Positions 1-64,000 of a stretch of DNA of 64,000 nt are shown one piece after another (the stretch's first letter is position 1; every line of letters starts with the position of its first letter). Location of the stretch: contig NZ_JABBJE010000001.1 of the NCBI RefSeq assembly GCF_014218725.1, positions 248,001 to 312,000 of the forward strand, read 5' to 3'. Source of the DNA: Brevundimonas huaxiensis (GTDB taxonomy: Bacteria > Pseudomonadota > Alphaproteobacteria > Caulobacterales > Caulobacteraceae). A model generated the notes under the pieces. The model did not search any database, was not told where the DNA came from, and saw only the letters and a list, made by a program, of their open reading frames with translations. The position numbers and the translations under genes are program-made.

Positions 1-330
1 CCAGCCGGTCGGGTTCCAATAGGGATGCAGCAGGAAGTGGTACACCACCCCGACCACCACGATGTACATGGCGACGGCGGCCCTGACGCCTTCGCTGGCG
101 GACCAGCGGGCCAGACGCGATCCTTCGCCCAGCAGCGGCCCGGTGAAGGCCAGGGCGACCAGGATGTTGGTCAGGATGGTGAAGAAGCTGAAGTAGTTGA
201 TCGTCCGTTCCAGCACGGTCCAGCCCTGGGCCGGAGCGATCATCAGCAGATACTGAAGCGCCAGCGCGGTCCAGCCCACGACGGCGAACGTCGCGCGCCA
301 CAGCCTGGGCTGGTCCCGCTTGCGAAACAC
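1..330 (-). CDS. Pr6Pr-family membrane protein (3' part cut by window edge)
   Basis: Only the N-terminal ~110 residues are visible; the gene runs off the left edge. The translation carries hydrophobic segments, including FAVVGWTALALQYLLM, NYFSFFTILTNILVALAF and a segment ending GVVYHFLLHPYW. The NYFSFFTILTN and VVYHxLL patterns are typical of the Pr6Pr (FAR-17a/AIG1-like) integral membrane family, whose bacterial members have no settled function. The GTG at 330 is the only reasonable start, because an in-frame TGA (the stop of the aldo/keto reductase gene) lies 18 bases upstream. It probably shares a transcript with that gene. Confidence 0.7.
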   Translation of the reverse strand, partial: MFRKRDQPRLWRATFAVVGWTALALQYLLMIAPAQGWTVLERTINYFSFFTILTNILVALAFTGPLLGEGSRLARWSASEGVRAAVAMYIVVVGVVYHFLLHPYWNPTGW

Positions 331-348
331 CGGCGCGTCCCTTGTCGG

Positions 349-1191
349 TCAGGCGGCAGTCTTGTCCCATTCGAACGCCGGGTCCAGCCAGTCGCCCAGC
401 CGTTCACCCCGATCCAGGGCGTCCATCCGCTGCATCTCCTCGTCCGTCAGGGCGAAGTCGAAGATGTCGAAGTTCTCGCGCGCGCGGCTTTCCTTGGTCG
501 TGCGCGGGATGGCGATGATTCCGTGCTGAATCAGCCAGCGCAGGGTGATCTGGCCGTTGGTCTTGCCGTGCGCGCTGGCGATCTCGCTGATCGTGGCGTC
601 GTCGGCGATCTTGCCCTGCGCCAGCGGCGACCAGGCGGTGATCGACGATCCCAGCTCGGCCGCGGTGGCGACCAGCTGATCAACGCCCAGATAGGGGTGA
701 TGCTCGACCTGATCGGTCAGCAGTCGCGCCTTCGACAGGCTCTGCGCCTGACGGAATTCCTTGGAGGGGAAGTTGGACAGGCCGATCGACTTGGTCAGGC
801 CCTGGTCCTTGGCCTCGTTGAGTGCGCCCAGCGTCTCTTCGAACGTCGGCGTCGTCTTGGGCCAATGCAGAAGCAGCAGGTCGGGCGTCGTGCCCAGGCT
901 GTCGGCCGATTCCCTGGCCTGTTTCAGCAACGCATCGTGGGTGAAATGTTCGACCCAGATTTTCGTGGTCAAGAAGATGTCCTCGCGCGCCACGCCGGAG
1001 TCGCGAATGCCTTCGCCGACCGCCTTCTCGTTCTTGTAGATCCAGGCCGTATCGATGTGGCGGTAGCCGATCCGCAGGGCCTCAGCGACCATGCGCCGGG
1101 CATCGTCGGGCTCCAACTGCCAGGTGCCAAAACCGAGCAGGGGGATTTCGATACCGTCGACGGTGATCGTGGGTTGGTCGCCATAGGCCAT
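349..1191 (-). CDS. Aldo/keto reductase
   Basis: A 280-residue cytoplasmic NADPH-dependent oxidoreductase of the AKR superfamily, closest in look to the 2,5-diketo-D-gluconate reductase (DkgA/DkgB) group. The TIM-barrel signatures are all present: GFGTW near the N-terminus, then the catalytic tetrad Asp47, Tyr52, Lys77 and His109 (in LLLLHWP). IGLSNF and DQVEHHPYL follow, and the cofactor-phosphate motif IPRTTKESRARENF lies near the C-terminus. Length is normal for the family. The start has an AAGGAG ribosome site seven bases upstream. The natural substrate cannot be told from sequence; small aldehydes or ketones are the family's range. Confidence 0.93.
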   Translation of the reverse strand: MAYGDQPTITVDGIEIPLLGFGTWQLEPDDARRMVAEALRIGYRHIDTAWIYKNEKAVGEGIRDSGVAREDIFLTTKIWVEHFTHDALLKQARESADSLGTTPDLLLLHWPKTTPTFEETLGALNEAKDQGLTKSIGLSNFPSKEFRQAQSLSKARLLTDQVEHHPYLGVDQLVATAAELGSSITAWSPLAQGKIADDATISEIASAHGKTNGQITLRWLIQHGIIAIPRTTKESRARENFDIFDFALTDEEMQRMDALDRGERLGDWLDPAFEWDKTAA

Positions 1192-1229
1192 GGGGCGCTC
1201 CTTGGGCTGGGTCCGCTTGAGGGGCGTAG

Positions 1230-1592
1230 TTAGGCGCCCGATCCCGCTCCGATAAGGTCCGGATGCGCCTTGGACAGTTTTTTCGGGGCGATCCGACGCC
1301 AGCGCTTCTCAAGCGCCGCCCTCAGCCAGACGGGATCGACGCTGGCGATGCGCGCCAGGACGATGGGATGGTCGCGATAGTGGTCGGTGAAATGAAAGGT
1401 CGCCGGGTCCATCTCAATCAGCAGTTCGCGCTCATCTCGATTGTCCAGATGCACCACGATGCTGTCGTCCAGCGCCGGGCGCATCCAAGTGAAGAACTTG
1501 CCCGCCACCTTGAACGACGGCTCGCCATAGGAGACGCCGTCCTCCACGCCGGGAAACGACAGCAGCAGGGCGCGGATCTCGTCGTGGGTCAT
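1230..1592 (-). CDS. MmcQ/YjbR-family protein
   Basis: A 120-residue protein of the MmcQ/YjbR family (CyaY-like fold, often called DNA-binding). Family marks are the opening FPGVEDGVSYGEPSFKVAGK, an aspartate-rich centre (HLDNRDERELLI) and the DHPIVLARIASVDPVWL segment, followed by a helix with a basic patch (EKRWRRIAPKKL). Its ATG overlaps the TGA of the upstream secreted-protein gene (ATGA), so the two are probably translationally coupled. Biochemical function is not established for this family. Confidence 0.85.
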   Translation of the reverse strand: MTHDEIRALLLSFPGVEDGVSYGEPSFKVAGKFFTWMRPALDDSIVVHLDNRDERELLIEMDPATFHFTDHYRDHPIVLARIASVDPVWLRAALEKRWRRIAPKKLSKAHPDLIGAGSGA

Positions 1593-2392
1593 GGTGTGGC
1601 GGCCAAGGCCGCTTGTGGTGAGGCGGTAGAGGGGCCGAGCGCGAGCAAACCGTCATAGGCGCCGTCATCAATCGAGCGCATCACCACGCCGCGCAGGTTG
1701 CGATCATCGGCTGCGGTCATGGGATGGACGCCGCAAGTTTCGCGACAGTTCCACGCCTCTCCACCCTGCGACGACACCAACAGGCTGATGACATCCTCCT
1801 GCGGAAGATGCGCGATGGCCGGTCGTCCGACGCGAGGATTGCGGCTGATGATCTTGCTGGCGTGAATACTGCCGACCAACACCAGGATTTTTGCGTTGGG
1901 ATGGGCGTAGGCCGCCGATGACAGCTTGGTCGCCATCTGCAGTTCGGAATAGGCTTGGCCGACGCCTGGCACATGGGGCACGCTCGGCACGAAAGCATGG
2001 ATCGCCACGTCTCGCCCACTCGCCTTCAAAACGCGAAGTCTGTTTATCAACGCGAGCATTGCGCGGCTGGTGCGGCCGTCGTCGATACGGGGGTTCAAGA
2101 ACCAAGTGCCTTCCAGCGCCGCACGGGCGGAAGCCTCGTCCGGCGCTTCAAGCGCAGCCTCCAACTGCGGCTGAAGCAGGTCTGGAAGTTCAAGAGCGGC
2201 GACGACTGGACCTTGTTCGGTGGCTGCGCATACCAGTTCGCCGAACGCTGAAGGCGTTTCGACCGTACCATGCACCTCTCCGATGACGACGAAGCGCGGT
2301 CTATCATGACGCATAAGAACGTCTGAGCCGACCGGCGGCGCACAGGCGAGCGCTTGAGCTGCCGCCGCAGAAACCAGAAGGGCTGAGATCAC
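1589..2392 (-). CDS. Secreted Tiki/ChaN/EreA-like hypothetical protein
   Basis: A 267-residue protein that I do not recognise by name. The chosen start is the GTG at 2392, which has GGGAGA seven to eight bases upstream and begins a clean signal peptide (VISALLVSAAAAQALA, cut before Cys). A longer reading to 2512 would run into the gamma-glutamyltransferase gene and has no ribosome site. The motifs VVIGEVHGT, AALELP, DGRTSRAML and LVLVGSIHA resemble the Tiki/TraB/ChaN/erythromycin-esterase superfamily, in which the GE-H and late GS-H motifs bind metal or haem. Metal-dependent hydrolase or haem-binding roles are guesses. It ends overlapping the MmcQ gene. Confidence 0.6.
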   Translation of the reverse strand: MISALLVSAAAAQALACAPPVGSDVLMRHDRPRFVVIGEVHGTVETPSAFGELVCAATEQGPVVAALELPDLLQPQLEAALEAPDEASARAALEGTWFLNPRIDDGRTSRAMLALINRLRVLKASGRDVAIHAFVPSVPHVPGVGQAYSELQMATKLSSAAYAHPNAKILVLVGSIHASKIISRNPRVGRPAIAHLPQEDVISLLVSSQGGEAWNCRETCGVHPMTAADDRNLRGVVMRSIDDGAYDGLLALGPSTASPQAALAATP

Positions 2393-2462
2393 AGTCTTCT
2401 CCCAAGCTTTACGGAAACAGCGACTGGCGTTGTCGCCGGTGTTGGCTATCACGCCTTCGCCG

Positions 2463-4292
2463 TCAGTAGGCCAGGGCGATGCCGTCCTTGCGCATCTCGG
2501 TCGCCGCGCCATAGGTCCAGCGCCCGCCGGGGTTCATCTGTTTCATGACGTTCTGATAGCCGCCGAAGCCGCCGTCCGGTTCGCCCAGGGTCCAGCCCAT
2601 GGCGCGCAGCTGGGCCTTGGTCGCCTCGGGCACGCCGCTTTCCAGATGCAGCACGCCGGTTCCTTCCTGCGACTGGCCGGTCGGTTCGGACGAGCCATAG
2701 TGTTGCCAGCGCGGGGCGTCGCCCGCCGCCTGGGGCTCCAGCCCGTAATCGACCATGTTGATGATGATCTGGGCCTGGCCTTGCGGCTGCATGGCGCCGC
2801 CCATGACGCCGAACGCCATCCAGGGCTCGCCGTCCTTGACCGCAAAGCCGGGTATGATCGTCTGGAACGGGCGCTTGCCCGGCGCATAGATGTTGGGATG
2901 GCCGTCGCTCAAGGCGAACAGCTCGCCACGGTCCTGGAACATGAAGCCCAGCGGTTCGGAGCCGTTGTCGGGCGCCAGGCCTGAGCCCATGCCGCGATAG
3001 TTGGACTGAATCCAGCTGACCATCATCCCGTCGGCGTCGGCGACGCTGAAATAGGTGGTGTCGCCGTGGTGCGGGGCGTCGCCCGGCATGACGCGGTCCA
3101 TGATCCGATCGGGTCGGATCAGCTTGGCGCGCTCGGCCGCATAGGCCTTGGAGTTCAGCCATTCGACCGGGGTCTTGGAGAATCGGTCGTCGGCGAACCA
3201 GCGCGCCCGATCCTCGAACGCCAGCCGCTTGGCCTCGGCCTGGACGTGCAGCGAGGCGGCGGACTGGAAGCCCATGGATTTTAGGTCGAACTGCTCGCAG
3301 ATGTTCAGGATCTGGTTGGTGCTCAGCCCCTGGGTGTTCGGACCCAGGCCGAAGACATCCACGCCGCGATAGTTTGTCTGGATCGGCTCGACCCATTCGG
3401 TGTGATGCGCGGCCAGGTCAGCGCGGGTCATCCAGCCGCCGATTCGCTTGAAATAGGCCTCGATCTGATCGGCGATAGGCCCGTTGTAGAAGGCGTCGCG
3501 CCCACCCTCGGCGATCATCCGCAGGGTCTTGCCCAGATAGGGATTGGCGAAGACCTCGCCCACCTTGGGCGTCGCGCCGCTGGCGGCCCAGATGCGCTTT
3601 CGGTTCTCGTTTTCCTCGATCGGGATCTGGCCCCGGTCGAAGGCGGCCATGTTGCGTTCCAGATAGTAGGCGATGACCTGGGGCACGGGCACGCCCTGCT
3701 CGCACAGTTCGGCGACGGGCAGCAGCACCTCTTTCCACGGCAGTTTCCCATAGCGCTGGTGCGCGCTCCACCAGGCGTCCACCGTGCCCGGCACATTGAT
3801 CGTCACCGCGCCATAGCGCGGCAGATAGCCGTCGATGGCCTTGGACCGCGCGATCTCCAGACTGAGGCCCCGCGGACTGGCGCCCGAGCCGTTCAGCCCG
3901 ACGACCTTCTTCTGCTTGGGGTCCCACAGCATGCAATAGGCGTCGCCGCCGATGCCGTTGGCGACCGGCTCCAGAAAGCCCAGCGCCGCATTGATGGCGA
4001 TGGCCGCATCGATGGCCGATCCGCCGCGCCGCAAGGTGTCGATGCCGATCAGACTGGCCGCCGGGTGCGCCGTCGCCGCCGCTCCGTTCGCGCCCCAGAC
4101 GGTCGAGCGTCCCATGAACTTCGGTCCCGAAATCCGGTCGCCGATGCCGACGCCGGCATAGGGATCGGCCGGGCGAGCCGGCGCTGGGGCCGCCTCGGTC
4201 GGCCTGGCGGCGGGGGAAGCCTGCCGGGCCTGGGCTGCGGTCGCCGCCAGCGCGCCGGCGGGCAGGGCGGACAGGAAGGTGCGACGACGCAT
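2463..4292 (-). CDS. ggt: Gamma-glutamyltransferase (Ntn hydrolase)
   Basis: A 609-residue periplasmic gamma-glutamyltransferase, which cleaves or transfers the gamma-glutamyl group of glutathione and related peptides. It opens with a twin-arginine-like signal (MRRRTFLSALPAG...AQA) and a proline/alanine-rich linker. The Ntn core follows: GRSTVWGANGAAATAHP and the DAYCMLWD region, then the autoprocessing site HGDTTYFSV with nucleophile Thr412. SNYRGMGSGL and the GGAMQPQGQAQIIINMVDYG segment near the C-terminus are also typical. The proenzyme is expected to split before Thr412 into large and small subunits. Export through Tat would be less usual for the family and is inferred only from the signal. 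Confidence 0.94.
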   Translation of the reverse strand: MRRRTFLSALPAGALAATAAQARQASPAARPTEAAPAPARPADPYAGVGIGDRISGPKFMGRSTVWGANGAAATAHPAASLIGIDTLRRGGSAIDAAIAINAALGFLEPVANGIGGDAYCMLWDPKQKKVVGLNGSGASPRGLSLEIARSKAIDGYLPRYGAVTINVPGTVDAWWSAHQRYGKLPWKEVLLPVAELCEQGVPVPQVIAYYLERNMAAFDRGQIPIEENENRKRIWAASGATPKVGEVFANPYLGKTLRMIAEGGRDAFYNGPIADQIEAYFKRIGGWMTRADLAAHHTEWVEPIQTNYRGVDVFGLGPNTQGLSTNQILNICEQFDLKSMGFQSAASLHVQAEAKRLAFEDRARWFADDRFSKTPVEWLNSKAYAAERAKLIRPDRIMDRVMPGDAPHHGDTTYFSVADADGMMVSWIQSNYRGMGSGLAPDNGSEPLGFMFQDRGELFALSDGHPNIYAPGKRPFQTIIPGFAVKDGEPWMAFGVMGGAMQPQGQAQIIINMVDYGLEPQAAGDAPRWQHYGSSEPTGQSQEGTGVLHLESGVPEATKAQLRAMGWTLGEPDGGFGGYQNVMKQMNPGGRWTYGAATEMRKDGIALAY

Positions 4293-4363
4293 GGGCGGAC
4301 TCCTCGAACAACCGATGCGGCATCAAGGGTGCAGTCGATCGATCCGGCAAGCCTTGCGGCAAA

Positions 4364-4395
4364 GAAAAAGGCCGCGTCCCTTTCGGAACGCGGCC
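4364..4395 (-). terminator. Intrinsic terminator of exbD
   Basis: A ten-base GC stem, GGCCGCGTCC/GGAACGCGGCC with one imperfect step, sits 25 bases past the exbD stop. Read on the minus strand it is followed by a T-rich run (CTTTTTCTTTG). It separates exbD from ggt. Confidence 0.85.
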
Positions 4396-4419
4396 CAAAT
4401 CCTGGAAAGGACGAAGGTC

Positions 4420-4854
4420 CTATTCGATGTCTTCGTTCAGCAGGCCGACCTTGAAGAAGCCGTTCTCCTGCATCTTGTTCATGACTTCCATGAACTGCGA
4501 ATATTTCACTTCGGGCTGAGCGCGGACGAAGACGCGCTCTTCCTGGCAGGCGCCGCCGCCCAGGGCGGTGCAGACGTCAGTGGCCAGGTTGTCGATCGAG
4601 GTTTGTTTGTCCGACAGGAACAGCTGACCGTTTTCCTGGATGGTGATGTACACCGGTTCCTTCTCTTCGGTCGGATTGGTGGGCGGCTGTGCGGGCGGCA
4701 GGTCCAGACGGATCGACACGGTCGCCATCGGCGCGGCGACCATGAAGATGATCATGAGCACCAGCAGAATGTCGATGAACGGCGTGATGTTGATATCCGC
4801 CGTCTGTTCGATCGTGTGCTTGTCCCCGCCGGAACCACCGAGCTTGGCAGCCAT
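4420..4854 (-). CDS. exbD: Biopolymer transport protein ExbD
   Basis: A 144-residue inner-membrane protein of the ExbD/TolR family, part of the proton-driven motor that energises TonB-dependent receptors. There is a short cytoplasmic N-terminus, one transmembrane helix (about residues 23-43, INITPFIDILLVLMIIFMVA) holding the essential proton-relay aspartate (Asp28), and a periplasmic domain with YITIQENGQLFL and VFVRAQPEVKYSQFMEVM. Its partner ExbB and TonB are not beside it: the gene stands alone between folE and its own terminator. It may be the second ExbD that many Caulobacterales carry, but that is inference. Confidence 0.9.
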   Translation of the reverse strand: MAAKLGGSGGDKHTIEQTADINITPFIDILLVLMIIFMVAAPMATVSIRLDLPPAQPPTNPTEEKEPVYITIQENGQLFLSDKQTSIDNLATDVCTALGGGACQEERVFVRAQPEVKYSQFMEVMNKMQENGFFKVGLLNEDIE

Positions 4855-5023
4855 GCATCGTCTCCGTTACTCGCCGGCTGCGTTCCGCGCCGACATTTCC
4901 CTATGGATCGCCCGAAGGCTTGATCGGTTCTTGGCGTCCCGATGCGGGCTTGTAAAGCGGTTCTAAACGATCTGCCGTTCCCGAACGTCAATTATACACG
5001 ACAGAGGGACGTCAGTTCGGCCT

Positions 5024-5638
5024 TCAGGCCTTGGCCAGCTTCAAAAAACGGTCCGCCAGGGCAGGATCGTCCTTGAACGCGCCGGTGAAGCGGGTCGTGA
5101 TGGTCGAAACGTGCCGATGATGCACGCCGCGCGTGGTCATGCACTGATGCTCGGCGTCCACCAGCACCGCCACGCCGCGGGGCTGCAGGTGCGATTCGAT
5201 GGCGTCGATGATGTCGTTGGTCAGGGTTTCCTGGTTCTGCAGGCGTCGCGCATAGATCTCGACGACCCGCGCCAGCTTGGAGATGCCGACCACCTTCTCG
5301 CCGGGCAGATAGGCGACGTAGGCCTTGCCCAGGAACGGGGCCAGGTGGTGCTCACAGTGGCTCTCGACCTCGATGTCGCGCAGGATGACCATGTCGTCAT
5401 AGCCGGTCACGTCCTCGAAGGTGCGGCTCAGCTCCTTGCCCGCATCGGCGTCATAGCCGTCGAACCATTCGCCGTAAGCGTCCACCACCCGCTTGGGCGT
5501 GTCGATCAGGCCGGGACGGTCGGGATTGTCGCCGGCCCAGGCGATCAGGGTGCGCACGGCCTCCAGCGCCTGTTCGCGCGACGGGCGTTGCACGGCAGCA
5601 TCGCTGACGAGGACGGGCTTGGCGGGGGTGACGCTCAT
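5024..5638 (-). CDS. folE: GTP cyclohydrolase I
   Basis: A 204-residue type I GTP cyclohydrolase, which converts GTP to 7,8-dihydroneopterin triphosphate, the first step of folate synthesis. Zinc ligands are visible as Cys95 and His98 in ESHCEHHLAPF and Cys166 in EHQCMTTRGV. The signatures GYDDMVILRDIEVESHCEHH and KVVGISKLARVVEIYARRLQNQE are canonical. Length is normal. It is transcribed divergently from cysS, with 128 bases between the two starts that must hold both promoters. Confidence 0.97.
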   Translation of the reverse strand: MSVTPAKPVLVSDAAVQRPSREQALEAVRTLIAWAGDNPDRPGLIDTPKRVVDAYGEWFDGYDADAGKELSRTFEDVTGYDDMVILRDIEVESHCEHHLAPFLGKAYVAYLPGEKVVGISKLARVVEIYARRLQNQETLTNDIIDAIESHLQPRGVAVLVDAEHQCMTTRGVHHRHVSTITTRFTGAFKDDPALADRFLKLAKA

Positions 5639-5766
5639 GAACTCGATTTCCGGCCGGGGCGGGCGGGTCGCCCGGTTTACCTTCTACAATCCGTCGGGAC
5701 TGTATATCAGGCCGCTATATGGGACAGACCGTCCGTCCCGCAAGAAAACCCGCTAAAGACTGATCC

Positions 5767-7218
5767 ATGCCGCTGCACATCCACGACACCCTGCGCCGTG
5801 AAAAGCGCCTGTTCGAGCCCCGGAACAAGGATCGTGTGACCCTCTATGTCTGCGGCCCCACGGTCTATGACTACGCCCACATCGGCAATGCGCGCCCGCC
5901 GGTGGTGTTCGACGTCCTTGTGCGGCTGCTGCGCCGGACCTATGGCGCGGACAAGGTCCTCTACGCCCGCAACGTCACCGACGTGGACGACAAGATCAAT
6001 CAGAAGGCCGCGCGCGAAGGCGTGCCGATCGGCGAGGTCACGGCCCGCTATGAAGCCGCCTATCTCGCCGACATGGGCCTGCTGAACGTCTCGCCGCCCG
6101 ATATCGCGCCCCACGTCACCGACTACATCCCGGCCATCGTCGATCAGATCCAGGCCATCGTCGACGCCGGCTGCGCCTATGCGGCCGAGGGGCACGTCCT
6201 GTTCGACGTCTCGTCCTACAAGGCCTACGGCGCCCTGTCGGGTCGGAACCTGGACGACATGATTGCCGGCGCCCGCGTCGAGGTCGCGCCCTACAAGAAG
6301 AACCCGCACGACTTCGTGCTGTGGAAGCCGTCCAAGGCGGACGAGCCGTCCTGGCCGTCGCCGTGGGGCGAGGGGCGTCCTGGCTGGCACATCGAATGCT
6401 CGGCCATGATCGAAAAGACCCTCGGCCTGCCCATCGACATTCACGGCGGTGGCATCGACCTGGTCTTCCCCCACCATGAGAACGAGATCGCCCAGGGCGT
6501 CTGCGCCCACGGCCATGCGCATGGCGATCAGGCCCATGACGAATACGCCCGCTACTGGATGCACAACGGCTTTCTGACCGTGGACGCCGAGAAGATGTCC
6601 AAGTCGATCGGCAACGTCCTGCTGCTGCACGATCTGGTGCAGGCCATGCCGGGCGAGGTCGTCCGCTGGGCGCTGCTGTCGGCCCACTATCGGCAGCCGC
6701 TGGACTGGAACCAGGGGCTGTTGGATCAGAGCCGCAAGAACCTGGACCGGCTGTATGGCGTGCTGCGCGACGCCGACGCGGCCCTGGCCGACTTCGATGA
6801 GGCGACGCTCGACGAGGCCGAGAGGGAACTGGCCGAGAACGCCCTGAATCCGGTGCTGGACGCGCTTGAAGACGATCTCAATACGCCGGGCGCGATCGCC
6901 CAGCTGTTCGGGCTCGGCAACACCCTGCGCGAACTGCTGAACGACGCCGAGGCCGATATCAACGATGTCGCCATGGCCCGCTGGAGCCTGAAGGAAGCGG
7001 CCGGTCTGCTCGGCGTTCTGTCGCTGACGCCGGACGCCTGGTTCGAGGGCGGCGATCCCGCCCTGAAGGCCGAGGTCGAGGCCCTGCTGGACCAACGCGC
7101 CGCCGCCCGCGCCGCCAAGGACTGGTCCGAGGCCGACCGCATCCGCGACCGCCTGAACGCCCTGAACGTCGTCGTCATGGACGGCCCCGAAGGCGCCACC
7201 TGGCGCGTGAAAGGGTAA
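5767..7218 (+). CDS. cysS: Cysteinyl-tRNA synthetase
   Basis: A 483-residue class I synthetase that charges tRNA-Cys. The N-terminus has the zinc-site YVCGPTVYD (Cys29) and the HIGH-equivalent HIGN at 38-41. The GWHIECSAMIEKTLG and FPHHENEIAQ segments follow and hold the other zinc ligands. KMSKSIGN lies at about 276-283. The C-terminal anticodon-binding region ends normally. It is slightly longer than the E. coli enzyme, with an insertion around LWKPSKADEPSWPSPWGEGRPG as seen in other alphaproteobacteria. An unusual tRNA-Cys gene lies about 2.2 kb downstream. Confidence 0.97.
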   Translation: MPLHIHDTLRREKRLFEPRNKDRVTLYVCGPTVYDYAHIGNARPPVVFDVLVRLLRRTYGADKVLYARNVTDVDDKINQKAAREGVPIGEVTARYEAAYLADMGLLNVSPPDIAPHVTDYIPAIVDQIQAIVDAGCAYAAEGHVLFDVSSYKAYGALSGRNLDDMIAGARVEVAPYKKNPHDFVLWKPSKADEPSWPSPWGEGRPGWHIECSAMIEKTLGLPIDIHGGGIDLVFPHHENEIAQGVCAHGHAHGDQAHDEYARYWMHNGFLTVDAEKMSKSIGNVLLLHDLVQAMPGEVVRWALLSAHYRQPLDWNQGLLDQSRKNLDRLYGVLRDADAALADFDEATLDEAERELAENALNPVLDALEDDLNTPGAIAQLFGLGNTLRELLNDAEADINDVAMARWSLKEAAGLLGVLSLTPDAWFEGGDPALKAEVEALLDQRAAARAAKDWSEADRIRDRLNALNVVVMDGPEGATWRVKG

Positions 7219-7264
7219 GCAGGCTATTCTCTCTCAAGCTGAGAAAGCAGTCGCGCCTCCCTCT

Positions 7265-7420
7265 TCGTCATCCTCCGGCAAGCCGCTTGCGGCGCAGACC
7301 GGGGGACCCAGCGGCGCCGGAGGCGATGTTTCCGCCGCACGGCTGTCAGCGAGTCCGCGACAGGTTCGCGCTCTCGCGCGCCGCTGGGTCCCCCGGTCGC
7401 TTCGCGCCGGAGGATGACGA
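7265..7420. repeat. 156-bp palindromic intergenic element
   Basis: Two perfect inverted arms frame this element. The outer pair is TCGTCATCCTCCGGC at 7265-7279 and its complement at 7406-7420. The inner 20-base pair is GACCGGGGGACCCAGCGGCG at 7297-7316 and its complement at 7379-7398. The centre (7317-7378) is GC-rich. It starts 47 bases after the cysS stop, encodes nothing convincing and has no target-site duplication that I can see. It looks like a REP/MITE-type dispersed element, although only one copy is in the window. Confidence 0.75.
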
Positions 7421-7547
7421 TGGATGGGATCACCGCCGCAGCCATCGCAATGCCGCTGGTCCATCCGCAGCGATTTCAACCGCTTGCCGATTTATGTCCC
7501 CCGTTTCCCATCCACGGGGTCAAACGGCCCCATAATGCACCCGTCTC

Positions 7548-7665
7548 GTCGCATGGAGGGCTCGCCTGGCCTGCGACCTTGCGGCGGCGAGAGCGGAGGG
7601 AACGGGGGCGATGGTGAAATCCCATCGCGGCGCCGGGGCTGATCGGTCGGGGAATCGCCCCGGCG
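7548..7665 (+). other. Run of GC-rich hairpins in a 730-bp intergenic gap
   Basis: The gap from 7219 to 7948 has no supportable gene. Beyond the palindromic element it holds three perfect stems in a row: GTCGCA/TGCGAC (7548-7577), GCGATGG/CCATCGC with loop TGAAATC (7608-7628), and CGCCGGGGC/GCCCCGGCG (7631-7665). A further GCTCGG/CCGAGC stem lies at 7779-7794. The clustering suggests a structured RNA, or simply GC-rich DNA. I could not match it to tmRNA, RNase P, SRP RNA or a known riboswitch, and the strand is uncertain. Confidence 0.35.
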
Positions 7666-7844
7666 TCCGCAGCCGCGTCGCAGGGTCGAGGGGGATACTC
7701 GGCCGCACCGGGGATCGGGGATCGCTGCTCCGACCCGCCCGTCGCAGGCTTATGGGGTTAGGCGATAAGACCGCCACCGCTCGGCGCCCCGAGCTTGCAG
7801 GCCAACCTTCCGCGCGGAGCGTCATACCCTTCGTCGAAACGGTA

Positions 7845-7876
7845 CTTAAAAACTCACACTCCGGGCGAAGGCCCGG
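7845..7876 (-). terminator. Possible terminator of the lytic transglycosylase gene
   Basis: A six-base stem CCGGGC/GCCCGG with loop GAAG lies about 75 bases past the stop. On the minus strand it is followed, after a short spacer, by a run of five T. The spacer makes it a weak candidate. Confidence 0.4.
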
Positions 7877-7948
7877 CGCTCCGCCCAGCCCTCCATCCCT
7901 CCGCCCGATAAAAGGCAGGAGCGGCGAACCATGCCCGACTCTAAGCCC

Positions 7949-9232
7949 TCAGTTCGTCCGGCGGATCAGTTCGTCCGCCAGCGCCGGCGTCAGATAGCCG
8001 TCGGCGATCCGGTTGTTGGCGATCTGCCAGCGACGCAGGGCCGCGCGGGTGTTGGAGCCGATCACCCCGTCGACGCCCTGGGTGTCGTAACCCAGTTGGG
8101 TCAGGGCGCGCTGCGCCCCGACACGCTGGTCGCGCGTCATCGACGGATCGTTGGGCCAGGCCTTCGTCAGCCCCGGCTTGCCCATGACCCCGTCCGCCGT
8201 CAAGCCGATGGCCAGGGCGTAGGAGACCGAGTTGTTGTAGCGGCGGATCACATAGTGGTTCGGCAGGGCCAGGAAGGCCGGACCGTTCGCGCCCTGGGGC
8301 AGCAGGATGGTCGCTTCTTCCAGCGCCTCGGCGCCGTTCGGGGCGCCGCCTTGCGCCAGGCGCACGCCCTTGGCCGCCCAATAGGCCCAGTTGTGCTTCG
8401 GGCCTTCCGCCTCGGCATAGTCGAAGCCGGAGGGCAGGGTAACTTCATAGCCCCAGCCCTGACCGCGCTTCCACCCGGCCTGGGCCAGCAGGTTGGCGGC
8501 CGACGCCAGGGCGTCGGCGTCGTCGTTCCAGATGTCGACCTTGCCGTCGCCGTCCTGATCCACGCCCAGGCGCAGATAGTTGTCGGGCATGAACTGGGTC
8601 TGGCCCATGGCCCCGGCCCAGCTGCCCTTCAGGCCCGCGCGCTCGCGCCGGCCGTCCACGACGATGTCCAGCGCGTCCTTCAGCTGCCCCTCGGCCCAAT
8701 CGCGTCTGCGGCCGTCATAGGCCAGGGTCGCCAGCGAGCGGATCACGTCATAGTCGCCCTGCACCTGACCGAAGGCGCTCTCCTGGGCCCAGACGCCGAC
8801 CAGGATCTCGCTGGGCACGCCGAATCGTTGAACCACCGACCACGGCACCCGGTCGATGCGCTGTTTGGCCTGGGCGATTCGCACGGGGGTCACCGCATTC
8901 TGCACATAGGCGCCGGCGGGTTTGGAGAATTCAGGCTGGTTGCGATCCAGGCGGATCACCGTCGGATCGGGCGTCAGCCCCTCCAGTTCCCGGGCGTAGT
9001 CCGCGCGGCGGGCGCCGCCCTTACGCGCCAGGAAACCCTGCTTCCAGCCTTCGAAACCCTGCTGGTCATAGGCGGCCAACGGCGGCGTCTGGGGGGTAGG
9101 GGTCGGCGTCGTGACCGGCGCGCCCGCCTGGGGCTGAGGCTGGGGCGTCGGCAGGTTCACCTGCGGCTCGGGCAGCATGGGCGCGCAGGCCGAGACGCAG
9201 CCGATCAGGAGAAGGCGGTAGGAAAAGCGCAT
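7949..9232 (-). CDS. Lytic murein transglycosylase B-type lipoprotein with peptidoglycan-binding domain
   Basis: A 427-residue envelope lipoprotein that should cleave peptidoglycan glycan strands to give anhydro-muropeptides. The start at 9232 gives a lipoprotein signal (MRFSYRLLLIGCVSAC, lipobox VSAC). A Pro/Thr/Gln-rich tether follows to about residue 50. The SLT_2 (MltB-like) catalytic domain then shows the expected Glu in GVWAQESAFG, with GAMGQTQFMPDNYL and a Ca-site-like DQDGDGKVDIWND. The C-terminal ~60 residues (MTRDQRVGAQRALTQLGYD...GVDGVIGSNTRAALRRWQ) form a PG_binding_1 domain. An upstream in-frame start would add 35 basic residues before the signal and is unlikely. Confidence 0.92.
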   Translation of the reverse strand: MRFSYRLLLIGCVSACAPMLPEPQVNLPTPQPQPQAGAPVTTPTPTPQTPPLAAYDQQGFEGWKQGFLARKGGARRADYARELEGLTPDPTVIRLDRNQPEFSKPAGAYVQNAVTPVRIAQAKQRIDRVPWSVVQRFGVPSEILVGVWAQESAFGQVQGDYDVIRSLATLAYDGRRRDWAEGQLKDALDIVVDGRRERAGLKGSWAGAMGQTQFMPDNYLRLGVDQDGDGKVDIWNDDADALASAANLLAQAGWKRGQGWGYEVTLPSGFDYAEAEGPKHNWAYWAAKGVRLAQGGAPNGAEALEEATILLPQGANGPAFLALPNHYVIRRYNNSVSYALAIGLTADGVMGKPGLTKAWPNDPSMTRDQRVGAQRALTQLGYDTQGVDGVIGSNTRAALRRWQIANNRIADGYLTPALADELIRRTN

Positions 9233-9363
9233 GAGATTCAAACTAAAGCCCCCGGGGTCAGACACGAAATGACATCCGCGCGAACGGCCATTTCGACGCC
9301 CTAAAGCGCGCGCGGCGCGAATGCGTTGCCTGGCCATTCCCCGCTCGGGTGTAAGGCGCGCCG

Positions 9364-9393
9364 TTAACCACCTTTGTATTGGACGCCTTATAA
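9364..9393 (+). promoter_or_regulatory. Candidate promoter of tRNA-Cys
   Basis: TTAACC (9364-9369) and TTATAA (9388-9393) are spaced by 18 bases. The -10-like box ends 31 bases before the tRNA, which fits a short leader. The -35 box is a poor match. Confidence 0.4.
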
Positions 9394-9424
9394 GTGTGTG
9401 TCGTAATGACGCACCAGCTCTGAC

Positions 9425-9501
9425 GGCCTGATGGCGGAGCGGCGACGCGGCGGGCGTGCAACCCCGTAAACCCTCCGTTCGACTCGGAGGTCAGGCCTCC
9501 A
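9425..9501 (+). tRNA. tRNA-Cys (GCA) of unusual structure
   Basis: A 77-base tRNA ending in encoded CCA. Acceptor stem GGCCTGA pairs fully with TCAGGCC; the discriminator is U, the CysRS identity base. The D arm is the three-pair type usual for tRNA-Cys (GCG/CGC, nine-base loop). The anticodon stem is GCGGG/CCCGT, but the loop is eight bases (CGTGCAAC), not seven, with U33-GCA-A37 intact and one extra base on the 5' side. The variable region is AAAC. The T arm is CCTCCG-TTCGACT-CGGAGG, six pairs rather than five. All stems are intact, so decay is unlikely. It is followed by a terminator and is monocistronic. Confidence 0.85.
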
Positions 9502-9512
9502 TAGTTTTCTAA

Positions 9513-9546
9513 GCGTGCTATCGCCCTTCGGGCTACTTGAGCACGC
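9513..9546 (+). terminator. Hairpin after tRNA-Cys
   Basis: A seven-base outer stem, GCGTGCT/AGCACGC, encloses a small inner stem GCCC-TTC-GGGC. A T-rich stretch precedes it, but no strong T run follows, so it may act as a processing or stability hairpin instead of a strict terminator. Confidence 0.5.
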
Positions 9547-9609
9547 GAAATGAAAGGCTTCGCCAGGCAGACGGGGACTGGGTTTTCTGCGGTTTCGGCC
9601 TTTGGCGGC

Positions 9610-9638
9610 TTGACCTTCCGAACCCCTCTCTCTATACG
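9610..9638 (+). promoter_or_regulatory. Promoter of rpmJ
   Basis: TTGACC (9610-9615) and TATACG (9633-9638) are spaced by exactly 17 bases, a good housekeeping-sigma match, 66 bases upstream of the rpmJ start. Confidence 0.65.
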
Positions 9639-9704
9639 ACCGCCTCCGCCGCGATCCGCCCGGGTCAGCGGCTTTCTTATTGGTTTCTTTCAGGACGTCC
9701 GACC

Positions 9705-9830
9705 ATGAAGGTCCGTAGCTCGCTCAAGTCGCTGAAGACCCGCCACCGCGACTGCAAGGTCGTGCGTCGCAAGGGCGTCGTCTTCGTCATCAACAAGACC
9801 GACCCGCGCTTCAAGGCGAAGCAGGGCTAA
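9705..9830 (+). CDS. rpmJ: 50S ribosomal protein L36, zinc-free type
   Basis: A 41-residue bL36 protein of the large ribosomal subunit, beginning [16 protein letters not shown] and ending [12 protein letters not shown]. It has a single Cys (Cys17) and lacks the four-ligand zinc ribbon of type-A L36, so it belongs to the zinc-independent (YkgO-like) type usual in alphaproteobacteria. In-frame codons reach back to 9537, but the short protein with its own promoter 66 bases upstream is clearly the gene. A strong terminator follows at 9929. Confidence 0.96.
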
Positions 9831-9928
9831 GCAGCGTTCGCTGCGCGCCGCTTCTGCGGCGTGCGCACGCTGGGTCGCGCTCAAGCCGCCCGAAGGGCCA
9901 CAGCGCGCTTGAAAGATGACGATCCACA

Positions 9929-9957
9929 GGCTGCGGATTTCTGTCCGCGGCCTTTTT
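9929..9957 (+). terminator. Intrinsic terminator of rpmJ
   Basis: Nine-base stem GGCTGCGGA/TCCGCGGCC with loop TTTCTG, followed by TTTTTC. This is a canonical rho-independent terminator 99 bases past the rpmJ stop. Confidence 0.85.
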
Positions 9958-10025
9958 CGTGTTCGCGGTTGTCGCGCGCCTGTCCGCAGGGTTAGCGTCC
10001 GCGCCTGATTTCTGGAGTATTTCCC

Positions 10026-10301
10026 ATGGCTGACGACGCCTCGTTCGACGGTGGTTCCGACGTTCTCACCGCCACGGCGCAGGGCCGCCTTCGCACCATC
10101 ATCGAGCGCCTTGAGCGTCTCGAAGAGGACAAGCAGGCCGTCATGACCGACATGAAGGAGGTCTTCGCCGAAGCCAAGGGCGAGGGCTACGACGTCAAGA
10201 TCCTGCGCAAGGTCATCCGCATCAGAAAGCAGGACAAGGCCAAGCGTCAGGAAGAGGACGCCATCCTGGACCTCTATCTGTCGGCGCTCGGCGAGATCTG
10301 A
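10026..10301 (+). CDS. gapR: Nucleoid-associated protein GapR (DUF2312)
   Basis: A 91-residue DUF2312/UPF0335 protein matching GapR, an essential nucleoid protein of Caulobacter that encircles overtwisted DNA ahead of replication forks and transcription units and stimulates type II topoisomerases. The sequence shows a long coiled-coil helix (TAQGRLRTIIERLERLEEDK...) followed by the hallmark DVKILRKVIRIRKQDKAKRQEEDAILDLYLSALGEI. The lysine/arginine-rich patch is the DNA-contacting part. The ATG follows a TGGAGTATTTCCC leader. As far as I recall, gapR and tacA are also close together in Caulobacter, which agrees with the neighbour here. Confidence 0.92.
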   Translation: MADDASFDGGSDVLTATAQGRLRTIIERLERLEEDKQAVMTDMKEVFAEAKGEGYDVKILRKVIRIRKQDKAKRQEEDAILDLYLSALGEI

Positions 10302-10313
10302 GGCTGACCCGGC

Positions 10314-10730
10314 TTGAAGCGCACCCCCTTCAAGCCAGGAGGCGGGCTGTCGCGATCAGGCGGCCCGAAGCGCGATGGCGCATCCAGTCTGCGCTCAAGC
10401 AGCCCAAAGGGCGGTAGCGCTGCAAAAAAGCCCGCGCCCAGCCCCTTCGAGATGCAGCGCGAGGCGGCGAAACGCGCTGCATTGAATGCCTTGAAACGCG
10501 CTCGGCGCGCGGCGGACAAGGCGGGCGTTTCGCTGTCCGAATGGGAGGGCGAGTTCATCGATTCGGTCAGCGAGCGCGTGAAAACCCACGGCCGCGCCTT
10601 CGCCGACCCCGAAAAGGGCGCGCCGGGCCAGGCGCTCTCGGCGATGCAGGGCCGCAAGCTGAAAGAGATCACCGCCAAGGCCAATGGCGAAGAGCCGAAA
10701 CGGCGGTGGGGCAGGAAGCCTTCGGGGTGA
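10314..10730 (+). CDS. Hypothetical basic protein downstream of gapR
   Basis: A 138-residue protein that I do not recognise. It starts at a TTG only 12 bases after the gapR stop, so it is probably cotranscribed. The N-terminal ~45 residues are low-complexity, rich in Lys, Arg, Ser, Gly and Pro. The rest is predicted helical (REAAKRAALNALKRARRAADKAGVSLSEWEGEFIDS...) and ends in a basic tail (EPKRRWGRKPSG). Strong positive charge and position next to a nucleoid protein hint at nucleic-acid binding, but that is inference. The start codon is uncertain. Confidence 0.55.
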   Translation: MKRTPFKPGGGLSRSGGPKRDGASSLRSSSPKGGSAAKKPAPSPFEMQREAAKRAALNALKRARRAADKAGVSLSEWEGEFIDSVSERVKTHGRAFADPEKGAPGQALSAMQGRKLKEITAKANGEEPKRRWGRKPSG

Positions 10731-10733
10731 TCG

Positions 10734-10880
10734 TCTCCTCCCCACTTGTGGAGAGGGGGACCGCGCAGCGGTGGAGGGGCTCTCGAATCTCCAAAGGCGC
10801 TATGATGCGGCGAAGAGCCCCTCCGTCACGGCGCTAAGGAGCGCCGCGCCACCTCCCCACGATGTGGGGAGGAGACGGTA
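10734..10880. repeat. REP-like inverted-repeat element
   Basis: Intergenic 147 bases framed by CCTCCCCAC-type and GTGGGGAGG-type arms, with an internal CTCCCCAC/GTGGGGAG palindrome at its right end (10852-10872). It shares the run GCGCCGCGCCACCTCCCCA with a second partial copy at 50614-50653, so it belongs to a dispersed family in this genome. It lies between convergent genes. Confidence 0.65.
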
Positions 10881-10884
10881 ACCC

Positions 10885-12336
10885 TCAGCCCGCTTCCTTC
10901 AGCTGACCTTCCAGACCCTGTTCGCGGACCTTGCGATACAGGGTCGAGCGGCCGATGCCGAGGCGGCGCGCGATCTCGCTCATATGACCGGCATAGACCT
11001 CGATGGCGTGCTGGATCAGGTCGCGTTCGATGTCTTCCAGCGTCCGCAGATGGCCGCGCTCGTCCAGGATGCGGATCGGCTGATCGACCTGCGCGGCGGC
11101 GTCGGTCTGGGCGCCGGCGGCTGTGGCGGCCTGGAGGGGCTGGGCGTCGGGCATGGGCGCGGCGACGCCTGAAATCGCGGGGAAATCGTGCGGCTGAAGG
11201 AAGGGCGCATCGGCCAGGACGATGGCGCGGAACACCGCGTTTTCCAGCTGTCGCACGTTTCCGGGCCAGTCGAACCCTTGCAGCAGAGCCAGGGTCTCGG
11301 GCGCGCATCCGGCGATCCGCTTGCCCTCCTCGGCGTTGAAACGGGCGATGAAGTGATCGACCAGGGGCGCGATGTCCTCGCGCCGGTCGCGCAAGGACGG
11401 GGCCTCGATCGGGAAGACGTTCAGGCGATAGAACAGATCCTCGCGGAAGGCGCCGTCCTTGACCTGCTGGGCGGGGTCGCGATTGGTCGCCGAGACGATG
11501 CGCACGTCGATCTTGACCGGGCGCTTGCCGCCCACGGGATCGATCTCGCCTTCTTGCAGCGCGCGCAGCAGCTTGACCTGCATGTCCAACGGCAGTTCGC
11601 CGATCTCGTCCAGGAACAGGGTGCCGCCGTCCGCTTCTCGGAACTTGCCCAGCGTCTTATCCACGGCCCCGGTAAAGGCGCCCTTCTCATGCCCGAACAG
11701 GATGGATTCGATCAGATTGGCGGGCAGGGCGCCGCAGTTGACGGCGACGAAGGGCTTGCCGGCTCGGTCGCTGGCGCCGTGCAGGGCGCGGGCGATGACC
11801 TCCTTGCCGACGCCGCTCTCGCCGGTGATCAGGACAGGGATGGAGGATTTGGCGGCCCGAGCGCCCAGCGCCTTGACCATGCGCATCGGCGCGCTGTCGC
11901 CCACGATGTCGTCGAAGCTGGTGCGGCCCTGCACGCGCTTGGTCAGGCGGCCGACCTCGGCGGTCAGGCGCTTCATCTGCATGGCGTTGCGCACGCCGAC
12001 CAGCAGTCGTTCGGGCCCGACCGGTTTGACAAAGAAGTCCTGGGCCCCTGCCTGCATGGCCTTGACCACCATGTCGATGCCGCCGTTAGCCGTCAGGACG
12101 ATGACCGGCTCATTGATCCCGGCGCTGCGCAGTTCGGCCAGGCATTCCAGCCCCGACATCTCGGGCATGACCATGTCCAGCAGGATCAGGTCGGCCCCGC
12201 CGCCGCGCGTCATCCGGTCGATGGCCTCGCCGCCGCTGGCGGCATGGACCACGGCGTTGCCGTCCCGCTCCAGCACGGCCTGGATCAGCCGGCGCTGGGT
12301 CGGATCGTCGTCAACGACCAGGATGGTCTTGGCCAT
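10885..12336 (-). CDS. tacA: Sigma-54-dependent response regulator, TacA-like
   Basis: A 483-residue NtrC-family activator. Receiver domain 4-118 has phosphoacceptor Asp54 (LILLDMVMPEM). The AAA+ domain has Walker A GESGVGKE (172-179), the sigma-54 contact loop GAFTGA (219-224) and Walker B TLFLDE (239-244). A Fis-type helix-turn-helix (HMSEIARRLGIGRSTLYRKV) closes the protein. The start at 12336 has AAGGGA upstream; an earlier in-frame ATG adds only 11 residues. In Caulobacter, TacA is phosphorylated by the ShkA-ShpA relay and drives sigma-54 stalk genes. The name rests on architecture and the nearby gapR; other NtrC-family members with the same domains exist. Confidence 0.75.
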   Translation of the reverse strand: MAKTILVVDDDPTQRRLIQAVLERDGNAVVHAASGGEAIDRMTRGGGADLILLDMVMPEMSGLECLAELRSAGINEPVIVLTANGGIDMVVKAMQAGAQDFFVKPVGPERLLVGVRNAMQMKRLTAEVGRLTKRVQGRTSFDDIVGDSAPMRMVKALGARAAKSSIPVLITGESGVGKEVIARALHGASDRAGKPFVAVNCGALPANLIESILFGHEKGAFTGAVDKTLGKFREADGGTLFLDEIGELPLDMQVKLLRALQEGEIDPVGGKRPVKIDVRIVSATNRDPAQQVKDGAFREDLFYRLNVFPIEAPSLRDRREDIAPLVDHFIARFNAEEGKRIAGCAPETLALLQGFDWPGNVRQLENAVFRAIVLADAPFLQPHDFPAISGVAAPMPDAQPLQAATAAGAQTDAAAQVDQPIRILDERGHLRTLEDIERDLIQHAIEVYAGHMSEIARRLGIGRSTLYRKVREQGLEGQLKEAG

Positions 12337-12442
12337 GAAAATCCCTTGTACTGTCGCCCAACCCGTCACGGATGGATCGTTTCGGGACGATTCCTAAGGC
12401 GGCGAGGTGAAAATCGGGTGACACGGCGTGGTGAGCGTCCCG

Positions 12443-14212
12443 TTAACGCGGCTCGGTTGCGTCGCATCGCGCCTCGGGGCTGGCGCGCAATCTCTGGCCG
12501 TCGACAACCAGGTCGGGCAGGGCCGCCGGCGCCGTCGCGAGGCCCTTCGACAGGCCCGCATACATCCGCTCCGCACTGCGCCCGCAGGTGAAGCCGTATC
12601 GGCCCGTCACGCGCCACTGGCCTTGGGCGTCCTGATCGAAGGCGACGATTTCACGAGCCGTAGCGACCAGCAGATCGGTTCGTCCATCGTCGTTCAGCTC
12701 CATCGATCGCACGATGCAGGGCGTTTCCGCATTGCAGCTGAGCAGCATGTCCACCTGCGCGTCCAACTGATCGACGAAGCTGGCGGGGACGGATTGGCCA
12801 TCGGCGGCCTTCAGGCGGATGGCGGCCTTGCGCGCTTGCCGTCCCTGCTCGGTATCGCCGGATGGCCACGGGCGAGCCTGGGCGGCGCGGGCGTTTCGCG
12901 CAATGCGAGGATCGGTTGAGGCGGCCAGACGTCGCAGCGCCGCCTCGCCGGCCTTGCCGCTCTCGAACCGCAGGAAGTCATAGTCGAATATGTCAGCGGA
13001 CACCGCCCCACGCTGCAAGCGTGCGACCTGATCCTGCACCGAGAGGCGGGCGGGATCGGCCAGCGGGCTGAACAGGGCCAGGATGACAAGAACCGACAGG
13101 ATCGCCGCTATGACATTGGTCCGCTCCAGCGGCTTCATCCAGTCGCCCGGTTTCACGGCCGCCAGCAGATAGCCCGCGCCATAGACCGCGCCGACCAAGG
13201 TGCAGGCGGCGGCGATGATCCGATCGGGCGTCAGGCCGTGCTGGCCTATCCGCAATGCCAAGCCCCAGGCGGCAAGAACGATCAGCGGCGCGATCAGGAC
13301 GGACGCCGCCCGCACGCCATATCGCAGGACGACCGGCGGCAGATTGGCGGCGCGCCCGTCCTGATAGGCCGTGTTGATCAGCACGATCAGGGCGGCGGCG
13401 GCCGACAGCACTAGGGCGGTCGCGCTGCGCGTCTCCCACAGGCCGTCCAATCCGGTGAAGGGCAGGGCGAGGAGGAAGCCGCCGACCAGGACCGTGATCA
13501 CCAGCAACAGCCAGGACAGCAGCATCAACGCCACGGTCCGCACGCCCCGGATCAGGCCGTCGCGCACATCGGTCAACTGGACGGCGGTGGCGAAGACCAG
13601 GGCCGTGACCGGAATGGCGAACCACGCCTCGCCGAGCAGCTGTTGCAGAAAGCCGAGGCCGATCATCTTGAACAGGGCCGCGCCCAGATGCAGCAGGATC
13701 CAGAAGGCGCCAGTGAAGCCCAGAGACAGGGCCAGTTGCACCCCCGCCTTCCAGGCGATGTCAAAATAGTCGGGATAGTCGACGATCCAGCGTCGTTCGC
13801 GGATCGCGGGCACAATCAGGTGGTGGGCGATGAACAGAGCCGCGGCACCGAAGGCCAGCACAGGGAAGCTGAGGAACGGCGGCTCCTCGTAAGGCTTCAG
13901 CACCTGGCGGGCGACGTCGTGGGCGCCCAACAGAGCCAGCACGCCGGCTGCGGCGGCCGCCCAAAGGATCAGGGCCAGCAGCTTGACCCGACCTACGCCG
14001 GCGAGAACCACCACCGGCACATAGCCGGCCGCCAGGGCCAGGGCGCCGAACACCACCGGCTGGGTTTCGGGCCAGACGCGGCTGTCGGCCGCCAGATACA
14101 GCAGATAGAGCGCCAGCCCCTGAACCAGACCCGTCGCCAGCCGAATCGCAAACAGGGCCGAGGCCCCGCCAAGGCCCGTCCGGCCGGTGTCATGCTGCAG
14201 GGTTTCGGTCAT
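12443..14212 (-). CDS. DUF4153-family polytopic membrane protein
   Basis: A 589-residue inner-membrane protein with about a dozen hydrophobic helices over the first ~400 residues, then a soluble C-terminal part of ~190 residues with alanine-rich helices (FLRFESGKAGEAALRRLAAS...). The PYEEPPFLSFPVLAFGAAALFIAHHLI, WIVDYPDYFDIAWKAGVQ and NTAYQDGR segments fit DUF4153, a family of unknown function. It sits between the TacA-like gene and the divergent oligopeptidase gene with no obvious partner. Confidence 0.8.
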   Translation of the reverse strand: MTETLQHDTGRTGLGGASALFAIRLATGLVQGLALYLLYLAADSRVWPETQPVVFGALALAAGYVPVVVLAGVGRVKLLALILWAAAAAGVLALLGAHDVARQVLKPYEEPPFLSFPVLAFGAAALFIAHHLIVPAIRERRWIVDYPDYFDIAWKAGVQLALSLGFTGAFWILLHLGAALFKMIGLGFLQQLLGEAWFAIPVTALVFATAVQLTDVRDGLIRGVRTVALMLLSWLLLVITVLVGGFLLALPFTGLDGLWETRSATALVLSAAAALIVLINTAYQDGRAANLPPVVLRYGVRAASVLIAPLIVLAAWGLALRIGQHGLTPDRIIAAACTLVGAVYGAGYLLAAVKPGDWMKPLERTNVIAAILSVLVILALFSPLADPARLSVQDQVARLQRGAVSADIFDYDFLRFESGKAGEAALRRLAASTDPRIARNARAAQARPWPSGDTEQGRQARKAAIRLKAADGQSVPASFVDQLDAQVDMLLSCNAETPCIVRSMELNDDGRTDLLVATAREIVAFDQDAQGQWRVTGRYGFTCGRSAERMYAGLSKGLATAPAALPDLVVDGQRLRASPEARCDATEPR

Positions 14213-14308
14213 TCACGCGTCTCCGAAAGGCAGGATTGCACGGGCCGTGACGCCGAGAAAGCGCAAGGGACGGTTGCGGCCGTCGCCGCGCATCCCCAGA
14301 ACAGGGGC

Positions 14309-16102
14309 ATGAACGCTCCCTTCAAGACGCCCAACACCGAAGCCCCGCTATGGGACCTGACCGACCTCTATGCGTCGCGCGACGACGCCAAGGTGGCGGC
14401 CGACCTGGACAAGGCGCGCGGTCTGGTCGAGGCGCTGAACGGGCTGAAGGGCCGGCTGGCGGTGGATCAGGACGCGCAGGCGCTGGGCGAGGCGCTGGAC
14501 CGCGCGATCCAGCTTTACGAGCAGGCGTCCGATGTGCTGGGCGCGCTGGGCGCCTATGCCTTCCTGTCGGCGTCGACAGCGCGTGATGATGCGACGGCGC
14601 AAGGGTTCGAGGCCGATGTGCGCGAGAAGATCACCGCCATCGCCACCCCGACCGTCTGGCTGACGCTGGAGATCAACCAGATCGACGATGCGGCGCTGGA
14701 AGCGGCGCTCACCGCCCATGCGGGCGCGGCGCGCTGGCGGCCGTGGCTGCGGCGGGTGCGGGCGATGAAGCCGCACGAACTGTCGGCCGAACTGGAAACC
14801 TTCATCGCCGAGCGCGGACCGATCACGGCCCAATGGCCGCGCCTGTTCGACGAGCAGCTGGCCGCCCTGCGTGCGAAGGCGGGCCATGAGGAACTGACGC
14901 TGGCCGAGGCGCTGAACCGCCTGTCGGACGCCAAACCCGCGCGCCGCAAGGCCGCCGCCGAGGGTCTGTCAGAGGCGCTGGCCGCCCGCGCCCCGACGCT
15001 GGCCCTGGTGCTGAACACCGTCGCCGCCGACAAGGCGATGGAGGATCGCTGGCGCGGGTTCGAACGTCCCGCCGACAGCCGTCACCTGGGCAACGAGGTG
15101 GATGGCGAGGCCGTGGATGCGATGGCCGAGGCGGTCGCCGCCGCCTATCCGCGCCTGTCGCACCGCTATTATGCGCTGAAGGCCAAGGCGATGGGCAAGG
15201 CGCGCCTGGACCACTGGGACCGCAACGCGCCTATCGAGACCACGACGCCGCGCGTCTTCACCTGGACTCAGGGGCGCGAGATCGTGCTGGACAGTTTTTC
15301 GGACCTGGGCGGCGATTTCGCCGACCGGGCAGGCGGCTTCTTCGACAAGCCGTGGATCGACGGCCGGGCGCGGCCGGGCAAGCAGTCGGGCGCCTACGCC
15401 CACCCCGTCACCGCCGACCGCCACCCCTATGTCTTCCTGAATTGGATGGGCGAGCGGCGCGATGTCCTGACCCTGGCGCACGAGCTGGGTCATGGCGTCC
15501 ACCAGACGCTGGCGGCGGATCAGGGCACGCTTCTGGCCGACACGCCCCTGACCCTGGCCGAGACGGCGTCGATCTTCGCCGAGGGGCTGACGTTTGATCG
15601 TCTGCTGGCGACCGCGCCGAAGGCCGAGCAGCGCGGCCTGCTGGCCGGGCGGATCGAGGACGGTCTGAACACTGTCGTGCGCCAGATCGCCTTCCACCGG
15701 TTCGAGACCCGCTTCCACGACGAGCGCCTGCAGGGCGAGGTGTCGCAGCAGCGGATCAACCAGCTGTGGCTTGAGGAAATGGGCGCCTCGCTGGGGCCGT
15801 CGGTCAAGCTGAACCCGGGCTATGAACACTGGTGGGCCTATGTCAGCCACTTCGTCCATTCGCCCTTCTACGTCTACGCCTATGCCTTCGGCGACCTGCT
15901 GGTGGCGGCGCTGATGGAGGCGCGTCGCAGCGATCCGGCCGGCTTCACCCCCCTGTATCGCGAGCTTCTGGCCGGCGGCGGATCGCGAACCTATGTCGAG
16001 GCGTTGAAGCCGTTCGGTCTGGACCCGCGCGACCCGGCCTTCTGGAGCGTCGGCTGTCAGAGGCTGGAGCGGCTGGTCGATCAGTTCGAGGCGCTGGCCT
16101 GA
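14309..16102 (+). CDS. pepF: M3-family oligoendopeptidase F
   Basis: A 597-residue cytosolic zinc metallopeptidase of family M3B that trims oligopeptides. The zinc motif HELGH is at 391-395 (LTLAHELGHGVHQTL); the third ligand is the Glu in LAETASIFAEGL. The N-terminal PLWDLTDLYASRDDAKV is the usual opening of bacterial PepF proteins, which is why the ATG at 14309 was chosen although open codons reach far upstream. Later motifs GYEHWWAYVSHFVHSPFYVYAYAFG hold the substrate-binding His/Tyr residues. Length matches the family. Confidence 0.93.
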   Translation: MNAPFKTPNTEAPLWDLTDLYASRDDAKVAADLDKARGLVEALNGLKGRLAVDQDAQALGEALDRAIQLYEQASDVLGALGAYAFLSASTARDDATAQGFEADVREKITAIATPTVWLTLEINQIDDAALEAALTAHAGAARWRPWLRRVRAMKPHELSAELETFIAERGPITAQWPRLFDEQLAALRAKAGHEELTLAEALNRLSDAKPARRKAAAEGLSEALAARAPTLALVLNTVAADKAMEDRWRGFERPADSRHLGNEVDGEAVDAMAEAVAAAYPRLSHRYYALKAKAMGKARLDHWDRNAPIETTTPRVFTWTQGREIVLDSFSDLGGDFADRAGGFFDKPWIDGRARPGKQSGAYAHPVTADRHPYVFLNWMGERRDVLTLAHELGHGVHQTLAADQGTLLADTPLTLAETASIFAEGLTFDRLLATAPKAEQRGLLAGRIEDGLNTVVRQIAFHRFETRFHDERLQGEVSQQRINQLWLEEMGASLGPSVKLNPGYEHWWAYVSHFVHSPFYVYAYAFGDLLVAALMEARRSDPAGFTPLYRELLAGGGSRTYVEALKPFGLDPRDPAFWSVGCQRLERLVDQFEALA

Positions 16103-16178
16103 CCAGGGCATGACTGCGGGCTTGAGCGGGGCGGTCGCCTCGGTGTAAGTCCGCGATAACGACGAGGGGATTCCACGA

Positions 16179-16451
16179 ATGGCCGACCTGCACGACACCG
16201 CCAACGCACCTGCCGACGCCGATGCGCAAGCCTATCTGCACGGCCATATGGAAGTGCGCGAACAGGTCTCGACCTACCGCCTGTTCCTGAACCTGGCCAA
16301 GTGGGGCAGCCTGGCCATCGCCGTCTTGCTGCTGTTCCTGACCCTGTGGTTCCACCCGGGCGGCAGCTTCATGGCCGCCGTCATCGGCGCGGTCGTTCTG
16401 GGCGGCGTCGGGTTCGTGGCGCTGAAGTCCAAGCCCGGCGCCGCGCACTGA
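16179..16451 (+). CDS. aa3-type cytochrome c oxidase subunit IV
   Basis: A 90-residue small membrane protein of the bacterial aa3-type CoxIV family. A soluble N-terminus contains HGHMEVREQVSTYRLFLNL, the family signature, followed by two hydrophobic segments (LAIAVLLLFLTLWF and FMAAVIGAVVLGGVGFVAL). It is an accessory subunit of the terminal oxidase in alphaproteobacteria. The main oxidase genes are not in the window, and this gene precedes pntAA. Its leader contains ACGAGGGGATTC, which recurs before pntAA. Confidence 0.88.
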   Translation: MADLHDTANAPADADAQAYLHGHMEVREQVSTYRLFLNLAKWGSLAIAVLLLFLTLWFHPGGSFMAAVIGAVVLGGVGFVALKSKPGAAH

Positions 16452-16521
16452 GCCTTGCAGACGATCGCCGTCGGGTGGTCTGAAATCACGCGCTCTCGCC
16501 AAGCTTTGGCATAACCGTGCT

Positions 16522-16550
16522 TTGACGGCTTGCGCCGGAAGGGCCTAACC
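16522..16550 (+). promoter_or_regulatory. Candidate promoter of the pnt operon
   Basis: TTGACG (16522-16527) and CTAACC (16545-16550) are spaced by 17 bases, 32 bases before the pntAA start. The -35 match is strong and the -10 is moderate. Confidence 0.5.
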
Positions 16551-16581
16551 TTCGTTCAACGAAAAGAACGAGGGGATTCGC

Positions 16582-17721
16582 TTGGCCGTCGCTATCGCCG
16601 TCACCCGTGAACGTCGCGAAGGCGAGACGCGCTGCGCCGTCACGCCAGAGACGGTCAAGAAGCTGATCGCCCTGGGGGCGACCGTCACGGTCGAGGCCGG
16701 GACCGGCCTGGGCTCCTCCATTCCCGACGCCGACTACGCCGCCGCCGGCGCCATGGTGAAGCCCGACACCCGCGCCGTGCTGGACGGCGCCGACATCGTA
16801 CTGAAGGTGCGCGGCCCCACGGCCCAGGAAACCAGCGCGCTGAAACCCGGCGCCATCGTTATCGCCATGCTTGACGCTTGGCGCGACAAGGCGACCGTCG
16901 ACGCCCTGGCCGGGGCTGGCGCCACCGCCTTCGCTATGGAGTTCGTGCCCCGCATCACCCGCGCCCAGGTCATGGACGTCCTGTCGTCCCAGGCGAACTT
17001 GGCCGGATACCGTGCGGTGATCGAGGCGGCCTATGCCTATGGCAAGGGCTTTCCGATGATGATGACGGCGGCCGGCACGGTCGCCGCCGCAAAGGTCTTC
17101 ATCATGGGGGTAGGCGTCGCGGGCTTGCAAGCTATCGCCACCGCGCGTCGTCTGGGCGCCGTCGTCACCGCCACCGACGTCCGCCCCGCGACCAAGGAAC
17201 AGGTCGAAAGCCTGGGCGCCAAATTCCTGGCCGTCGAGGACGAGGAGTTCAAGAACGCCCAGACCGCCGGCGGCTACGCAAAGCCCATGTCAGCCGAGTA
17301 TCAGGCCAAACAGGCCGAACTGACCGCCAGCCATGTGGTCAAACAGGACGTGGTCATCACCACGGCCCTGATCCCCGGCCGCGCCGCTCCGGTGCTGCTG
17401 ACCGCCGCCCATGTCGCCGCGATGAAGCCGGGCTCGGTCATCATCGATCTGGCGGTCGAGGCGGGCGGCAATGTCGAGGGCTCCAAGCTGAACGAGGTCG
17501 TGACCACCGCGAACGGCGTCACCATCGTCGGCTGGTCGAACCTGCCCGGCCGCATCGCCGCAGACGCCAGCGCCCTCTACGCTCGCAACCTCACCGCCTT
17601 CGTTGGCCTGTTGATCAAGGACGGCGGTCTGGCGGTCGATCTCGAAGACGAGATCCTGAAGGCGGCGGTGGTCACCCATGCCGGCGCCGTGGTGCATGAA
17701 GGTTTGAAGGGAACACATTGA
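16582..17721 (+). CDS. pntAA: NAD(P) transhydrogenase subunit alpha part 1
   Basis: A 379-residue soluble domain-I subunit that binds NAD(H) in the proton-pumping transhydrogenase, which makes NADPH at the expense of the proton gradient. Family marks are RERREGETRCAVTPETVKKL, the substrate-site QANLAGYRAVIEAAYAYGK and a Rossmann motif (VFIMGVGVAGLQAIATARRLGA). GGNVEGSKLNEVV follows later. It starts at TTG 16582, with GAGGGG seven bases upstream. The split into separate AA, AB and B polypeptides is normal in alphaproteobacteria. The stop overlaps the next start. Confidence 0.96.
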   Translation: MAVAIAVTRERREGETRCAVTPETVKKLIALGATVTVEAGTGLGSSIPDADYAAAGAMVKPDTRAVLDGADIVLKVRGPTAQETSALKPGAIVIAMLDAWRDKATVDALAGAGATAFAMEFVPRITRAQVMDVLSSQANLAGYRAVIEAAYAYGKGFPMMMTAAGTVAAAKVFIMGVGVAGLQAIATARRLGAVVTATDVRPATKEQVESLGAKFLAVEDEEFKNAQTAGGYAKPMSAEYQAKQAELTASHVVKQDVVITTALIPGRAAPVLLTAAHVAAMKPGSVIIDLAVEAGGNVEGSKLNEVVTTANGVTIVGWSNLPGRIAADASALYARNLTAFVGLLIKDGGLAVDLEDEILKAAVVTHAGAVVHEGLKGTH

Positions 17722-18059
17722 TGGAACATGTCGATCCCACCGTCTTCCGCTTGGCCATCTTCGTGCTGGCGATCTTCGTCGGCTATTACGTCGTCTGGAG
17801 CGTGACGCCGGCCCTGCACACGCCGCTGATGGCCGTGACTAACGCCATTTCCAGCGTCATCATCGTCGGCGGCCTGATCGCGGCGGCGGCCGTATCCGGT
17901 GACGCGACCGGCCCCAGCGCCTGGATCGCCAAGGGCGCCGGCGTCGTCGCCGTCACCCTGGCCAGCGTCAACATCTTCGGCGGCTTCATGGTCACCCGGC
18001 GAATGCTGGCCATGTACAAGAAGAAGGAGCGACCCATCGCTCCGAAGGGGGCGAAGTGA
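17721..18059 (+). CDS. pntAB: NAD(P) transhydrogenase subunit alpha part 2
   Basis: A 112-residue membrane subunit (domain II part) of the transhydrogenase. It has three hydrophobic helices: FRLAIFVLAIFVGYYVVW, the region of NAISSVIIVGGLIAAAAV, and VVAVTLASVNIFGGFMV. The TPALHTPLMAVTNAISSVI motif lines the proton path. The ATG at 17721 shares its A with the pntAA stop (TGATG), showing translational coupling. The usual next gene, pntB, is displaced by two small membrane-protein genes. Confidence 0.95.
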   Translation: MEHVDPTVFRLAIFVLAIFVGYYVVWSVTPALHTPLMAVTNAISSVIIVGGLIAAAAVSGDATGPSAWIAKGAGVVAVTLASVNIFGGFMVTRRMLAMYKKKERPIAPKGAK

Positions 18060-18364
18060 ACGGTTTGCCGATGGACGCGGTCGTGACGGCGATCGGGGGC
18101 GTCGTCATAGCTGCAGTGATCGTGTTGGTGATTTTCAGCGGTCGCATGTCGAAAGCCGTGCGATCCACGGTGGAGATTGTCGTCGGCATTCTCTTGTTTC
18201 CGACCGTAACCGGGCTTTGGGGCTGGCGGGCGATCGAAGGCGTGAGAGATCGCGATTGGCTTTACGCAGGCCTGATGGCCATCGCTGCTGCGATATTTGC
18301 TGTGACTGGCTTCTACGCCATTCGACGCCGTACCCTGGCGCCTTTTGCCAAGCGTCCGAAATGA
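18056..18364 (+). CDS. Small unknown membrane protein inside the pnt operon
   Basis: A 102-residue protein that I do not recognise. It has about three hydrophobic segments: VVTAIGGVVIAAVIVLVIF, VEIVVGILLFPTVTGLWGW and LYAGLMAIAAAIFAVTGFYAI, with a basic C-terminus (RRRTLAPFAKRPK). The GTG start overlaps the pntAB stop; an ATG five codons later is an alternative. The stop in turn overlaps the next gene's ATG. Tight coupling on both sides implies equal expression with the transhydrogenase. A role in its assembly or regulation is possible but unproven. Codon use looks slightly less GC-biased than its neighbours. Confidence 0.7.
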   Translation: MNGLPMDAVVTAIGGVVIAAVIVLVIFSGRMSKAVRSTVEIVVGILLFPTVTGLWGWRAIEGVRDRDWLYAGLMAIAAAIFAVTGFYAIRRRTLAPFAKRPK

Positions 18365-18627
18365 CCGACGCTGCGCAGATCGCCATCACCGGATCCTGGG
18401 TCGCGACCGGCATCGGCTTCGGCCTGTGGCTGTATGGCTGGTTCGGGACCAAAACTCCGATCAAGCGCCAGAGGCTGCACGACTGCGGGATCGCCCTGGT
18501 CTTTTCGGCCATTCTGGTTCGCGTGGTGACGCAGGACCGGCCGTTGGGCGTCTTCGAATGGGCCCTGTTCTTCATCGGCCCGTTGTTCATCGCCGCCGCC
18601 CTATGGCGGCTGGCCCGCACGTCTTGA
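18361..18627 (+). CDS. Second small unknown membrane protein in the pnt operon
   Basis: An 88-residue protein with three hydrophobic stretches (IAITGSWVATGIGFGLWLYGWF, CGIALVFSAILVRVV, WALFFIGPLFIAAALWRLA). I do not recognise a family. The ATG at 18361 overlaps the preceding stop (ATGA) and the stop is 12 bases before the pntB start, so it is embedded in the operon. The short loop KTPIKRQRLHDC is basic and probably cytoplasmic. Confidence 0.7.
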   Translation: MTDAAQIAITGSWVATGIGFGLWLYGWFGTKTPIKRQRLHDCGIALVFSAILVRVVTQDRPLGVFEWALFFIGPLFIAAALWRLARTS

Positions 18628-18639
18628 GGGGAGGGCGTG

Positions 18640-20061
18640 ATGAACGCATCCTTGGCCGCTTTGGCCTATCTGGTTTCGGGCGTCCTGTTCATCCTGTCGC
18701 TGCGGGGGCTGTCCAGCCCGGAGACCAGCCGTCAGGGCAACACCTTCGGCATGGTCGGCATGGCGCTGGCCATCGGCGTGACCCTGCTGACGCTGGGCGC
18801 GACGGGGGCGCTGGATACCGTGACCCTGGCCCTGATCGCAGGCGGCGTCATCGTCGGCGGCGGGGCCGGCGCCCTGATCGCCAAGCGGGTCGCCATGACC
18901 GACATGCCGCAGCTGGTCGCAGCCTTCCATAGTCTGGTCGGCATGGCCGCCTGTCTGGTCGCCATCGGCGCCATCTATGCGCCCGAGGCGTTCGGAATCC
19001 TGACCGACGACGGAACGGGCATCAAGACGCTGTCGATCATCGAACTCAGCCTCGGCGTCGCCATCGGGGCCATCACCTTCACCGGCTCGGTCATCGCCTT
19101 CGCCAAGCTGAACGGCAACATGAGCGGGGCGCCGATCATCCTGCCGGCGCGGCATCTGATCAATGTCGGCCTGGCCCTGGCGCTGGTCTTCCTGATCGGC
19201 ATCCTGATCGGCACGAACGGCGCGGCGACCTGGGCCTTCTGGGGCGTCTTCCTGATCGCCCTCGTTTTGGGCGCGACCTTGATCATTCCCATCGGCGGGG
19301 CGGACATGCCGGTGGTGGTGTCGATGCTGAACTCTTACTCCGGTTGGGCGGCGGCGGCGCTGGGCTTCACGCTGGAGAACATCGCCCTGATCATCACCGG
19401 CGCCCTGGTCGGGTCGTCGGGCGCGATCCTCAGCTACATCATGTGCAAGGGCATGAACCGCAGCTTCATCTCGGTGATCCTGGGCGGCTTCGGCGGCGGC
19501 GATGCGGCGGCCGGTCCCGGCGGCGCCAAGGAGACGCGCCCGGTCAAGCAAGGCTCGGCCGAGGACGCGGCCTTCATCATGAAGAATGCGTCCAAGGTCA
19601 TCATCGTGCCCGGCTATGGCATGGCGGTGGCCCAGGCCCAGCACGCCCTGCGCGAAATGGCCGACAAGCTGAAGGAGGAGGGGGTCGAGGTGAAATACGC
19701 CATCCATCCCGTCGCCGGCCGGATGCCGGGCCACATGAACGTCCTGCTGGCCGAGGCCAACGTCCCCTATGACGAGGTGTTCGAACTGGAGGACATCAAC
19801 GCCGAGTTCGCCACCGCCGACGTCGCCTTCGTCATCGGCGCCAATGACGTGACCAACCCCGCCGCCAAGACCGATCCGACCAGCGCCATCTACGGCATGC
19901 CGATCCTGGATGTGGAAAAGGCCGGCACGGTGCTGTTCATCAAGCGCGGCATGGGTTCGGGCTATGCCGGGGTCGAAAACGAGCTGTTCTTCCGCGACAA
20001 CACCATGATGCTGTTTGCCGACGCCAAGAAGATGGTCGAAGGGATTGTGAAGGGGCTTTGA
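18640..20061 (+). CDS. pntB: NAD(P) transhydrogenase subunit beta
   Basis: A 473-residue subunit with an N-terminal membrane domain of about eight to nine helices (to ~residue 270) and a C-terminal NADP(H)-binding domain III. The latter shows VIIVPGYGMAVAQAQHALREM, HPVAGRMPGHMNVLLAEANVPYDEV, FVIGANDVTNPAAK and KRGMGSGYAGVENELFF, all canonical for NADP binding. It completes the proton-translocating transhydrogenase. A GTG one codon upstream (18637) is an equally placed alternative start behind GGGGAGGG. Confidence 0.96.
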   Translation: MNASLAALAYLVSGVLFILSLRGLSSPETSRQGNTFGMVGMALAIGVTLLTLGATGALDTVTLALIAGGVIVGGGAGALIAKRVAMTDMPQLVAAFHSLVGMAACLVAIGAIYAPEAFGILTDDGTGIKTLSIIELSLGVAIGAITFTGSVIAFAKLNGNMSGAPIILPARHLINVGLALALVFLIGILIGTNGAATWAFWGVFLIALVLGATLIIPIGGADMPVVVSMLNSYSGWAAAALGFTLENIALIITGALVGSSGAILSYIMCKGMNRSFISVILGGFGGGDAAAGPGGAKETRPVKQGSAEDAAFIMKNASKVIIVPGYGMAVAQAQHALREMADKLKEEGVEVKYAIHPVAGRMPGHMNVLLAEANVPYDEVFELEDINAEFATADVAFVIGANDVTNPAAKTDPTSAIYGMPILDVEKAGTVLFIKRGMGSGYAGVENELFFRDNTMMLFADAKKMVEGIVKGL

Positions 20062-20064
20062 GCC

Positions 20065-20469
20065 ATGGCCAGCACGCCCAAGACCGGACCCACCGACGCC
20101 TCTGTCGACGCGTTCTTGTCTGCGATCGCCGATCCACGCCGACGGTCTGACGCTCAAGCCGTCGCCGCACTGATGTCGGACATCACCGGTGAACCGGCCG
20201 TGCTCTGGGGATCGTCCATCGTCGGGTTCGGCAATGACGGCGGCCCCAAGGGCGGCTGGCCGCTGATCAGCTTCTCGCCGCGAAAAGCCAATCTGGTGCT
20301 TTATGTCGCTGGCGATTTCCCTAAACGAGCCCAACTGATCGCCCGCTTGGGCAAGGTGAAGACCGGCGTCGGGTGCGTCTATATTTCACGCCTCGAAGAT
20401 GTCGATCAGACGGTTCTGCGCGACCTTTGCGGTCGCGCTGTTCGCGCGGTCGAAGCCGGCTCGGACTGA
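20065..20469 (+). CDS. DUF1801 protein
   Basis: A 134-residue soluble protein of the DUF1801 (YdhG-like) family. Family-typical runs are VDAFLSAIADPRRRSDAQAVAALM, EPAVLWGSSIVGFG, WPLISFSPRKANLVLYV and LGKVKTGVGCVYISRLEDVD. Function is unknown; the fold resembles small ligand-binding domains. It begins three bases after the pntB stop, so it may ride on the same transcript. Confidence 0.85.
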   Translation: MASTPKTGPTDASVDAFLSAIADPRRRSDAQAVAALMSDITGEPAVLWGSSIVGFGNDGGPKGGWPLISFSPRKANLVLYVAGDFPKRAQLIARLGKVKTGVGCVYISRLEDVDQTVLRDLCGRAVRAVEAGSD

Positions 20470-20520
20470 AGTCTCTTCAGACCCCTATCGCGCAACCTTG
20501 ACCGGCGCTATCACGCGTCC

Positions 20521-21627
20521 GTGAACACACTGTCCGGACCCCTTCCTGCCGCCCATCGCCGTTTCGAGGCTCTGGATTCTCTTCGGGGTGTGTGCGCCAT
20601 CCTTGTCGTGATGTTTCACATGCCGGTTGCAAGTCACTGGCGCGACTGGGGTTTCATTCAGCACTCCTATCTGTTCGTCGATTACTTCTTCGTCCTGTCG
20701 GGCTTCGTCATCGCCCATGCCTATGCGAACCGATTGAAGTCCGGCCGCGACGCCGGACGGTTCATGGTGCGGCGCTTTGGGCGGATCTGGCCGCTGCATC
20801 TGCTGATGCTGGCGGCCTTCATCGGGCTGGAGCTGGCGCGTCTGGTCTTGCATTTCGACAGCGCACCGCCGTTCACGCGGGATCGATCGATCGAGGCGAT
20901 CTCCACCAATCTGGCGCTGATCCAGGCCTGGCATGTGCATCCCTATCTGACCTGGAACGGGCCGGCCTGGACGCTCAGCGCCGAATGGGCCTGTTATCTG
21001 ATCTTCGCAGGGCTGGTGCTGATCGCGCCCAAAAGGTTCCGCTGGATCGGGCTGGTGCTGGCGATCATCGGCGGCGTGCTAGTGCTCAGCTACGCCCGGC
21101 GCTGGATGAACACAACCTATGACTTCGCCGTGCCGCGCGCGGTCTATGGGTTCTTCCTGGGCTGCCTGCTGCAGGGGCTGTGGACGCGCATTCCGCGCCT
21201 CAAGGGCGGCGCCGCAACTCTGTTGGAGATTGCGGCCATCGTCGTCGCCTGTGTCTTCATCGGCTATGCTCAGGGGCCGATCACCGTGGCCGTCACCCTG
21301 ATCTTCGTGGCGCTGATCTGGGTCTTCGCCGGCGAGGAGGGGGCGCTGTCACGCGTGCTGGACCATCCGGCTCTGGTCACCCTGGGGCGGTGGTCGTTCG
21401 CCATCTACATGGTCCACATGTTCATCCTGACCGTGATGATGATCGTGGCCAGAAAGCTGGACCTGGTCCCGGTTCGACGCATCGACTTCGGCTCGGTCTG
21501 GCTGAATGACCTGTTCGCCGTCGCCATGTTCGGCTTCATCGTCGCGGTCGCCGTGGTGGCGCACCGACTGGTCGAGCAGCCGGCCCAGCGCATGATCGAC
21601 CGCTGGACCAAGCCGAAGGCGGCCTGA
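20521..21627 (+). CDS. Acyltransferase-3 family membrane protein
   Basis: A 368-residue polytopic protein of the OafA/YrhL acyltransferase group, which transfers acetyl or other acyl groups to cell-surface glycans. It has about ten hydrophobic helices. The N-terminal RFEALDSLRGVCAILVVMFHM carries the catalytic His of the family, followed by VDYFFVLSGFVIAHAY and RRFGRIWPLHLLML. There is no C-terminal SGNH domain. The start is a GTG. The acceptor glycan cannot be deduced from these neighbours. Confidence 0.9.
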   Translation: MNTLSGPLPAAHRRFEALDSLRGVCAILVVMFHMPVASHWRDWGFIQHSYLFVDYFFVLSGFVIAHAYANRLKSGRDAGRFMVRRFGRIWPLHLLMLAAFIGLELARLVLHFDSAPPFTRDRSIEAISTNLALIQAWHVHPYLTWNGPAWTLSAEWACYLIFAGLVLIAPKRFRWIGLVLAIIGGVLVLSYARRWMNTTYDFAVPRAVYGFFLGCLLQGLWTRIPRLKGGAATLLEIAAIVVACVFIGYAQGPITVAVTLIFVALIWVFAGEEGALSRVLDHPALVTLGRWSFAIYMVHMFILTVMMIVARKLDLVPVRRIDFGSVWLNDLFAVAMFGFIVAVAVVAHRLVEQPAQRMIDRWTKPKAA

Positions 21628-21629
21628 GC

Positions 21630-21854
21630 TCAGGCGGCCATCCGCCATTCGGGGGCCATGTCGCCGGCGCGGCCTTCGTCCCACAGCATGTCCTCGTCAG
21701 AATAGCGGCTGCTGGCGGCGGCCGAGATGACGTCGACCACCTGTTCCTCCAGCCGGTCCCAGATCACGGCGAGGTCGGACGACCCACCGGTCTCGCATGG
21801 CACGATGATATAGCGGCTGGCGTTGACGGTCTGGGCGGGTTGGAAATGCGCCAT
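21630..21854 (-). CDS. Small hypothetical protein
   Basis: A 74-residue acidic soluble protein that I do not recognise. The ATG at 21854 has AGGAG eight bases upstream, a clear start; a longer reading to 21947 lacks one. It is mostly helical by eye (SDLAVIWDRLEEQVVDVISAAASSRYSDEDML), with no membrane segment. It lies 92 bases from the divergent WYL regulator, so that regulator may control it. Confidence 0.6.
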   Translation of the reverse strand: MAHFQPAQTVNASRYIIVPCETGGSSDLAVIWDRLEEQVVDVISAAASSRYSDEDMLWDEGRAGDMAPEWRMAA

Positions 21855-21946
21855 CTGATGATCTCCTGAAGCGGGGGGCCTCTTGTCGATGATGTCGTTA
21901 TGAAGCAGTGTTGCGTCAGAAACGGACGTAGGGATCGGCGAGAGCA

Positions 21947-22936
21947 TTGAGACACGACAAGGCGGCTATGGTGATCGATCTGGCGCGCCGCATGGCCGCC
22001 AGCGCCGAAGGGCTGAGCCTGGACGAGATCGCGCGCGACATGCGCGTCGGCCGCCGCACCGCCGAACGGATGCGTGATGCGGTTCTGATGCTGTTTCCCC
22101 AGGTGGACGAGGTTTCCGACCCGCCGTCCAAACGCTGGCGCATCCGAGGCGGGCTGTCGGCCTTCGAACAGGCCCCGACGGCGACCGAAATGCTGGAACT
22201 GTCCAAGGCCGCGACCGCCCTGCGCGCCGCCGGCGAACCGGCGCGCGCCACGGCGTTGGAGGGGCTGGAGCGCAAGCTGAAGGCGGCGATGCGGTCAACC
22301 ACCCTTAACCGCATGGCGCCGGATCTGGAGGCCCTGGTCCGGGCCGAGACCATTGCGGTTCAGGCCGGCCCTCGACCCTCCGCCGACGAGGCCATGCTGA
22401 CCGCCATCCGCGCGGCGGTGCTGGCTCAGCAGCCCTTGGGCTTCACCTATTCCCGTCCGGGCGCCGAGCCGCGTCGGCGCAGCGTGGCGCCGTGCGGCGT
22501 CATGTTCGGCCGGGCCAACTATCTGGTCGCCGCCGACCGCGAGACCGGCCGCATCCAGACCTTCCGCCTGGACCGAATGAGCCACGTCGCCCCGCAGGAG
22601 GGGATGGCCGTACCACCCGCCGATTTCGATCTCAACGTCTTCGCCAGCCAGTCCTTCGGCATCTATCAGGACGAGATCGAGGACGTCGTGCTGCGCATCG
22701 CGCCCGAGGGCGCGGCCGAGGCCAGGGGCTGGCGCTGGCACCCCACCCAGTCGTTCGAGAATCAGCCGGACGGCGGCGTGATCGTGCGGTTCCGCGCCTC
22801 GGGCATGCGCGAGTTGGCCTGGCATCTGTTCACCTGGGGCGAGCAGGTGCAGATATTGGCGCCGCAGCGGCTGAAGGCCGTGATGGCCGGAGAACTGGCT
22901 GCGGCAGGCCGCGCCTTGGAACGGGCCTCAGCCTGA
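21947..22936 (+). CDS. WYL-domain transcriptional regulator
   Basis: A 329-residue YafY-type regulator. The N-terminal winged helix-turn-helix (GLSLDEIARDMRVGRRTAERMRDAV, about 23-47) binds DNA. A WYL domain follows (YLVAADRETGRIQTFRLDRMSHV, about 190-220), and a C-terminal WCX-like extension (RFRASGMRELAWHLFTWGEQVQIL) closes the protein. WYL proteins sense nucleic acids or nucleotides and often govern stress or defence genes. The start is TTG at 21947 or ATG at 21968. No defence gene is adjacent; the divergent 74-residue gene is the nearest possible target. Confidence 0.85.
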   Translation: MRHDKAAMVIDLARRMAASAEGLSLDEIARDMRVGRRTAERMRDAVLMLFPQVDEVSDPPSKRWRIRGGLSAFEQAPTATEMLELSKAATALRAAGEPARATALEGLERKLKAAMRSTTLNRMAPDLEALVRAETIAVQAGPRPSADEAMLTAIRAAVLAQQPLGFTYSRPGAEPRRRSVAPCGVMFGRANYLVAADRETGRIQTFRLDRMSHVAPQEGMAVPPADFDLNVFASQSFGIYQDEIEDVVLRIAPEGAAEARGWRWHPTQSFENQPDGGVIVRFRASGMRELAWHLFTWGEQVQILAPQRLKAVMAGELAAAGRALERASA

Positions 22937-23008
22937 CGAAACCGTAAGCTGACGCGACGCGTTGACGACCGCTAGGCTTCGCGCCGACCGCCCTTCAGGA
23001 GATCGCCC

Positions 23009-24442
23009 TTGCGCGTCCACGCCTTCGCCTCGTCAGCCGTCCTCTCCCTCGCCCTGATGAGCGGCGCCTGCGCCGCCGGGCCCATGTCGGCGCCGACGAC
23101 CTTTCAGGCGGAAGACGGACCCCAGGTGACGGTGACCCGCGATGGCGAACACCTGAACATCGACTATCGCTTCGGGCGCGACGTGCCGGTCTGGGCGTTC
23201 CAGGATTCGGCGCTGGAACAGGATTCGCGCCAGCCCTGGCGGCCGCGCCAATGGACGGTCAAGACGCCCGGCGTCGTCATGGAGCGACGCGGCCATTACG
23301 ACATCATCCGCAGCACGGACGGCGGGCCTGTTCCCCGCGAGGTCCGCTTCCGCGTCCGACCGCAGGCGGTGGATCTTGAGGCCGAGTATCCGACCCTGCT
23401 GTTCTCCAATGGCGCGGTGGCCCTGCCGACCCGGCAACTGGACGTCTTCGCCCTGTCGTCGGCCCAGGCGGCCGAGCAGGTGCCGGATGACCTGAACCGG
23501 ATCCGGCTGGATGGCGGACCGTCCCGCGTGACGTGGCGGGACGAGAACGGACCCGTCTTGTTCAACGGCCGCCGCCGCGACGAACTGACCACGACGGACG
23601 AACGCAGCTATGTCCTGCTGGGCGAGGCGACGGTGACGCCGGGCGACGGCCTTTCGACCGTCATGGACCCCAATCTGCCGCCGTGGATCGGCGAGGAGAT
23701 CCGCGGCTTTGCGCCGCGTGTCGGTCATTACTATCGCGACCGCCTCGGCGCGCCGGGCTCCGGCGGCGATACGCCCATCGTCATGGTGGCCTGGAACGGG
23801 CCGACCGAAAGCATGACCAGCATGGGCGGCAGCGTCCTGCCGGGCCTGATCGTCATGTCGTTCGAGGGCAGGGGCGTGACCTCGCCCCAGCCGGAAATCA
23901 TGGAGCGTTCGCGCTGGTTCATCGGCCATGAGGGGGCGCATTTCTGGCTGGGGCAGACGGTGCGCTACGCTTTCGCCGATGAGGCCTGGATCACCGAGGG
24001 CGGAGCCGACCTGATGGCTGTGCGCGCCCTGAAGGCCCTGGACGCAAACTATGACGACCGGGCCGAGCTTCAGTCCGAGGTGGACGACTGCGTCAACCTG
24101 TCCCGCCAGCCGATCGCCCAGGCCGGCGCCAGGGGCGAACACCGCGCCTACTACGCCTGCGGGGCCGTCTTCGCCCTAGCGGCGGAGGGCGCGCAACGCC
24201 AGCGCAGCGGCGGCGACTGGTTCGACTTCCTCAGACCCCTGTTGCGCCAGCCGGATGGCGTGCTCAGCCGCGAGGAATGGCTGACGGCCCTGACCCGCAC
24301 ATCGCGCGACCCGTCGCTGCGCGGCGATGTCGAGCGGCTGCTGGACCAGGGCGCGTCCGATCCGTCCGCCGTCATCGCCCGCCTGTTCCAGCGCACCGGC
24401 GTGGCCTTTCGGATGATCGACGGCCGCGTGGTCCTGAGCTGA
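23009..24442 (+). CDS. Secreted gluzincin (M1-like) metallopeptidase
   Basis: A 477-residue exported protein starting at TTG with AGGAG seven bases upstream. The signal peptide (VLSLALMSGACAAG) could be a lipoprotein type, although its lipobox is poor. The N-terminal half is a beta-rich domain. The catalytic half has H307-E-G-A-H311 and Glu330, exactly the HExxH-18-E spacing of M1 aminopeptidase-like gluzincins (HEGAHFWLGQ...WITEGGADLMA). It is much shorter than true M1 aminopeptidases and lacks the GxMEN exopeptidase motif, although GAMEN-like MGGSVLPGLIVM occupies that place. Substrate unknown. Confidence 0.75.
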   Translation: MRVHAFASSAVLSLALMSGACAAGPMSAPTTFQAEDGPQVTVTRDGEHLNIDYRFGRDVPVWAFQDSALEQDSRQPWRPRQWTVKTPGVVMERRGHYDIIRSTDGGPVPREVRFRVRPQAVDLEAEYPTLLFSNGAVALPTRQLDVFALSSAQAAEQVPDDLNRIRLDGGPSRVTWRDENGPVLFNGRRRDELTTTDERSYVLLGEATVTPGDGLSTVMDPNLPPWIGEEIRGFAPRVGHYYRDRLGAPGSGGDTPIVMVAWNGPTESMTSMGGSVLPGLIVMSFEGRGVTSPQPEIMERSRWFIGHEGAHFWLGQTVRYAFADEAWITEGGADLMAVRALKALDANYDDRAELQSEVDDCVNLSRQPIAQAGARGEHRAYYACGAVFALAAEGAQRQRSGGDWFDFLRPLLRQPDGVLSREEWLTALTRTSRDPSLRGDVERLLDQGASDPSAVIARLFQRTGVAFRMIDGRVVLS

Positions 24443-24510
24443 ATCCGATCGCAGGCGCTGGCGTCGGTCATCGGATTGAACCCGAACCTTGGCCGTGGCG
24501 TTGTGGCGGG

Positions 24511-25044
24511 ATGAAAACAGCCTTGATCCCGATGGCGGGCGCGATCGCCCTTCTGGCCGCCTGCGGCGATCACGAGGTCAATCCCCCGAACGAACCGGCG
24601 GCGCCCCTGCGCACGCCCGAGGCCATGCAGCCGGTCGAACCGCCTGGACCGTCTTCTCTGGCCGGACGCGGGCCGCGCAGCTTCGTGGGGGTCTGGGCGG
24701 CGAACCCGCAATGGTGCGCCCGCCCCCAAGGCGAACGCAGCCCGATCACCCTGACGCCGCTGCGCTTCGACGGCTTTGGCCGAAACTGCGACATCGCCAG
24801 CATCGACGAGACGGGTTCCGGTTATGTCGCGGTTCTGCGATGCGCGGGGCGGGCTCAGACCGAGCGGGTGCATATGAGCACGAGCGGCGACGTGATGAAC
24901 CTGACCTATGTCGATCAGGACATGAAGACGGTGAAACTGGCGCGCTGCCCCGGTTCGCCGCGTGCGCCCGATCCCGCCAATCCGCTGGAAAAGATGATGA
25001 AGAAGGACGGGGCCGAAACCCCGCCGACCGCGCCGCCTAGTTGA
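24511..25044 (+). CDS. Hypothetical lipoprotein
   Basis: A 177-residue protein with a clear lipoprotein signal (lipobox LLAAC, lipidated Cys18). A proline-rich linker (about 25-52) leads to a small domain with GVWAANPQWCARPQGERSPITLTPLRFDGF and CDIASIDETGSGYVAVLRCAGR. This resembles lipocalin-like small-molecule lipoproteins, but I cannot name a family. It ends in a Pro/Lys tail overlapping the ychF 3' end by eight bases on the other strand. The cysteines (C-18 apart) could form two disulfides. Confidence 0.7.
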   Translation: MKTALIPMAGAIALLAACGDHEVNPPNEPAAPLRTPEAMQPVEPPGPSSLAGRGPRSFVGVWAANPQWCARPQGERSPITLTPLRFDGFGRNCDIASIDETGSGYVAVLRCAGRAQTERVHMSTSGDVMNLTYVDQDMKTVKLARCPGSPRAPDPANPLEKMMKKDGAETPPTAPPS

Positions 25045-26131
25045 ACAGGAAGTTCATCACGTCGCCGTCCTTGACGACATAGGACTTGCCTTCGGCGCGC
25101 AGCTTGCCGGCCTCGCGCGCCTTGGCTTCGCCGCGCAGAGCGACAAAGTCGTCGAAGGCGATGGTCTCGGCGCGGATGAAGCCCTTTTCGAAGTCGGTGT
25201 GGATCACGCCGGCCGCCTGGGGCGCGGTGTCGCCAACATTGATGGTCCAGGCGCGCGCTTCCTTGGGACCGACCGTGAAATAGGTCTGCAGGCCCAGCAG
25301 CTTGTAGGCCTCGCGGATCAGACGGTTCAGGCCGGGCTCTTCCAGGCCAAGGGTCTCCAGGAACTCCTTCTGTTCCTCATCGTCCAGCACGGCGATCTCG
25401 GACTCGATCTGGGCCGAGATGACGACCGAGTTGGCGTTGTCGGCGGCGGCGCGGGCCGCGACCTTGTCGGACAGGTCGTTGCCCTTGTCGGCCGAGCCTT
25501 CCTCGACGTTGGCGACATAGAGGGCAGGCAGCGCCGTCAGCAATTGCAGCATGTGCCAGGCCTTGATGTCCTCCTTGGACACCTCGGCGGTGCGGGCGGG
25601 CTTGCCGGCGTTCAGCTGAGCCAGGGCCAGATCGACCAGCTTCAGCGTCAGGACGGATTCCTTGTCGCCGCCCTTGGCGCGCTTCTCCAGCTGCGGCCGG
25701 CGGCGCTCCAGGCTTTCCATGTCGGCCAGCATCAGCTCGGTCTCGATGATCTCCAGGTCGGCGATCGGATCGATACGGTCCTCGACGTGGGTGATGTCAT
25801 CATCGACGAAGCAGCGGGCGACGAAGGCCACGGCGTCGCAGTCGCGGATGTTGGCCAGGAACTGATTGCCCAGGCCTTCGCCCTTGGACGCGCCGCGCAC
25901 CAGACCGGCGACGTCGACGAAGGTGATGCGGGCGGGGATGATCTCTTTCGATCCGGCGATCTCGGCCAGGGCGTTCAGACGCGCCTCGGGCACCGCCACA
26001 TCGCCGGTGTTCGGCTCGATGGTGCAGAACGGATAGTTGGCCGCCTGGGCCGCCGCCGTCTTGGTCAGGGCGTTGAACAGGGTGGACTTGCCAACGTTGG
26101 GCAGGCCGACGATCGCGACTTTAAGAGCCAT
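25037..26131 (-). CDS. ychF: Redox-regulated ATPase YchF
   Basis: A 364-residue Obg-family P-loop protein, a universally conserved ribosome-associated ATPase implicated in translation and oxidative-stress control. It has G1 GLPNVGKST at 9-17 and G3 DVAGLVRGASKGEGLGNQFL. The altered G4 (NVEEG in place of NKxD) explains its ATP preference. A central coiled-coil insertion (LERRRPQLEKRAKGG) and a C-terminal TGS domain (LQTYFTVGPKEARAWTI...YVVKDGDVMNFLFN) complete it. Length and architecture are normal. Confidence 0.97.
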   Translation of the reverse strand: MALKVAIVGLPNVGKSTLFNALTKTAAAQAANYPFCTIEPNTGDVAVPEARLNALAEIAGSKEIIPARITFVDVAGLVRGASKGEGLGNQFLANIRDCDAVAFVARCFVDDDITHVEDRIDPIADLEIIETELMLADMESLERRRPQLEKRAKGGDKESVLTLKLVDLALAQLNAGKPARTAEVSKEDIKAWHMLQLLTALPALYVANVEEGSADKGNDLSDKVAARAAADNANSVVISAQIESEIAVLDDEEQKEFLETLGLEEPGLNRLIREAYKLLGLQTYFTVGPKEARAWTINVGDTAPQAAGVIHTDFEKGFIRAETIAFDDFVALRGEAKAREAGKLRAEGKSYVVKDGDVMNFLFN

Positions 26132-26201
26132 GGTATTCCTCGTGAGGCGCGAGCCTTTAGCGGGTTCAGAGCCGTTTGTCAGGCTCGCGCTTCAACTGAG
26201 G

Positions 26202-26693
26202 TCAGTGGGCGCCGTGATCCATGCCTTCCACGGTCGGTTGACGAACCTGCGCCTGAACGGTGATCGTCGGCGCCGAGGCGAACTGGAAGGTCAGCGGCAC
26301 GGTCTCGCCGGCGACCAGAGGCGCGGTCAGGCCGATCAGCATCAGGTGGTTGCCGCCCGGCGCCAAGGCCACGGCCTGACCGGCGGGCAGGGGCAGGCCC
26401 CCTGTCAGCTCGGCCATCTTCATCATGCCGTTCTCGGTCTTCATCTCGTGGACCTGAAGCGATCCGGCGCGCGGTGTCGATCCGCCCGTCAGCCGGTCGT
26501 CAGTCGCGGCGGTCAGGGTGACGTAGCAGCCGCCGGCCTTCGCCCCGTTCGGCGACGGGCGGCACCAGGCGTCGGTCGCGGTCACGGCGGCGGTCGCTGT
26601 CGGCGTCTCAGTGGCGGGCGCCTTGGCCGGCTCGGACGGATTGCAGGCCGCCAGCGACAGGGCGGCGGCGGCAAGGGCGAGTTTGATCTTCAT
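26202..26693 (-). CDS. Periplasmic copper chaperone PCu(A)C lipoprotein
   Basis: A 163-residue PCu(A)C-family protein that binds Cu(I) in the periplasm and delivers it to the Cu(A) site of cytochrome oxidase or other acceptors. A lipoprotein signal (LSLAAC) is followed by a Thr/Ala-rich spacer and the cupredoxin-like domain. The copper motif is visible as H-x-M in VHEMKTENGMMKM and GGNHLMLIGL. A His-rich end (MDHGAH) may add metal binding. It is the last gene of a four-gene minus-strand module after the PepSY, TonB-receptor and DUF2946 genes. Confidence 0.93.
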   Translation of the reverse strand: MKIKLALAAAALSLAACNPSEPAKAPATETPTATAAVTATDAWCRPSPNGAKAGGCYVTLTAATDDRLTGGSTPRAGSLQVHEMKTENGMMKMAELTGGLPLPAGQAVALAPGGNHLMLIGLTAPLVAGETVPLTFQFASAPTITVQAQVRQPTVEGMDHGAH

Positions 26694-26706
26694 GGCGTCA
26701 GGTCTT

Positions 26707-28062
26707 TCACGAGGCGGCGGAACGGCGCCGGATCATCGGACGCAGGGCTCGGTCGAGCAATACGGCCGCGATCAGACTCAGTCCCGTCAGGGGATAGAGG
26801 ATGGCGAGGGGCAGGACGATGCCCAGGACAGCGGCGCGCGCGCGCGGTCCCGGCGGGGCGGGCGGCGCGCCCAGGCGTCGGCGCGACAGATTGGGCGGGC
26901 GGCGCTTCCACCACATGACCAGGCCGCTGATCGCCAATAGCCACACGCCGATGCAGCCCAGCAGCATGACGATGCGGTTCGCCTGGCCGAACTGCGTGCC
27001 CTGGTGCGTATAGATGCCGAACTCGATGGCCTTTGCGCCGGCGCCGAACTGGTCATAGCCGATGTCGCCCAGCAGCCGCCCGGAGGCCGCATCGACATAG
27101 AGCGACCGGCTGTCCTGAACCCGTGTCGCCTGGGTCGTCAGCGTATAGGCGGTGTCGTCGGCCTTGGGGATGTTCACCGTATAGGGGCGCGCCAGGCTGG
27201 CTTCATCCGCGACCCGCAGAACCTGCGCCAGGCCGCCATGGCCAGCGTGGTCGTGGGTCATCACCATGCCCTCCATGGTCCAGCCGGTCCCGACCGGCGC
27301 ATCGTGGTGCTGCGCCCTTTGCCAGGCGCCGGCGACGGGTGCGGGCGGCCGCCCCAGCCCCGTCTCCTTGACCGCCCCCATGACCTTGTCGCCCCAGACC
27401 GCCGACCACGGCATGCCGGTCACGGCCAGAAACAGCACCACCCCGCCGACATAGAAACCCGTCAGCGCATGCAGGTCGCGCCAGAACGGACGGCGGCGAC
27501 CGTCGGTCGTCTGTGGTGCGAAGTTCGCCACGCCCCGCCCGCGCGGCCACCACAGATAGAGCCCCGTGGCGAACAGAATGATCGTCCAGCCGGCGACGAT
27601 CTCGACCAGGATGTTGAACGGCCGCCCCAGCAGGGTCAGGCTGTGCGTGTTCTTGACCAACTCCATGAACCCGCCGGCCGGAATGACGCCCGTGGCCCGC
27701 CCGGTGTGCGGATCGACGAAGACCGTCTTCTGCACGCCGTCGGGTCGATCGACCCGCAGCCGGATCGCCTCATCGTCGCGGGCAGGCATGACCAGATTGG
27801 CGACCCGCCCGCCGCCTGCGGCCTGGGCGGCCGAAGCCACCCAGGTTTTCGGCGTCGCTTGGGCCTGAACCGCCGGCACGCGGATCATGTCGCGATAAAG
27901 AAACTCGTCGATCTCGTCCTTGAACAGATAAAGCCCGCCCGTCAGGGCCAGCAGCATCAGCACCGGCATCACGAAGACGCCGGCATAGAAGTGCCAGCGC
28001 CAGACCGCGCGGTAGGCGTCGGACAGGTCGTCCGGCGTCGTCTTGTCGAGATTGCGCGCCAT
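26707..28062 (-). CDS. PepSY-associated membrane protein (reductase-like)
   Basis: A 451-residue inner-membrane protein with four to five helices and large periplasmic PepSY regions. The N-terminal AVWRWHFYAGVFVMPVLMLLALTGGLYLF and WRDLHALTGFYVGGVVLFLAVTGMPWSAVWG are the paired PepSY_TM signatures. Conserved His residues could bind haem, as proposed for siderophore or metal reductases of this type. The ATG at 28062 overlaps the receptor gene's TGA, so the two are coupled. Next to a TonB receptor and copper chaperone, it probably reduces the imported metal; this is inference. Confidence 0.9.
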   Translation of the reverse strand: MARNLDKTTPDDLSDAYRAVWRWHFYAGVFVMPVLMLLALTGGLYLFKDEIDEFLYRDMIRVPAVQAQATPKTWVASAAQAAGGGRVANLVMPARDDEAIRLRVDRPDGVQKTVFVDPHTGRATGVIPAGGFMELVKNTHSLTLLGRPFNILVEIVAGWTIILFATGLYLWWPRGRGVANFAPQTTDGRRRPFWRDLHALTGFYVGGVVLFLAVTGMPWSAVWGDKVMGAVKETGLGRPPAPVAGAWQRAQHHDAPVGTGWTMEGMVMTHDHAGHGGLAQVLRVADEASLARPYTVNIPKADDTAYTLTTQATRVQDSRSLYVDAASGRLLGDIGYDQFGAGAKAIEFGIYTHQGTQFGQANRIVMLLGCIGVWLLAISGLVMWWKRRPPNLSRRRLGAPPAPPGPRARAAVLGIVLPLAILYPLTGLSLIAAVLLDRALRPMIRRRSAAS

Positions 28063-30143
28063 CAGTAGCTCATCCTGACGCCGACATAGGCCGAACGGCC
28101 GTCGCCGGGGAAGAAGACGGCCTTGGACACGGTGGCCACGCGGGCGTCCGTGACCGCGCCGAAGTTCGACACATAGGCTTCGTCGAACAGGTTGCGGACA
28201 TCGGCGAACACCGTCAGTCGGCGATTGACGGTCCAGCCCATGTTCAGGTTCGCGACCGCATAGGACGGCGACTTCAGAGTGTTGGCGTAATCGACCCAGG
28301 CATCCTTGATCGACCATTCCACGCTGGGCGCGATGAACCAGCCGGCCGGATCGTCGTAGCGAAGCTCCGCGCGGTACAGGTGCGGCGGCACGACCGGCAG
28401 ATGGCCGTCGCCATAGACCTTGTCTCCGTCGAAGTAGAAGTCGGAGAAGGCGTAGGTCTGGCGCAGCCGCCATTCCGGCGCGATCCGCCAATCCAGCCCT
28501 GCCTCGATCCCCTGGTGGATGGTCGGTCCCGCGTTGAAGGTCGCGGCCGGTATGCCCAGGGCTGCGTTTACAGCAAAGTTCAGTAGTTCGTGCTTCAGAT
28601 CGGCGCGATAGGCGGTCACGTCCCAGGTCAGCGGTCCCCGCCGACCCCGCGTGCCGACTTCCCAGGTCACGGCCTCTTGCGGAACGAGGGGCTGATAGCC
28701 GCCGGCGGTCGGCGACAAGGCCGAGAAGTTGGGCGGCTCGATCGAGCGGGTAACGTTGGCGAAGACCTGGGCGCCGTCCTCGCTCTCCCACAACAGGCCG
28801 GCGCGAGGCGCGAACCAGTCGAAGGTCTTGTCGGTGGTCAGGTCAATCGTACCGACGACGCCGGGAACGACATAGCTCTGGTAGTCGCGCTCGGCGCGCC
28901 CCCAGGTTCCTCCCGCGACCAGCGCCAGGCGATCGGTCACGAACAGCCGCCCCTCGCCGAAGACATCCAGCCCCTTGCCGTTCTGGAAGCTGCGGGCGCG
29001 TAAACCGTTCTGCTGTCCGCCGACATTGACCCACTGTTTGGCGTCCAGATCACCCTGTCGATACCAGGCGCCATAGAAGGCGTCGGCGCGCATACCGCCG
29101 ATCCGGCCCTGCCAATCGAACCGACCAAAGGCGCCGTAGTTGCGGCTCTGCTGGTCGATGACCTGGAAGATGGGATGGTCCAGATCTTTCCAGGTTCCAT
29201 AGAGGGCGCCCTCGAACACCGTTGCGTCGTCCAGCCTCCAGCGGGTCTGCAAAGTGGTGCGAAGCGAGCGCATATTGCGCTGATAGTTGAGGGCGATATT
29301 GGCGGGATTGGCCGCCTCGGGATTTGTCAGGGCGTCGGACAGACTAACGCTGCCCGGGATTTCCTGATGGATGTCGCCCCACGAGGCCAACAGGCGAACT
29401 TCGCGATCCTGCCCAAAGCTGCGCCCGACGTTGCCCGACAGGTTCAGCGCCTTGCCTTCGCTCTGTTGACGCCACCCATCGACGCTCTGGCCCGTGACGG
29501 CGGCGAAACCGTCCCAGTCGCCGCGAACGCCGGCGACCTCGGCATGGGCGCGCACGGTTCCGTAAGAGCCGCTGTTCAGGCGCAGGTTCAGGTTGGACGA
29601 GGCCGTGTGCCCCGTCGGCGTCACCAGATTGACCGCCCCGCCTAGCAGAGCTCCACCGAACCGCAGCGCATTCCCGCCCTTGTAGACCTCGGTGTAGCGG
29701 GCGATCAGCGGGTCGATCAGCTGGAAATCACCGAACCCGTCGGCCTCGTTGAACGGCACGCCGTCCTGAGCCAGCAGAACGCCGCGATTGTGAGCCGCAT
29801 TGCCTATGCCCGATCCGCGAATCGACAGGCGAATGTCGCCGCCCCACTTCTTCTGGGCATAGACGCCGGGCGCATCGCGCAGCACGTCGGCGAGGTTGGT
29901 CGCATACCGGTCGGCATAGGATTCGGCTGAAATGACAGCAACGGCGCCCGGCGTGCGTGACAGCCGCTGTCGCGCGTCTGCGACGATGGGCGGATCCTCG
30001 GCGTTGCGGCGGCCGGTGACGATGACGCTATCCAGCAAAGCCGGTTCGGGCGTCTGCTGAGCCCAGACGGGGCTTGTCCAACCGGCGTTGGAGAGGGCGG
30101 CGAGCAGCAACGCGCAGGGCGCTGCGGTGGTCTTGAAGGACAT
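28062..30143 (-). CDS. TonB-dependent outer-membrane receptor (FecA-like, putative metal uptake)
   Basis: A 693-residue outer-membrane transporter. Signal peptide (cut near SPVWAQ), TonB box (DSVIVTG), plug domain with the FecA-type run DIRLSIRGSGIGNAAHNRGV and AVNLVTP, then a 22-strand barrel ending in the aromatic-rich GRSAYVGVRMSY. Sequence style suggests a ferric-dicitrate-like receptor. The neighbours (DUF2946, PepSY, PCu(A)C) make copper, possibly as a chelate, the more likely cargo; both are inferences. Its energy source would be a TonB-ExbB-ExbD complex; an exbD lies 23 kb away at 4420. Confidence 0.92.
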   Translation of the reverse strand: MSFKTTAAPCALLLAALSNAGWTSPVWAQQTPEPALLDSVIVTGRRNAEDPPIVADARQRLSRTPGAVAVISAESYADRYATNLADVLRDAPGVYAQKKWGGDIRLSIRGSGIGNAAHNRGVLLAQDGVPFNEADGFGDFQLIDPLIARYTEVYKGGNALRFGGALLGGAVNLVTPTGHTASSNLNLRLNSGSYGTVRAHAEVAGVRGDWDGFAAVTGQSVDGWRQQSEGKALNLSGNVGRSFGQDREVRLLASWGDIHQEIPGSVSLSDALTNPEAANPANIALNYQRNMRSLRTTLQTRWRLDDATVFEGALYGTWKDLDHPIFQVIDQQSRNYGAFGRFDWQGRIGGMRADAFYGAWYRQGDLDAKQWVNVGGQQNGLRARSFQNGKGLDVFGEGRLFVTDRLALVAGGTWGRAERDYQSYVVPGVVGTIDLTTDKTFDWFAPRAGLLWESEDGAQVFANVTRSIEPPNFSALSPTAGGYQPLVPQEAVTWEVGTRGRRGPLTWDVTAYRADLKHELLNFAVNAALGIPAATFNAGPTIHQGIEAGLDWRIAPEWRLRQTYAFSDFYFDGDKVYGDGHLPVVPPHLYRAELRYDDPAGWFIAPSVEWSIKDAWVDYANTLKSPSYAVANLNMGWTVNRRLTVFADVRNLFDEAYVSNFGAVTDARVATVSKAVFFPGDGRSAYVGVRMSY

Positions 30144-30211
30144 GAAGTGAACCTGAAATCAGAACGAGACGGCGCGCGGGCGCTGGGGCCGGCGCGGGCT
30201 TGGGGTCTGGC

Positions 30212-30598
30212 TCAGGCTTGGGGCGGGGCGGTGGACGGCGGACGCGGCGGCGCGCGCGCTGGCGGCGGCGGACTGACGCTGGCGGCGACATAGACGACGC
30301 GCTCGAGGGTGCGGACCACAGGCGCCGGCTCTGGCGCAGGCGGGCAGGGCAGGGCGGCGGCCAACGGCATGACGCAGGCCGCGCACTTGGCCCCGACATG
30401 TTTGTTGACCGGGCCGTCCATGCCGCCGGACTGGATCGTCTGGGGGCCTTCCGCCGAACAAATGACCAGCGGGTGGCCCGGCTGAACCGCCGCCAGGGCC
30501 GCGAACGGCAGCAGGGTTCCGAGCACGAGCGCGAACACCGCCGCCAGGAAGGCGAGCGATTGCGAGATCGACCAATTGTCGGCCTGGGCGCGGGTCAC
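30212..30598 (-). CDS. DUF2946 family protein
   Basis: A 128-residue membrane-anchored protein. One hydrophobic N-terminal helix (LAFLAAVFALVLGTLLPFAALAA) acts as anchor or signal. The DUF2946 core follows with ICSAEGPQTI and a CxxC-containing KCAACVMPLAAALP. The C-terminal third is proline-rich and likely disordered. The Cys residues are plausible metal ligands. DUF2946 genes commonly sit by copper-related TonB receptors. It is first in the four-gene module, 68 bases ahead of the receptor gene. Confidence 0.85.
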   Translation of the reverse strand: MTRAQADNWSISQSLAFLAAVFALVLGTLLPFAALAAVQPGHPLVICSAEGPQTIQSGGMDGPVNKHVGAKCAACVMPLAAALPCPPAPEPAPVVRTLERVVYVAASVSPPPPARAPPRPPSTAPPQA

Positions 30599-30647
30599 GT
30601 CTGGCCTCTACGGCGTTTTGCGACGGCGCGATAGGCGGCGCTTTGTC

Positions 30648-31256
30648 CTAAAGCTCGCCGCGCGCCGCCTGGCGGGGGCTGAACTTGGGCGCGGGGGCCA
30701 GGCGCATGACCTCGCCCTGATAGCGTTCGTCGTCGCCGGCGATCGCGAAGGGCAGGGCGTCGGCGCAGGCCTGAAGCATGGCGTCTAGCCAGGGCTGTTC
30801 CGCCTTATGGAAGTCGCCCAGCACGTGGGGCATGACCAGTTCCTTTTCGCCCGGATGGCCGATGCCCATGCGCGCGCGTCGGAAGTCGGCGCCAAGGTGG
30901 CTGATCAGGGAGCGGATGCCGTTCTGGCCGGCCGCGCCGCCTCCGGTCTTCATGCGAAACCGCCCGGGGGCCAGGTCGATCTCGTCGTGGAAGACGATGA
31001 TTTCACTCGGCTTGATCTTGTAGAACCGCGCCGCCTCGCCGACCGCCCGACCGCTTTCGTTCATAAAGGTCTGGGGCTTCATCAGCAGGACCTTGGTCCC
31101 ATCGACCAGACCCTCGCTGACGATCGACTGGAACTTTGCGCGCTCAGGCCCGAACCGCCACCGGCGCGCGATCTCGTCAGCGGCCATGAAGCCGATGTTG
31201 TGCCGGTTCTTTTCGTATTTCCCGCCCGGATTGCCGAGCCCCGCGATGATGATCAT
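30648..31256 (-). CDS. pth: Peptidyl-tRNA hydrolase
   Basis: A 202-residue Pth1-family enzyme that releases tRNA from prematurely dropped peptidyl-tRNA. Asn9 and catalytic His19 are in GLGNPGGKYEKNRHNIGF. The tRNA/peptide-site Asn is in MKPQTFMNESG and the catalytic Asp in VFHDEIDL. GGGAAGQNGIRSLISHLG and RARMGIGHPG complete the signatures. It is the usual partner of rplY just upstream, though a strong terminator lies between, so pth may have its own promoter or depend on read-through. Confidence 0.97.
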   Translation of the reverse strand: MIIIAGLGNPGGKYEKNRHNIGFMAADEIARRWRFGPERAKFQSIVSEGLVDGTKVLLMKPQTFMNESGRAVGEAARFYKIKPSEIIVFHDEIDLAPGRFRMKTGGGAAGQNGIRSLISHLGADFRRARMGIGHPGEKELVMPHVLGDFHKAEQPWLDAMLQACADALPFAIAGDDERYQGEVMRLAPAPKFSPRQAARGEL

Positions 31257-31281
31257 GGCGTCCTCTTGCCGTTTGCGTCAG

Positions 31282-31317
31282 GCAAAGAAAAGCCCCGCAC
31301 GGCGAACCGTGCGGGGC
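31282..31317 (-). terminator. Intrinsic terminator of rplY
   Basis: Eleven-base perfect stem GCCCCGCACGG/CCGTGCGGGGC with a CGAA-type tetraloop, then TTTTCTTTG on the minus strand. It sits 26 bases past the rplY stop and 26 bases before the pth start. Confidence 0.9.
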
Positions 31318-31342
31318 CTGATCTTGTCGAAGCGACGAAGGA

Positions 31343-31975
31343 TCAGTCTTCGGTCTTCTCAGCCGGAGCGGCCTCGGCTTCGGCGGCTTCGTCAGCGGCT
31401 TCCGACAGGGCGGCCGACGAGATCTTGACCGTGGCGATCACGAAGTCGCGGTCGGTAATGGTGGCTTCCGCGCCCTTGGGCAGCTTGATGTCCGAGATGC
31501 GGATGGTGTCGCCGATTTCGGCCTTGGCCAGATCGACAACCAGTTCTTCCGGGATCTGGTCGGCGCGGACCAGGATCTCGACAGTGTGACGGACGATCTC
31601 CAGCGAGCCGCCTTGACGCGAGTAGGGCGCTTCATCGGCGTTCAGGAAGTGCACCGGCACTTCGATCTTGACCGGAGCCTTCTCATCGACGCGCATCAGG
31701 TCGAAGTGCAGGGGGCGGTCCGAAACGGGGTCGAACTGCACGTCCTTGGCGATGACCGGCTGGGTCTCGTCGCCATACTTCAGGGTCACCAGGTGGCCCA
31801 GCAGCTTGCCGGTGTAGAGCGACTTGCGGAAGTCCTTCTCGTTCACCGAAATGGCGACGGGGCCTTGCTCGCCGCCGTAAAGGACGCCTGGCACGAAACC
31901 GGCGCGACGCGCAGCGCGAGCGCCGCCGGTGCCGACGCCATCGCGGACGTCCACGTTCAGAATGATCTCGGCCAT
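31343..31975 (-). CDS. rplY: 50S ribosomal protein L25 (CTC type)
   Basis: A 210-residue bL25 protein of the longer CTC type, which binds 5S rRNA. The N-terminal L25 domain (RAARRAGFVPGVLYGGEQGP, HLVTLKYGDETQPVIAKDVQFDPV) is followed by the TL5/CTC C-terminal domain (VPVHFLNADEAP...IPEELVVDLAKAEIGDTIRISDIKLPKG). An acidic alanine-rich tail ends the protein. Adjacent to pth as in many bacteria. Confidence 0.96.
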   Translation of the reverse strand: MAEIILNVDVRDGVGTGGARAARRAGFVPGVLYGGEQGPVAISVNEKDFRKSLYTGKLLGHLVTLKYGDETQPVIAKDVQFDPVSDRPLHFDLMRVDEKAPVKIEVPVHFLNADEAPYSRQGGSLEIVRHTVEILVRADQIPEELVVDLAKAEIGDTIRISDIKLPKGAEATITDRDFVIATVKISSAALSEAADEAAEAEAAPAEKTED

Positions 31976-32109
31976 GTGGCTCGCCTCAACAACAACGGAA
32001 ACGCCGCGCCAACCCGGGGCTCTCGCGGCGGGGGTGATGAACCCTCGAATTCAAGAGCGCGGGCTATTACACGCATCAGGTCCAAGGCGCAACCGTCAAA
32101 GGTTCCGCT

Positions 32110-34398
32110 TCACGCCGCCCGCGCGCGATCCTTCAGCAGCGAGGTCGGCGCTGCGACGATGCCCAGCAGTTCTGCGGCGTTGAAAGGCTTGGCCAGGTGA
32201 TGGTCGGCCCCGGCTGCGCGTCCGGCTGCTATGTGTTCGGGCATGGCGTTGGCGGTCAGCATGACGATCGGCGTGCGATCCAGACCCATCGTCGCCTCGT
32301 GCAGACGAATCTCCTGCGTCGCGGTCAGCCCGTCCATGACGGGCATCTGCATGTCCATCAACACCAGGTCGAAGGTATCCGCCCGGAAGCTTTCCACCGC
32401 CTGGGCGCCGTTCTCGGCGATCACGATCTGCGTCGGCGTCTGCGCCAGAATCAGTTCGATGACGCGGCGGTTGGTCGGATGGTCGTCCGCGACCAGCACG
32501 CGGATCGTCCGCGCCTGCTCTATGACTGCGGTTTGAGCCGGCGCCGGTTCCTTGCGCGACGAGGCCTCAGTCTGTCTCAGCGGCAAAGTCAGGATGAAGG
32601 CCGCGCCGCCGCCGGGTTCGCTTTCGCAGCCCAGGTCGCCGCCCATCATCTCGGCCAGCTGACGACAGATGGACAGGCCCAGTCCCGAGCCGCCGAATTT
32701 GCGCGTGATGCCGCCATCGGCCTGTTCGAAGCGACTGAACAGGCGCGCCCGCGTCGCGGCGTCGAAGCCGATGCCGCTGTCCTCGACGGTGAAACGCAGC
32801 ACGGGCGAGCCCTCGCGATCCGCCCCGCGCTGCACGATCAGACCGACGAACCCCTTGCTGGTGAATTTGACCGCGTTGGAAATCAGATTGGTCAGAATTT
32901 GTTTCAGGCGCACCGCATCGCCCAGAATCCAGACGTCGTCTTCCAGATCGATATCGACGTGGAAGTCAAGATGCTTCTCACGCGCGTTCTCGGCATAGAG
33001 CTGAGCCGCCTCGCGCACGACCGTCGCCAGCTCGAAGGCGTCTTCCGTCAGCTCCAGCTTGCCCGATTCGACACGCGCCAGATCCAGGATGTCGCTGAGC
33101 AGGGTCTGCAGCGTCTTTCCCGACGCCTGCATCAGATCCAGCATCTCACGCTGTTCAGCCGTCAGATCGGTCTTGGCCAGGGCTTGGGACAGGCCGATCA
33201 CGCCGTTCAACGGCGTGCGGATCTCATGGCTCATATTGGCCAGAAACTGGCTCTTGGCGACATTGGCGGCCTCGGCCGCGTCACGCGCTTCGGACAGGGC
33301 CTCGGCGTCGCGCTTCAGATCGGTGATGTCGTTGCAGACCGTGACCGTCCCGCCCTCGGACGTACGGCGATCCTGGATACGCAGCCAACGCCCGCCGGCG
33401 ACCTGTTGCTCGCTGTTCGATGACAGCTGACGACGCGCCTGCATGCGCTCGTTCAGCCATTCTTCTTCGCGGCCCGCCGCCTCCTGATAGCGGCCCTCGT
33501 CGATGCCGATGCGAAGAGCTTCGCGGAAGGTCAGGCCGACAACCAGATGCGGCTCAAGTTCGGGGTTCACCTCGGCATAGCGCGCATTCCAAAGCACCAG
33601 CCGGTCCTTGGAATCATAGAAGCCCAGGCCGTCGGGCATGGCGTCCACCGCCTCGCGGATACGGCGCAGAGCGGTGGCGCGTGAAATATAGGCCATCATG
33701 CCCAGAACGGCCGCGGCCGTGCAGATCATCAGCAGAATGGCGGCCAGCAGCAGTCGCATCGCCTCGCTGGACAGCCCCTGGTCGGCGGCGACGGTCGGGT
33801 CCGGCGTAACCGTGATGGCAGACATGCCGATGAAATGAAGAACAAGAACTGTCGCCGAAAGTCCCGTCGTCGTCGCCAGCAGGCGCAGCAGGCCGCCTCG
33901 ACGATAGAAGAAGGCCGTCGTTCCGCCGATCGCCAGGGCCGCGATGATGGACAGCGCGACAAGACCGGGGTCCCAGCTGATGTGCGCCGGCGCCTTGATG
34001 GCGGCCATGCCCAGGTAATGCATGGCGCCGACGCCGGCGACCGCGATCACTGCGGCAAGCACGCGCCACATGCGGCCCTTGCCCATCAACGTCGAGCCGA
34101 TCGTCAGGCCGATCATGGCCAGCGCGATTCCAAGAGAGGCGACCGTCAGGAACGGATTGTAACGCACCGGCACACCGGCCACGAACCCCTGCATGGCCAC
34201 GAAATGGGTCGCCCAGATGGACAGGGCGCCGATCATGACGGCCAGCAGGACCGAACGGCGGCGTCGCCCGGGATCGCGCCGACCCATCCGTTGCATGACG
34301 TGGGTGGAGACGCCCAGACCGGCCATGCAGATCAGCGCAGCGAACAGCGTGATCCGCCAGTCGTGATCGTGCGCAATGCAATGGATGATGCGGTCCAC
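32110..34398 (-). CDS. MHYT-domain hybrid histidine kinase
   Basis: A 762-residue membrane sensor. The start is the GTG at 34398 with GGGGAGG six bases upstream. Residues 10-240 form a seven-helix MHYT domain with repeated His-Met motifs (WATHFVAMQ, GAMHYLGMA, VLHFIGMSA) thought to bind copper and sense a gas or redox state. A PAS-like domain (about 250-365) follows, then the HisKA domain (His391, MSHEIRTPLNG), a HATPase (NLISNAVKFTS, SGLGLSICRQL) and a receiver with Asp682 (LVLMDMQMPVMDG). No separate output regulator is adjacent apart from the divergent phosphate system. Its promoter faces that of phoR. Confidence 0.92.
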   Translation of the reverse strand: MDRIIHCIAHDHDWRITLFAALICMAGLGVSTHVMQRMGRRDPGRRRRSVLLAVMIGALSIWATHFVAMQGFVAGVPVRYNPFLTVASLGIALAMIGLTIGSTLMGKGRMWRVLAAVIAVAGVGAMHYLGMAAIKAPAHISWDPGLVALSIIAALAIGGTTAFFYRRGGLLRLLATTTGLSATVLVLHFIGMSAITVTPDPTVAADQGLSSEAMRLLLAAILLMICTAAAVLGMMAYISRATALRRIREAVDAMPDGLGFYDSKDRLVLWNARYAEVNPELEPHLVVGLTFREALRIGIDEGRYQEAAGREEEWLNERMQARRQLSSNSEQQVAGGRWLRIQDRRTSEGGTVTVCNDITDLKRDAEALSEARDAAEAANVAKSQFLANMSHEIRTPLNGVIGLSQALAKTDLTAEQREMLDLMQASGKTLQTLLSDILDLARVESGKLELTEDAFELATVVREAAQLYAENAREKHLDFHVDIDLEDDVWILGDAVRLKQILTNLISNAVKFTSKGFVGLIVQRGADREGSPVLRFTVEDSGIGFDAATRARLFSRFEQADGGITRKFGGSGLGLSICRQLAEMMGGDLGCESEPGGGAAFILTLPLRQTEASSRKEPAPAQTAVIEQARTIRVLVADDHPTNRRVIELILAQTPTQIVIAENGAQAVESFRADTFDLVLMDMQMPVMDGLTATQEIRLHEATMGLDRTPIVMLTANAMPEHIAAGRAAGADHHLAKPFNAAELLGIVAAPTSLLKDRARAA

Positions 34399-34472
34399 GA
34401 GGCCTCCCCTTGAGCGTACGATAGACGACAATTCTAAAGAAACCGTGCGGCGAAGCTTATGGGCGCCGCAGG

Positions 34473-34490
34473 CTGTCGGCACGCCGTCAC
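34473..34490 (+). promoter_or_regulatory. Degenerate Pho box before phoR
   Basis: CTGTCGG-CACG-CCGTCAC has the 7-4-7 spacing of a PhoB box, with five of seven matches to CTGTCAT in each half. It lies 53 bases upstream of the phoR ATG and may allow autoregulation. Confidence 0.45.
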
Positions 34491-34542
34491 AGAATCCGTG
34501 CAAGGATCGGAATCGTTCTTCAGTTCGAGGTCGCCCGGACCC

Positions 34543-35940
34543 ATGCCTTACGAAGTCTCGCCATCGCCCGTCGCGCCGGTCTCCACCTCGCGGCTGTGGA
34601 CGGTCGGCGCCAGCATCGGCATCGCCATCGTGACCCTGCTGGTGCTGGCGATTCTGCATCCCGAACTCGCGAACTGGCTGGTCGGCGGGGCGGTGATCGT
34701 GGCGGCCTCGGCCTGGCTTTTGAACATGAGCGAGGCGAGCAGGGCCGAGCCGGCGGCCAGTCAAGGCGCTGCGACCGAGCCCGCTATCGACATGATGACG
34801 GGCGATCTTCTCGACCGCGTGTTCGAGGCGCTGGACGATCCAGTGCTGGTGGTCAGCGGCGGCGAGCCGGACGACATCGCAGGGCGACGCATTGTCATGG
34901 CGAATGCGGCGGCGCGCGAACTTCTGCGCATCCAGCGCCAAGGCGCCTTGCTGGTGCAGGTGATCCGCGAACCGGGCGTGCTGGAGGCGGTGGACGAGGC
35001 CCTGTTCGGCGGGACGGCCCGCACCACGGATTATGCGACGGGCGGTCAGCGCGACCGACGCTGGCGCGCCTGGACCCGTCCGCTTTCACTCGAATCGTCA
35101 GGCAAGGCCGGGTCGGAGCTGGCTCTGCTGATCCTGCGCGACGAAACGGACTCGCGACGCATCGAGATGATGCGCGTGGACTTCCTGGCCAACGCCAGCC
35201 ACGAACTGCGCACGCCCCTGGCCTCGCTCAGCGGTTTCATCGAGACCCTGAAGGGCCACGCGCGTGAGGACGTGGTTGCGCGCGACCGCTTCCTGGACAT
35301 CATGTCGGCCCAGGCGGACCGGATGGGGCGGCTGGTCGCGGATCTGCTGTCGCTCAGCCGGATCGAGCTGAACGAGCATATTCCGCCCTCTGGCCGCGTC
35401 GATCTGGACCGAGCCGCCTCTGACGTGGTCGACGCGATCAGCGTTCTGACGCGCGAAAAGGAGATCGCCATCGCCCTGGATCAAGGGGAGGCGAGGGCGT
35501 CGATCAGCGGCGATCGCGATGAGATATTGCAGGTGGTGCAGAACCTGCTCGACAACGCCGTCAAATATTCGTCACGCAACGGGACGGTCGAAATCTCGGT
35601 CCGTTCGGACCTGTCGTTCGACGAGGCCTGGGCCTCGCGCATGCCCGGCGCCACACGACTGCCGCTGGTCACGCCGGACCGCACGGCGGGCGTCTCCTAT
35701 GCCGCCGTCACGGTGCGCGACCATGGGCCCGGCATGGCGCGCGAACATCTGCCCCGCCTGACCGAGCGCTTCTATCGGGTCGAGGGTCAAAAGAGCGGCG
35801 AGCGGCAGGGGACGGGGCTGGGGCTGGCCATCGTCAAACACATCATCAACCGTCACCAAGGCGGTCTGGTGGTCGAAAGCGCACCGGGCATGGGCGCGGC
35901 CTTCACCGCCTGGTTTCCCCAGCCGGTCGAGCGACGCTGA
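34543..35940 (+). CDS. phoR: Phosphate-regulon sensor histidine kinase PhoR
   Basis: A 465-residue inner-membrane kinase that phosphorylates PhoB when phosphate is scarce. Two N-terminal helices (about 20-38 and 45-60) are followed by a PAS-like domain (about 88-200). HisKA has His220 (NASHELRTPLASLSGFIETL), and the HATPase has NLLDNAVKYSS and GTGLGLAIVKHI. The protein has no large periplasmic loop, as expected for PhoR, which senses through PstB/PhoU. The ATG at 34543 was chosen because earlier in-frame codons lie within the regulatory region. It leads the phoR-pstCAB-phoU-phoB cluster. Confidence 0.93.
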   Translation: MPYEVSPSPVAPVSTSRLWTVGASIGIAIVTLLVLAILHPELANWLVGGAVIVAASAWLLNMSEASRAEPAASQGAATEPAIDMMTGDLLDRVFEALDDPVLVVSGGEPDDIAGRRIVMANAAARELLRIQRQGALLVQVIREPGVLEAVDEALFGGTARTTDYATGGQRDRRWRAWTRPLSLESSGKAGSELALLILRDETDSRRIEMMRVDFLANASHELRTPLASLSGFIETLKGHAREDVVARDRFLDIMSAQADRMGRLVADLLSLSRIELNEHIPPSGRVDLDRAASDVVDAISVLTREKEIAIALDQGEARASISGDRDEILQVVQNLLDNAVKYSSRNGTVEISVRSDLSFDEAWASRMPGATRLPLVTPDRTAGVSYAAVTVRDHGPGMAREHLPRLTERFYRVEGQKSGERQGTGLGLAIVKHIINRHQGGLVVESAPGMGAAFTAWFPQPVERR

Positions 35941-35958
35941 GAGCGCGGCGGCCGATCG

Positions 35959-35976
35959 CTGTCACCCAACTGTCAT
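35959..35976 (+). promoter_or_regulatory. Pho box before pstC
   Basis: CTGTCAC-CCAA-CTGTCAT is a near-perfect PhoB box (two seven-base direct repeats, eleven-base period), 105 bases before the pstC start. A third weaker repeat, CCGTCGT, follows in register at 35981-35987. It points to PhoB-driven transcription of pstCAB-phoU-phoB. Confidence 0.85.
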
Positions 35977-36080
35977 CGACCCGTCGTAATCCGCTGACCA
36001 TTCGCAGGCAGTAGTCGCGCCGCGTTGGTCCCGATGTTCAGGACCGTCGTCGATTCGCGCACGGCGCTTCGGACTTCTGA

Positions 36081-37511
36081 ATGATCTGGATTTATCTGCT
36101 GATCCTCGTCGCCTTGAGTGCGGCCGCCTTCCTGGGCGGGCGTGCATTGGCGCGTCGTCGTGCGATCGGCGCAAAGCCCCATTCCCGCCCCGGCCAGCAC
36201 GGCGCCTATGCGCTGATCTGGGTCGCCGCGCCGGCTCTGGTGGTCCTGATCCTGGCCTCGGTGTTCGCCGCCCCGCTTCAGCGTCAGCTGACGGCCGCCG
36301 GCACGCCTGATGCAGTCGCTGCGCTGGAGCCGTTCCGTCGCGACGCCTTCTTCGCCGACGCCCACCGCGTGGGTCGTGGCGAACCCGCCATGCAGATTTG
36401 GGAGCGTCCGCTGGCCGAAGAACTGCCGGTCGAGGCGCGCCGCATGGTTCGCATCGAACGCACCCTGTCGTGGGGCGGCGGCGTCGCCGCCATCCTGGCC
36501 GCCGTCCTGGGCGGCCTGTTCGCCCTGACGCAGATCAAGCCCCAGACGCGCGCCCGCAACCGGGTCGAGGGCTGGATCTACGGCGCCCTGTTCGTCTGCT
36601 CGGCCATCGCCGTCCTGACGACCCTGGGCATCATCGCCTCCCTGGCCTTCGACAGCTTCCGCTTCTTCCAGAGGGTGCCGGTTCTCGACTTCCTGTTCGG
36701 CACCCAATGGAGCCCGCAGATCGCCATCCGCGCCGATCAGGTCGGGTCCTCGGGCGCCTTCGGGGCCGTGCCGCTGTTCGCCGGCACCCTGCTGATCATG
36801 GTCATCGCCATGTGCGTCGCCGCGCCGATCGGCCTGCTGTCGGCCATCTATCTGTCGGAATACGCCAGCCGCACGACCCGCGCGGTGATCAAGCCGCTGC
36901 TGGAGGTTCTCGCCGGCGTGCCGACCGTCGTTTACGGCTTCTTCGCCGCCCTGACCGTCGGGCCCTTGCTGCGGGTCCTGTTCAACGAGATCGGCCTCTT
37001 CCTGATCGGCGGACCGCTGGACGGGCTGGGCCAGTACCTGGCCCTGGTTCAGAATCAGATGGCCCTGACGGCCGGTGCGGTGATGGGCATCATGCTGATC
37101 CCGTTCGTGTCGTCCCTGTCCGACGACATTCTGAACGCCGTGCCCCAGTCGCTGCGTGACGGCTCGTTCGCTATGGGTGCGACCAAGTCCGAGACGGTGA
37201 AACGGGTTCTTCTGCCCGCCGCGCTGCCGGGCATCGCCGGCGCCCTGCTGCTGGCCGTGTCGCGCGCCATCGGCGAGACCATGATCGTGACCATGGCCGC
37301 GGGCCTGGCCGCCAACCTGACCTTCAATCCGCTGGACACCGTCACCACCGTCACCGTGCAGATCGTGACCCTGCTGACCGGCGACCAGGAGTTCAACAGC
37401 GCCAAGACCCTGTCCGCCTTCGGCCTGGGCCTGACTCTGTTCCTGGTCACCCTGATGCTGAACATCATCGCCCACCGGATCGTGCAGACCTATCGGGAAC
37501 AATATGACTGA
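36081..37511 (+). CDS. pstC: Phosphate ABC transporter permease PstC
   Basis: A 476-residue inner-membrane permease of the high-affinity phosphate importer. The ~150-residue N-terminal extension has two helices and a cytoplasmic or periplasmic loop, as in alphaproteobacterial PstC. The BPD_transp core then has about six helices, with the EAA loop (SLRDGSFAMGATKSETVKRVLLPAALPGIAGA) that docks onto PstB. The pstA ATG lies inside its last codons, so the pair are coupled. The periplasmic phosphate-binding protein PstS is not in the window. Confidence 0.95.
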   Translation: MIWIYLLILVALSAAAFLGGRALARRRAIGAKPHSRPGQHGAYALIWVAAPALVVLILASVFAAPLQRQLTAAGTPDAVAALEPFRRDAFFADAHRVGRGEPAMQIWERPLAEELPVEARRMVRIERTLSWGGGVAAILAAVLGGLFALTQIKPQTRARNRVEGWIYGALFVCSAIAVLTTLGIIASLAFDSFRFFQRVPVLDFLFGTQWSPQIAIRADQVGSSGAFGAVPLFAGTLLIMVIAMCVAAPIGLLSAIYLSEYASRTTRAVIKPLLEVLAGVPTVVYGFFAALTVGPLLRVLFNEIGLFLIGGPLDGLGQYLALVQNQMALTAGAVMGIMLIPFVSSLSDDILNAVPQSLRDGSFAMGATKSETVKRVLLPAALPGIAGALLLAVSRAIGETMIVTMAAGLAANLTFNPLDTVTTVTVQIVTLLTGDQEFNSAKTLSAFGLGLTLFLVTLMLNIIAHRIVQTYREQYD

Positions 37512-38808
37512 CGCGACCCCCGATCAGATCGCCGGCGCGGCCGCTAAGGGACGTCTCGACCGCCTGCGTGCAGGTCTGAAGCGTCGTCACGCCAAGGAAA
37601 CGCGCTTCAAATGGTATGGCCGCCTGGCCATCGCCGCCGCCATGCTGTTCCTGGCCGTGCTGCTGGTGCGCATCGTCGAGCAGGGCCACACCGCCTTCTA
37701 CGCCCACACCGTCACCGTGCCGGTCTTCATGGACCCGGCGCGCGTGGACCGCGCCTATCCGCAGGGCTCAAACTTCGAGCAATTGGCCGCCGAGCAGCAG
37801 TTGGCCCGCATGGGCATTCCGGACGACGCGGCCGGGACCAAAGCCGCACAGATGAAGCGGTTGTTCTCGTCTGAGCTGAAGTTCGTCGCCGCCGACTTGG
37901 TCGCCAAGCGCAGCGAAGTCATCGGCGAGACCGTGCCCCTGGCCGTACCGCTGTCCGACGACGCTGATCTGTATCTGAAGGGCGAAATCTCCAAGGCCAC
38001 GCCCGAGGATCAACGCCGTCTCACCGATCAGCAGATCGCCTGGCTGGACCGGATGAAGGCCAATGGCGTGATCGGCGCCCACTTCAATACGGCCCTGTTC
38101 ACCAACGGCGATTCCACGCAGCCCGAGCTGGCGGGCGTCCTGGGCGCCGTGGTCGGTTCGGCCCTGATGCTGATGGTCACGGCCCTGATCGCCATTCCGC
38201 TGGGCGTCGGCGCGGCCATCTGGCTGGAAGAGTTTGCGCCCAAGAACAAGCTGACCGACATCATCGAGGTCAACATCAACAACCTCGCGGCCGTGCCGTC
38301 GATCGTCTACGGCCTCTTGGGTCTGGCCCTGTTCATCAACTGGATGCACCTGCCGCGCGCCAGTCCCATCGTCGGCGGTCTGGTCCTGGCGCTCATGGCC
38401 CTGCCGACCCTGGTCATCGCCACCCGTTCGGCGCTGAAAGCCGTGCCCCCGTCGATCCGCGAGGCCGCCCTGGCGATGGGCGCATCCAAGACCCAGACGG
38501 TGTTCAGCCATGTCTTGCCGCTGGCCATGCCCGGCGTCATGACCGGCGCCATCATCTCCATGGCCCACGCCCTGGGCGAGACCGCGCCGCTGCTGCTGAT
38601 CGGCATGGTCAGCTTCGTGCCGGGCGTGCCGCACGCCATCGACCAGCCGGTCGGGGCGCTGCCCTCGCTGATCTACATCTGGGAGAACGCCTCGGAGCGG
38701 GCCTTCCACGAACGCACCGCTGCGGCGATCATCGTCCTGCTGGTCTTCATGATCATCATGAACGCGGCGGCCATTATCCTGAGGCGGCGCTTCGAGCGTC
38801 GGTGGTAA
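37504..38808 (+). CDS. pstA: Phosphate ABC transporter permease PstA
   Basis: A 434-residue permease partner of PstC. A DUF3333-type N-terminal region (about 1-200: one helix, [19 protein letters not shown], then a soluble loop) precedes the core permease domain. The EAA loop is [33 protein letters not shown]. The start overlaps pstC by eight bases. The long soluble insert is typical of alphaproteobacterial PstA and lies between the first two membrane helices. Confidence 0.95.
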
Positions 38809-38812
38809 GAGA

Positions 38813-39760
38813 ATGAAATTCCGTATTTTCCGCTCCGCCGAGGACCAGACCGGCGCCGGCTCGGTCGATCCGACCGAAGCGCCGCGCATGGGCGGCCAGG
38901 TCCTGCCCGAAATCGCTCCGTCCAAGGGCGCAGCCGCCGAACCGCGCGTCGAGGACGCTACGCCCCGGTCGGGCCCCGCCGTGGTCGACAGCCCGCCCGT
39001 CGGTCCGATCAAAATCGCCGCGCGCGACGTCTCGGTCTTCTATGAGGGCAAACAGGCGCTCTACGACGTCTCGCTGGACATCCCGGACAAGACCGTCACG
39101 GCCCTGATCGGCCCGTCGGGCTGCGGCAAGTCCACCTTCCTGCGGACCATGAACCGCATGAACGACACCATCGCCGGGGCCAAGGTCACGGGCCGCATCG
39201 CCATGGACGGCGAGGACATCAACGACCGCTCCATCGACCCGGTGCTGCTGCGCGCCCGCGTCGGCATGGTGTTCCAGCGTCCGAACCCCTTCCCGAAATC
39301 GATCTACGAAAACGTCGCCTATGGGCCCAAGATTCACGGCCTGGTGTCGTCCAAGGCCGAGATGGACGAGGTCGTCGAGAAGGCGCTGAAGCGCGCAGGC
39401 CTGTGGGACGAGGTCGCCGACCGCCTGCAATCGTCGGCCATGGGTCTTTCTGGCGGGCAGCAGCAGCGTCTGGTCATCGCCCGCGCCATCGCCGTGAACC
39501 CCGAAGTCATCCTGATGGACGAACCCTGCTCGGCGCTAGACCCCATCGCCACGGCGCGGATCGAGGAGTTGATCGACGAACTGCGCGAGCGATTCTGTAT
39601 CGTCATCGTCACCCACTCGATGGCCCAGGCCGCGCGCGTGTCTCAACGCACCGCCTTCTTCCACATGGGCCGTCTGGTCGAGACGGGGGATACGGAAGAC
39701 ATCTTCCAGAATCCGCGCGAACGGCGCACCCTCGACTACATCACGGGACGCTTCGGCTAA
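38813..39760 (+). CDS. pstB: Phosphate ABC transporter ATP-binding protein PstB
   Basis: A 315-residue ATPase of the phosphate importer. Walker [10 protein letters not shown], the PstB-specific MNRMND and [29 protein letters not shown] signature [16 protein letters not shown], Walker [17 protein letters not shown] and switch [11 protein letters not shown] are all present. The first ~60 residues are a Pro/Ala-rich extension beyond the usual PstB start, probably a flexible tail. A later start would lack a ribosome site, so the long form is kept. Confidence 0.96.
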
Positions 39761-39764
39761 TCCG

Positions 39765-40490
39765 ATGAACCAGCACACCGTCAAAGCCTATGGCGACGAA
39801 CTGAACCAGATTACGGCCGAGATCGCCCGCATGGGCGGCCTGGCCGAGGCCCAGGTCGCGGACGCCATCGATTCCGTCGCCCGCCGCGACATCGCCCTGG
39901 CCCGCGCCGTGGTGGAACGCGATCTGAAACTGGACGCCCTGCACCGCGATATCGAGAAGAAGGCGATCCGCCTGATCGCCCTGCGCCAGCCGGTCGCCAG
40001 CGACCTGCGTCGCACCCTGGGCGCCATGAAGATCGCCACCGATCTGGAGCGCACCGGCGACCTCGCCAAGAACATCGCCAAGCGCGCGCTGATCCTGGCC
40101 GAAGCCCAGCCGATGCAGCCCCTGACCCGTTCGATCGAGCGGATGGGACGGCTGGTTTCGACCCGCCTGCGTGATGTGCTCGACGCCTATACGGCCTCGG
40201 AACTCGATCGCGCCGTCGCCGTCTGGCAGACCGACGACGAGGTCGACGAGCACTACAACGCCCTGTTCCGCGAACTGCTGACTTACATGATGGGCGATCC
40301 GCGCACGATCGGCGCCTGCACCCATTTGCTGTTCATGGCCAAGAACCTGGAGCGGATCGGCGACCACGCGACCAACATCGCCGAGACCGTTCACTACGAG
40401 ATCACGGGCGAGGACATCGTGGGCGAACGCCCGCGCGCCCAGCCCACGGCTGAGGATTCCGATCCGACGCCGAACCTTTCGACGCACTGA
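39765..40490 (+). CDS. phoU: Phosphate signalling protein PhoU
   Basis: A 241-residue all-helical protein, two copies of the three-helix PhoU domain. Metal-binding style E/D-rich motifs are visible in DLERTGDLAKNIAKRA (about 88-103) and the repeat version NLERIGDHATNIAETV. PhoU links PstB to PhoR and keeps the regulon off when phosphate is plentiful. It begins four bases after pstB and ends 20 bases before phoB. Confidence 0.96.
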   Translation: MNQHTVKAYGDELNQITAEIARMGGLAEAQVADAIDSVARRDIALARAVVERDLKLDALHRDIEKKAIRLIALRQPVASDLRRTLGAMKIATDLERTGDLAKNIAKRALILAEAQPMQPLTRSIERMGRLVSTRLRDVLDAYTASELDRAVAVWQTDDEVDEHYNALFRELLTYMMGDPRTIGACTHLLFMAKNLERIGDHATNIAETVHYEITGEDIVGERPRAQPTAEDSDPTPNLSTH

Positions 40491-40510
40491 CCCGAGACCG
40501 GAGACCCGAC

Positions 40511-41203
40511 GTGCAGCCCTATATCCTTGTGATGGAAGACGAGGACGCGCTGGCGACCCTTCTTCAGTACAATCTCGAAAAGGAAGGCTACGACGTCGCC
40601 GTCGCCGCCGACGGCGAGGAGGGCATGCTCCAGATCGACGAGCGTCTGCCCGATCTGGTGCTGCTGGACTGGATGCTGCCCAAGCTGTCGGGCATCGAGG
40701 TCTGCCGTCGCATTCGCGGCAAGGCCGAGACCCGCAACCTGCCGATCATCATGCTGACGGCGCGCGGCGAGGAGAGCGACCGGGTTCGCGGCCTGGACAC
40801 CGGCGCCGACGACTATCTGACCAAGCCCTTTTCGATGGTCGAGCTGATCGCCCGCATCCGCGCCGTCCTGCGGCGCATCCGTCCGGGTCTGGCCGACGAC
40901 CGTTTGAACCATGGCGACATCGTCGTGGATCGCGTCTCGCACCGGGTGAAGCGCAACGGCAAGGAGGTCCATCTGGGCCCGACCGAGTTCCGCCTGCTGG
41001 ACCACTTCATGCAGCACCCCGGACGGGTGTTCAGCCGCGAACAGCTGCTGGACGCGGTCTGGGGCTCGGACGTCTATGTCGAGGCCCGTACGGTGGATGT
41101 CCACGTCGGGCGCCTGCGCAAGGCCCTGGCCATCGCCGATGAAAGCGCCAATCCCATCCGTACGGTCCGCTCGGCGGGCTATTCTCTGGATCTGGAAGGC
41201 TGA
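40511..41203 (+). CDS. phoB: Phosphate-regulon response regulator PhoB
   Basis: A 230-residue OmpR/PhoB-family regulator. Receiver domain has acidic Glu9-Asp10, phosphoacceptor Asp53 (LVLLDWMLPKLSG) and Lys in DDYLTKPFS. The winged-helix effector shows HLGPTEFRLLDHFMQHPGRVFSREQLLDAVWG and RTVDVHVGRLRKAL, the DNA-reading part that binds Pho boxes such as that at 35959. GTG start behind GGAGAC. A bidirectional terminator follows. Confidence 0.96.
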   Translation: MQPYILVMEDEDALATLLQYNLEKEGYDVAVAADGEEGMLQIDERLPDLVLLDWMLPKLSGIEVCRRIRGKAETRNLPIIMLTARGEESDRVRGLDTGADDYLTKPFSMVELIARIRAVLRRIRPGLADDRLNHGDIVVDRVSHRVKRNGKEVHLGPTEFRLLDHFMQHPGRVFSREQLLDAVWGSDVYVEARTVDVHVGRLRKALAIADESANPIRTVRSAGYSLDLEG

Positions 41204-41208
41204 GATCA

Positions 41209-41238
41209 AAAAAGGGCGGCTCCCCGGAGCCGCCCTTT
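41209..41238. terminator. Bidirectional terminator between phoB and hslO
   Basis: GGGCGGCTCC/GGAGCCGCCC stem (41214-41235) with an A run on one side and TTT on the other lies between convergent genes and can serve both. Confidence 0.85.
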
Positions 41239-41243
41239 CTCGT

Positions 41244-42167
41244 TCAAATTTGCTCTGCGACCACTTCTTCGGGATCCAGCGCATAGACCGTGGCGCAGTA
41301 TTCGCAGGTGACGCGGATCTTGCCGTCGTCCTCCAGCATCTCGGCGCGCTCGGCCGGATCGAACGAGGCCAGGACCGAGGTGATCCGTCCGCGCGAGCAA
41401 CGGCAGACGGCCGTCAGTTCTCGCGCGCCCTCCAGCCGCACGCCGTCCTCGTGGAACAGGCGGAACAGCAGCGTCTCGGGCGAGATCGTCGGATCGACCA
41501 ACTCGTCATCGCCCAGCGTGCCGAACAGGGCTCGCGTGCGGTCCCAGACTTCTTCGGTCGAGCCGCGAGCCTCGTCGCCGGCGATGATCTGGATCATCGC
41601 CCCGCCGGCGCGCCATTGCGATCCGGCCTCGGTCTGAACCTGGCCGACGGCCAGGCGCACCTTGGTCGGCACCTGTTCCGACTGCTGGAAATAGTGTTCG
41701 GCCGCCAGCGACAGGCTTTCGCCCTCGATCGGCGTGATCCCTTGGGTGCGCTCGAAGTCCGGGCCGCGATCCAGCGTCATGATGAAGACGCCTTGGCCCA
41801 GCAGCGAGCGGGCGCCGGGGCGGGCGAACCCCTGCGACGCCTCGGCGACCTCAGCCTCGTCATAGCGGCAATAGCCGCGCAGCGATCCGTCGGTGCCGTA
41901 ATCGGCGACGACATAGCGCACGGGGCCGTCGCCCTGGGCCTGGACCAGCAGGCGACCCTCGAACTTCAGGCTGGAGCCGATCAGGGCGGCCAGCGCGCAG
42001 GCCTCGCCCAACAGGGCGGCGACCGGCTCGGGATAGGCGTGGGCGGCCAGGATCTTGTCGATGGTCGCGCCCAGGCGAACCAGGCGACCGCGCACGGGCC
42101 AGCCTTCGATCTGGAAGGCGGCGGCCAGATCGTCGGAAACGGGAATGTTGGGCGCGTGATCGGTCAC
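41244..42167 (-). CDS. hslO: Redox-regulated chaperone Hsp33
   Basis: A 307-residue cytoplasmic holdase activated by oxidative unfolding. The C-terminal zinc/redox switch is intact: Cys255-x-Cys257 (VCRCSRGRI) and Cys288-x-x-Cys291 (TCEYCATVY). The N-terminal chaperone domain shows LVRLGATIDKILAAHAYPEPVAALLGEA and GDGPVRYVVADYGTDGSLRGY. Length is near the usual 290 residues. It faces phoB across a shared terminator. Confidence 0.95.
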   Translation of the reverse strand: MTDHAPNIPVSDDLAAAFQIEGWPVRGRLVRLGATIDKILAAHAYPEPVAALLGEACALAALIGSSLKFEGRLLVQAQGDGPVRYVVADYGTDGSLRGYCRYDEAEVAEASQGFARPGARSLLGQGVFIMTLDRGPDFERTQGITPIEGESLSLAAEHYFQQSEQVPTKVRLAVGQVQTEAGSQWRAGGAMIQIIAGDEARGSTEEVWDRTRALFGTLGDDELVDPTISPETLLFRLFHEDGVRLEGARELTAVCRCSRGRITSVLASFDPAERAEMLEDDGKIRVTCEYCATVYALDPEEVVAEQI

Positions 42168-42354
42168 GGCGAGGTCCTTTGGGGCGTCATTTCGGGATCG
42201 CGGCTATGTAGGCGCCCGCAGGCGACTTGATAAGGGGCTAATCCGCCGGGTCTTGGGAGAGGGCGACGGAACCGATTTCGGCGCGGATCGCTCTTTTGGC
42301 TCAAGCGGAGCCGTCGCTCCGTTCATGACGCCAATAACTGAAGAGGTTCCGCCG

Positions 42355-42894
42355 ATGATCCGCGACATCGATCCGATCGAAGAGATTCGCAAACACCCCG
42401 GCATCACCGCCGGCAGCCTCCTCGCGGTCGCCCTCGGCGCGGTCGCCGTCGTCTATCTGACGCAACGCAGCGGTCCTACCCGTTACCAGCGCATCAAGTC
42501 GCGCATCGACCCGCGCGGCTGGGTCGACACGTCCGAACTGCGTGACCGTTTCCACGACGCCGTCGACGCTTTCCGCCACCGCGCCGAGGATGTCGGCGAA
42601 CGCGCCGGCGCGCTGTCGCGCGACGCCCGCCATCGTGCGGCCGACGCCGCCTATGACGTGCGCGACCGCGCCGACGACTGGTTCCGTTCGGCCCGCAAGG
42701 ACGGCAAGAAGGCCTTGAAGAAGCATGGCAAGACGGCGCGCCGCTATGCTGACGACGCCGGTCAATATGCGCGTGATCACGCCCGCGAAGGCGGCGCGTT
42801 GCTGGCGGTGGCGACCATCGCCGCAGCCGTCGGCGCAGCGGTGCTCGAAAGCCGTCGTCCCGACAGCCACGTGCGTCGCATCGCGCGCTTCTGA
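42355..42894 (+). CDS. Hypothetical two-anchor helical membrane protein
   Basis: A 179-residue protein that I do not recognise. A first hydrophobic helix (ITAGSLLAVALGAVAVVYL, about 16-34) is followed by ~110 residues of highly charged heptad-like helix full of Arg, Asp, His and Ala (FRHRAEDVGERAGALSRDARHRAADAAYD). A second hydrophobic stretch (GGALLAVATIAAAVGAAVL) lies near the end. It may span the membrane twice with a long coiled stalk, somewhat like YtxH-type or apolipoprotein-like stress proteins. The start at 42355 has AGAGG ten bases upstream; ATG 42325 is an alternative. Confidence 0.6.
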   Translation: MIRDIDPIEEIRKHPGITAGSLLAVALGAVAVVYLTQRSGPTRYQRIKSRIDPRGWVDTSELRDRFHDAVDAFRHRAEDVGERAGALSRDARHRAADAAYDVRDRADDWFRSARKDGKKALKKHGKTARRYADDAGQYARDHAREGGALLAVATIAAAVGAAVLESRRPDSHVRRIARF

Positions 42895-42903
42895 CATTTT
42901 CGT

Positions 42904-42944
42904 GCCGCCCGCCCGGTGAAAACCGCGGCGGGCGGCAAACTTTT
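42904..42944 (+). terminator. Likely terminator
   Basis: Ten-base stem GCCGCCCGCC/GGCGGGCGGC (42904-42936) followed by AAACTTTTAG, ten bases past the stop of the helical membrane protein. Confidence 0.7.
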
Positions 42945-43015
42945 AGCGCATCTGCCCACAGTGAGCAGCATCGCTCGGCTTTGCCGCAGACGCGAAGGCC
43001 GCTAAGACGCCGCCC

Positions 43016-44908
43016 ATGAGCGCGCGCCCCACACTGATCTTCGACTTCGATTCGACCCTGGTCGATTTCGAGACCCTGGAAGCCTTGGCCGACATCGCCC
43101 TGGCGGATGCGCCGGGCGCATCCGAAGTGCGTGCTCAGATCGCCGCCCTGACGGATCAGGCCATGGCTGGAGAGATCGAGTTCGGCGAGGCTCTGCGCCG
43201 CCGTCTGACGCTGTTGCCGCTGACCCGCGCCCATGTCGCCGCCCTGGCCCAGAGCGCGTCGGACCATCTGACGGCGTCGGTGCGGCGCAACCTGAATTTC
43301 TTCCAGCAGAACAAGGGCAGGGTCGTCATTCTCTCCGGCGGCTTCCGCGAGGTGATCGCGCCTGTCGCGGAAGAGCTGGGCGTCTCTGCCGATCGCGTAC
43401 TGTGCAACGATCTGATCTATGACGCCGACGACCGCGTGGTGCGCGTCGACGACGCCAACCCGCTGTCGCTCGCCAATGGCAAGCCGACCGCCATTCACGG
43501 CCTGAACCTGTCGGGCCGCGTCGTCATGGTGGGCGACGGCTGGAACGACGCCGAGGTCAAGATCGCGGGCGCCGCCGACGCCTTCTACGCCTTCACCGAG
43601 GTCGTGCGCCGCGCACCGGTGGTCCAGGTCGCCGACGCCGAGGCCGCGTCGCTCGACGAGGTGCTCCATGCCGAAGGCCTGGTCGGTCGGTGGTCCTTCC
43701 CGCGCAGCCGCATGAAGATGCTGCTGCTGGAAAACATCCACCCCGCCGCCGTCGAGAGATTGGAGGAGGCGGGCTATTCGGTCGAGACCCAGAAGGGCGC
43801 GCTGGACGAGGACGATCTGATCGCGGCCATCAAGGGCGTCCATGTCCTGGGCATCCGTTCCAAGACCACGGTCAGCCGCCGCGTGCTGGAACAGGCCGAT
43901 CGGCTGATGGCCGTCGCCGCCTTCTGCATCGGCACCAACCAGATCGACCTGGACGCGGCCTCGGATCACGGGGTGGCGGTGTTCAACGCCCCCTATTCGA
44001 ACACCCGTTCGGTGGTCGAACTGGCCATCGGCCTGATGATCGTCCTGATGCGCGACGTGGCGGACAAGTCGGCGGCCATGCACGTCGGCAAGTGGAACAA
44101 ATCCGCCACCGGCTCCAAGGAGCTGCGCGGCAAGACCCTGGGCATAGTCGGCTACGGCGCGATCGGCAGCCAGTTGTCGGTATTGGCTGAAAACCTGGGC
44201 ATGCGGGTGCTGTTCTACGACCTGTCCGAGCGCCTGGCCCTGGGCAATGCGCGCCGCATGCGCTCGCTGGACGCGCTGCTGGCCGAAAGCGACGTGGTCA
44301 CCCTGCATGTCGATGGCCGCAAGGAGAACGCCAATATCTTCGGTGCGGCCCAGTTCGGCCGCATGAAGGAAGGCGCGTTGTTCCTGAATCTGGCGCGCGG
44401 CCATGTGGTCGATGTCGGAGCGCTATCTCAGGCGATCGGCTCGGGCCGGGTCGCCGGCGCCGCCGTCGATGTCTTCCCCGAGGAGCCGCGCACCAACGCC
44501 GACCCCTTCGAGAGCCCGCTTCAGGGCCTGCCCAACATGATCCTGACGCCGCACATCGGCGGCTCGACCGAAGAGGCGCAGGAGGCCATCGCCGAGTTCG
44601 CGGCCGAACGCCTGCTGGGCTATCTGAACCGGGGCGACACGACCTTCAGCGTCAACCTGCCCAACGTCCAGCTGTCCGAGGTTTCGGGCGCGCACCGCAT
44701 CTTGCACATCCACCGGAACCAGCCGGGCGTGCTGGCTGAACTGAACCGCGCCCTGGCGTCGGCGGGCCTGAACATCCTGGGCCAGCATCTGAAAACGGAT
44801 GAGCGCACTGGCTATGTCATCACCGATGTTGATCGCGACTACGACCCGGAGGCGCTGCGCGAACTCAAGACGGTGCCGGGCACGCTGAAGTTCCGCACGT
44901 TGCAGTGA
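43016..44908 (+). CDS. Phosphoserine phosphatase / D-3-phosphoglycerate dehydrogenase fusion
   Basis: A 630-residue fusion of the third and first enzymes of serine synthesis. Residues 1-225 are a HAD-IB phosphatase like SerB: nucleophile Asp10 and Asp12 in IFDFDST, Ser107 in ILSGGF, GDGWND at 173-178. Residues 232-550 are a SerA-type dehydrogenase: GTNQIDLDAASDHGVAVFN, Rossmann GYGAIG 379-384, Arg461, catalytic His513 in TPHIGGS. Residues 559-630 form an ACT domain (HRILHIHRNQPGVLAEL), the usual serine-feedback site. The middle enzyme SerC is not adjacent. All key residues are intact, so both activities are expected. Confidence 0.92.
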   Translation: MSARPTLIFDFDSTLVDFETLEALADIALADAPGASEVRAQIAALTDQAMAGEIEFGEALRRRLTLLPLTRAHVAALAQSASDHLTASVRRNLNFFQQNKGRVVILSGGFREVIAPVAEELGVSADRVLCNDLIYDADDRVVRVDDANPLSLANGKPTAIHGLNLSGRVVMVGDGWNDAEVKIAGAADAFYAFTEVVRRAPVVQVADAEAASLDEVLHAEGLVGRWSFPRSRMKMLLLENIHPAAVERLEEAGYSVETQKGALDEDDLIAAIKGVHVLGIRSKTTVSRRVLEQADRLMAVAAFCIGTNQIDLDAASDHGVAVFNAPYSNTRSVVELAIGLMIVLMRDVADKSAAMHVGKWNKSATGSKELRGKTLGIVGYGAIGSQLSVLAENLGMRVLFYDLSERLALGNARRMRSLDALLAESDVVTLHVDGRKENANIFGAAQFGRMKEGALFLNLARGHVVDVGALSQAIGSGRVAGAAVDVFPEEPRTNADPFESPLQGLPNMILTPHIGGSTEEAQEAIAEFAAERLLGYLNRGDTTFSVNLPNVQLSEVSGAHRILHIHRNQPGVLAELNRALASAGLNILGQHLKTDERTGYVITDVDRDYDPEALRELKTVPGTLKFRTLQ

Positions 44909-45022
44909 TGCGTCGCTCGCAAATATCTTCTCAAAGCTGACCTCGCGGCATCTTGCGCTCTGCGCGAACTGGCGCATCCTCACGTCGAACGGCCGCGCAG
45001 CGACGGCTGCGGGAGGATATTC

Positions 45023-46825
45023 ATGTCACGCTTCATCACCGGCGGCGCCGTCGCCGCCCTGGCGCTCGCCGCCTGCGCCTTTGCCGGCTCGGCCTCGGCC
45101 CAGACCTACAACCGTCTTGTCGTCTTCGGCGACAGCCTCAGCGACAACGGCAACCTGTTTCTAATCTCGGGCGGGACCCAGCCGCCGTCGCCGCCCTATG
45201 CGCGCCGCTTCTCGAACGGTCCGACCTTCGTTGAACTGCTCGGCTTCAACGCCGCCAACTTCAACGGCTCGGTCACGGGCAGCATCAACTACGCCTTTGG
45301 CGGCTCGCGCACTGACTCCTCGGCCGGCGTACCGTTCGGCATGTTGAACCAGCTGTCGCGCTACACCGCCGCGGGCGGCCGGTTCAGCTCGACGGATCTG
45401 GTCAGCGTCCTGGGCGGCGCCAACGACATCTTCCAGGGCCTGCCCGCCGCCGGCGCTTCCGCCAGCCCGGTCGCCGCCATCACTCCGGTCGCAACCACGG
45501 CCGCCGCCAACATCAACAGCCTGGTCAACACCGTGGCGGGCGCGGGCGCCGGGACCATCCTGGTCACCAACCTGCCCAAGCTCAGCCTGACGCCTCAGTT
45601 CCGCGGCACGACCGCCGCGCCCCTGGCCGACTTCGCCGTCACCACCTTCAACACCGCGCTCCAGACCAATCTGACCGCCACGGCCGCCGCCCGCCCAGGC
45701 AGCAACATCATCATGATGGACCTGTACAAGATCGGCGACACCCTGGCCGGCAATCCAGGCCTGTTCGGCATCACCAACATCACCCAGCCCTGCTTCAACG
45801 GCGTGACGGTCTGCACGAACCCGGACAGCTACTTCTACTTCGACGGCGTCCACCCGACCGCAGCGGGCCACCGGATCATCGCCCAGCTGGCGACTGACTA
45901 CCTCTACTATGGCGACATCGGCGCTCAATCGACCTTGCAGGGTGAGACGACCTATCGTCACCGCGAGGACGCCCTGGACGCCGCCGGCGAGGCCCTGTCG
46001 GGTCGCCAGCCGTGGGAGGCCGGCGTCTCGGTCACGACGGCGGCCCTGATCGACAGCGTCGACACCGACGCGCGCGGCTCGGTCAACAGTTCGTCCAGCG
46101 ATGGCTGGGGTGCCCGTATCGCGCTTGAGGCCGGTCCCTCGGCCAACTGGCGCTTCGGTCTGGCCGGCACGGCGCGCAACACCGAAGTCGAAAGCCAGGC
46201 GCTGCAGTTCAACGTCGAAAGCTTCGGCCTGGACGTCTATGGCGGCTGGCGCTCGGGCGATGTCTTCGTCAACGCCGCCGTCGGCATGGCGCGTGACAAC
46301 ATCGACGACATCGAACGCACCACCAACTTGGCGCCGATCGTCCACACCGCCGAAACCCGCGCGCTCAGCAGCGGCGCGCGTCTGCAAGGCGGCATGTGGT
46401 TCGACATGGGCGGCGTCGCCCTGTCGCCCCGTGCAGCCCTGGCCTATGTGTCCAGCGACGTGGACGGCTATTACGAACAGGGAGTCGGCGCCCAGTATCA
46501 GTACGGCGATCGCACCGTGAAGGCCCTGACCGGCGAGGTCGCCCTGCGCGCCGAGGCGGAAATGGGCGGGTTCGGCCTGTTCGCCGAAGGCGGCTACCGC
46601 GACGCCCTGGACGACAGCTCCGATCCGGTGCGCGTCGGTCTCTACAACAACCCGGCCCAGGTGCTGTCGCGCGAGATCGACGATCCGTTCGGCGGCCAGT
46701 TCCTGGCCTCGGCCGGCGTCGAGGGGGCGGTCGGCCCGGTCAAGGTGACGGTCGGCTATCGCGGCCGCTTCGGCGACCACGCCGACAGCCATATGGGCGG
46801 CATTCAGCTGAAACTGCCGCTTTAA
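45023..46825 (+). CDS. GDSL-type esterase autotransporter
   Basis: A 600-residue type Va autotransporter of the EstA kind. Signal peptide ends near GSASA. The passenger (about 28-300) is an SGNH esterase: nucleophile Ser in VFGDSLSDNGN, Gly in NYAFGGSRTD, Asn in LGGANDIFQG, Asp-His pair in DGVHPTAAGH. The remainder (about 320-600) is a beta-barrel with alternating hydrophobic strands ending GGIQLKLPL. It should present a lipase/esterase on the cell surface. Substrate unknown. Confidence 0.93.
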   Translation: MSRFITGGAVAALALAACAFAGSASAQTYNRLVVFGDSLSDNGNLFLISGGTQPPSPPYARRFSNGPTFVELLGFNAANFNGSVTGSINYAFGGSRTDSSAGVPFGMLNQLSRYTAAGGRFSSTDLVSVLGGANDIFQGLPAAGASASPVAAITPVATTAAANINSLVNTVAGAGAGTILVTNLPKLSLTPQFRGTTAAPLADFAVTTFNTALQTNLTATAAARPGSNIIMMDLYKIGDTLAGNPGLFGITNITQPCFNGVTVCTNPDSYFYFDGVHPTAAGHRIIAQLATDYLYYGDIGAQSTLQGETTYRHREDALDAAGEALSGRQPWEAGVSVTTAALIDSVDTDARGSVNSSSSDGWGARIALEAGPSANWRFGLAGTARNTEVESQALQFNVESFGLDVYGGWRSGDVFVNAAVGMARDNIDDIERTTNLAPIVHTAETRALSSGARLQGGMWFDMGGVALSPRAALAYVSSDVDGYYEQGVGAQYQYGDRTVKALTGEVALRAEAEMGGFGLFAEGGYRDALDDSSDPVRVGLYNNPAQVLSREIDDPFGGQFLASAGVEGAVGPVKVTVGYRGRFGDHADSHMGGIQLKLPL

Positions 46826-46850
46826 GCGGCAGCAGGGGCGGGAAGGGGCC

Positions 46851-47492
46851 TCAGCGCCCCTTCTTCCTCACCCACATGGCGGCGTCGGCTTCGGTCAGCC
46901 AGACCTCGGCGTCGGTATGGCCGTCCCAGGCGCGCACGCCAAACGAGCCGCCCAGTTCGGTCTTCTGGCCGTCCCAGACGAAGCCCTCGGTCTTAAGCGC
47001 TTCGGCCAGCTGACGCGCCTTGACCCGGCCCTCTTCATAGCCTGCGTGCAGCATCAGCAGGGCGAACTCGTCGCCGCCCAGCCGGCCCACCGCATCCGAC
47101 TCGCGCAGATTGGCCAGGAACAACTCGGCCACCGCCACCAGGGCCGCATCGCCGGCCGCATGGCCCAGGCTGTCGTTGACGCTCTTGAACCCGTCCATGT
47201 CCAGATACAGCAGCACCGCCGGCACCCCGTGCCGTTGGCAATAGGCCATGGTCCGCTGCATCGCCGTGATGAAGCCACGCCGGTTCAGGGCGGGCGTCAG
47301 CACATCATGGTCTGCGGCGGCCTCGGCGGCTGCGGCGCGCGTCTTCCACGCTTCCAGCTCGGCGCGCAGGCGCGCGATCTCGGCGGTCAGGTCGTGTTCG
47401 GCCACGTCGGTCACGGCGCAGGGTTGGCTCCGAAGGCGCGACTCAGTCTGCGTCGCGCGGTCGAACGATGGTAGAGCGTGATCCGCCGACAT
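46851..47492 (-). CDS. Small diguanylate cyclase (GGDEF)
   Basis: A 213-residue soluble cyclase that should make cyclic di-GMP. A coiled-coil N-terminus (about 31-62, LTAEIARLRAELEAWKTRAAAAEAA) takes the place of a sensor domain. GGDEF is intact at 139-143, metal Asp in YLDMDGFKSVND, and RESD at 130-133 is an inhibitory I-site at the usual distance. The GGDEF domain is complete but compact. The coiled coil probably drives dimerisation and activity. It lies between convergent genes with no obvious partner. Confidence 0.9.
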   Translation of the reverse strand: MSADHALPSFDRATQTESRLRSQPCAVTDVAEHDLTAEIARLRAELEAWKTRAAAAEAAADHDVLTPALNRRGFITAMQRTMAYCQRHGVPAVLLYLDMDGFKSVNDSLGHAAGDAALVAVAELFLANLRESDAVGRLGGDEFALLMLHAGYEEGRVKARQLAEALKTEGFVWDGQKTELGGSFGVRAWDGHTDAEVWLTEADAAMWVRKKGR

Positions 47493-47597
47493 TGAAGGCC
47501 GACATTACGGGCCGACCCGGCTGAAATCACGGTGTTGCGGTTGCGGGCGTCACCCGCGTGCTGTAACCGGCGCCTTTCCGCGAGGGGCCTTGCAGAC

Positions 47598-48089
47598 ATG
47601 GCGACTTCCCAAACCCCGGTGGCGATCATCATGGGCAGCCGGTCCGACTGGCCGACCATGAAGCTGGCCGCCGATCGCCTGGATCAACTGGGCGTCGCCT
47701 GGGACGCCAAGGTCGTCAGCGCCCACCGCACGCCCCAACGCCTGGTCGAGTTCGCCACGGGCGCCAAGGCCGCCGGATACAAGGTCATCATCGCCGGGGC
47801 CGGGGGCGCCGCCCATCTGCCGGGCATGGCCGCCTCCATGACCGAACTGCCGGTGCTGGGCGTGCCGGTTCAGTCCAAGGCGCTGAAGGGCATGGATAGC
47901 CTGCTGTCGATCGTGCAGATGCCGGCCGGCGTTCCGGTCGCCACCCTGGCCATCGGCGAGGCAGGCGCCGCCAACGCCGGCATCCTGGCCGCCCAGATCC
48001 TGGCCCTGTCGAACGAAGAACTGGCCGGACGCCTGGCCGCCTTCCGCGCCGCCCAGACCGAATCCGTCGCAGAAACCGTCGAGGACTGA
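47598..48089 (+). CDS. purE: 5-(carboxyamino)imidazole ribonucleotide mutase
   Basis: A 163-residue class I PurE that converts N5-CAIR to CAIR in purine synthesis. The signature [10 protein letters not shown] is at the N-terminus, followed by [14 protein letters not shown] (catalytic His), [16 protein letters not shown], and [28 protein letters not shown]. The ATG at 47598 follows GAGGGGCCTTGCAGAC. Its stop is directly followed by the purK start. Confidence 0.96.
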
Positions 48090-49172
<1,083 letters not shown>

Positions 49173-49352
49173 TCAGTCAATCTTAGTCGCGTCACATCGC
49201 ACGACATTGAGCACGCCGTTGGGAATCGGTTTGCTCTCAACCCAGCAGACCTTCGGTTTCACTTGTGACGGCGGCTCTTGGTAAGAGAGTGCGCCCAAAA
49301 GCGCAGACCCAGCCAAAACGCCTATGCCACTCAAGACGATAGTCTTTCGCAT
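49173..49352 (-). CDS. Small exported hypothetical protein
   Basis: A 59-residue protein with an N-terminal hydrophobic signal or anchor (TIVLSGIGVLAGSALLGALS) and a short periplasmic tail with two Cys (VCWVES, VVRCDATKID) that could pair. The ATG at 49352 follows GGAGAGTGTAGG. Base use is less GC-rich than its neighbours. I do not recognise a family, and it could be spurious. Confidence 0.45.
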   Translation of the reverse strand: MRKTIVLSGIGVLAGSALLGALSYQEPPSQVKPKVCWVESKPIPNGVLNVVRCDATKID

Positions 49353-49420
49353 CCTACACTCTCCGTTGGAGCGAAGGGGTCGCATGGCTTGCGCTCGTCG
49401 GCAACCTTGACGCGTTCGCC

Positions 49421-50080
49421 TTACACCCTCGCTCCATACCGCATGCGGCTCAACGCATCGCTGACCTTTCGGAACGGCGCGTCGAAATCCTTGCCCGCCT
49501 TAAACTTCTCGAAGGCCATGACGTTTTCGATCCGGCGGGCGACGAAAGCTTCGGCCGTTTCGCGGCCGTCGAACCAGCGCAGGGTCAGGGCGGGAATCAG
49601 GATGCCCGACAGGATCGTCCGCTTCGAATAGTGATTCCAGTCGGTCGCCTCGTCCCCGGACCAGCGCCACAGATGATCCGCGCTCTCCCAGGCCAGTTTC
49701 AGTCCTAGATCGGCGTTGACGGGCAGGGCCAGGAAGGCGGCGCAGCGACGCGTGGCCTCCAGATCGGCGGCGCCCGCCTCCATCCGCTCGGACACGGCGC
49801 GCGCGACTCGCTCACGAATCTTCAGCGACTTGGCGTCGATCTCACCCAGAGCCGCCAGCGCTCGCGCATCATGGCGGCGCGACAGCAGGGCCGCCAGATC
49901 GCGCGCGCCGTTAGGCAGCAGCAGTTCCTCGTCGCCCTGCGACAGGCCGCACGCCTCGCAGGCTTCGCGCACCAGACGCGCGTTCCAGCCCAATGCGGGC
50001 GCGCGGGCGATGGCGGCGTCCAGCACGGTCTGTTCGGTCCGGTCGGCCCAGTCTGTCGTCTCGGTCATAAGGGCGATCAT
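49421..50080 (-). CDS. COQ9-family protein
   Basis: A 219-residue protein of the COQ9 family, a TetR-fold lipid-binding protein that assists ubiquinone hydroxylation (Coq7) in mitochondria and their alphaproteobacterial relatives. An N-terminal helix-turn-helix-like region ([23 protein letters not shown]) is followed by the hallmark [30 protein letters not shown] second Met (50068) is an equally good start. UbiX is encoded 6.5 kb downstream, but the two are not an operon. Confidence 0.88.
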
Positions 50081-50256
50081 ACGCCGGTCGTCATGGCGTT
50101 TCGAGCCTTGAAGAATGGTCGCGACGATCTGGACAGAAGGGGGCGGCTCGTGTATCAGCGCGCCTTCATCCGAGAGCCCGGCTGTCGGAAGACGATTTTA
50201 TTTTGTTCGCCCGTCTCCCTCACAGGACGCGGCGGGCGGCCAAAGGAGAGTTTAAC

Positions 50257-50499
50257 CTGGTTCAGATTTTCGTTCGCGACAACAACGTCGACCAAGCGCT
50301 GAAAGCCCTGAAGAAGAAGATGCAGCGCGAGGGCAGCTTCCGTGAAATGAAGCGCCACGTGCACTTCGAGAAGCCCTCGGAAAAGCGCGCCCGTCAGAAG
50401 GCTGAAGCCATCCGTCGCGCCCGCAAGCTGGCGCGCAAGCGCATGCAGCGCGAGGGCCTGCTGCCCGCGCCGAAGCCGCGCGTTCCCGGCGGTCGTTAA
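50257..50499 (+). CDS. rpsU: 30S ribosomal protein S21, apparent CTG start
   Basis: An 80-residue bS21 protein: [25 protein letters not shown], basic middle ([28 protein letters not shown]) and short C-terminal tail. The codon before GTT-CAG-ATT is CTG, preceded by AAAGGAG seven bases away, so the protein most likely starts at CTG 50257, exactly where relatives have Met-Val-Gln-Ile. The only other in-frame start is TTG at 50203, which would place the ribosome site inside the coding region and add 18 residues. A strong terminator follows. Confidence 0.93.
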
Positions 50500-50526
50500 G
50501 ACACCGGCGAAAGCCGAAAGATTTAA

Positions 50527-50557
50527 GGCCGCTTCCTCCGGGAAGCGGCCTTTTTCT
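50527..50557 (+). terminator. Intrinsic terminator of rpsU
   Basis: GGCCGCTTCC/GGGAAGCGGCC stem followed by TTTTTCTTT, 28 bases past the rpsU stop. Confidence 0.92.
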
Positions 50558-50613
50558 TTGCGTTTCGTTTCTGCGGAGCGTGGGGCAGGGCTCTTCAAGT
50601 TTTGACGGAAGAA

Positions 50614-50653
50614 GCGCCGCGCCACCTCCCCATCGCGGTGCGACGGGGAGGAG
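50614..50653. repeat. Partial copy of the REP-like element
   Basis: Shares GCGCCGCGCCACCTCCCCA and GGGGAGGAGAC with the right end of the element at 10734-10880. It forms a CCTCCCC/GGGGAGG hairpin. It lies between convergent rpsU and the ABC permease gene. Confidence 0.6.
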
Positions 50654-50666
50654 ACAACCGTGCCGA

Positions 50667-52025
50667 CTAAGCCGGCCCGGTGATGGCCCGACCGAAGCTC
50701 TTCCAGCTCAGCTTCACGTCTGACAGCGCCCCGGCGCGGAAGGCCCGCCCGGCGATCCACACCATGAAGGCGGCGGTCGCGAACATGCCGATCAGCGTCA
50801 GAATCACCTCCACCAGCGGCGGATCGCTGGGCGCGCGCGCGCTCATCAGGAAGGGGGTGAAGAAGGGGATCCAGGACAACACCTTGACCACCGGCGCATC
50901 CGGACTGGTCAGGGCCATCTGCATCACCAGGATCGGCACGACCAGGATCATCATGATCGGCCCCATCAGGGTCTGGGCGTCGCGTGGCGTCTCGCAGAAG
51001 GCGCCGATGGCGGCGAACAGCACCGCATACATCAGATAGCCGCCGACCATATAGGCGATGAAATAGAAGATCAGGCCGTCGTGCAGCAGCACCTGTCCGA
51101 CCGTCGCCGCCGTCTCGGGCGAGGCCGAGATCAGGGTGAAGGCGCCGATCCCGCCCCAGACCCCCATGACCGTCAGGGTCAGCAGCGCCACGCCCAGCAC
51201 CTTGCCCGTCAGGATTTCGGTCGCTGAGGCCGAGGACAGCAGCACCTCCAGGATCTTGTTCGACTTCTCCTCCATCACGCTGTTCAGCAGGATGGAGGCG
51301 CCGGTGATGACCAGTGACCACAAGAGGAAGCCGACGCCCAGGCCGATGAAGGACGGGATCCGGTCACGCATCGACACCTCGCCACCGCTCGCTGCGCTGG
51401 GCGAGAAGGACTTCACTTCGGGCCGGAAGGTCTGAACCTCCTGCGCCACGGCCGGGGCGACCCCGGCGGCGGTCAGAAGTTCCGTGCGCCGTGCATCGCG
51501 CAGGGCGTTGCGGACGAAGCTGGAAACGTCGTTGTCGGTCGCACGCGCGGTCCAGACCTGGGCGGCGGGCTTGCCATCCGTGCGGCTCAGGAAGACCACG
51601 GCGTCGAGGCGTCTGGCCTTCGAGGTCTGCTTGTCCAGCGCCTTGCGGATCGCCTCGTCACGGGCCGGGCCGACGGCGTCGGCGATGGCGGGCGGCGCGT
51701 CGACCAGACGGATCTTGGGGCCGGTGATGGAGGCGACGGCGCGCCCGGCGCCCGCCTGTCCCTTTTCGGCGGCTTCGCGCAGGCGCTCGTTCTGACGATC
51801 CACATCGGCTTGCAACGAGACGCGGACGGCGGCCGCCAGACCTGTCGCATTCGGGCCTTCCTCGATCACCGCCACCGACTTGATCGGCTCGGAGGCCTTG
51901 ATCAGCGCCGGAATGCCGCCGCCCAGCACGGCGAACAGGGGAAAAGCCAGAAGCGACAGCCAGAAGCCGACGGTCTTGGCGTAGGCGACATATTCGCGTC
52001 GCGCGATCAACAGAGTGCGGTTCAT
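50667..52025 (-). CDS. ABC-2 type transporter permease (NatB-like)
   Basis: A 452-residue permease. One N-terminal helix (GFWLSLLAFPLFAVLGGGIPALI), a ~200-residue extracytoplasmic domain, then five to six helices (LGVGFLLWSLVITGASILL, VALLTLTVMGVWGGIGAFTL, and others). The NSVMEEKSNKILEVLLSSASATEILTGKVLG segment is the ABC-2/NatB signature. The start at 52025 overlaps the ATPase stop (ATGA), and the pair form an exporter, possibly of sodium, toxic peptides or drugs; the substrate is unknown. Confidence 0.92.
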   Translation of the reverse strand: MNRTLLIARREYVAYAKTVGFWLSLLAFPLFAVLGGGIPALIKASEPIKSVAVIEEGPNATGLAAAVRVSLQADVDRQNERLREAAEKGQAGAGRAVASITGPKIRLVDAPPAIADAVGPARDEAIRKALDKQTSKARRLDAVVFLSRTDGKPAAQVWTARATDNDVSSFVRNALRDARRTELLTAAGVAPAVAQEVQTFRPEVKSFSPSAASGGEVSMRDRIPSFIGLGVGFLLWSLVITGASILLNSVMEEKSNKILEVLLSSASATEILTGKVLGVALLTLTVMGVWGGIGAFTLISASPETAATVGQVLLHDGLIFYFIAYMVGGYLMYAVLFAAIGAFCETPRDAQTLMGPIMMILVVPILVMQMALTSPDAPVVKVLSWIPFFTPFLMSARAPSDPPLVEVILTLIGMFATAAFMVWIAGRAFRAGALSDVKLSWKSFGRAITGPA

Positions 52026-52969
52026 CGGACAGCCTCCACGGATGCAACGGGTTGGTCGGGATGGTCGCCGGTCAGGCCGATGAAGGCGTCGTGCAGCGTC
52101 GGCTCCTTCAGCGCGAAGCCACGCACGTCCAGGCCGTTCAGGAAGGCCGTCTTCAAGGTGTCCTGGCCCCCGGCACCGGGCACCAGGGCGATCTTCAGGC
52201 GACGCACGCCGTCCACGTCGGACAGGGTCTCGACGCCCGCCACGCCGGGCAGGGCGGCAGCGGCGTCCGCGCTGATCGCGCCGTCCAGATCCAGGAAGCG
52301 CGGCGAGGTGGCCTTGGCCTGATCCACTGTCCCCTCGAACGCCTTCTTGCCACGCGCCAGCAGCACGACCTTGTCGCACAGCCGCTCGGCATGCTGCATC
52401 ACATGGGTGGAGAACAGCACCGTGGCGCCGTTCGCGGCCAGCCCGCGAATCATCGCCTCCAGGCCCTGCTGGTTCATGGGGTCCAGACCGGAGAAGGGCT
52501 CGTCCAGGATGACGAACTCGGGCTGATGCACGACCGAGGCGATCAGCTGCACCTTCTGCGCCATCCCCTTGGACAGCTCCTTCATCTTCTTTTTCTGCGC
52601 CTCGCCGAGCCCCTGCTGCTCCAGCAGGGTCTTGGCGCGCTTGCGGCCCTCGGCGACCGGCAGGCCTTTCAGCGCGCCGAAGAAGGCGATGGCCTCGACA
52701 GGCGTCATCTTCTTATAAAGACCGCGCTCCTCAGGCAGGAAACCGATCCGGTCGCGCACCTTGCGCCCGTCGTCGGCGCCCAGGATTTCGATCCGCCCCG
52801 ACGTCGCCGGCTGCAACCCCAGGATCATCCGCAGGCTCGAGGTCTTGCCTGCCCCGTTCGGTCCCAGAAAGCCGCAGATCGACCCCTTCTCGACCTGAAA
52901 ACTCAGATCGCGCACGGCGTGGAAATCGCCGTATCGCTTGTTCACCCCATCCAGCGTCAACGCCGCCAT
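52022..52969 (-). CDS. ABC transporter ATP-binding protein (NatA-like)
   Basis: A 315-residue ATPase partner of the ABC-2 permease. Walker A GPNGAGKTS, Q-loop region FLPEERGLYKKM, signature LSKGMAQKVQLIASVVHQP (LSxGM as in NatA), Walker B FVILDEPFSGLDPMN and THVMQHAERLCDKV. A DUF4162-type C-terminal domain follows. The start at 52969 has GGGAGG upstream; a GTG/ATG four codons earlier is less well placed. Confidence 0.94.
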   Translation of the reverse strand: MAALTLDGVNKRYGDFHAVRDLSFQVEKGSICGFLGPNGAGKTSSLRMILGLQPATSGRIEILGADDGRKVRDRIGFLPEERGLYKKMTPVEAIAFFGALKGLPVAEGRKRAKTLLEQQGLGEAQKKKMKELSKGMAQKVQLIASVVHQPEFVILDEPFSGLDPMNQQGLEAMIRGLAANGATVLFSTHVMQHAERLCDKVVLLARGKKAFEGTVDQAKATSPRFLDLDGAISADAAAALPGVAGVETLSDVDGVRRLKIALVPGAGGQDTLKTAFLNGLDVRGFALKEPTLHDAFIGLTGDHPDQPVASVEAVR

Positions 52970-53043
52970 GTCGCCTCCCAAATCCCTGTCGTCAGACTAG
53001 AATCCGACGACAGGGGACGCCAGCGACTTCGGCGCAGGGGCGC

Positions 53044-54930
53044 CTATTTCACCACAGGCAGGTCGATATAGGAGGCGTCGTCACCCGCGTGATGGATGGC
53101 GTTGTCGGCGATCACGCCTTGGCTCTCGGTCTCGTTCGGTCCGCCCGTGTTCAGGTTGCGCACGAACTTGGGGAAGTTGGAGCTGGTGACTTCGACCCGG
53201 ATGCGGTGACCGGGCTGGAAGGTGTTGCTGATGGTCAGCGGCGTGGGCTGCACCGTCGCCACCTGGCCCGGCGTCAGGGGCGCGGGACGGTCATAGCCGT
53301 TGCGATAGCGCGCCCGCATGATGGTATCGCCCAGGATATAGGCCGTGCCGTCCGGCGCCACATCCACCAGCTTGACCGCGAAATCGGTGTCGAGCGCAGA
53401 GGACGACACCTTCAGCACCGCATCGATGAAGCCGGTGACCTGCATCGGCTCGGTCAGCGCTTCCGACGTATAGACCAGCACGTCGTTGCGCGCCTCGATC
53501 GGCCGCTGATCGAAGGCCCCGGCCGTGACCAGCCCGCCGTTGCAGCAATCGCCGCCGCCGATGGTCTGGACCGGGTTCATCGGATCATAGCGATAGCGGT
53601 CGGCCGGCTCGCCGGCGGGCGGCGCCTGAAGACTCAGCAGGCCGTCGCCATTCAGGCTGTTGGCCCCGCCGCCCGAGCGCAGATACATCCGCACCGTCCT
53701 GACCCCGGCCGGGGGCCACTGCGCGGCCGTGCGCCAGGCGTTTTCGCCCATGTTGAAATACTGCACATGCGGCGTGCTCTCGGGGAAGGCGTGGCGCTCG
53801 CCCTTCAGCCAGCGGTCGAACCAGGCGTGCACCAGGGCGTCGCTGTCGAAGGTGGCGTCGCCCAGCGGCCGGTCGCCCGACTTGTAGTTCGGCCCCAGGC
53901 CCGCAAAGGCGCAGTGGTTGTTGGGGCCGACCACGACATACTGGTTCTCGACCGCCTCGCGATCCTGGGTCGTGGACCGGGCGTGGTTGAACAGCTCCAT
54001 GTTCGGCCCGATCGAGACGTCATACCAGCTGTTGAACCACAGGGACGGCACGCCCCAGCCCATGTCGTCGTGATACAGGCCGCCCTGACGCCAGGCCGGA
54101 TCGGACGGGGTGCGCGCGATCAGTTCCTCGAACGTGCCGGCCGGCTCCCCCAGGTCCTTCAGCATCTCGTTGACCGGCAGATGCCGGATCTGGCTGGGCC
54201 AGTTCACATCCGGCTTCTTGGCGTCCAGATCGTTGTAGCGAACGATGCGGGCGCGGGTTTCCTGATCGAGATCCATCGGGATCTGGGCGCGCTGCGGATT
54301 GTCCACGCCGTACAGCCACACGAAGAACAAATTGCGCGGCACGCCCCCGGTGTACCAGTTGCCCTGTTCCTGGAACCGGCCGACCTTGCCGATGCCGGCG
54401 CCCGAAGCCTGGGGCACCATGGCGGCGTGGGCGGGGTGGTTCTGGGCCGCCAGGGCCAGCTGCCATTCGGCGGACGACGAACAGCCCAGGGTGCCGACCT
54501 TGCCGTTCGACCAGGGCTGGGCCGCGATCCACGTCAGGGCGTCATAGCCGTCGGTCTGGGGATAGCCCAGGATCTGATAGTCGCCACCCGAGAAATACCG
54601 TCCCCGCTCGTTCTGGATGACGAAGGCATAGCCCTTGCTGACCCAGCTCAGGGCCGAACGCGTGGTGCGGGCGTTGTAGGCCAGCTCGTTATAGGGCGTG
54701 CGGACGAACACCGTCGGCAGGGGGCCGGATGCGTTCTTGGGGCGATAGACATTGGTGGCCAGCCCCACGCCGTCGCGCATCGGCACCATGACCGCCATCT
54801 GCACATCCGCCAGGCGCGACAGCTCGGTCTGTGCGGCGGCGTCGCTGTAGCGCCCGTAGTCCTGCGCCGAGGCGGCGATGGGCGTGGCGGCCAACAGGCC
54901 CGCGACGACGGCGGCGACGATCTTGTTCAT
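53044..54930 (-). CDS. CocE/NonD-family exported hydrolase
   Basis: A 628-residue S15/CocE-type alpha/beta hydrolase. Signal peptide (MNKIVAAVVAGLLAATPIAASAQ). The catalytic fold shows MVPMRDGVGLATNVYRPK, YNELAYNARTTRS, nucleophile Ser within LGCSSSAEWQLALAAQNHP, GPNNHCAFAG with the likely His, and the C-terminal jelly-roll domain (VTGFIDAVLKVSSSALDTDFAVKLVDVAPDGTAY and GHRIRVEVTSSNFPKF). The family hydrolyses esters, amides or X-Pro peptides. The downstream ATG was chosen because GGGAGGG lies six bases before it. Confidence 0.9.
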   Translation of the reverse strand: MNKIVAAVVAGLLAATPIAASAQDYGRYSDAAAQTELSRLADVQMAVMVPMRDGVGLATNVYRPKNASGPLPTVFVRTPYNELAYNARTTRSALSWVSKGYAFVIQNERGRYFSGGDYQILGYPQTDGYDALTWIAAQPWSNGKVGTLGCSSSAEWQLALAAQNHPAHAAMVPQASGAGIGKVGRFQEQGNWYTGGVPRNLFFVWLYGVDNPQRAQIPMDLDQETRARIVRYNDLDAKKPDVNWPSQIRHLPVNEMLKDLGEPAGTFEELIARTPSDPAWRQGGLYHDDMGWGVPSLWFNSWYDVSIGPNMELFNHARSTTQDREAVENQYVVVGPNNHCAFAGLGPNYKSGDRPLGDATFDSDALVHAWFDRWLKGERHAFPESTPHVQYFNMGENAWRTAAQWPPAGVRTVRMYLRSGGGANSLNGDGLLSLQAPPAGEPADRYRYDPMNPVQTIGGGDCCNGGLVTAGAFDQRPIEARNDVLVYTSEALTEPMQVTGFIDAVLKVSSSALDTDFAVKLVDVAPDGTAYILGDTIMRARYRNGYDRPAPLTPGQVATVQPTPLTISNTFQPGHRIRVEVTSSNFPKFVRNLNTGGPNETESQGVIADNAIHHAGDDASYIDLPVVK

Positions 54931-54997
54931 ATTCATCCCTCCCAGAACGAGAGGGGACACTAGGACGTTTGTCGCGCCTGTCGCAACGTAATGCGCG

Positions 54998-55639
54998 TCA
55001 GGCCTTGGCCTTCACCGTCACTTCGAAATGGCGATCGACCACCTTGGTGGGATTGACCTGCGCGCCGCCGCGACGGACCTCGAAATGCAGGTGCGGGCCG
55101 GTGGAATAGCCGGTGGAGCCGACCAGACCGATGCGTTGACCGGGCGCGACCGCATCGCCGTTCGCGACATCGATCCGGCTGAGGTGGCCGTACAGGGTGC
55201 TCATGCCGTTGGGGTGGCGCACCTCGATGAAGTTGCCATAGCCCTCGGGGTCATAGCCCGTGCGGATGACTTCGCCCTCGGCGGCGGTGAAGACGGTCGT
55301 GCCCTTCGGTGCGGCGATATCCACGCCCTTGTGCGCGCGCGCCTTGGCTTCGATGGCCAGTTTGCGCAGGCCGAACGGCGAGTTGATCGCATAGCCGCGC
55401 ACCGGGGCGGTGAAGGCGATCTGGCGCGTGATCGGACCTGCCTTCTCGACCTCGGCCTTCAGGGGCGGCGACACCGGCGCGGCGATCTGGGTCGGCGGCG
55501 GCAAGGCGGCCTCGCGCGCGGCGTTGGGCGCGGCGGCGGCGGCGAAAACGGCCACGGCGGCGAAGGCGGCCGTCTGGCCGGAGTGGATCAACAGGGTTTT
55601 GCACCGCGCCATCGGCGCGTTGGACAGCAGGCGTCGCAT
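54998..55639 (-). CDS. M23 (LytM) family peptidase
   Basis: A 213-residue envelope protein with an N-terminal helix or signal (AAFAAVAVFAAAAAP) and a proline-rich linker. The LytM domain has the zinc ligands His and Asp in HKGVDIAAPKGT and His-x-His in GPHLHFEVR, so it is probably an active peptidoglycan endopeptidase, not a degenerate activator. GYGNFIEVRHPNGMSTLYGHLS is the typical centre. Confidence 0.92.
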   Translation of the reverse strand: MRRLLSNAPMARCKTLLIHSGQTAAFAAVAVFAAAAAPNAAREAALPPPTQIAAPVSPPLKAEVEKAGPITRQIAFTAPVRGYAINSPFGLRKLAIEAKARAHKGVDIAAPKGTTVFTAAEGEVIRTGYDPEGYGNFIEVRHPNGMSTLYGHLSRIDVANGDAVAPGQRIGLVGSTGYSTGPHLHFEVRRGGAQVNPTKVVDRHFEVTVKAKA

Positions 55640-55807
55640 TCGGCGGCCTCTCCAGCGTCTCTACGCTCTGGAATGAAGGAAGCGGCGCCCCGACAGCGCA
55701 CGGCGTTCCGTGGGAGGGCGGCTTATGCCTGCGGGCTTTGGCGACTTTGGGGCTAGGGCAGGGCGGCGGATGGTCGCAGGGCGGAACCGGCGGCCCGCCC
55801 GGCCAGA

Positions 55808-56032
55808 TCAGGCGATGATGTCGGGCAGGATGCGGTCTTCCAGCTTCACGATCTCGTCCTTCAGCGCCAGCTTCTTGCGCTTCAGCCGGGCGATCATCAG
55901 CTGGTCTGGAATGGCGGCCTGACCCAGGGCTTCGATCGAGGCGTCCAGGTCGGCGTGTTCCTGCCGCAGATGGTTCACCCGCGCCTGAAGCTCGGCCATT
56001 TCCTCAGTGATGGCAGGCGTGTCGTCGTTCAT
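55808..56032 (-). CDS. YdcH/DUF465 family protein
   Basis: A 74-residue helical hairpin protein of DUF465. Marks are MAELQARVNHLRQEHADLDASIEAL and LMIARLKRKKLALKDEIVKLEDRI. Function is unknown. A second DUF465 gene lies on the other strand at 57263. The gap 55640-55807 before the LytM gene shows no gene. Confidence 0.88.
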   Translation of the reverse strand: MNDDTPAITEEMAELQARVNHLRQEHADLDASIEALGQAAIPDQLMIARLKRKKLALKDEIVKLEDRILPDIIA

Positions 56033-56082
56033 CGTGTCATCTCCACGCCGCTCGTCTCAGGCCGCTTATAGCCACGCTGATC

Positions 56083-56547
56083 TCAGGTCGGAAGGGCGTC
56101 TGCAAGCCGGATCAGGGCAGGACGCGGGGTGACGTCCGCCCACATCCGGACCGTGGCCGCCAGGCCGTCGATGATCGGGCGGGCCGGCCCGCCGGGTTCG
56201 GGCGCCAGCGCCTCCAGCGCGTCCAGCAAATGCCGCTCCGCTTCCAGCTCCAGCGCCTTGATGCGGTTGCGCACGCTCTCGCGCGGGCCGTCGTCGATAT
56301 CGGGGACCGGCGCCTTCAGGATCCGCCGCACCGAACGCAACGGGGCGACCACGACGTTGTGCCAGGCTCGGGCGGTGTCGCAGGCCGCCTCGATCGTCTC
56401 TTCGTCAGGTTTTCGGCCCGTCGCCGCGACCCAGGCGGACCACAGCAGCAAGGGCACGTTCTGGTCGTGGCTGTCCTGCAGCGCCAGACACGCCTCTCCA
56501 ACGCCCGGCGCGCCATAGGCGGCGACAGCCCAGTCCCACAGCCTCAT
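56083..56547 (-). CDS. TIGR02444 (DUF2390) family protein
   Basis: A 154-residue soluble protein opening RLWDWAVAAYGAPGVGEACLALQDSHDQNVPLLLW, the TIGR02444 signature, followed by helices rich in Ala/Arg/Glu. Function is unknown. The ATG at 56547 overlaps the ubiX stop (ATGA), so it is coupled to ubiX. Confidence 0.85.
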   Translation of the reverse strand: MRLWDWAVAAYGAPGVGEACLALQDSHDQNVPLLLWSAWVAATGRKPDEETIEAACDTARAWHNVVVAPLRSVRRILKAPVPDIDDGPRESVRNRIKALELEAERHLLDALEALAPEPGGPARPIIDGLAATVRMWADVTPRPALIRLADALPT

Positions 56548-57146
56548 GACTTCAGGCCTTCCCAGCGCCGCACCGCGCCCCAATCCAGGCCGAACAGGTC
56601 CAGCGTCCGACCCACCGACTGATCGACCATCTCCATGATCGAGCTCGGCCGGGCGTAAAGCGCGGGCAGGGGCGGGGCGATGGTCGCGCCCATTTCGGCC
56701 AGGGCGGTCATGGTGCGCAGGTGGCCCAGGTGGAACGGCGTTTCGCGCACCATCAGCACCAGCGGTCGCCGCTCCTTCAGCGTCACGTCCGCCGCCCGCG
56801 TCAGCAGGGTCGAGGTCACGCCCGTCGCGATCTCGCTCATCGTCTTGATCGAGCAGGGCGCCACGATCATGCCCAGGGTGCGGAACGAGCCGGAGGCGAT
56901 CGTCGCCCCCACGTCGCCTAGCTTGTGAACCACCGACGCCTTGGCCGTCAGTTCGTCGGGCGACAGGTCGGTCTCCTGCGACAATGTGAGCAGGGCGGCC
57001 TTGGTCACGACCAGATGGCTTTCGACGCCTAAATCTTTCAATGCGTCCAGCACCCGGGTGCCATAGACGGCGCCGGAAGCCCCTGAAATTCCGATCACCA
57101 GTCTGGCGGGCGGGTTCCGTATGGCTCCGTTCACATCATCGTCCAT
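56544..57146 (-). CDS. ubiX: Flavin prenyltransferase UbiX
   Basis: A 200-residue flavoprotein that attaches dimethylallyl to FMN to make the prenyl-FMN cofactor of UbiD decarboxylases in ubiquinone synthesis. Key runs are VIGISGASGAVYGTRVLDAL (FMN loop), GMIVAPCSIKTMSEIATG and VLMVRETPFHLGHLRTM. ETPFH carries the phosphate-site Arg/Glu. UbiD is not in the window. It is in an operon with the TIGR02444 gene. Confidence 0.95.
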   Translation of the reverse strand: MDDDVNGAIRNPPARLVIGISGASGAVYGTRVLDALKDLGVESHLVVTKAALLTLSQETDLSPDELTAKASVVHKLGDVGATIASGSFRTLGMIVAPCSIKTMSEIATGVTSTLLTRAADVTLKERRPLVLMVRETPFHLGHLRTMTALAEMGATIAPPLPALYARPSSIMEMVDQSVGRTLDLFGLDWGAVRRWEGLKS

Positions 57147-57262
57147 TTTGCGGGTCAGCCTCCTTCGGGTCCGGAGCGACGGGCTGTCACTGGAAAGTGA
57201 TTACACAGCGCGCCAAACCGGGCGCTCACTCTACTGGTCCCTAACCAAAGGAGGCGCAAGCC

Positions 57263-57436
57263 ATGACCATCGAGGCTCGTATTCGCGAACTGGGTAATCG
57301 TCATCGCACCCTGGATGAGACCATCCAGAAGGAACTTACCCGCCCGTCCACGGATCCGTTGCAGGTCAGGGCGCTGAAGCAGAAGAAGCTTCGGCTGAAG
57401 GAAGAAATCACCAGTCTGGAGGCGCGCGCGACCTAG
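57263..57436 (+). CDS. YdcH/DUF465 family protein, second copy
   Basis: A 57-residue protein (opening MTIEARIRELGNRHRTLDET, ending SLEARAT) with a perfect AAAGGAGG ribosome site. It is a shorter DUF465 hairpin than the one at 55808, sharing the LKQKKLRLKEEI motif. It ends 24 bases before a bidirectional terminator shared with trcR. Confidence 0.85.
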   Translation: MTIEARIRELGNRHRTLDETIQKELTRPSTDPLQVRALKQKKLRLKEEITSLEARAT

Positions 57437-57454
57437 CGCAGACCTCCCTGAAAA

Positions 57455-57495
57455 CGACGACGGCCCCGGAGATCGCTCTCCGGGGCCGTTTTCGT
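57455..57495. terminator. Bidirectional terminator between the DUF465 gene and trcR
   Basis: Thirteen-base perfect stem ACGGCCCCGGAGA/TCTCCGGGGCCGT (57460-57489) with tails AAAACG and TTTTCG. Confidence 0.92.
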
Positions 57496-57509
57496 TGCGC
57501 AAAAGCGGA

Positions 57510-58175
57510 TCAGTCCTTGGTGCCGAACACCGATTCCGCCGTCGGCTCGGCGCCGGGACGTTGGCGGGCTTCCGGCACGAACTCAGGCTCGGCCTCGACC
57601 TGTTCGACGGGCTGGATCGTGCCGCCGCCGTTCTTCAGGTCGTCCTTGGCCTTCTTGTCGGCGGCCTTCTTGACGATCTCGTCCAGCGCCAGCTGGCCGA
57701 CCAGGCCGAGGGTCACCGGGTCGACCGGCTTGATATTGGCGCTGTTCCAGTGGGTGCGGTTGCGCACGCTCTCGATGGTGGACTTGGTCGTGCCCAGCAT
57801 CTTGGCGATCTGGGCGTCAGTCACCTCGGGGTGGTTGCGCACGAACCAGGCGATGGCGTCGGGGCGGTCCTGGCGACGCGACACGGGCGTATATTTCGGC
57901 GCCGGCTTGGCCGACTTCAGCAGTTCGGCGTGGCGGCTGACGATCGCCTTCATCCGGTAGTTTTCGTCGCCCTGGGCCTTGTCCAGTTCTTCGCGGGTCA
58001 GCTGGCCGCCGGTCACGGGATCCACGCCGCGGATATCGCGCGCCACGTCGCCGTCGGCGATGCCGCGAACTTCCAGCGGGTGCAGGCCGCAGAAGTCGGC
58101 GATCTGCTCGAAGCTGAGAGAGGTGTTGTCGACCAGCCAGACCGCAGTGGCCTTGGGCATCAGAATGTCGCTCAT
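57510..58175 (-). CDS. trcR: Cell-cycle transcriptional regulator TrcR (DUF1013)
   Basis: A 221-residue DUF1013 protein, annotated as TrcR in alphaproteobacteria. N-terminal KATAVWLVDNTSLSFEQIADFCGLHPLEVRGIADGD and central AIAWFVRNHPEVTDAQIAKMLGTTKSTIESVRNRTHWN are two helix-turn-helix-like units. The C-terminal third is acidic and Pro/Glu-rich. The start at 58175 (MSDILMPKATAVW) fits the family; earlier codons read as a non-coding leader. Confidence 0.88.
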   Translation of the reverse strand: MSDILMPKATAVWLVDNTSLSFEQIADFCGLHPLEVRGIADGDVARDIRGVDPVTGGQLTREELDKAQGDENYRMKAIVSRHAELLKSAKPAPKYTPVSRRQDRPDAIAWFVRNHPEVTDAQIAKMLGTTKSTIESVRNRTHWNSANIKPVDPVTLGLVGQLALDEIVKKAADKKAKDDLKNGGGTIQPVEQVEAEPEFVPEARQRPGAEPTAESVFGTKD

Positions 58176-58395
58176 GGGGCGTTCGTCCCGGTGTTGTTGA
58201 GCCGCCGAATGAGGCTTCGGCTGGCGTTGGATACGACGGCGCCCGGCCTTTCGACCGGGCGCGTATGATGCCGATATAGGCCTATTCGACACAAAAGAAA
58301 ACGCTGACCGACAATCCCATACAGCAACGGTTCATCCGCCCTCACGCAACCTTCGCGGTAATGGAGCTTTTCAGCTTCGGGAGAGGAGAACCACC

Positions 58396-59001
58396 ATGTC
58401 CATTCTGCTTGGCGCGGCTCTGGCCGCAGCGATGGCCTCGGGCCAGGACTATGCGCAGCAACGCGTCGCCCCGCGCGGCGGCTACACCCAGTCGTGTTCG
58501 GAAGCCTATGTGAATCGCGGTCGTCTCTATGCCGATTGCCGCGATACCCGCGGCCGGATGCGCGGCACGTCGATCGAGCTAAACCGCTGCGGCGGCGAGG
58601 AGATCAACAACGACAACGGCCTGCTGGTCTGCGGGCGGTTCCGTGGCGATTATGAAGACAGCCAGCCCGGTCGTCCGGGCGGCGGCTGGGGTCCTGGCAA
58701 TGGTGGGCCGGGCTGGGGCGGCGGCAATGGCGGTGGCTGGGGTCGGTCCTCGATCACCGTCTATGAGAACGCCAACTTCCGCGGCGCCTCGCGTGAGTTC
58801 ACCAGCGAAGACCGCAACCTGGGCCGCACCCCATTCAACGACCGCATCAGTTCGATGCGCGTCGAAGGCCGCTGGGAAGTCTGCACCGACGCCGAGTTCC
58901 GGGGCCGCTGCCGCATCGTCGAAGGCGACGTCCGCTTCCTGAACGGCGGCTTCAACGACAACATCTCGTCGCTGCGCCCCGTGCGCGGCGGTCGCTACTA
59001 G
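58396..59001 (+). CDS. Exported cyanovirin-N/beta-gamma-crystallin protein
   Basis: A 201-residue exported protein. Short signal (MSILLGAALAAAMASG). Residues 28-82 form a CVNH (cyanovirin-N-like) domain: GGYTQSCSEAYVNRGRLYAD, then CRDTRGRMRGTSIELNRCGG, then NNDNGLLVCGR with paired Cys. A glycine-rich linker follows (about 90-115). Residues 117-198 form one beta/gamma-crystallin domain with two Greek-key motifs (ITVYENANFRGASREFTSED, EVCTDAEFRGRCRIVEGD), which may bind Ca. A clear GGAGAGGAG precedes the ATG. Lectin plus crystallin modules suggest a secreted carbohydrate or matrix binder. Confidence 0.85.
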   Translation: MSILLGAALAAAMASGQDYAQQRVAPRGGYTQSCSEAYVNRGRLYADCRDTRGRMRGTSIELNRCGGEEINNDNGLLVCGRFRGDYEDSQPGRPGGGWGPGNGGPGWGGGNGGGWGRSSITVYENANFRGASREFTSEDRNLGRTPFNDRISSMRVEGRWEVCTDAEFRGRCRIVEGDVRFLNGGFNDNISSLRPVRGGRY

Positions 59002-59969
59002 ACGCTCAGTACGATCTTGCCGATGTGCCCGCCGGCTTCCAGTTCGGCGTGCGCATCGGCCGCCTGCTCCAACGCGAAGACCGCCTGAACCGGCGGTTTG
59101 ACCTTGCCGGATGCCACCCACGGCCAGGCGGTCGCCTCGACAGCCGCGGTCAGACGCGCCTTTTCGTCCGCCGGGCGGCTGCGCAGCGTCGATCCGGTCA
59201 GGGTCAATCGCTTCAGCATGATCCGCTGCAAATCCATCTCGACCTTGGGGCCGGTCAGGGAGGCGATGACCACCCAACGCCCGCCGGCATTCAGACTGTT
59301 CAGGTTCAGGGCGGCGTAGTCGCGCCCCACCATGTCCAGAACCACATCCGCGCCGCCCGCCTCGCGGATCTGCGCCTCCAGATCCACGCTCTTGGCGTCC
59401 AGGCTGATGTCCGCGCCCAGCGCCTTGGCGGCTGCGGCCTTGTCCGCCCCGCGTGAGGTGGCGATCACCCGGGCGCCGGCCGCCTTGGCCATCTCGATGG
59501 CCGTCACGCCGATACCGCTGGTCGCTCCGTGGATCAGCAACGTCTCGCCGGCCTTCAAGGCACCGCCCTCGAACACATTGGCGAAGACGGTGAAGACGGT
59601 TTCCGGCAGCACGGCGGCCTCTACGTAATCCAGACCCTCGGGGATCGGCAGGACGTGACGCGCATCCACCACGGCCAGCTCTGCATAGCCGCCGCCGCCC
59701 AGCAGGGCACAGACCCGGTCGCCGACCGTCCAGCGCGTCACGCCCTCTCCGACGGCCTCGATCTCACCGGCGACCTCGAGCCCCAGAATGTCCGACGCGC
59801 CGGGGGGAGGGGGGTAGGCGCCGGTGCGTTGAAGCAGGTCCGGCCGGTTCACACCCGCCGCCCGCACCCGGATCAGCACCTGACCCGGCCCCGCCACGGG
59901 ATCGGGCCGTTCGGCGATCTTCAGGGCCTCGGCCGGTCCGGAACCGCCTTCGATTTCGATCACGCGCAT
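58998..59969 (-). CDS. NAD(P)H quinone oxidoreductase (PIG3-type)
   Basis: A 323-residue zinc-free MDR-superfamily oxidoreductase. N-terminal PGQVLIRVRAAGVNRPDLLQRTGAYPPPPGASDILGLEVAGEIEAVG is the PIG3/TP53I3 signature. The NADPH Rossmann run is LIHGATSGIGVTAIEMAKAAGA. No structural zinc cysteines are present. It overlaps the crystallin gene by four bases tail to tail. Confidence 0.93.
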   Translation of the reverse strand: MRVIEIEGGSGPAEALKIAERPDPVAGPGQVLIRVRAAGVNRPDLLQRTGAYPPPPGASDILGLEVAGEIEAVGEGVTRWTVGDRVCALLGGGGYAELAVVDARHVLPIPEGLDYVEAAVLPETVFTVFANVFEGGALKAGETLLIHGATSGIGVTAIEMAKAAGARVIATSRGADKAAAAKALGADISLDAKSVDLEAQIREAGGADVVLDMVGRDYAALNLNSLNAGGRWVVIASLTGPKVEMDLQRIMLKRLTLTGSTLRSRPADEKARLTAAVEATAWPWVASGKVKPPVQAVFALEQAADAHAELEAGGHIGKIVLSV

Positions 59970-60057
59970 CGCACTCGCCTTGCATTCGTCCGTATCCGGG
60001 CGTTCAGATAGGGACCGTGGACCGCCTTGGCCATGACAGCGCGAAAGGAAGGCGACG

Positions 60058-60261
60058 ATGTTCGAAGATCTTGAACCCCGCCCGCAACGCGGCGAACCGC
60101 TGCGGGCCCTGTCACGCGAAGACCTGGACGTTTACGCCGTCGAGGATTTGCAGGAGCGGATCGCCGCCCTGGAGGCTGAGATCGCGCGCTCGCGCACCGC
60201 GATCGAGACCAAACGCTCCAAGAAAAACGCCGCCGACGCCCTGTTCAACTTCGGTTCGTGA
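60058..60261 (+). CDS. DUF1192 protein
   Basis: A 67-residue helical protein of DUF1192. The motif SREDLDVYAVEDLQERIAALEAEIARSRTAI and the SKKNAADALFNF ending are characteristic. Function is unknown; it is widespread in alphaproteobacteria and here precedes rcdA by 94 bases. Confidence 0.9.
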   Translation: MFEDLEPRPQRGEPLRALSREDLDVYAVEDLQERIAALEAEIARSRTAIETKRSKKNAADALFNFGS

Positions 60262-60355
60262 TCGCGAATGATCCGCTGGCATGGCATGAGCGTTGCATCG
60301 TTCGTGCGAACGGCCCCGCCAGGCGCCGATTGCAGGACGGACCCGACCTTCTCTG

Positions 60356-60871
60356 ATGATCAATGCTCAAATGACCTCCGCTCCGTCACCCGCTGACCGC
60401 AGCCGCACCGTTCGCGATTTCGCCCGGTCCGAGCTGTTCGATCGCACCTTCCGCGAAGGCATGGAGCTGGTCGAGGAAACCGCCGCCTATCTGGACGGCG
60501 AGGGCCGTCGCGATTCCAAGATGCTGTCGCGCGCCGCCGCCTTGGCCTATGCGGCCGAGAGCATGAAGCTGACCACCCGCCTGATGCAGATCGCCTCTTG
60601 GCTCTTGGTCCAGCGCGCCGTGCGCGAGGACGACATGTCGCCGGAAACCGCCTGCGAGCCGCGCTACCGCCTGAACGAGCGCCGCATCGACGCCGAGCCC
60701 AGCCACGCCGAACTGCCGATCGCCCTGATCGAGTATCTGGTCCGTTCGGAAAAGCTGTTCGATCGCACCCTGTATCTGGATCGCCGTATGTATTCAGACG
60801 ATCAGGAACAAGCCCCGGAAAACCCGGTGCTCAGCCAGATGGGCATGCTCGAGGCGGCCTTCAGGGGCTGA
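60356..60871 (+). CDS. rcdA: RcdA / DUF1465 family protein
   Basis: A 171-residue helical protein of DUF1465, the family of Caulobacter RcdA, an adaptor that with CpdR and PopA helps ClpXP degrade CtrA at the swarmer-to-stalked transition. Marks are RTVRDFARSELFDRTFREGMELVEETAAYLDGEGRRDSKML, ESMKLTTRLMQIASWLLVQRAVREDDM and LPIALIEYLVRSEKLFDRTLYLDRRMY. The acidic tail is likely disordered. Start ATG 60356 or 60371. Confidence 0.88.
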   Translation: MINAQMTSAPSPADRSRTVRDFARSELFDRTFREGMELVEETAAYLDGEGRRDSKMLSRAAALAYAAESMKLTTRLMQIASWLLVQRAVREDDMSPETACEPRYRLNERRIDAEPSHAELPIALIEYLVRSEKLFDRTLYLDRRMYSDDQEQAPENPVLSQMGMLEAAFRG

Positions 60872-60880
60872 TCGCCCCCT

Positions 60881-62443
60881 TTACGGTCCGACGTCGTTGG
60901 CGTCGGCCCGGCCGTCGTCGATGGGCTTGGGCAGATTGACGCCGATGCCCAGCGCCTGCGCCAGCTTGTCGTCGCGGCCATAGACGTCCTCGCGGAACGC
61001 CACCCGGCCCTGACCATCCACGAAGGCGGTCCAGTACAGCAGCCGCACCGAAATCTCGCGTCCGGTGGTCACGCGCGTCGTCTCGCGCGTGTCCTGGGCC
61101 GTGTCGAACTGGGCCAGCTTGGTCGGATCGGGCGACAGCAGCAGGCGCGCGAACTCCACCGCATTCTGCACCCGCACGCAGCCGTGGCTGCGCTGACGCG
61201 TGGACAGGTTGAAGGCGGCCTTCGACGGCGTGTCGTGCAGGAAGATGGCGTAGCTGTCGCGCAGCTCGAACTTCACATAGCCCAGGGCCGAACGCGGACC
61301 GGCGCGCTGGATGACCATGCCGTCCTTCACATACATGTCGTTGGCGGCCAGATAGCCCGGCCCCTTGGGCAGGATTTCGCGGCGCGCGATGCCGGCCGGC
61401 ACATACCAGGGCGGATTGGCCACGACCGAGGCGAACGGCTTCTCTAGGCTTGGCGTCTGGTTCTCGGCCGAGCCGACCACGACGCGGTTGGAGTGAACCG
61501 GCTTGCCGTCCTTCCAATAGACCATGATGGCGGCGGCGGTGTTGACCTCGATCCGCTCGGGCGCGACCTCGCGCTTCAGCCAGCGACGGCGCTCCAGGTT
61601 CAGCGCGATCTGACGCGCACGGTCCTCGGCCGAGGCGCCCAGCGAGCGCTGGGTGCCCGCGCCGATCCGTCCGTCGGCGCCCAGGCCATGGCGGTTCTGG
61701 AAGCTCTGCACCGCGCGTTGCAGTTCGGCGTTGTAAACCAGGCCCTGCGCCTTCAACCGCGCGCCGTCTGCGGCCGACAGGTCGCCCTCAGCCGTCAGGC
61801 GGTCGATCAGGGCGGGGATGCGACGATCGCTGTTGCCCGGCTCGATGGTCGCGCCCTGGGTGAAACGAGGCCATCCGCCCTGCGCCGCCAGACGGCGATA
61901 GCGGACATAGCCGGCCGACAGATTCTGATAGCCGATGTCGGTGGGCGCCAGGCCGTCATACCACTGGCCCAGCACATTGCGGGTCAGGGCGTCGCTGAGA
62001 CCGCGCGGCAGGTCCACGCGGTTCTTCTGCATCTCCCACAGGTCTTCGACCGTCTCGGGCCGCACCTTGCCCTCGGCCAGGACGCGCGCGTAGGCCAGCG
62101 CCGCCGCCGTGGTCCGCAGGTCCGCGCTCGCCGGATCGGCCGCCAGTCCCACGAAGTCGAAATAGTCGGAGCCCGCCAGACCATGGCGATTGGCGCCGGC
62201 CGCGACGGTATTCAGGGCGCGCACCCGGTCGGCATTCCACACCGGCCGCCAGCCGTTCATTTCATAGAAGGCGCGCACATCCGCCTGCTGCGTCTCGGGC
62301 AGACGCGAAATCTGGTCGTTGAAGCTGTTGTAGAAGGCCGTCGCCTCCGGTCCGCGCTGCACGAACACCTGCTGCGCGCGCGCCGCCGAGCCAAGGGTCA
62401 TGGCCGCCGTCGCGACGCCCAGACCCAGTTGCCGTCTATTCAT
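60881..62443 (-). CDS. L,D-transpeptidase (YcbB-like)
   Basis: A 520-residue periplasmic L,D-transpeptidase that forms 3-3 peptidoglycan crosslinks. Twin-arginine-like signal (MNRRQLGLGVATAAMTLGSAARAQ). An N-terminal scaffold domain (about 35-250) and PG-binding segment (VYNAELQRAVQSFQNRHGLGADGRIGAGTQRSL) precede the YkuD domain, with catalytic Cys in RSHGCVRVQN. DDKLAQALGIGVNLPKPIDD closes the protein. Confidence 0.93.
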   Translation of the reverse strand: MNRRQLGLGVATAAMTLGSAARAQQVFVQRGPEATAFYNSFNDQISRLPETQQADVRAFYEMNGWRPVWNADRVRALNTVAAGANRHGLAGSDYFDFVGLAADPASADLRTTAAALAYARVLAEGKVRPETVEDLWEMQKNRVDLPRGLSDALTRNVLGQWYDGLAPTDIGYQNLSAGYVRYRRLAAQGGWPRFTQGATIEPGNSDRRIPALIDRLTAEGDLSAADGARLKAQGLVYNAELQRAVQSFQNRHGLGADGRIGAGTQRSLGASAEDRARQIALNLERRRWLKREVAPERIEVNTAAAIMVYWKDGKPVHSNRVVVGSAENQTPSLEKPFASVVANPPWYVPAGIARREILPKGPGYLAANDMYVKDGMVIQRAGPRSALGYVKFELRDSYAIFLHDTPSKAAFNLSTRQRSHGCVRVQNAVEFARLLLSPDPTKLAQFDTAQDTRETTRVTTGREISVRLLYWTAFVDGQGRVAFREDVYGRDDKLAQALGIGVNLPKPIDDGRADANDVGP

Positions 62444-62529
62444 CGTCTTCCGCTTCTTCGATCGCTTCGGCCAGCGTGGCCGACGCCCCTGGTACCCGAA
62501 CGCCTCCACATTATCGGTGTTCCGACCAA

Positions 62530-62559
62530 ACAAAAAGCGCCGGCCTTGCGACCGACGCT
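62530..62559 (-). terminator. Terminator of rpmE
   Basis: Eight-base stem AGCGTCGG/CCGGCGCT (one G-T pair) followed on the minus strand by TTTTTGTTT, 44 bases after the rpmE stop. Confidence 0.8.
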
Positions 62560-62602
62560 CTTGGTGTTCTGATTGCTGCGAGATGTCGCAGCCAGGACGC
62601 GC

Positions 62603-62827
62603 TTACTTCTTGATGAAGCCGGCGAACTTGTTGTTGAAGCGCGAGACGCGACCGCCGCGGTCCATCAGCTGGGCGTTGCCGCCCGTCCAGGCCGGGTGCG
62701 TCGTCGGGTCGATGTCGAGGGCCAGCTTGTCGCCTTCCTTCCCGTAGGTCGAACGGGTCTGGTAGGTGCTGCCGTCGGTCATCACCACGGTGATGAAGTG
62801 GTAGTCGGGATGGGTATCCGCCTTCAT
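62603..62827 (-). CDS. rpmE: 50S ribosomal protein L31, zinc-free type
   Basis: A 74-residue bL31 with [19 protein letters not shown] and [29 protein letters not shown]. It has no cysteine at all, so it lacks the CxxC zinc site of type-A L31, as is usual in alphaproteobacteria. It is divergent from the ABC exporter gene. Confidence 0.96.
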
Positions 62828-62961
62828 GGTCGTCGTCCGGTCTCTGCGCGGTGACGATGCCGACCGTCCGTGCGCGTGAAATGAGAAACCCGCCAGAAAG
62901 CCGGCGGGAATGAGGGGCGGCGTTTACACCGGGGGGCGTTCCGGGGCAAGAGGCGGGCGAA

Positions 62962-64000
62962 ATGACCGATCAAGCCGCCGCCTCCGCCTCTTCCGCCAAC
63001 CGCGCCTCGGGCATGGCGTCGCTGGAGGGCCGGCCCAGCGCCGGCGCCCTTCTGGCCGATCAGATGTCCGAAGCGGGCGCCAAGCGCGCCAAGCGTCGCG
63101 ACATCCGCCCGTTGGCGCGACTGATTCCCTTCGCCATGCGCCACAAGGGTCATGCCCTGATGGCGGTCTTCTGGCTGCTGTTGTCCACCGCCGCTTCGCT
63201 GGGCCTGACCGCCCTGGCGCGCGGGGCCATCGACCATGGGTTCGAGGCCGGCGGCGCCAATCTGAACATCTGGTTCCTGCTGCTGGGCGCCAACGCCCTG
63301 TTCCTGGGGCTGGCGACCGCCGCCCGCTACTATTTCGTCACCCGAACGGGCGAGCGCGTCATCGCCGATGTGCGAAAGGGTCTGTTCGGCCGCATCCTGA
63401 CGCTGGACCCGTCCTTCTACGCCCATATGCGCACCGGCGAGGTGCTGTCGCGCCTGACCACGGACATCGCCCTGGTCGAGACGTTGATGACGACGTCCAT
63501 CTCCTATGCGCTGCGCAACTTCTTGACCCTGATCGGCGGCGTGGCCCTGCTGTTCTTCGTCAGTCCCAAATTGACCGGCTTCGTCCTGCTGATCGTGCCT
63601 TTCCTCCTTGGGCCGATCTTCATCTTCGGCCGCAAGGTGCGCAAACTGACCGTCGCGTCTCAGGACCGCTTCGCCAACGCCGTCGGCTTCGCCGGCGAAA
63701 GCGTGGACGCCATCGAGACGGTCCAGGCCTTCGGCCGCGAACAGAGCGCCATCACCCGCTTCGGCGCGGCGGTCGAGGACGCCTTCAACGCCTCGCTGAC
63801 CCGGATGCAGGCCCGCGCCTGGATGACGGCCCTGATCATCGTCGTCATGTTCGGCGGCGTCACTCTGGTGCTGTGGCTGGGCGCCCAGGACGTGGTGAAG
63901 GGCGCCATGACGCCCGGCGCCCTGCTTCAGTTCGTTCTACTGTCCGTCTTCGCGGCGGGCGCCGTGGGCGCGCTCGGCGAAAGCTGGGGCGACGTGCAAA
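62962..64000 (+). CDS. ABC exporter, membrane domain (cut by window edge)
   Basis: The first ~346 residues of an ABC-B (MsbA-like) half-transporter. A 55-residue Ala/Ser-rich N-terminus leads into six expected helices (ALMAVFWLLLSTAASLGLTAL, FLLLGANALFLGLATAARYYFV and later). The typical coupling runs are TRTGERVIADVRKGLFGRILTLDPSFYAHMRTGEVLSRLTTD and VGFAGESVDAIETVQAFGRE. The ATP-binding domain lies beyond 64000. ATG 62962 starts after GGCGGGCGAA. The substrate, perhaps lipid, is unknown. Confidence 0.92.
   Translation, partial: MTDQAAASASSANRASGMASLEGRPSAGALLADQMSEAGAKRAKRRDIRPLARLIPFAMRHKGHALMAVFWLLLSTAASLGLTALARGAIDHGFEAGGANLNIWFLLLGANALFLGLATAARYYFVTRTGERVIADVRKGLFGRILTLDPSFYAHMRTGEVLSRLTTDIALVETLMTTSISYALRNFLTLIGGVALLFFVSPKLTGFVLLIVPFLLGPIFIFGRKVRKLTVASQDRFANAVGFAGESVDAIETVQAFGREQSAITRFGAAVEDAFNASLTRMQARAWMTALIIVVMFGGVTLVLWLGAQDVVKGAMTPGALLQFVLLSVFAAGAVGALGESWGDVQ

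What the first reader, a model, noticed from the sequence alone, without database searches (positions are those of the whole stretch)
9425..9501. tRNA-Cys with an eight-base anticodon loop and a six-pair T stem
All stems are fully paired: acceptor 7, D 3, anticodon 5 (one G-U) and T 6. U73, U33, GCA, A37 and the encoded CCA are kept. Against the common 74-base tRNA-Cys, this gene has one extra base in the anticodon loop (CGTGCAAC) and one extra base pair in the T arm, giving 13 pairs in the acceptor/T stack. Intact pairing argues against a pseudogene. Eight-base anticodon loops are known from frameshift-suppressor tRNAs, and a 13-pair stack is known from tRNA-Sec. If this is the only tRNA-Cys, CysRS and the ribosome here tolerate the shape; if not, it may have a recoding or regulatory role.
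Basis: partly seen in the sequence, partly recalled or inferred. Interest (0 to 1): 0.7.

Follow-up and report, generated by a model that had tools for sequence, protein, structure and literature searches.

The report
Second, oddly shaped cysteine tRNA
Most Brevundimonas genomes examined carry, beside a normal cysteine tRNA, a second conserved one that keeps the marks for being loaded with cysteine but has lost several features ribosomes expect, so it may carry cysteine to some job other than ordinary protein making.

Summary
In detail: window 9425-9501 (+) encodes a 77-nt tRNA-Cys with an 8-base anticodon loop and a 13-pair acceptor/T stack. It is not the only tRNA-Cys (an ordinary 74-nt one and one CysRS are present) and not a pseudogene. 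It belongs to a genus-restricted paralogue family: 89 of 112 Brevundimonas genomes, 0 of 184 other Caulobacterales, 0 of 209 Alphaproteobacteria outside the order. It mostly sits between a lytic transglycosylase gene and rpmJ; carrier-less genomes have these genes without it. In most relatives the anticodon arm is a covarying 6-bp stem with a SIX-base loop; the window's 8-base loop is that arm with its closing pair broken, so the frameshift-suppressor analogy is weak. All 70 distinct sequences read keep GCA, U73 and a 6-bp T stem. Decoding features drift: no 7-base loop in 66 of 70, U33 replaced in 15, A37 in 8; the ordinary tRNA-Cys shows the reverse pattern. Best reading (inferred, about 0.45): a tRNA kept for charging by CysRS but withdrawn from ordinary decoding, most likely a dedicated cysteine donor. 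No partner enzyme was found; expression and charging are untested.

The parts
9425..9501 (+). 77-nt variant tRNA-Cys gene with encoded CCA
9425..9431 (+). acceptor stem 5' strand, pairs with 9491-9497; same letters as the ordinary tRNA-Cys of this genome
   Evidence: pair 7:67 (alignment columns 7 and 68) changes on both sides in relatives
9434..9448 (+). D arm: stem 9434-9436/9446-9448, loop 9437-9445
   Evidence: its 3 pairs are invariant in 27 distinct sequences
9450..9467 (+). anticodon arm, 18 nt: 5 bp + 8-base loop here (C31.C38 unpaired); 6 bp + 6-base loop in most relatives
9458..9460 (+). anticodon GCA, kept in 70 of 70 distinct sequences read
9472..9490 (+). T arm: 6-bp stem CCUCCG/CGGAGG, 7-base loop; 13-pair stack with the acceptor
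9498..9498 (+). discriminator U73 (a major cysteine identity element)
   Evidence: identity role from PMC9976931 (passage)
7949..9337 (-). conserved upstream neighbour: lytic murein transglycosylase (SLT_2 + PG_binding_1)
9705..9830 (+). conserved downstream neighbour: rpmJ (ribosomal protein L36)
5767..7218 (+). cysS, the only CysRS found in the genome; near the tRNA here, but found in only 12 of 31 loci with at least 4.5 kb upstream

Best explanation
A paralogue of tRNA-Cys, most simply gained near the base of Brevundimonas, that selection keeps as a substrate of the single CysRS (GCA, U73, acceptor stem; charging is inferred, not assayed) but no longer as an ordinary decoder. Its 13-pair acceptor/T helix should weaken EF-Tu binding, as the longer acceptor stem does in bacterial tRNA-Sec (analogy), and its 6- or 8-base anticodon loop, with U33 and A37 free to change, should read UGU/UGC poorly. 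The likeliest use is as a dedicated carrier: Cys-tRNA handed to an enzyme outside the ribosome that reads the nearly invariant 13-pair helix, comparable with the non-proteinogenic tRNA-Gly of Staphylococcus aureus. Shown: anatomy, conservation, covariation, restriction to the genus in the samples searched, an ordinary tRNA-Cys and one CysRS beside it. Inferred: charging with cysteine, escape from EF-Tu and from decoding, and the existence of a reader.
For: 157 loci gave 70 distinct sequences: GCA 70/70, U73 70/70, 6-bp T stem 70/70, fully paired 7-bp acceptor 69/70; U33 replaced in 15/70 (13 C, 2 A), at least 5 changes on the tree of the neighbouring gene (65 rows); A37 to U in 8/70. In the 80 loci found by blastn or covariance model, where GCA and the T arm were not demanded: 60 distinct, GCA 60/60, T stem 60/60, U33 replaced in 12/60. 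Ordinary tRNA-Cys of the same genus (29 sequences, 10 distinct): loop always YUGCAAA while its T stem takes four forms, the opposite pattern. Anticodon stem: 5 of 6 pairs change on both sides. 89 of 112 genus genomes, mostly at one locus. PMC9976931: U73 and GCA are the major cysteine identity elements (passage). PMC7609411: EF-Tu binds Ser-tRNA-Sec 100-fold more weakly than Ser-tRNA-Ser, laid to its longer acceptor stem (passage). PMC4052509: S. aureus tRNA-Gly isoacceptors with features of weak EF-Tu binding could serve cell-wall synthesis (passage).
Against: No reader found: no PF04738, PF14028 (lantibiotic dehydratase domains) or PF16715 (CDPS) in 45 genus genomes, searches whose controls were silent too; no SelB over cut-off; no second CysRS over cut-off; nothing I recognised as an aminoacyl-tRNA transferase in 18 neighbourhoods, judged from translated starts only. 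Missing from 23 of 112 genus genomes and probably lost several times, so dispensable. U33 is kept in 55 and A37 in 62 of 70, the window's clade included. No expression or charging data. Rfam's tRNA model does not report it. GCA would also be kept if it decoded.
Confidence: 0.45

Rival explanations
1. A second, weak but ordinary decoder of UGU/UGC: the ribosome tolerates the shape and it adds to the Cys-tRNA supply, perhaps under some condition.
For: GCA 70 of 70, U33 in 55 and A37 in 62 of 70; CCA and U8 kept, T loop nearly so. PMC7609411 says the majority of non-canonical tRNAs it reviews work in translation, and tells of allo-tRNAs with 12-pair acceptor domains used in E. coli (passages).
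Against: A 6-base loop in most, U33 replaced at least 5 times on the tree, position 38 absent in the 6-base form, and an ordinary tRNA-Cys already present.
Confidence: 0.22
2. A CysRS ligand or sensor RNA (decoy or regulator): it binds CysRS through GCA and U73 and tunes or reports Cys-tRNA formation, without donating cysteine.
For: Keeps the two major cysteine identity elements and drifts elsewhere in the loop; one CysRS over cut-off per genome in 45 of 45. In 30 CysRS the best column separates carriers from non-carriers by 0.72, above the shuffled-label maximum (mean 0.44, 95% 0.58).
Against: The strict T stem is not explained by CysRS recognition. No CysRS column separates the groups fully, and kinship alone could give the excess over shuffles.
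Confidence: 0.13
3. A recoding tRNA (four-base or two-base decoding, frameshift suppression).
For: ARAGORN labels it a four-base (tgca) anticodon here and a two-base (gc) one in 23 of 30 loci.
Against: Those labels follow from loop size. Loops of 6, 7 and 8 bases occur in the genus. I did not search for slippery sites or frame-broken genes, so nothing supports it either.
Confidence: 0.06
4. A dying duplicate kept by chance.
For: Lost in several lineages; one copy has a mismatched acceptor pair (L220).
Against: 98.1% of pair cells paired and 41 two-sided changes over the whole structure against 11.9 in shuffles (related sequences can exceed shuffles, and one of the five measures, further pair types, did not stand out: 94 of 500). 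L225 has one acceptor pair exchanged as a pair. T stem nearly invariant while the neighbouring transglycosylase falls to about 70% identity.
Confidence: 0.07
5. An RNA that switches between cloverleaf and another fold: the D-arm strand CGGAGGG can pair with the T-arm strand CCCUCCG, competing with the T stem.
For: All 7 positions pair in 41 of 64 distinct 77-nt sequences and 6 of 7 in the other 23; the predicted minimum energy is on average 3 kcal/mol below the cloverleaf.
Against: Predictions ignore tertiary contacts and modifications, and the ordinary tRNA-Cys is misfolded by the program too; the strands hardly vary, so no covariation supports it.
Confidence: 0.05

Closest known systems
Ordinary bacterial tRNA-Cys (74 nt, 7/5), e.g. 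the other copy in this genome
   Same: Acceptor-stem letters, D-arm shape, GCA, U73, CCA.
   Different: 18-nt instead of 17-nt anticodon arm, 6-bp instead of 5-bp T stem, no 7-base loop in most, U33 not fixed in the family.
Bacterial tRNA-Sec (8/5)
   Same: 13-pair acceptor/T stack.
   Different: 4-nt variable loop instead of a long arm, GCA instead of the usual UCA, U73; no SelB over cut-off in 45 genus genomes.
selC* tRNA-Cys (8/4; Mukai et al. 2017 as told in PMC7609411, passages)
   Same: A tRNA-Cys paralogue with altered stems; lengthened anticodon stem.
   Different: 13 and not 12 pairs, no bulge in the T stem, 4-nt variable loop, no SelB or second CysRS over cut-off in 45 genomes, 6-base loop; selC* is told of from anaerobes.
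Non-proteinogenic tRNA-Gly isoacceptors of Staphylococcus aureus (PMC4052509, passages)
   Same: Extra isoacceptors that could escape EF-Tu for a non-ribosomal use (a works-like comparison only).
   Different: Those change T-stem pairs and G18G19; here the GG of the D loop is kept in nearly all and helix length and anticodon loop change. No partner enzyme known here.
+1 frameshift suppressor tRNAs (e.g. SufB2, extra base in the anticodon loop; abstract of PMC7803779 in the listing)
   Same: The window's loop has 8 bases.
   Different: Relatives mostly have 6-base loops; the extra base belongs to a stem pair, not to a conserved loop insertion.

Membership tests
tRNA-Cys | GCA anticodon and U73 | tested here: met
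   GCA and U73 in 70 of 70 distinct sequences, and in 60 of 60 from the 80 loci found by blastn or covariance model, all of which were read
tRNA-Cys | Canonical 7/5 cloverleaf with 7-base anticodon loop | tested here: not met
   13-pair stack; 8-base loop in the window, 6-base in most
tRNA-Cys | Charged with cysteine by CysRS | not testable with these tools
   Needs an aminoacylation assay
tRNA-Cys | Reported by the Rfam tRNA model RF00005 | tested here: not met
   No match; absent from the 44 hits
tRNA-Sec | 13-pair acceptor/T stack | tested here: met
tRNA-Sec | Long variable arm; SelB in the genome | tested here: not met
   4-nt variable loop; SelB over cut-off in 0 of 45 genus genomes, in 2 of 14 controls
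selC* tRNA-Cys | 8/4 stems with a bulged T stem; selB* or cysS* in some hosts | tested here: not met
+1 frameshift suppressor tRNA | Conserved extra base in the anticodon loop | tested here: not met
   Bases 31 and 38 pair in 50 of 64 distinct 77-nt sequences
+1 frameshift suppressor tRNA | Shifts frame in vivo | not testable with these tools
   Needs reporters
tRNA pseudogene | Decaying stems | tested here: not met
   Covariation; 69 of 70 acceptors and 70 of 70 T stems fully paired
Non-proteinogenic (extra-ribosomal) tRNA | Weak EF-Tu binding and use by a transferase | not testable with these tools
   Helix length suggests it; no transferase identified (with silent controls)

The most novel reading that the evidence does not exclude
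A genus-specific carrier tRNA: a Cys-tRNA line split off from translation, recognised by an unknown Brevundimonas enzyme through a 13-pair helix, in which the anticodon survives only as the handle for CysRS.
Probability: 0.35. Interest if true: 0.85.

Novelty: new variant of a known kind. Interest (0 to 1): 0.62.

Why it matters
It looks like a natural experiment that separates the two jobs of an anticodon: being read by the synthetase (kept) and being read by the ribosome (relaxed). If confirmed it would give a bacterial cysteine carrier outside ordinary decoding and a handle to find a new Cys-tRNA-dependent enzyme. Since Rfam's tRNA model misses it and ARAGORN leaves it unnamed, similar tRNAs may be overlooked elsewhere.

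Tried and rejected
Frameshift-suppressor reading: rejected as a description of the family because most relatives have a 6-base loop. tRNA-Sec/SelB system: no SelB over cut-off in 45 genomes. Second CysRS: one match over cut-off per genome in 45 of 45, all other matches below it. Mobile element: no match in viral contigs (pattern), plasmids or phages (blastn). Operon with a partner: the tRNA sits between a transglycosylase gene and rpmJ; second copies sit elsewhere, beside what I took from recall of the translated starts to be a primosome-like gene, a DUF2141-like gene and a carotenoid-oxygenase-like gene, with no family search; cysS was found in only 12 of 31 loci with room. PF14028, PF04738 and PF16715 gave nothing in 45 genomes, but their 14 control genomes were silent too, so absence is not shown; PF14028 was a wrong choice for PEARLs (by recall) and PF04738 was run afterwards. 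CysRS column comparison in 30 genomes: best column 0.72 against a shuffled 95% of 0.58, none complete, confounded by kinship: undecided. Promoter scan: no sigma-70 match; a promoter-like pattern in relatives was seen by eye only. Paper searches: one for 6-base anticodon loops listed a single paper, on tRNA-guanine transglycosylase; searches with Brevundimonas plus tRNA terms listed none that I recognised as describing this tRNA. Mukai et al. 2017 is not held, so selC* and allo-tRNA facts come from passages of PMC7609411.

Mended counts: a first tally of position 33 misread L170; one search replaces it. Searches missed L225 (pattern too tight), so they give 69 distinct sequences; one search reads all 157 loci and gives 70. 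By length one search counts four arms of 17 nt; one (L221) has a shorter D loop and an 18-nt arm when read by hand.

Full report
What is there. Window 9425-9501 (+) encodes a 77-nt tRNA with acceptor 7, D 3, anticodon 5 and T 6 pairs, GCA, U73 and CCA. ARAGORN places it exactly but cannot name it. The Rfam tRNA model, which finds 44 other tRNAs in this genome, does not report it. The genome also has an ordinary 74-nt tRNA-Cys, G000:C1:382553-382626, with the same acceptor stem, and one CysRS gene over cut-off, which lies in the window at 5767-7218.

Distribution. A blastn search of 41 genus genomes and a covariance model from 27 distinct relatives (R1) find the odd tRNA only in Brevundimonas. 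Among 112 genus genomes at least 90% complete, 89 have a match above 80 bits (93.9 or more in 88, 83.3 in one), 7 of them two such matches; the other 23 have nothing above 70.5 bits, the level of ordinary tRNA-Cys (counted by hand from the listing, which is ordered by E-value and cut only below that level). All 89 carriers have a further match, as an ordinary copy would give, but not every ordinary copy was listed or read. In the order sample 8 of 16 Brevundimonas and 0 of 184 others have it (best other 73.5 bits). In the class sample 0 of 209 genomes from outside the order have it (best 73.2 bits). The genus name rests on a pattern scan of named genomes: 77 loci, titled Brevundimonas, Caulobacteraceae, Caulobacterales or Alphaproteobacteria, plus a MAG called only 'bacterium' (L135) and one labelled Bordetella (L154), whose neighbouring gene groups with Brevundimonas. 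That pattern demanded GCA, U73 and most of the T arm, so the conservation of these is judged also on the 80 loci found by blastn or by the model. No match in viral contigs, plasmids or phages. The window's exact tRNA is also that of B. vesicularis (L182, L183).

Locus. The tRNA mostly lies between a divergent lytic transglycosylase gene and rpmJ: of the 77 pattern-found loci, the transglycosylase gene is found in 59 of 62 with at least 1.5 kb upstream and rpmJ in 59 of 65 with at least 1.2 kb downstream. Fourteen genus genomes without it were searched for the transglycosylase: 12 had it, 10 of these 12 loci also held rpmJ, and ARAGORN found no tRNA in any. On a tree of 76 distinct transglycosylase proteins (65 with the tRNA, 11 without; 24 of 125 loci dropped because the protein was short or missing, the rest of the reduction being identical rows) presence needs at least 6 changes, and the two deepest rows under midpoint rooting, both on long branches that the program flags, lack it. 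Most simply: one early gain and about five losses.

Shape across the genus. 157 loci gave 70 distinct sequences, some genomes being present in two collections. The T stem has 6 pairs in 70 of 70 and the acceptor is fully paired in 69 of 70 (L220 has one mismatch). In 64 distinct 77-nt sequences, anticodon-stem pairs 27-42 to 30-39 are paired in all, 26-43 in 55, and 31-38, which closes a 6-base loop, in 50; the other 14 have C.C, C.A or G.A there. On 27 distinct sequences 5 of the 6 anticodon-stem pairs change on both sides. Over the whole structure there are 41 two-sided cells (33 in the anticodon stem, 8 at one acceptor pair) against 11.9 in shuffles, 0 of 500 as high; of the five measures only 'further pair types' does not stand out (94 of 500); and shuffles do not remove relatedness. 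Rows with an open 31.38 pair are nearly all in the window's subclade (19 of 20 rows on the tree, the other being L146), giving the 8-base loop there.

Two kinds of constraint. Kept: GCA, U73, the acceptor and T stems. Relaxed: the ordinary 5-bp/7-base arm remains in 3 of 70 (a fourth, 78 nt long, has 6 bp and 7 bases), U33 is replaced in 15 of 70 (13 C, 2 A; at least 5 changes on the tree), A37 is U in 8 of 70. In the 80 loci found without demanding GCA or the T arm (60 distinct) the figures are GCA 60/60, T stem 60/60, U33 replaced 12/60. In 29 ordinary tRNA-Cys of the genus (10 distinct) the anticodon loop is always YUGCAAA, while the T stem takes four forms. So the paralogue protects what CysRS reads (PMC9976931, passage) and the long helix, and lets go of what the ribosome reads. 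That U33 matters for the U-turn, and A36-A37-A38 for the modification of A37, is recall; one search was a search listing only.

How it may work. A 13-pair acceptor/T helix is the shape of bacterial tRNA-Sec, whose longer acceptor stem is held to lower EF-Tu binding 100-fold (PMC7609411, passage). With an anticodon loop of unusual size this suggests a tRNA that can be charged but rarely decodes: a dedicated cysteine carrier, or a CysRS ligand. S. aureus non-proteinogenic tRNA-Gly is the nearest functional parallel (PMC4052509, passage). I found no reader: in 45 genus genomes (22 without the tRNA, G275 being left out of the 23, and 23 of the 89 with it) SelB is not over its cut-off, and PF04738, PF14028 and PF16715 gave no match, with silent controls. 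These steps remain inference.

Results against. The gene is dispensable (23 of 112 lack it); most members, the window's clade included, keep U33 and A37; no expression data exist here; folding predictions favour other folds by 3 kcal/mol on average, although they misfold the ordinary tRNA-Cys too. The same review that gives the EF-Tu figure says that the majority of non-canonical tRNAs it covers do work in translation.

Literature. The searches list no paper that I recognised as describing this tRNA. Of papers I saw the outline and passages of PMC8762117 and passages of PMC7609411, PMC9976931 and PMC4052509, the rest as listings only. Most subscription papers, and Mukai et al. 2017, are not held, so novelty is provisional.

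Noticed in passing
window 9517-9542 (+) and 10393-10418 (-): Palindromic repeat unit GCTATCGCCCTTCGGGCTACTTGAGC just after the tRNA, second copy with 3 mismatches; related units, seen by eye, follow the tRNA in one to four copies in relatives such as L055, L057, L086, like a REP-type element.
   Followed up: partly
window 9486-9510: The tRNA's own 3' end can form a terminator-like hairpin (GGAGG...CCUCC) followed by a T run (0.6 expected in shuffles); T runs directly after CCA occur in the window's subclade but not in all relatives.
   Followed up: no
window about 9362-9371: A GTTAACC motif about 60 nt upstream of the tRNA recurs in many relatives (by eye); it resembles a CtrA half-site (recall) and may belong to either divergent gene.
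   Followed up: no
window 9472-9490: The nearly invariant T-stem strands read CCUCC and GGAGG, the anti-Shine-Dalgarno and Shine-Dalgarno cores; possibly coincidence.
   Followed up: no
L082-L084, L194, L196, L202, L149, L175: A second, unlinked copy of the variant tRNA with loops UUGCAA, AUGCAA or CUGCAA in the B. mediterranea/intermedia group, outside the transglycosylase-rpmJ locus.
   Followed up: partly
L154: A MAG labelled Bordetella carries the tRNA and a transglycosylase that groups inside Brevundimonas: probably a mis-binned or mislabelled contig.
   Followed up: partly
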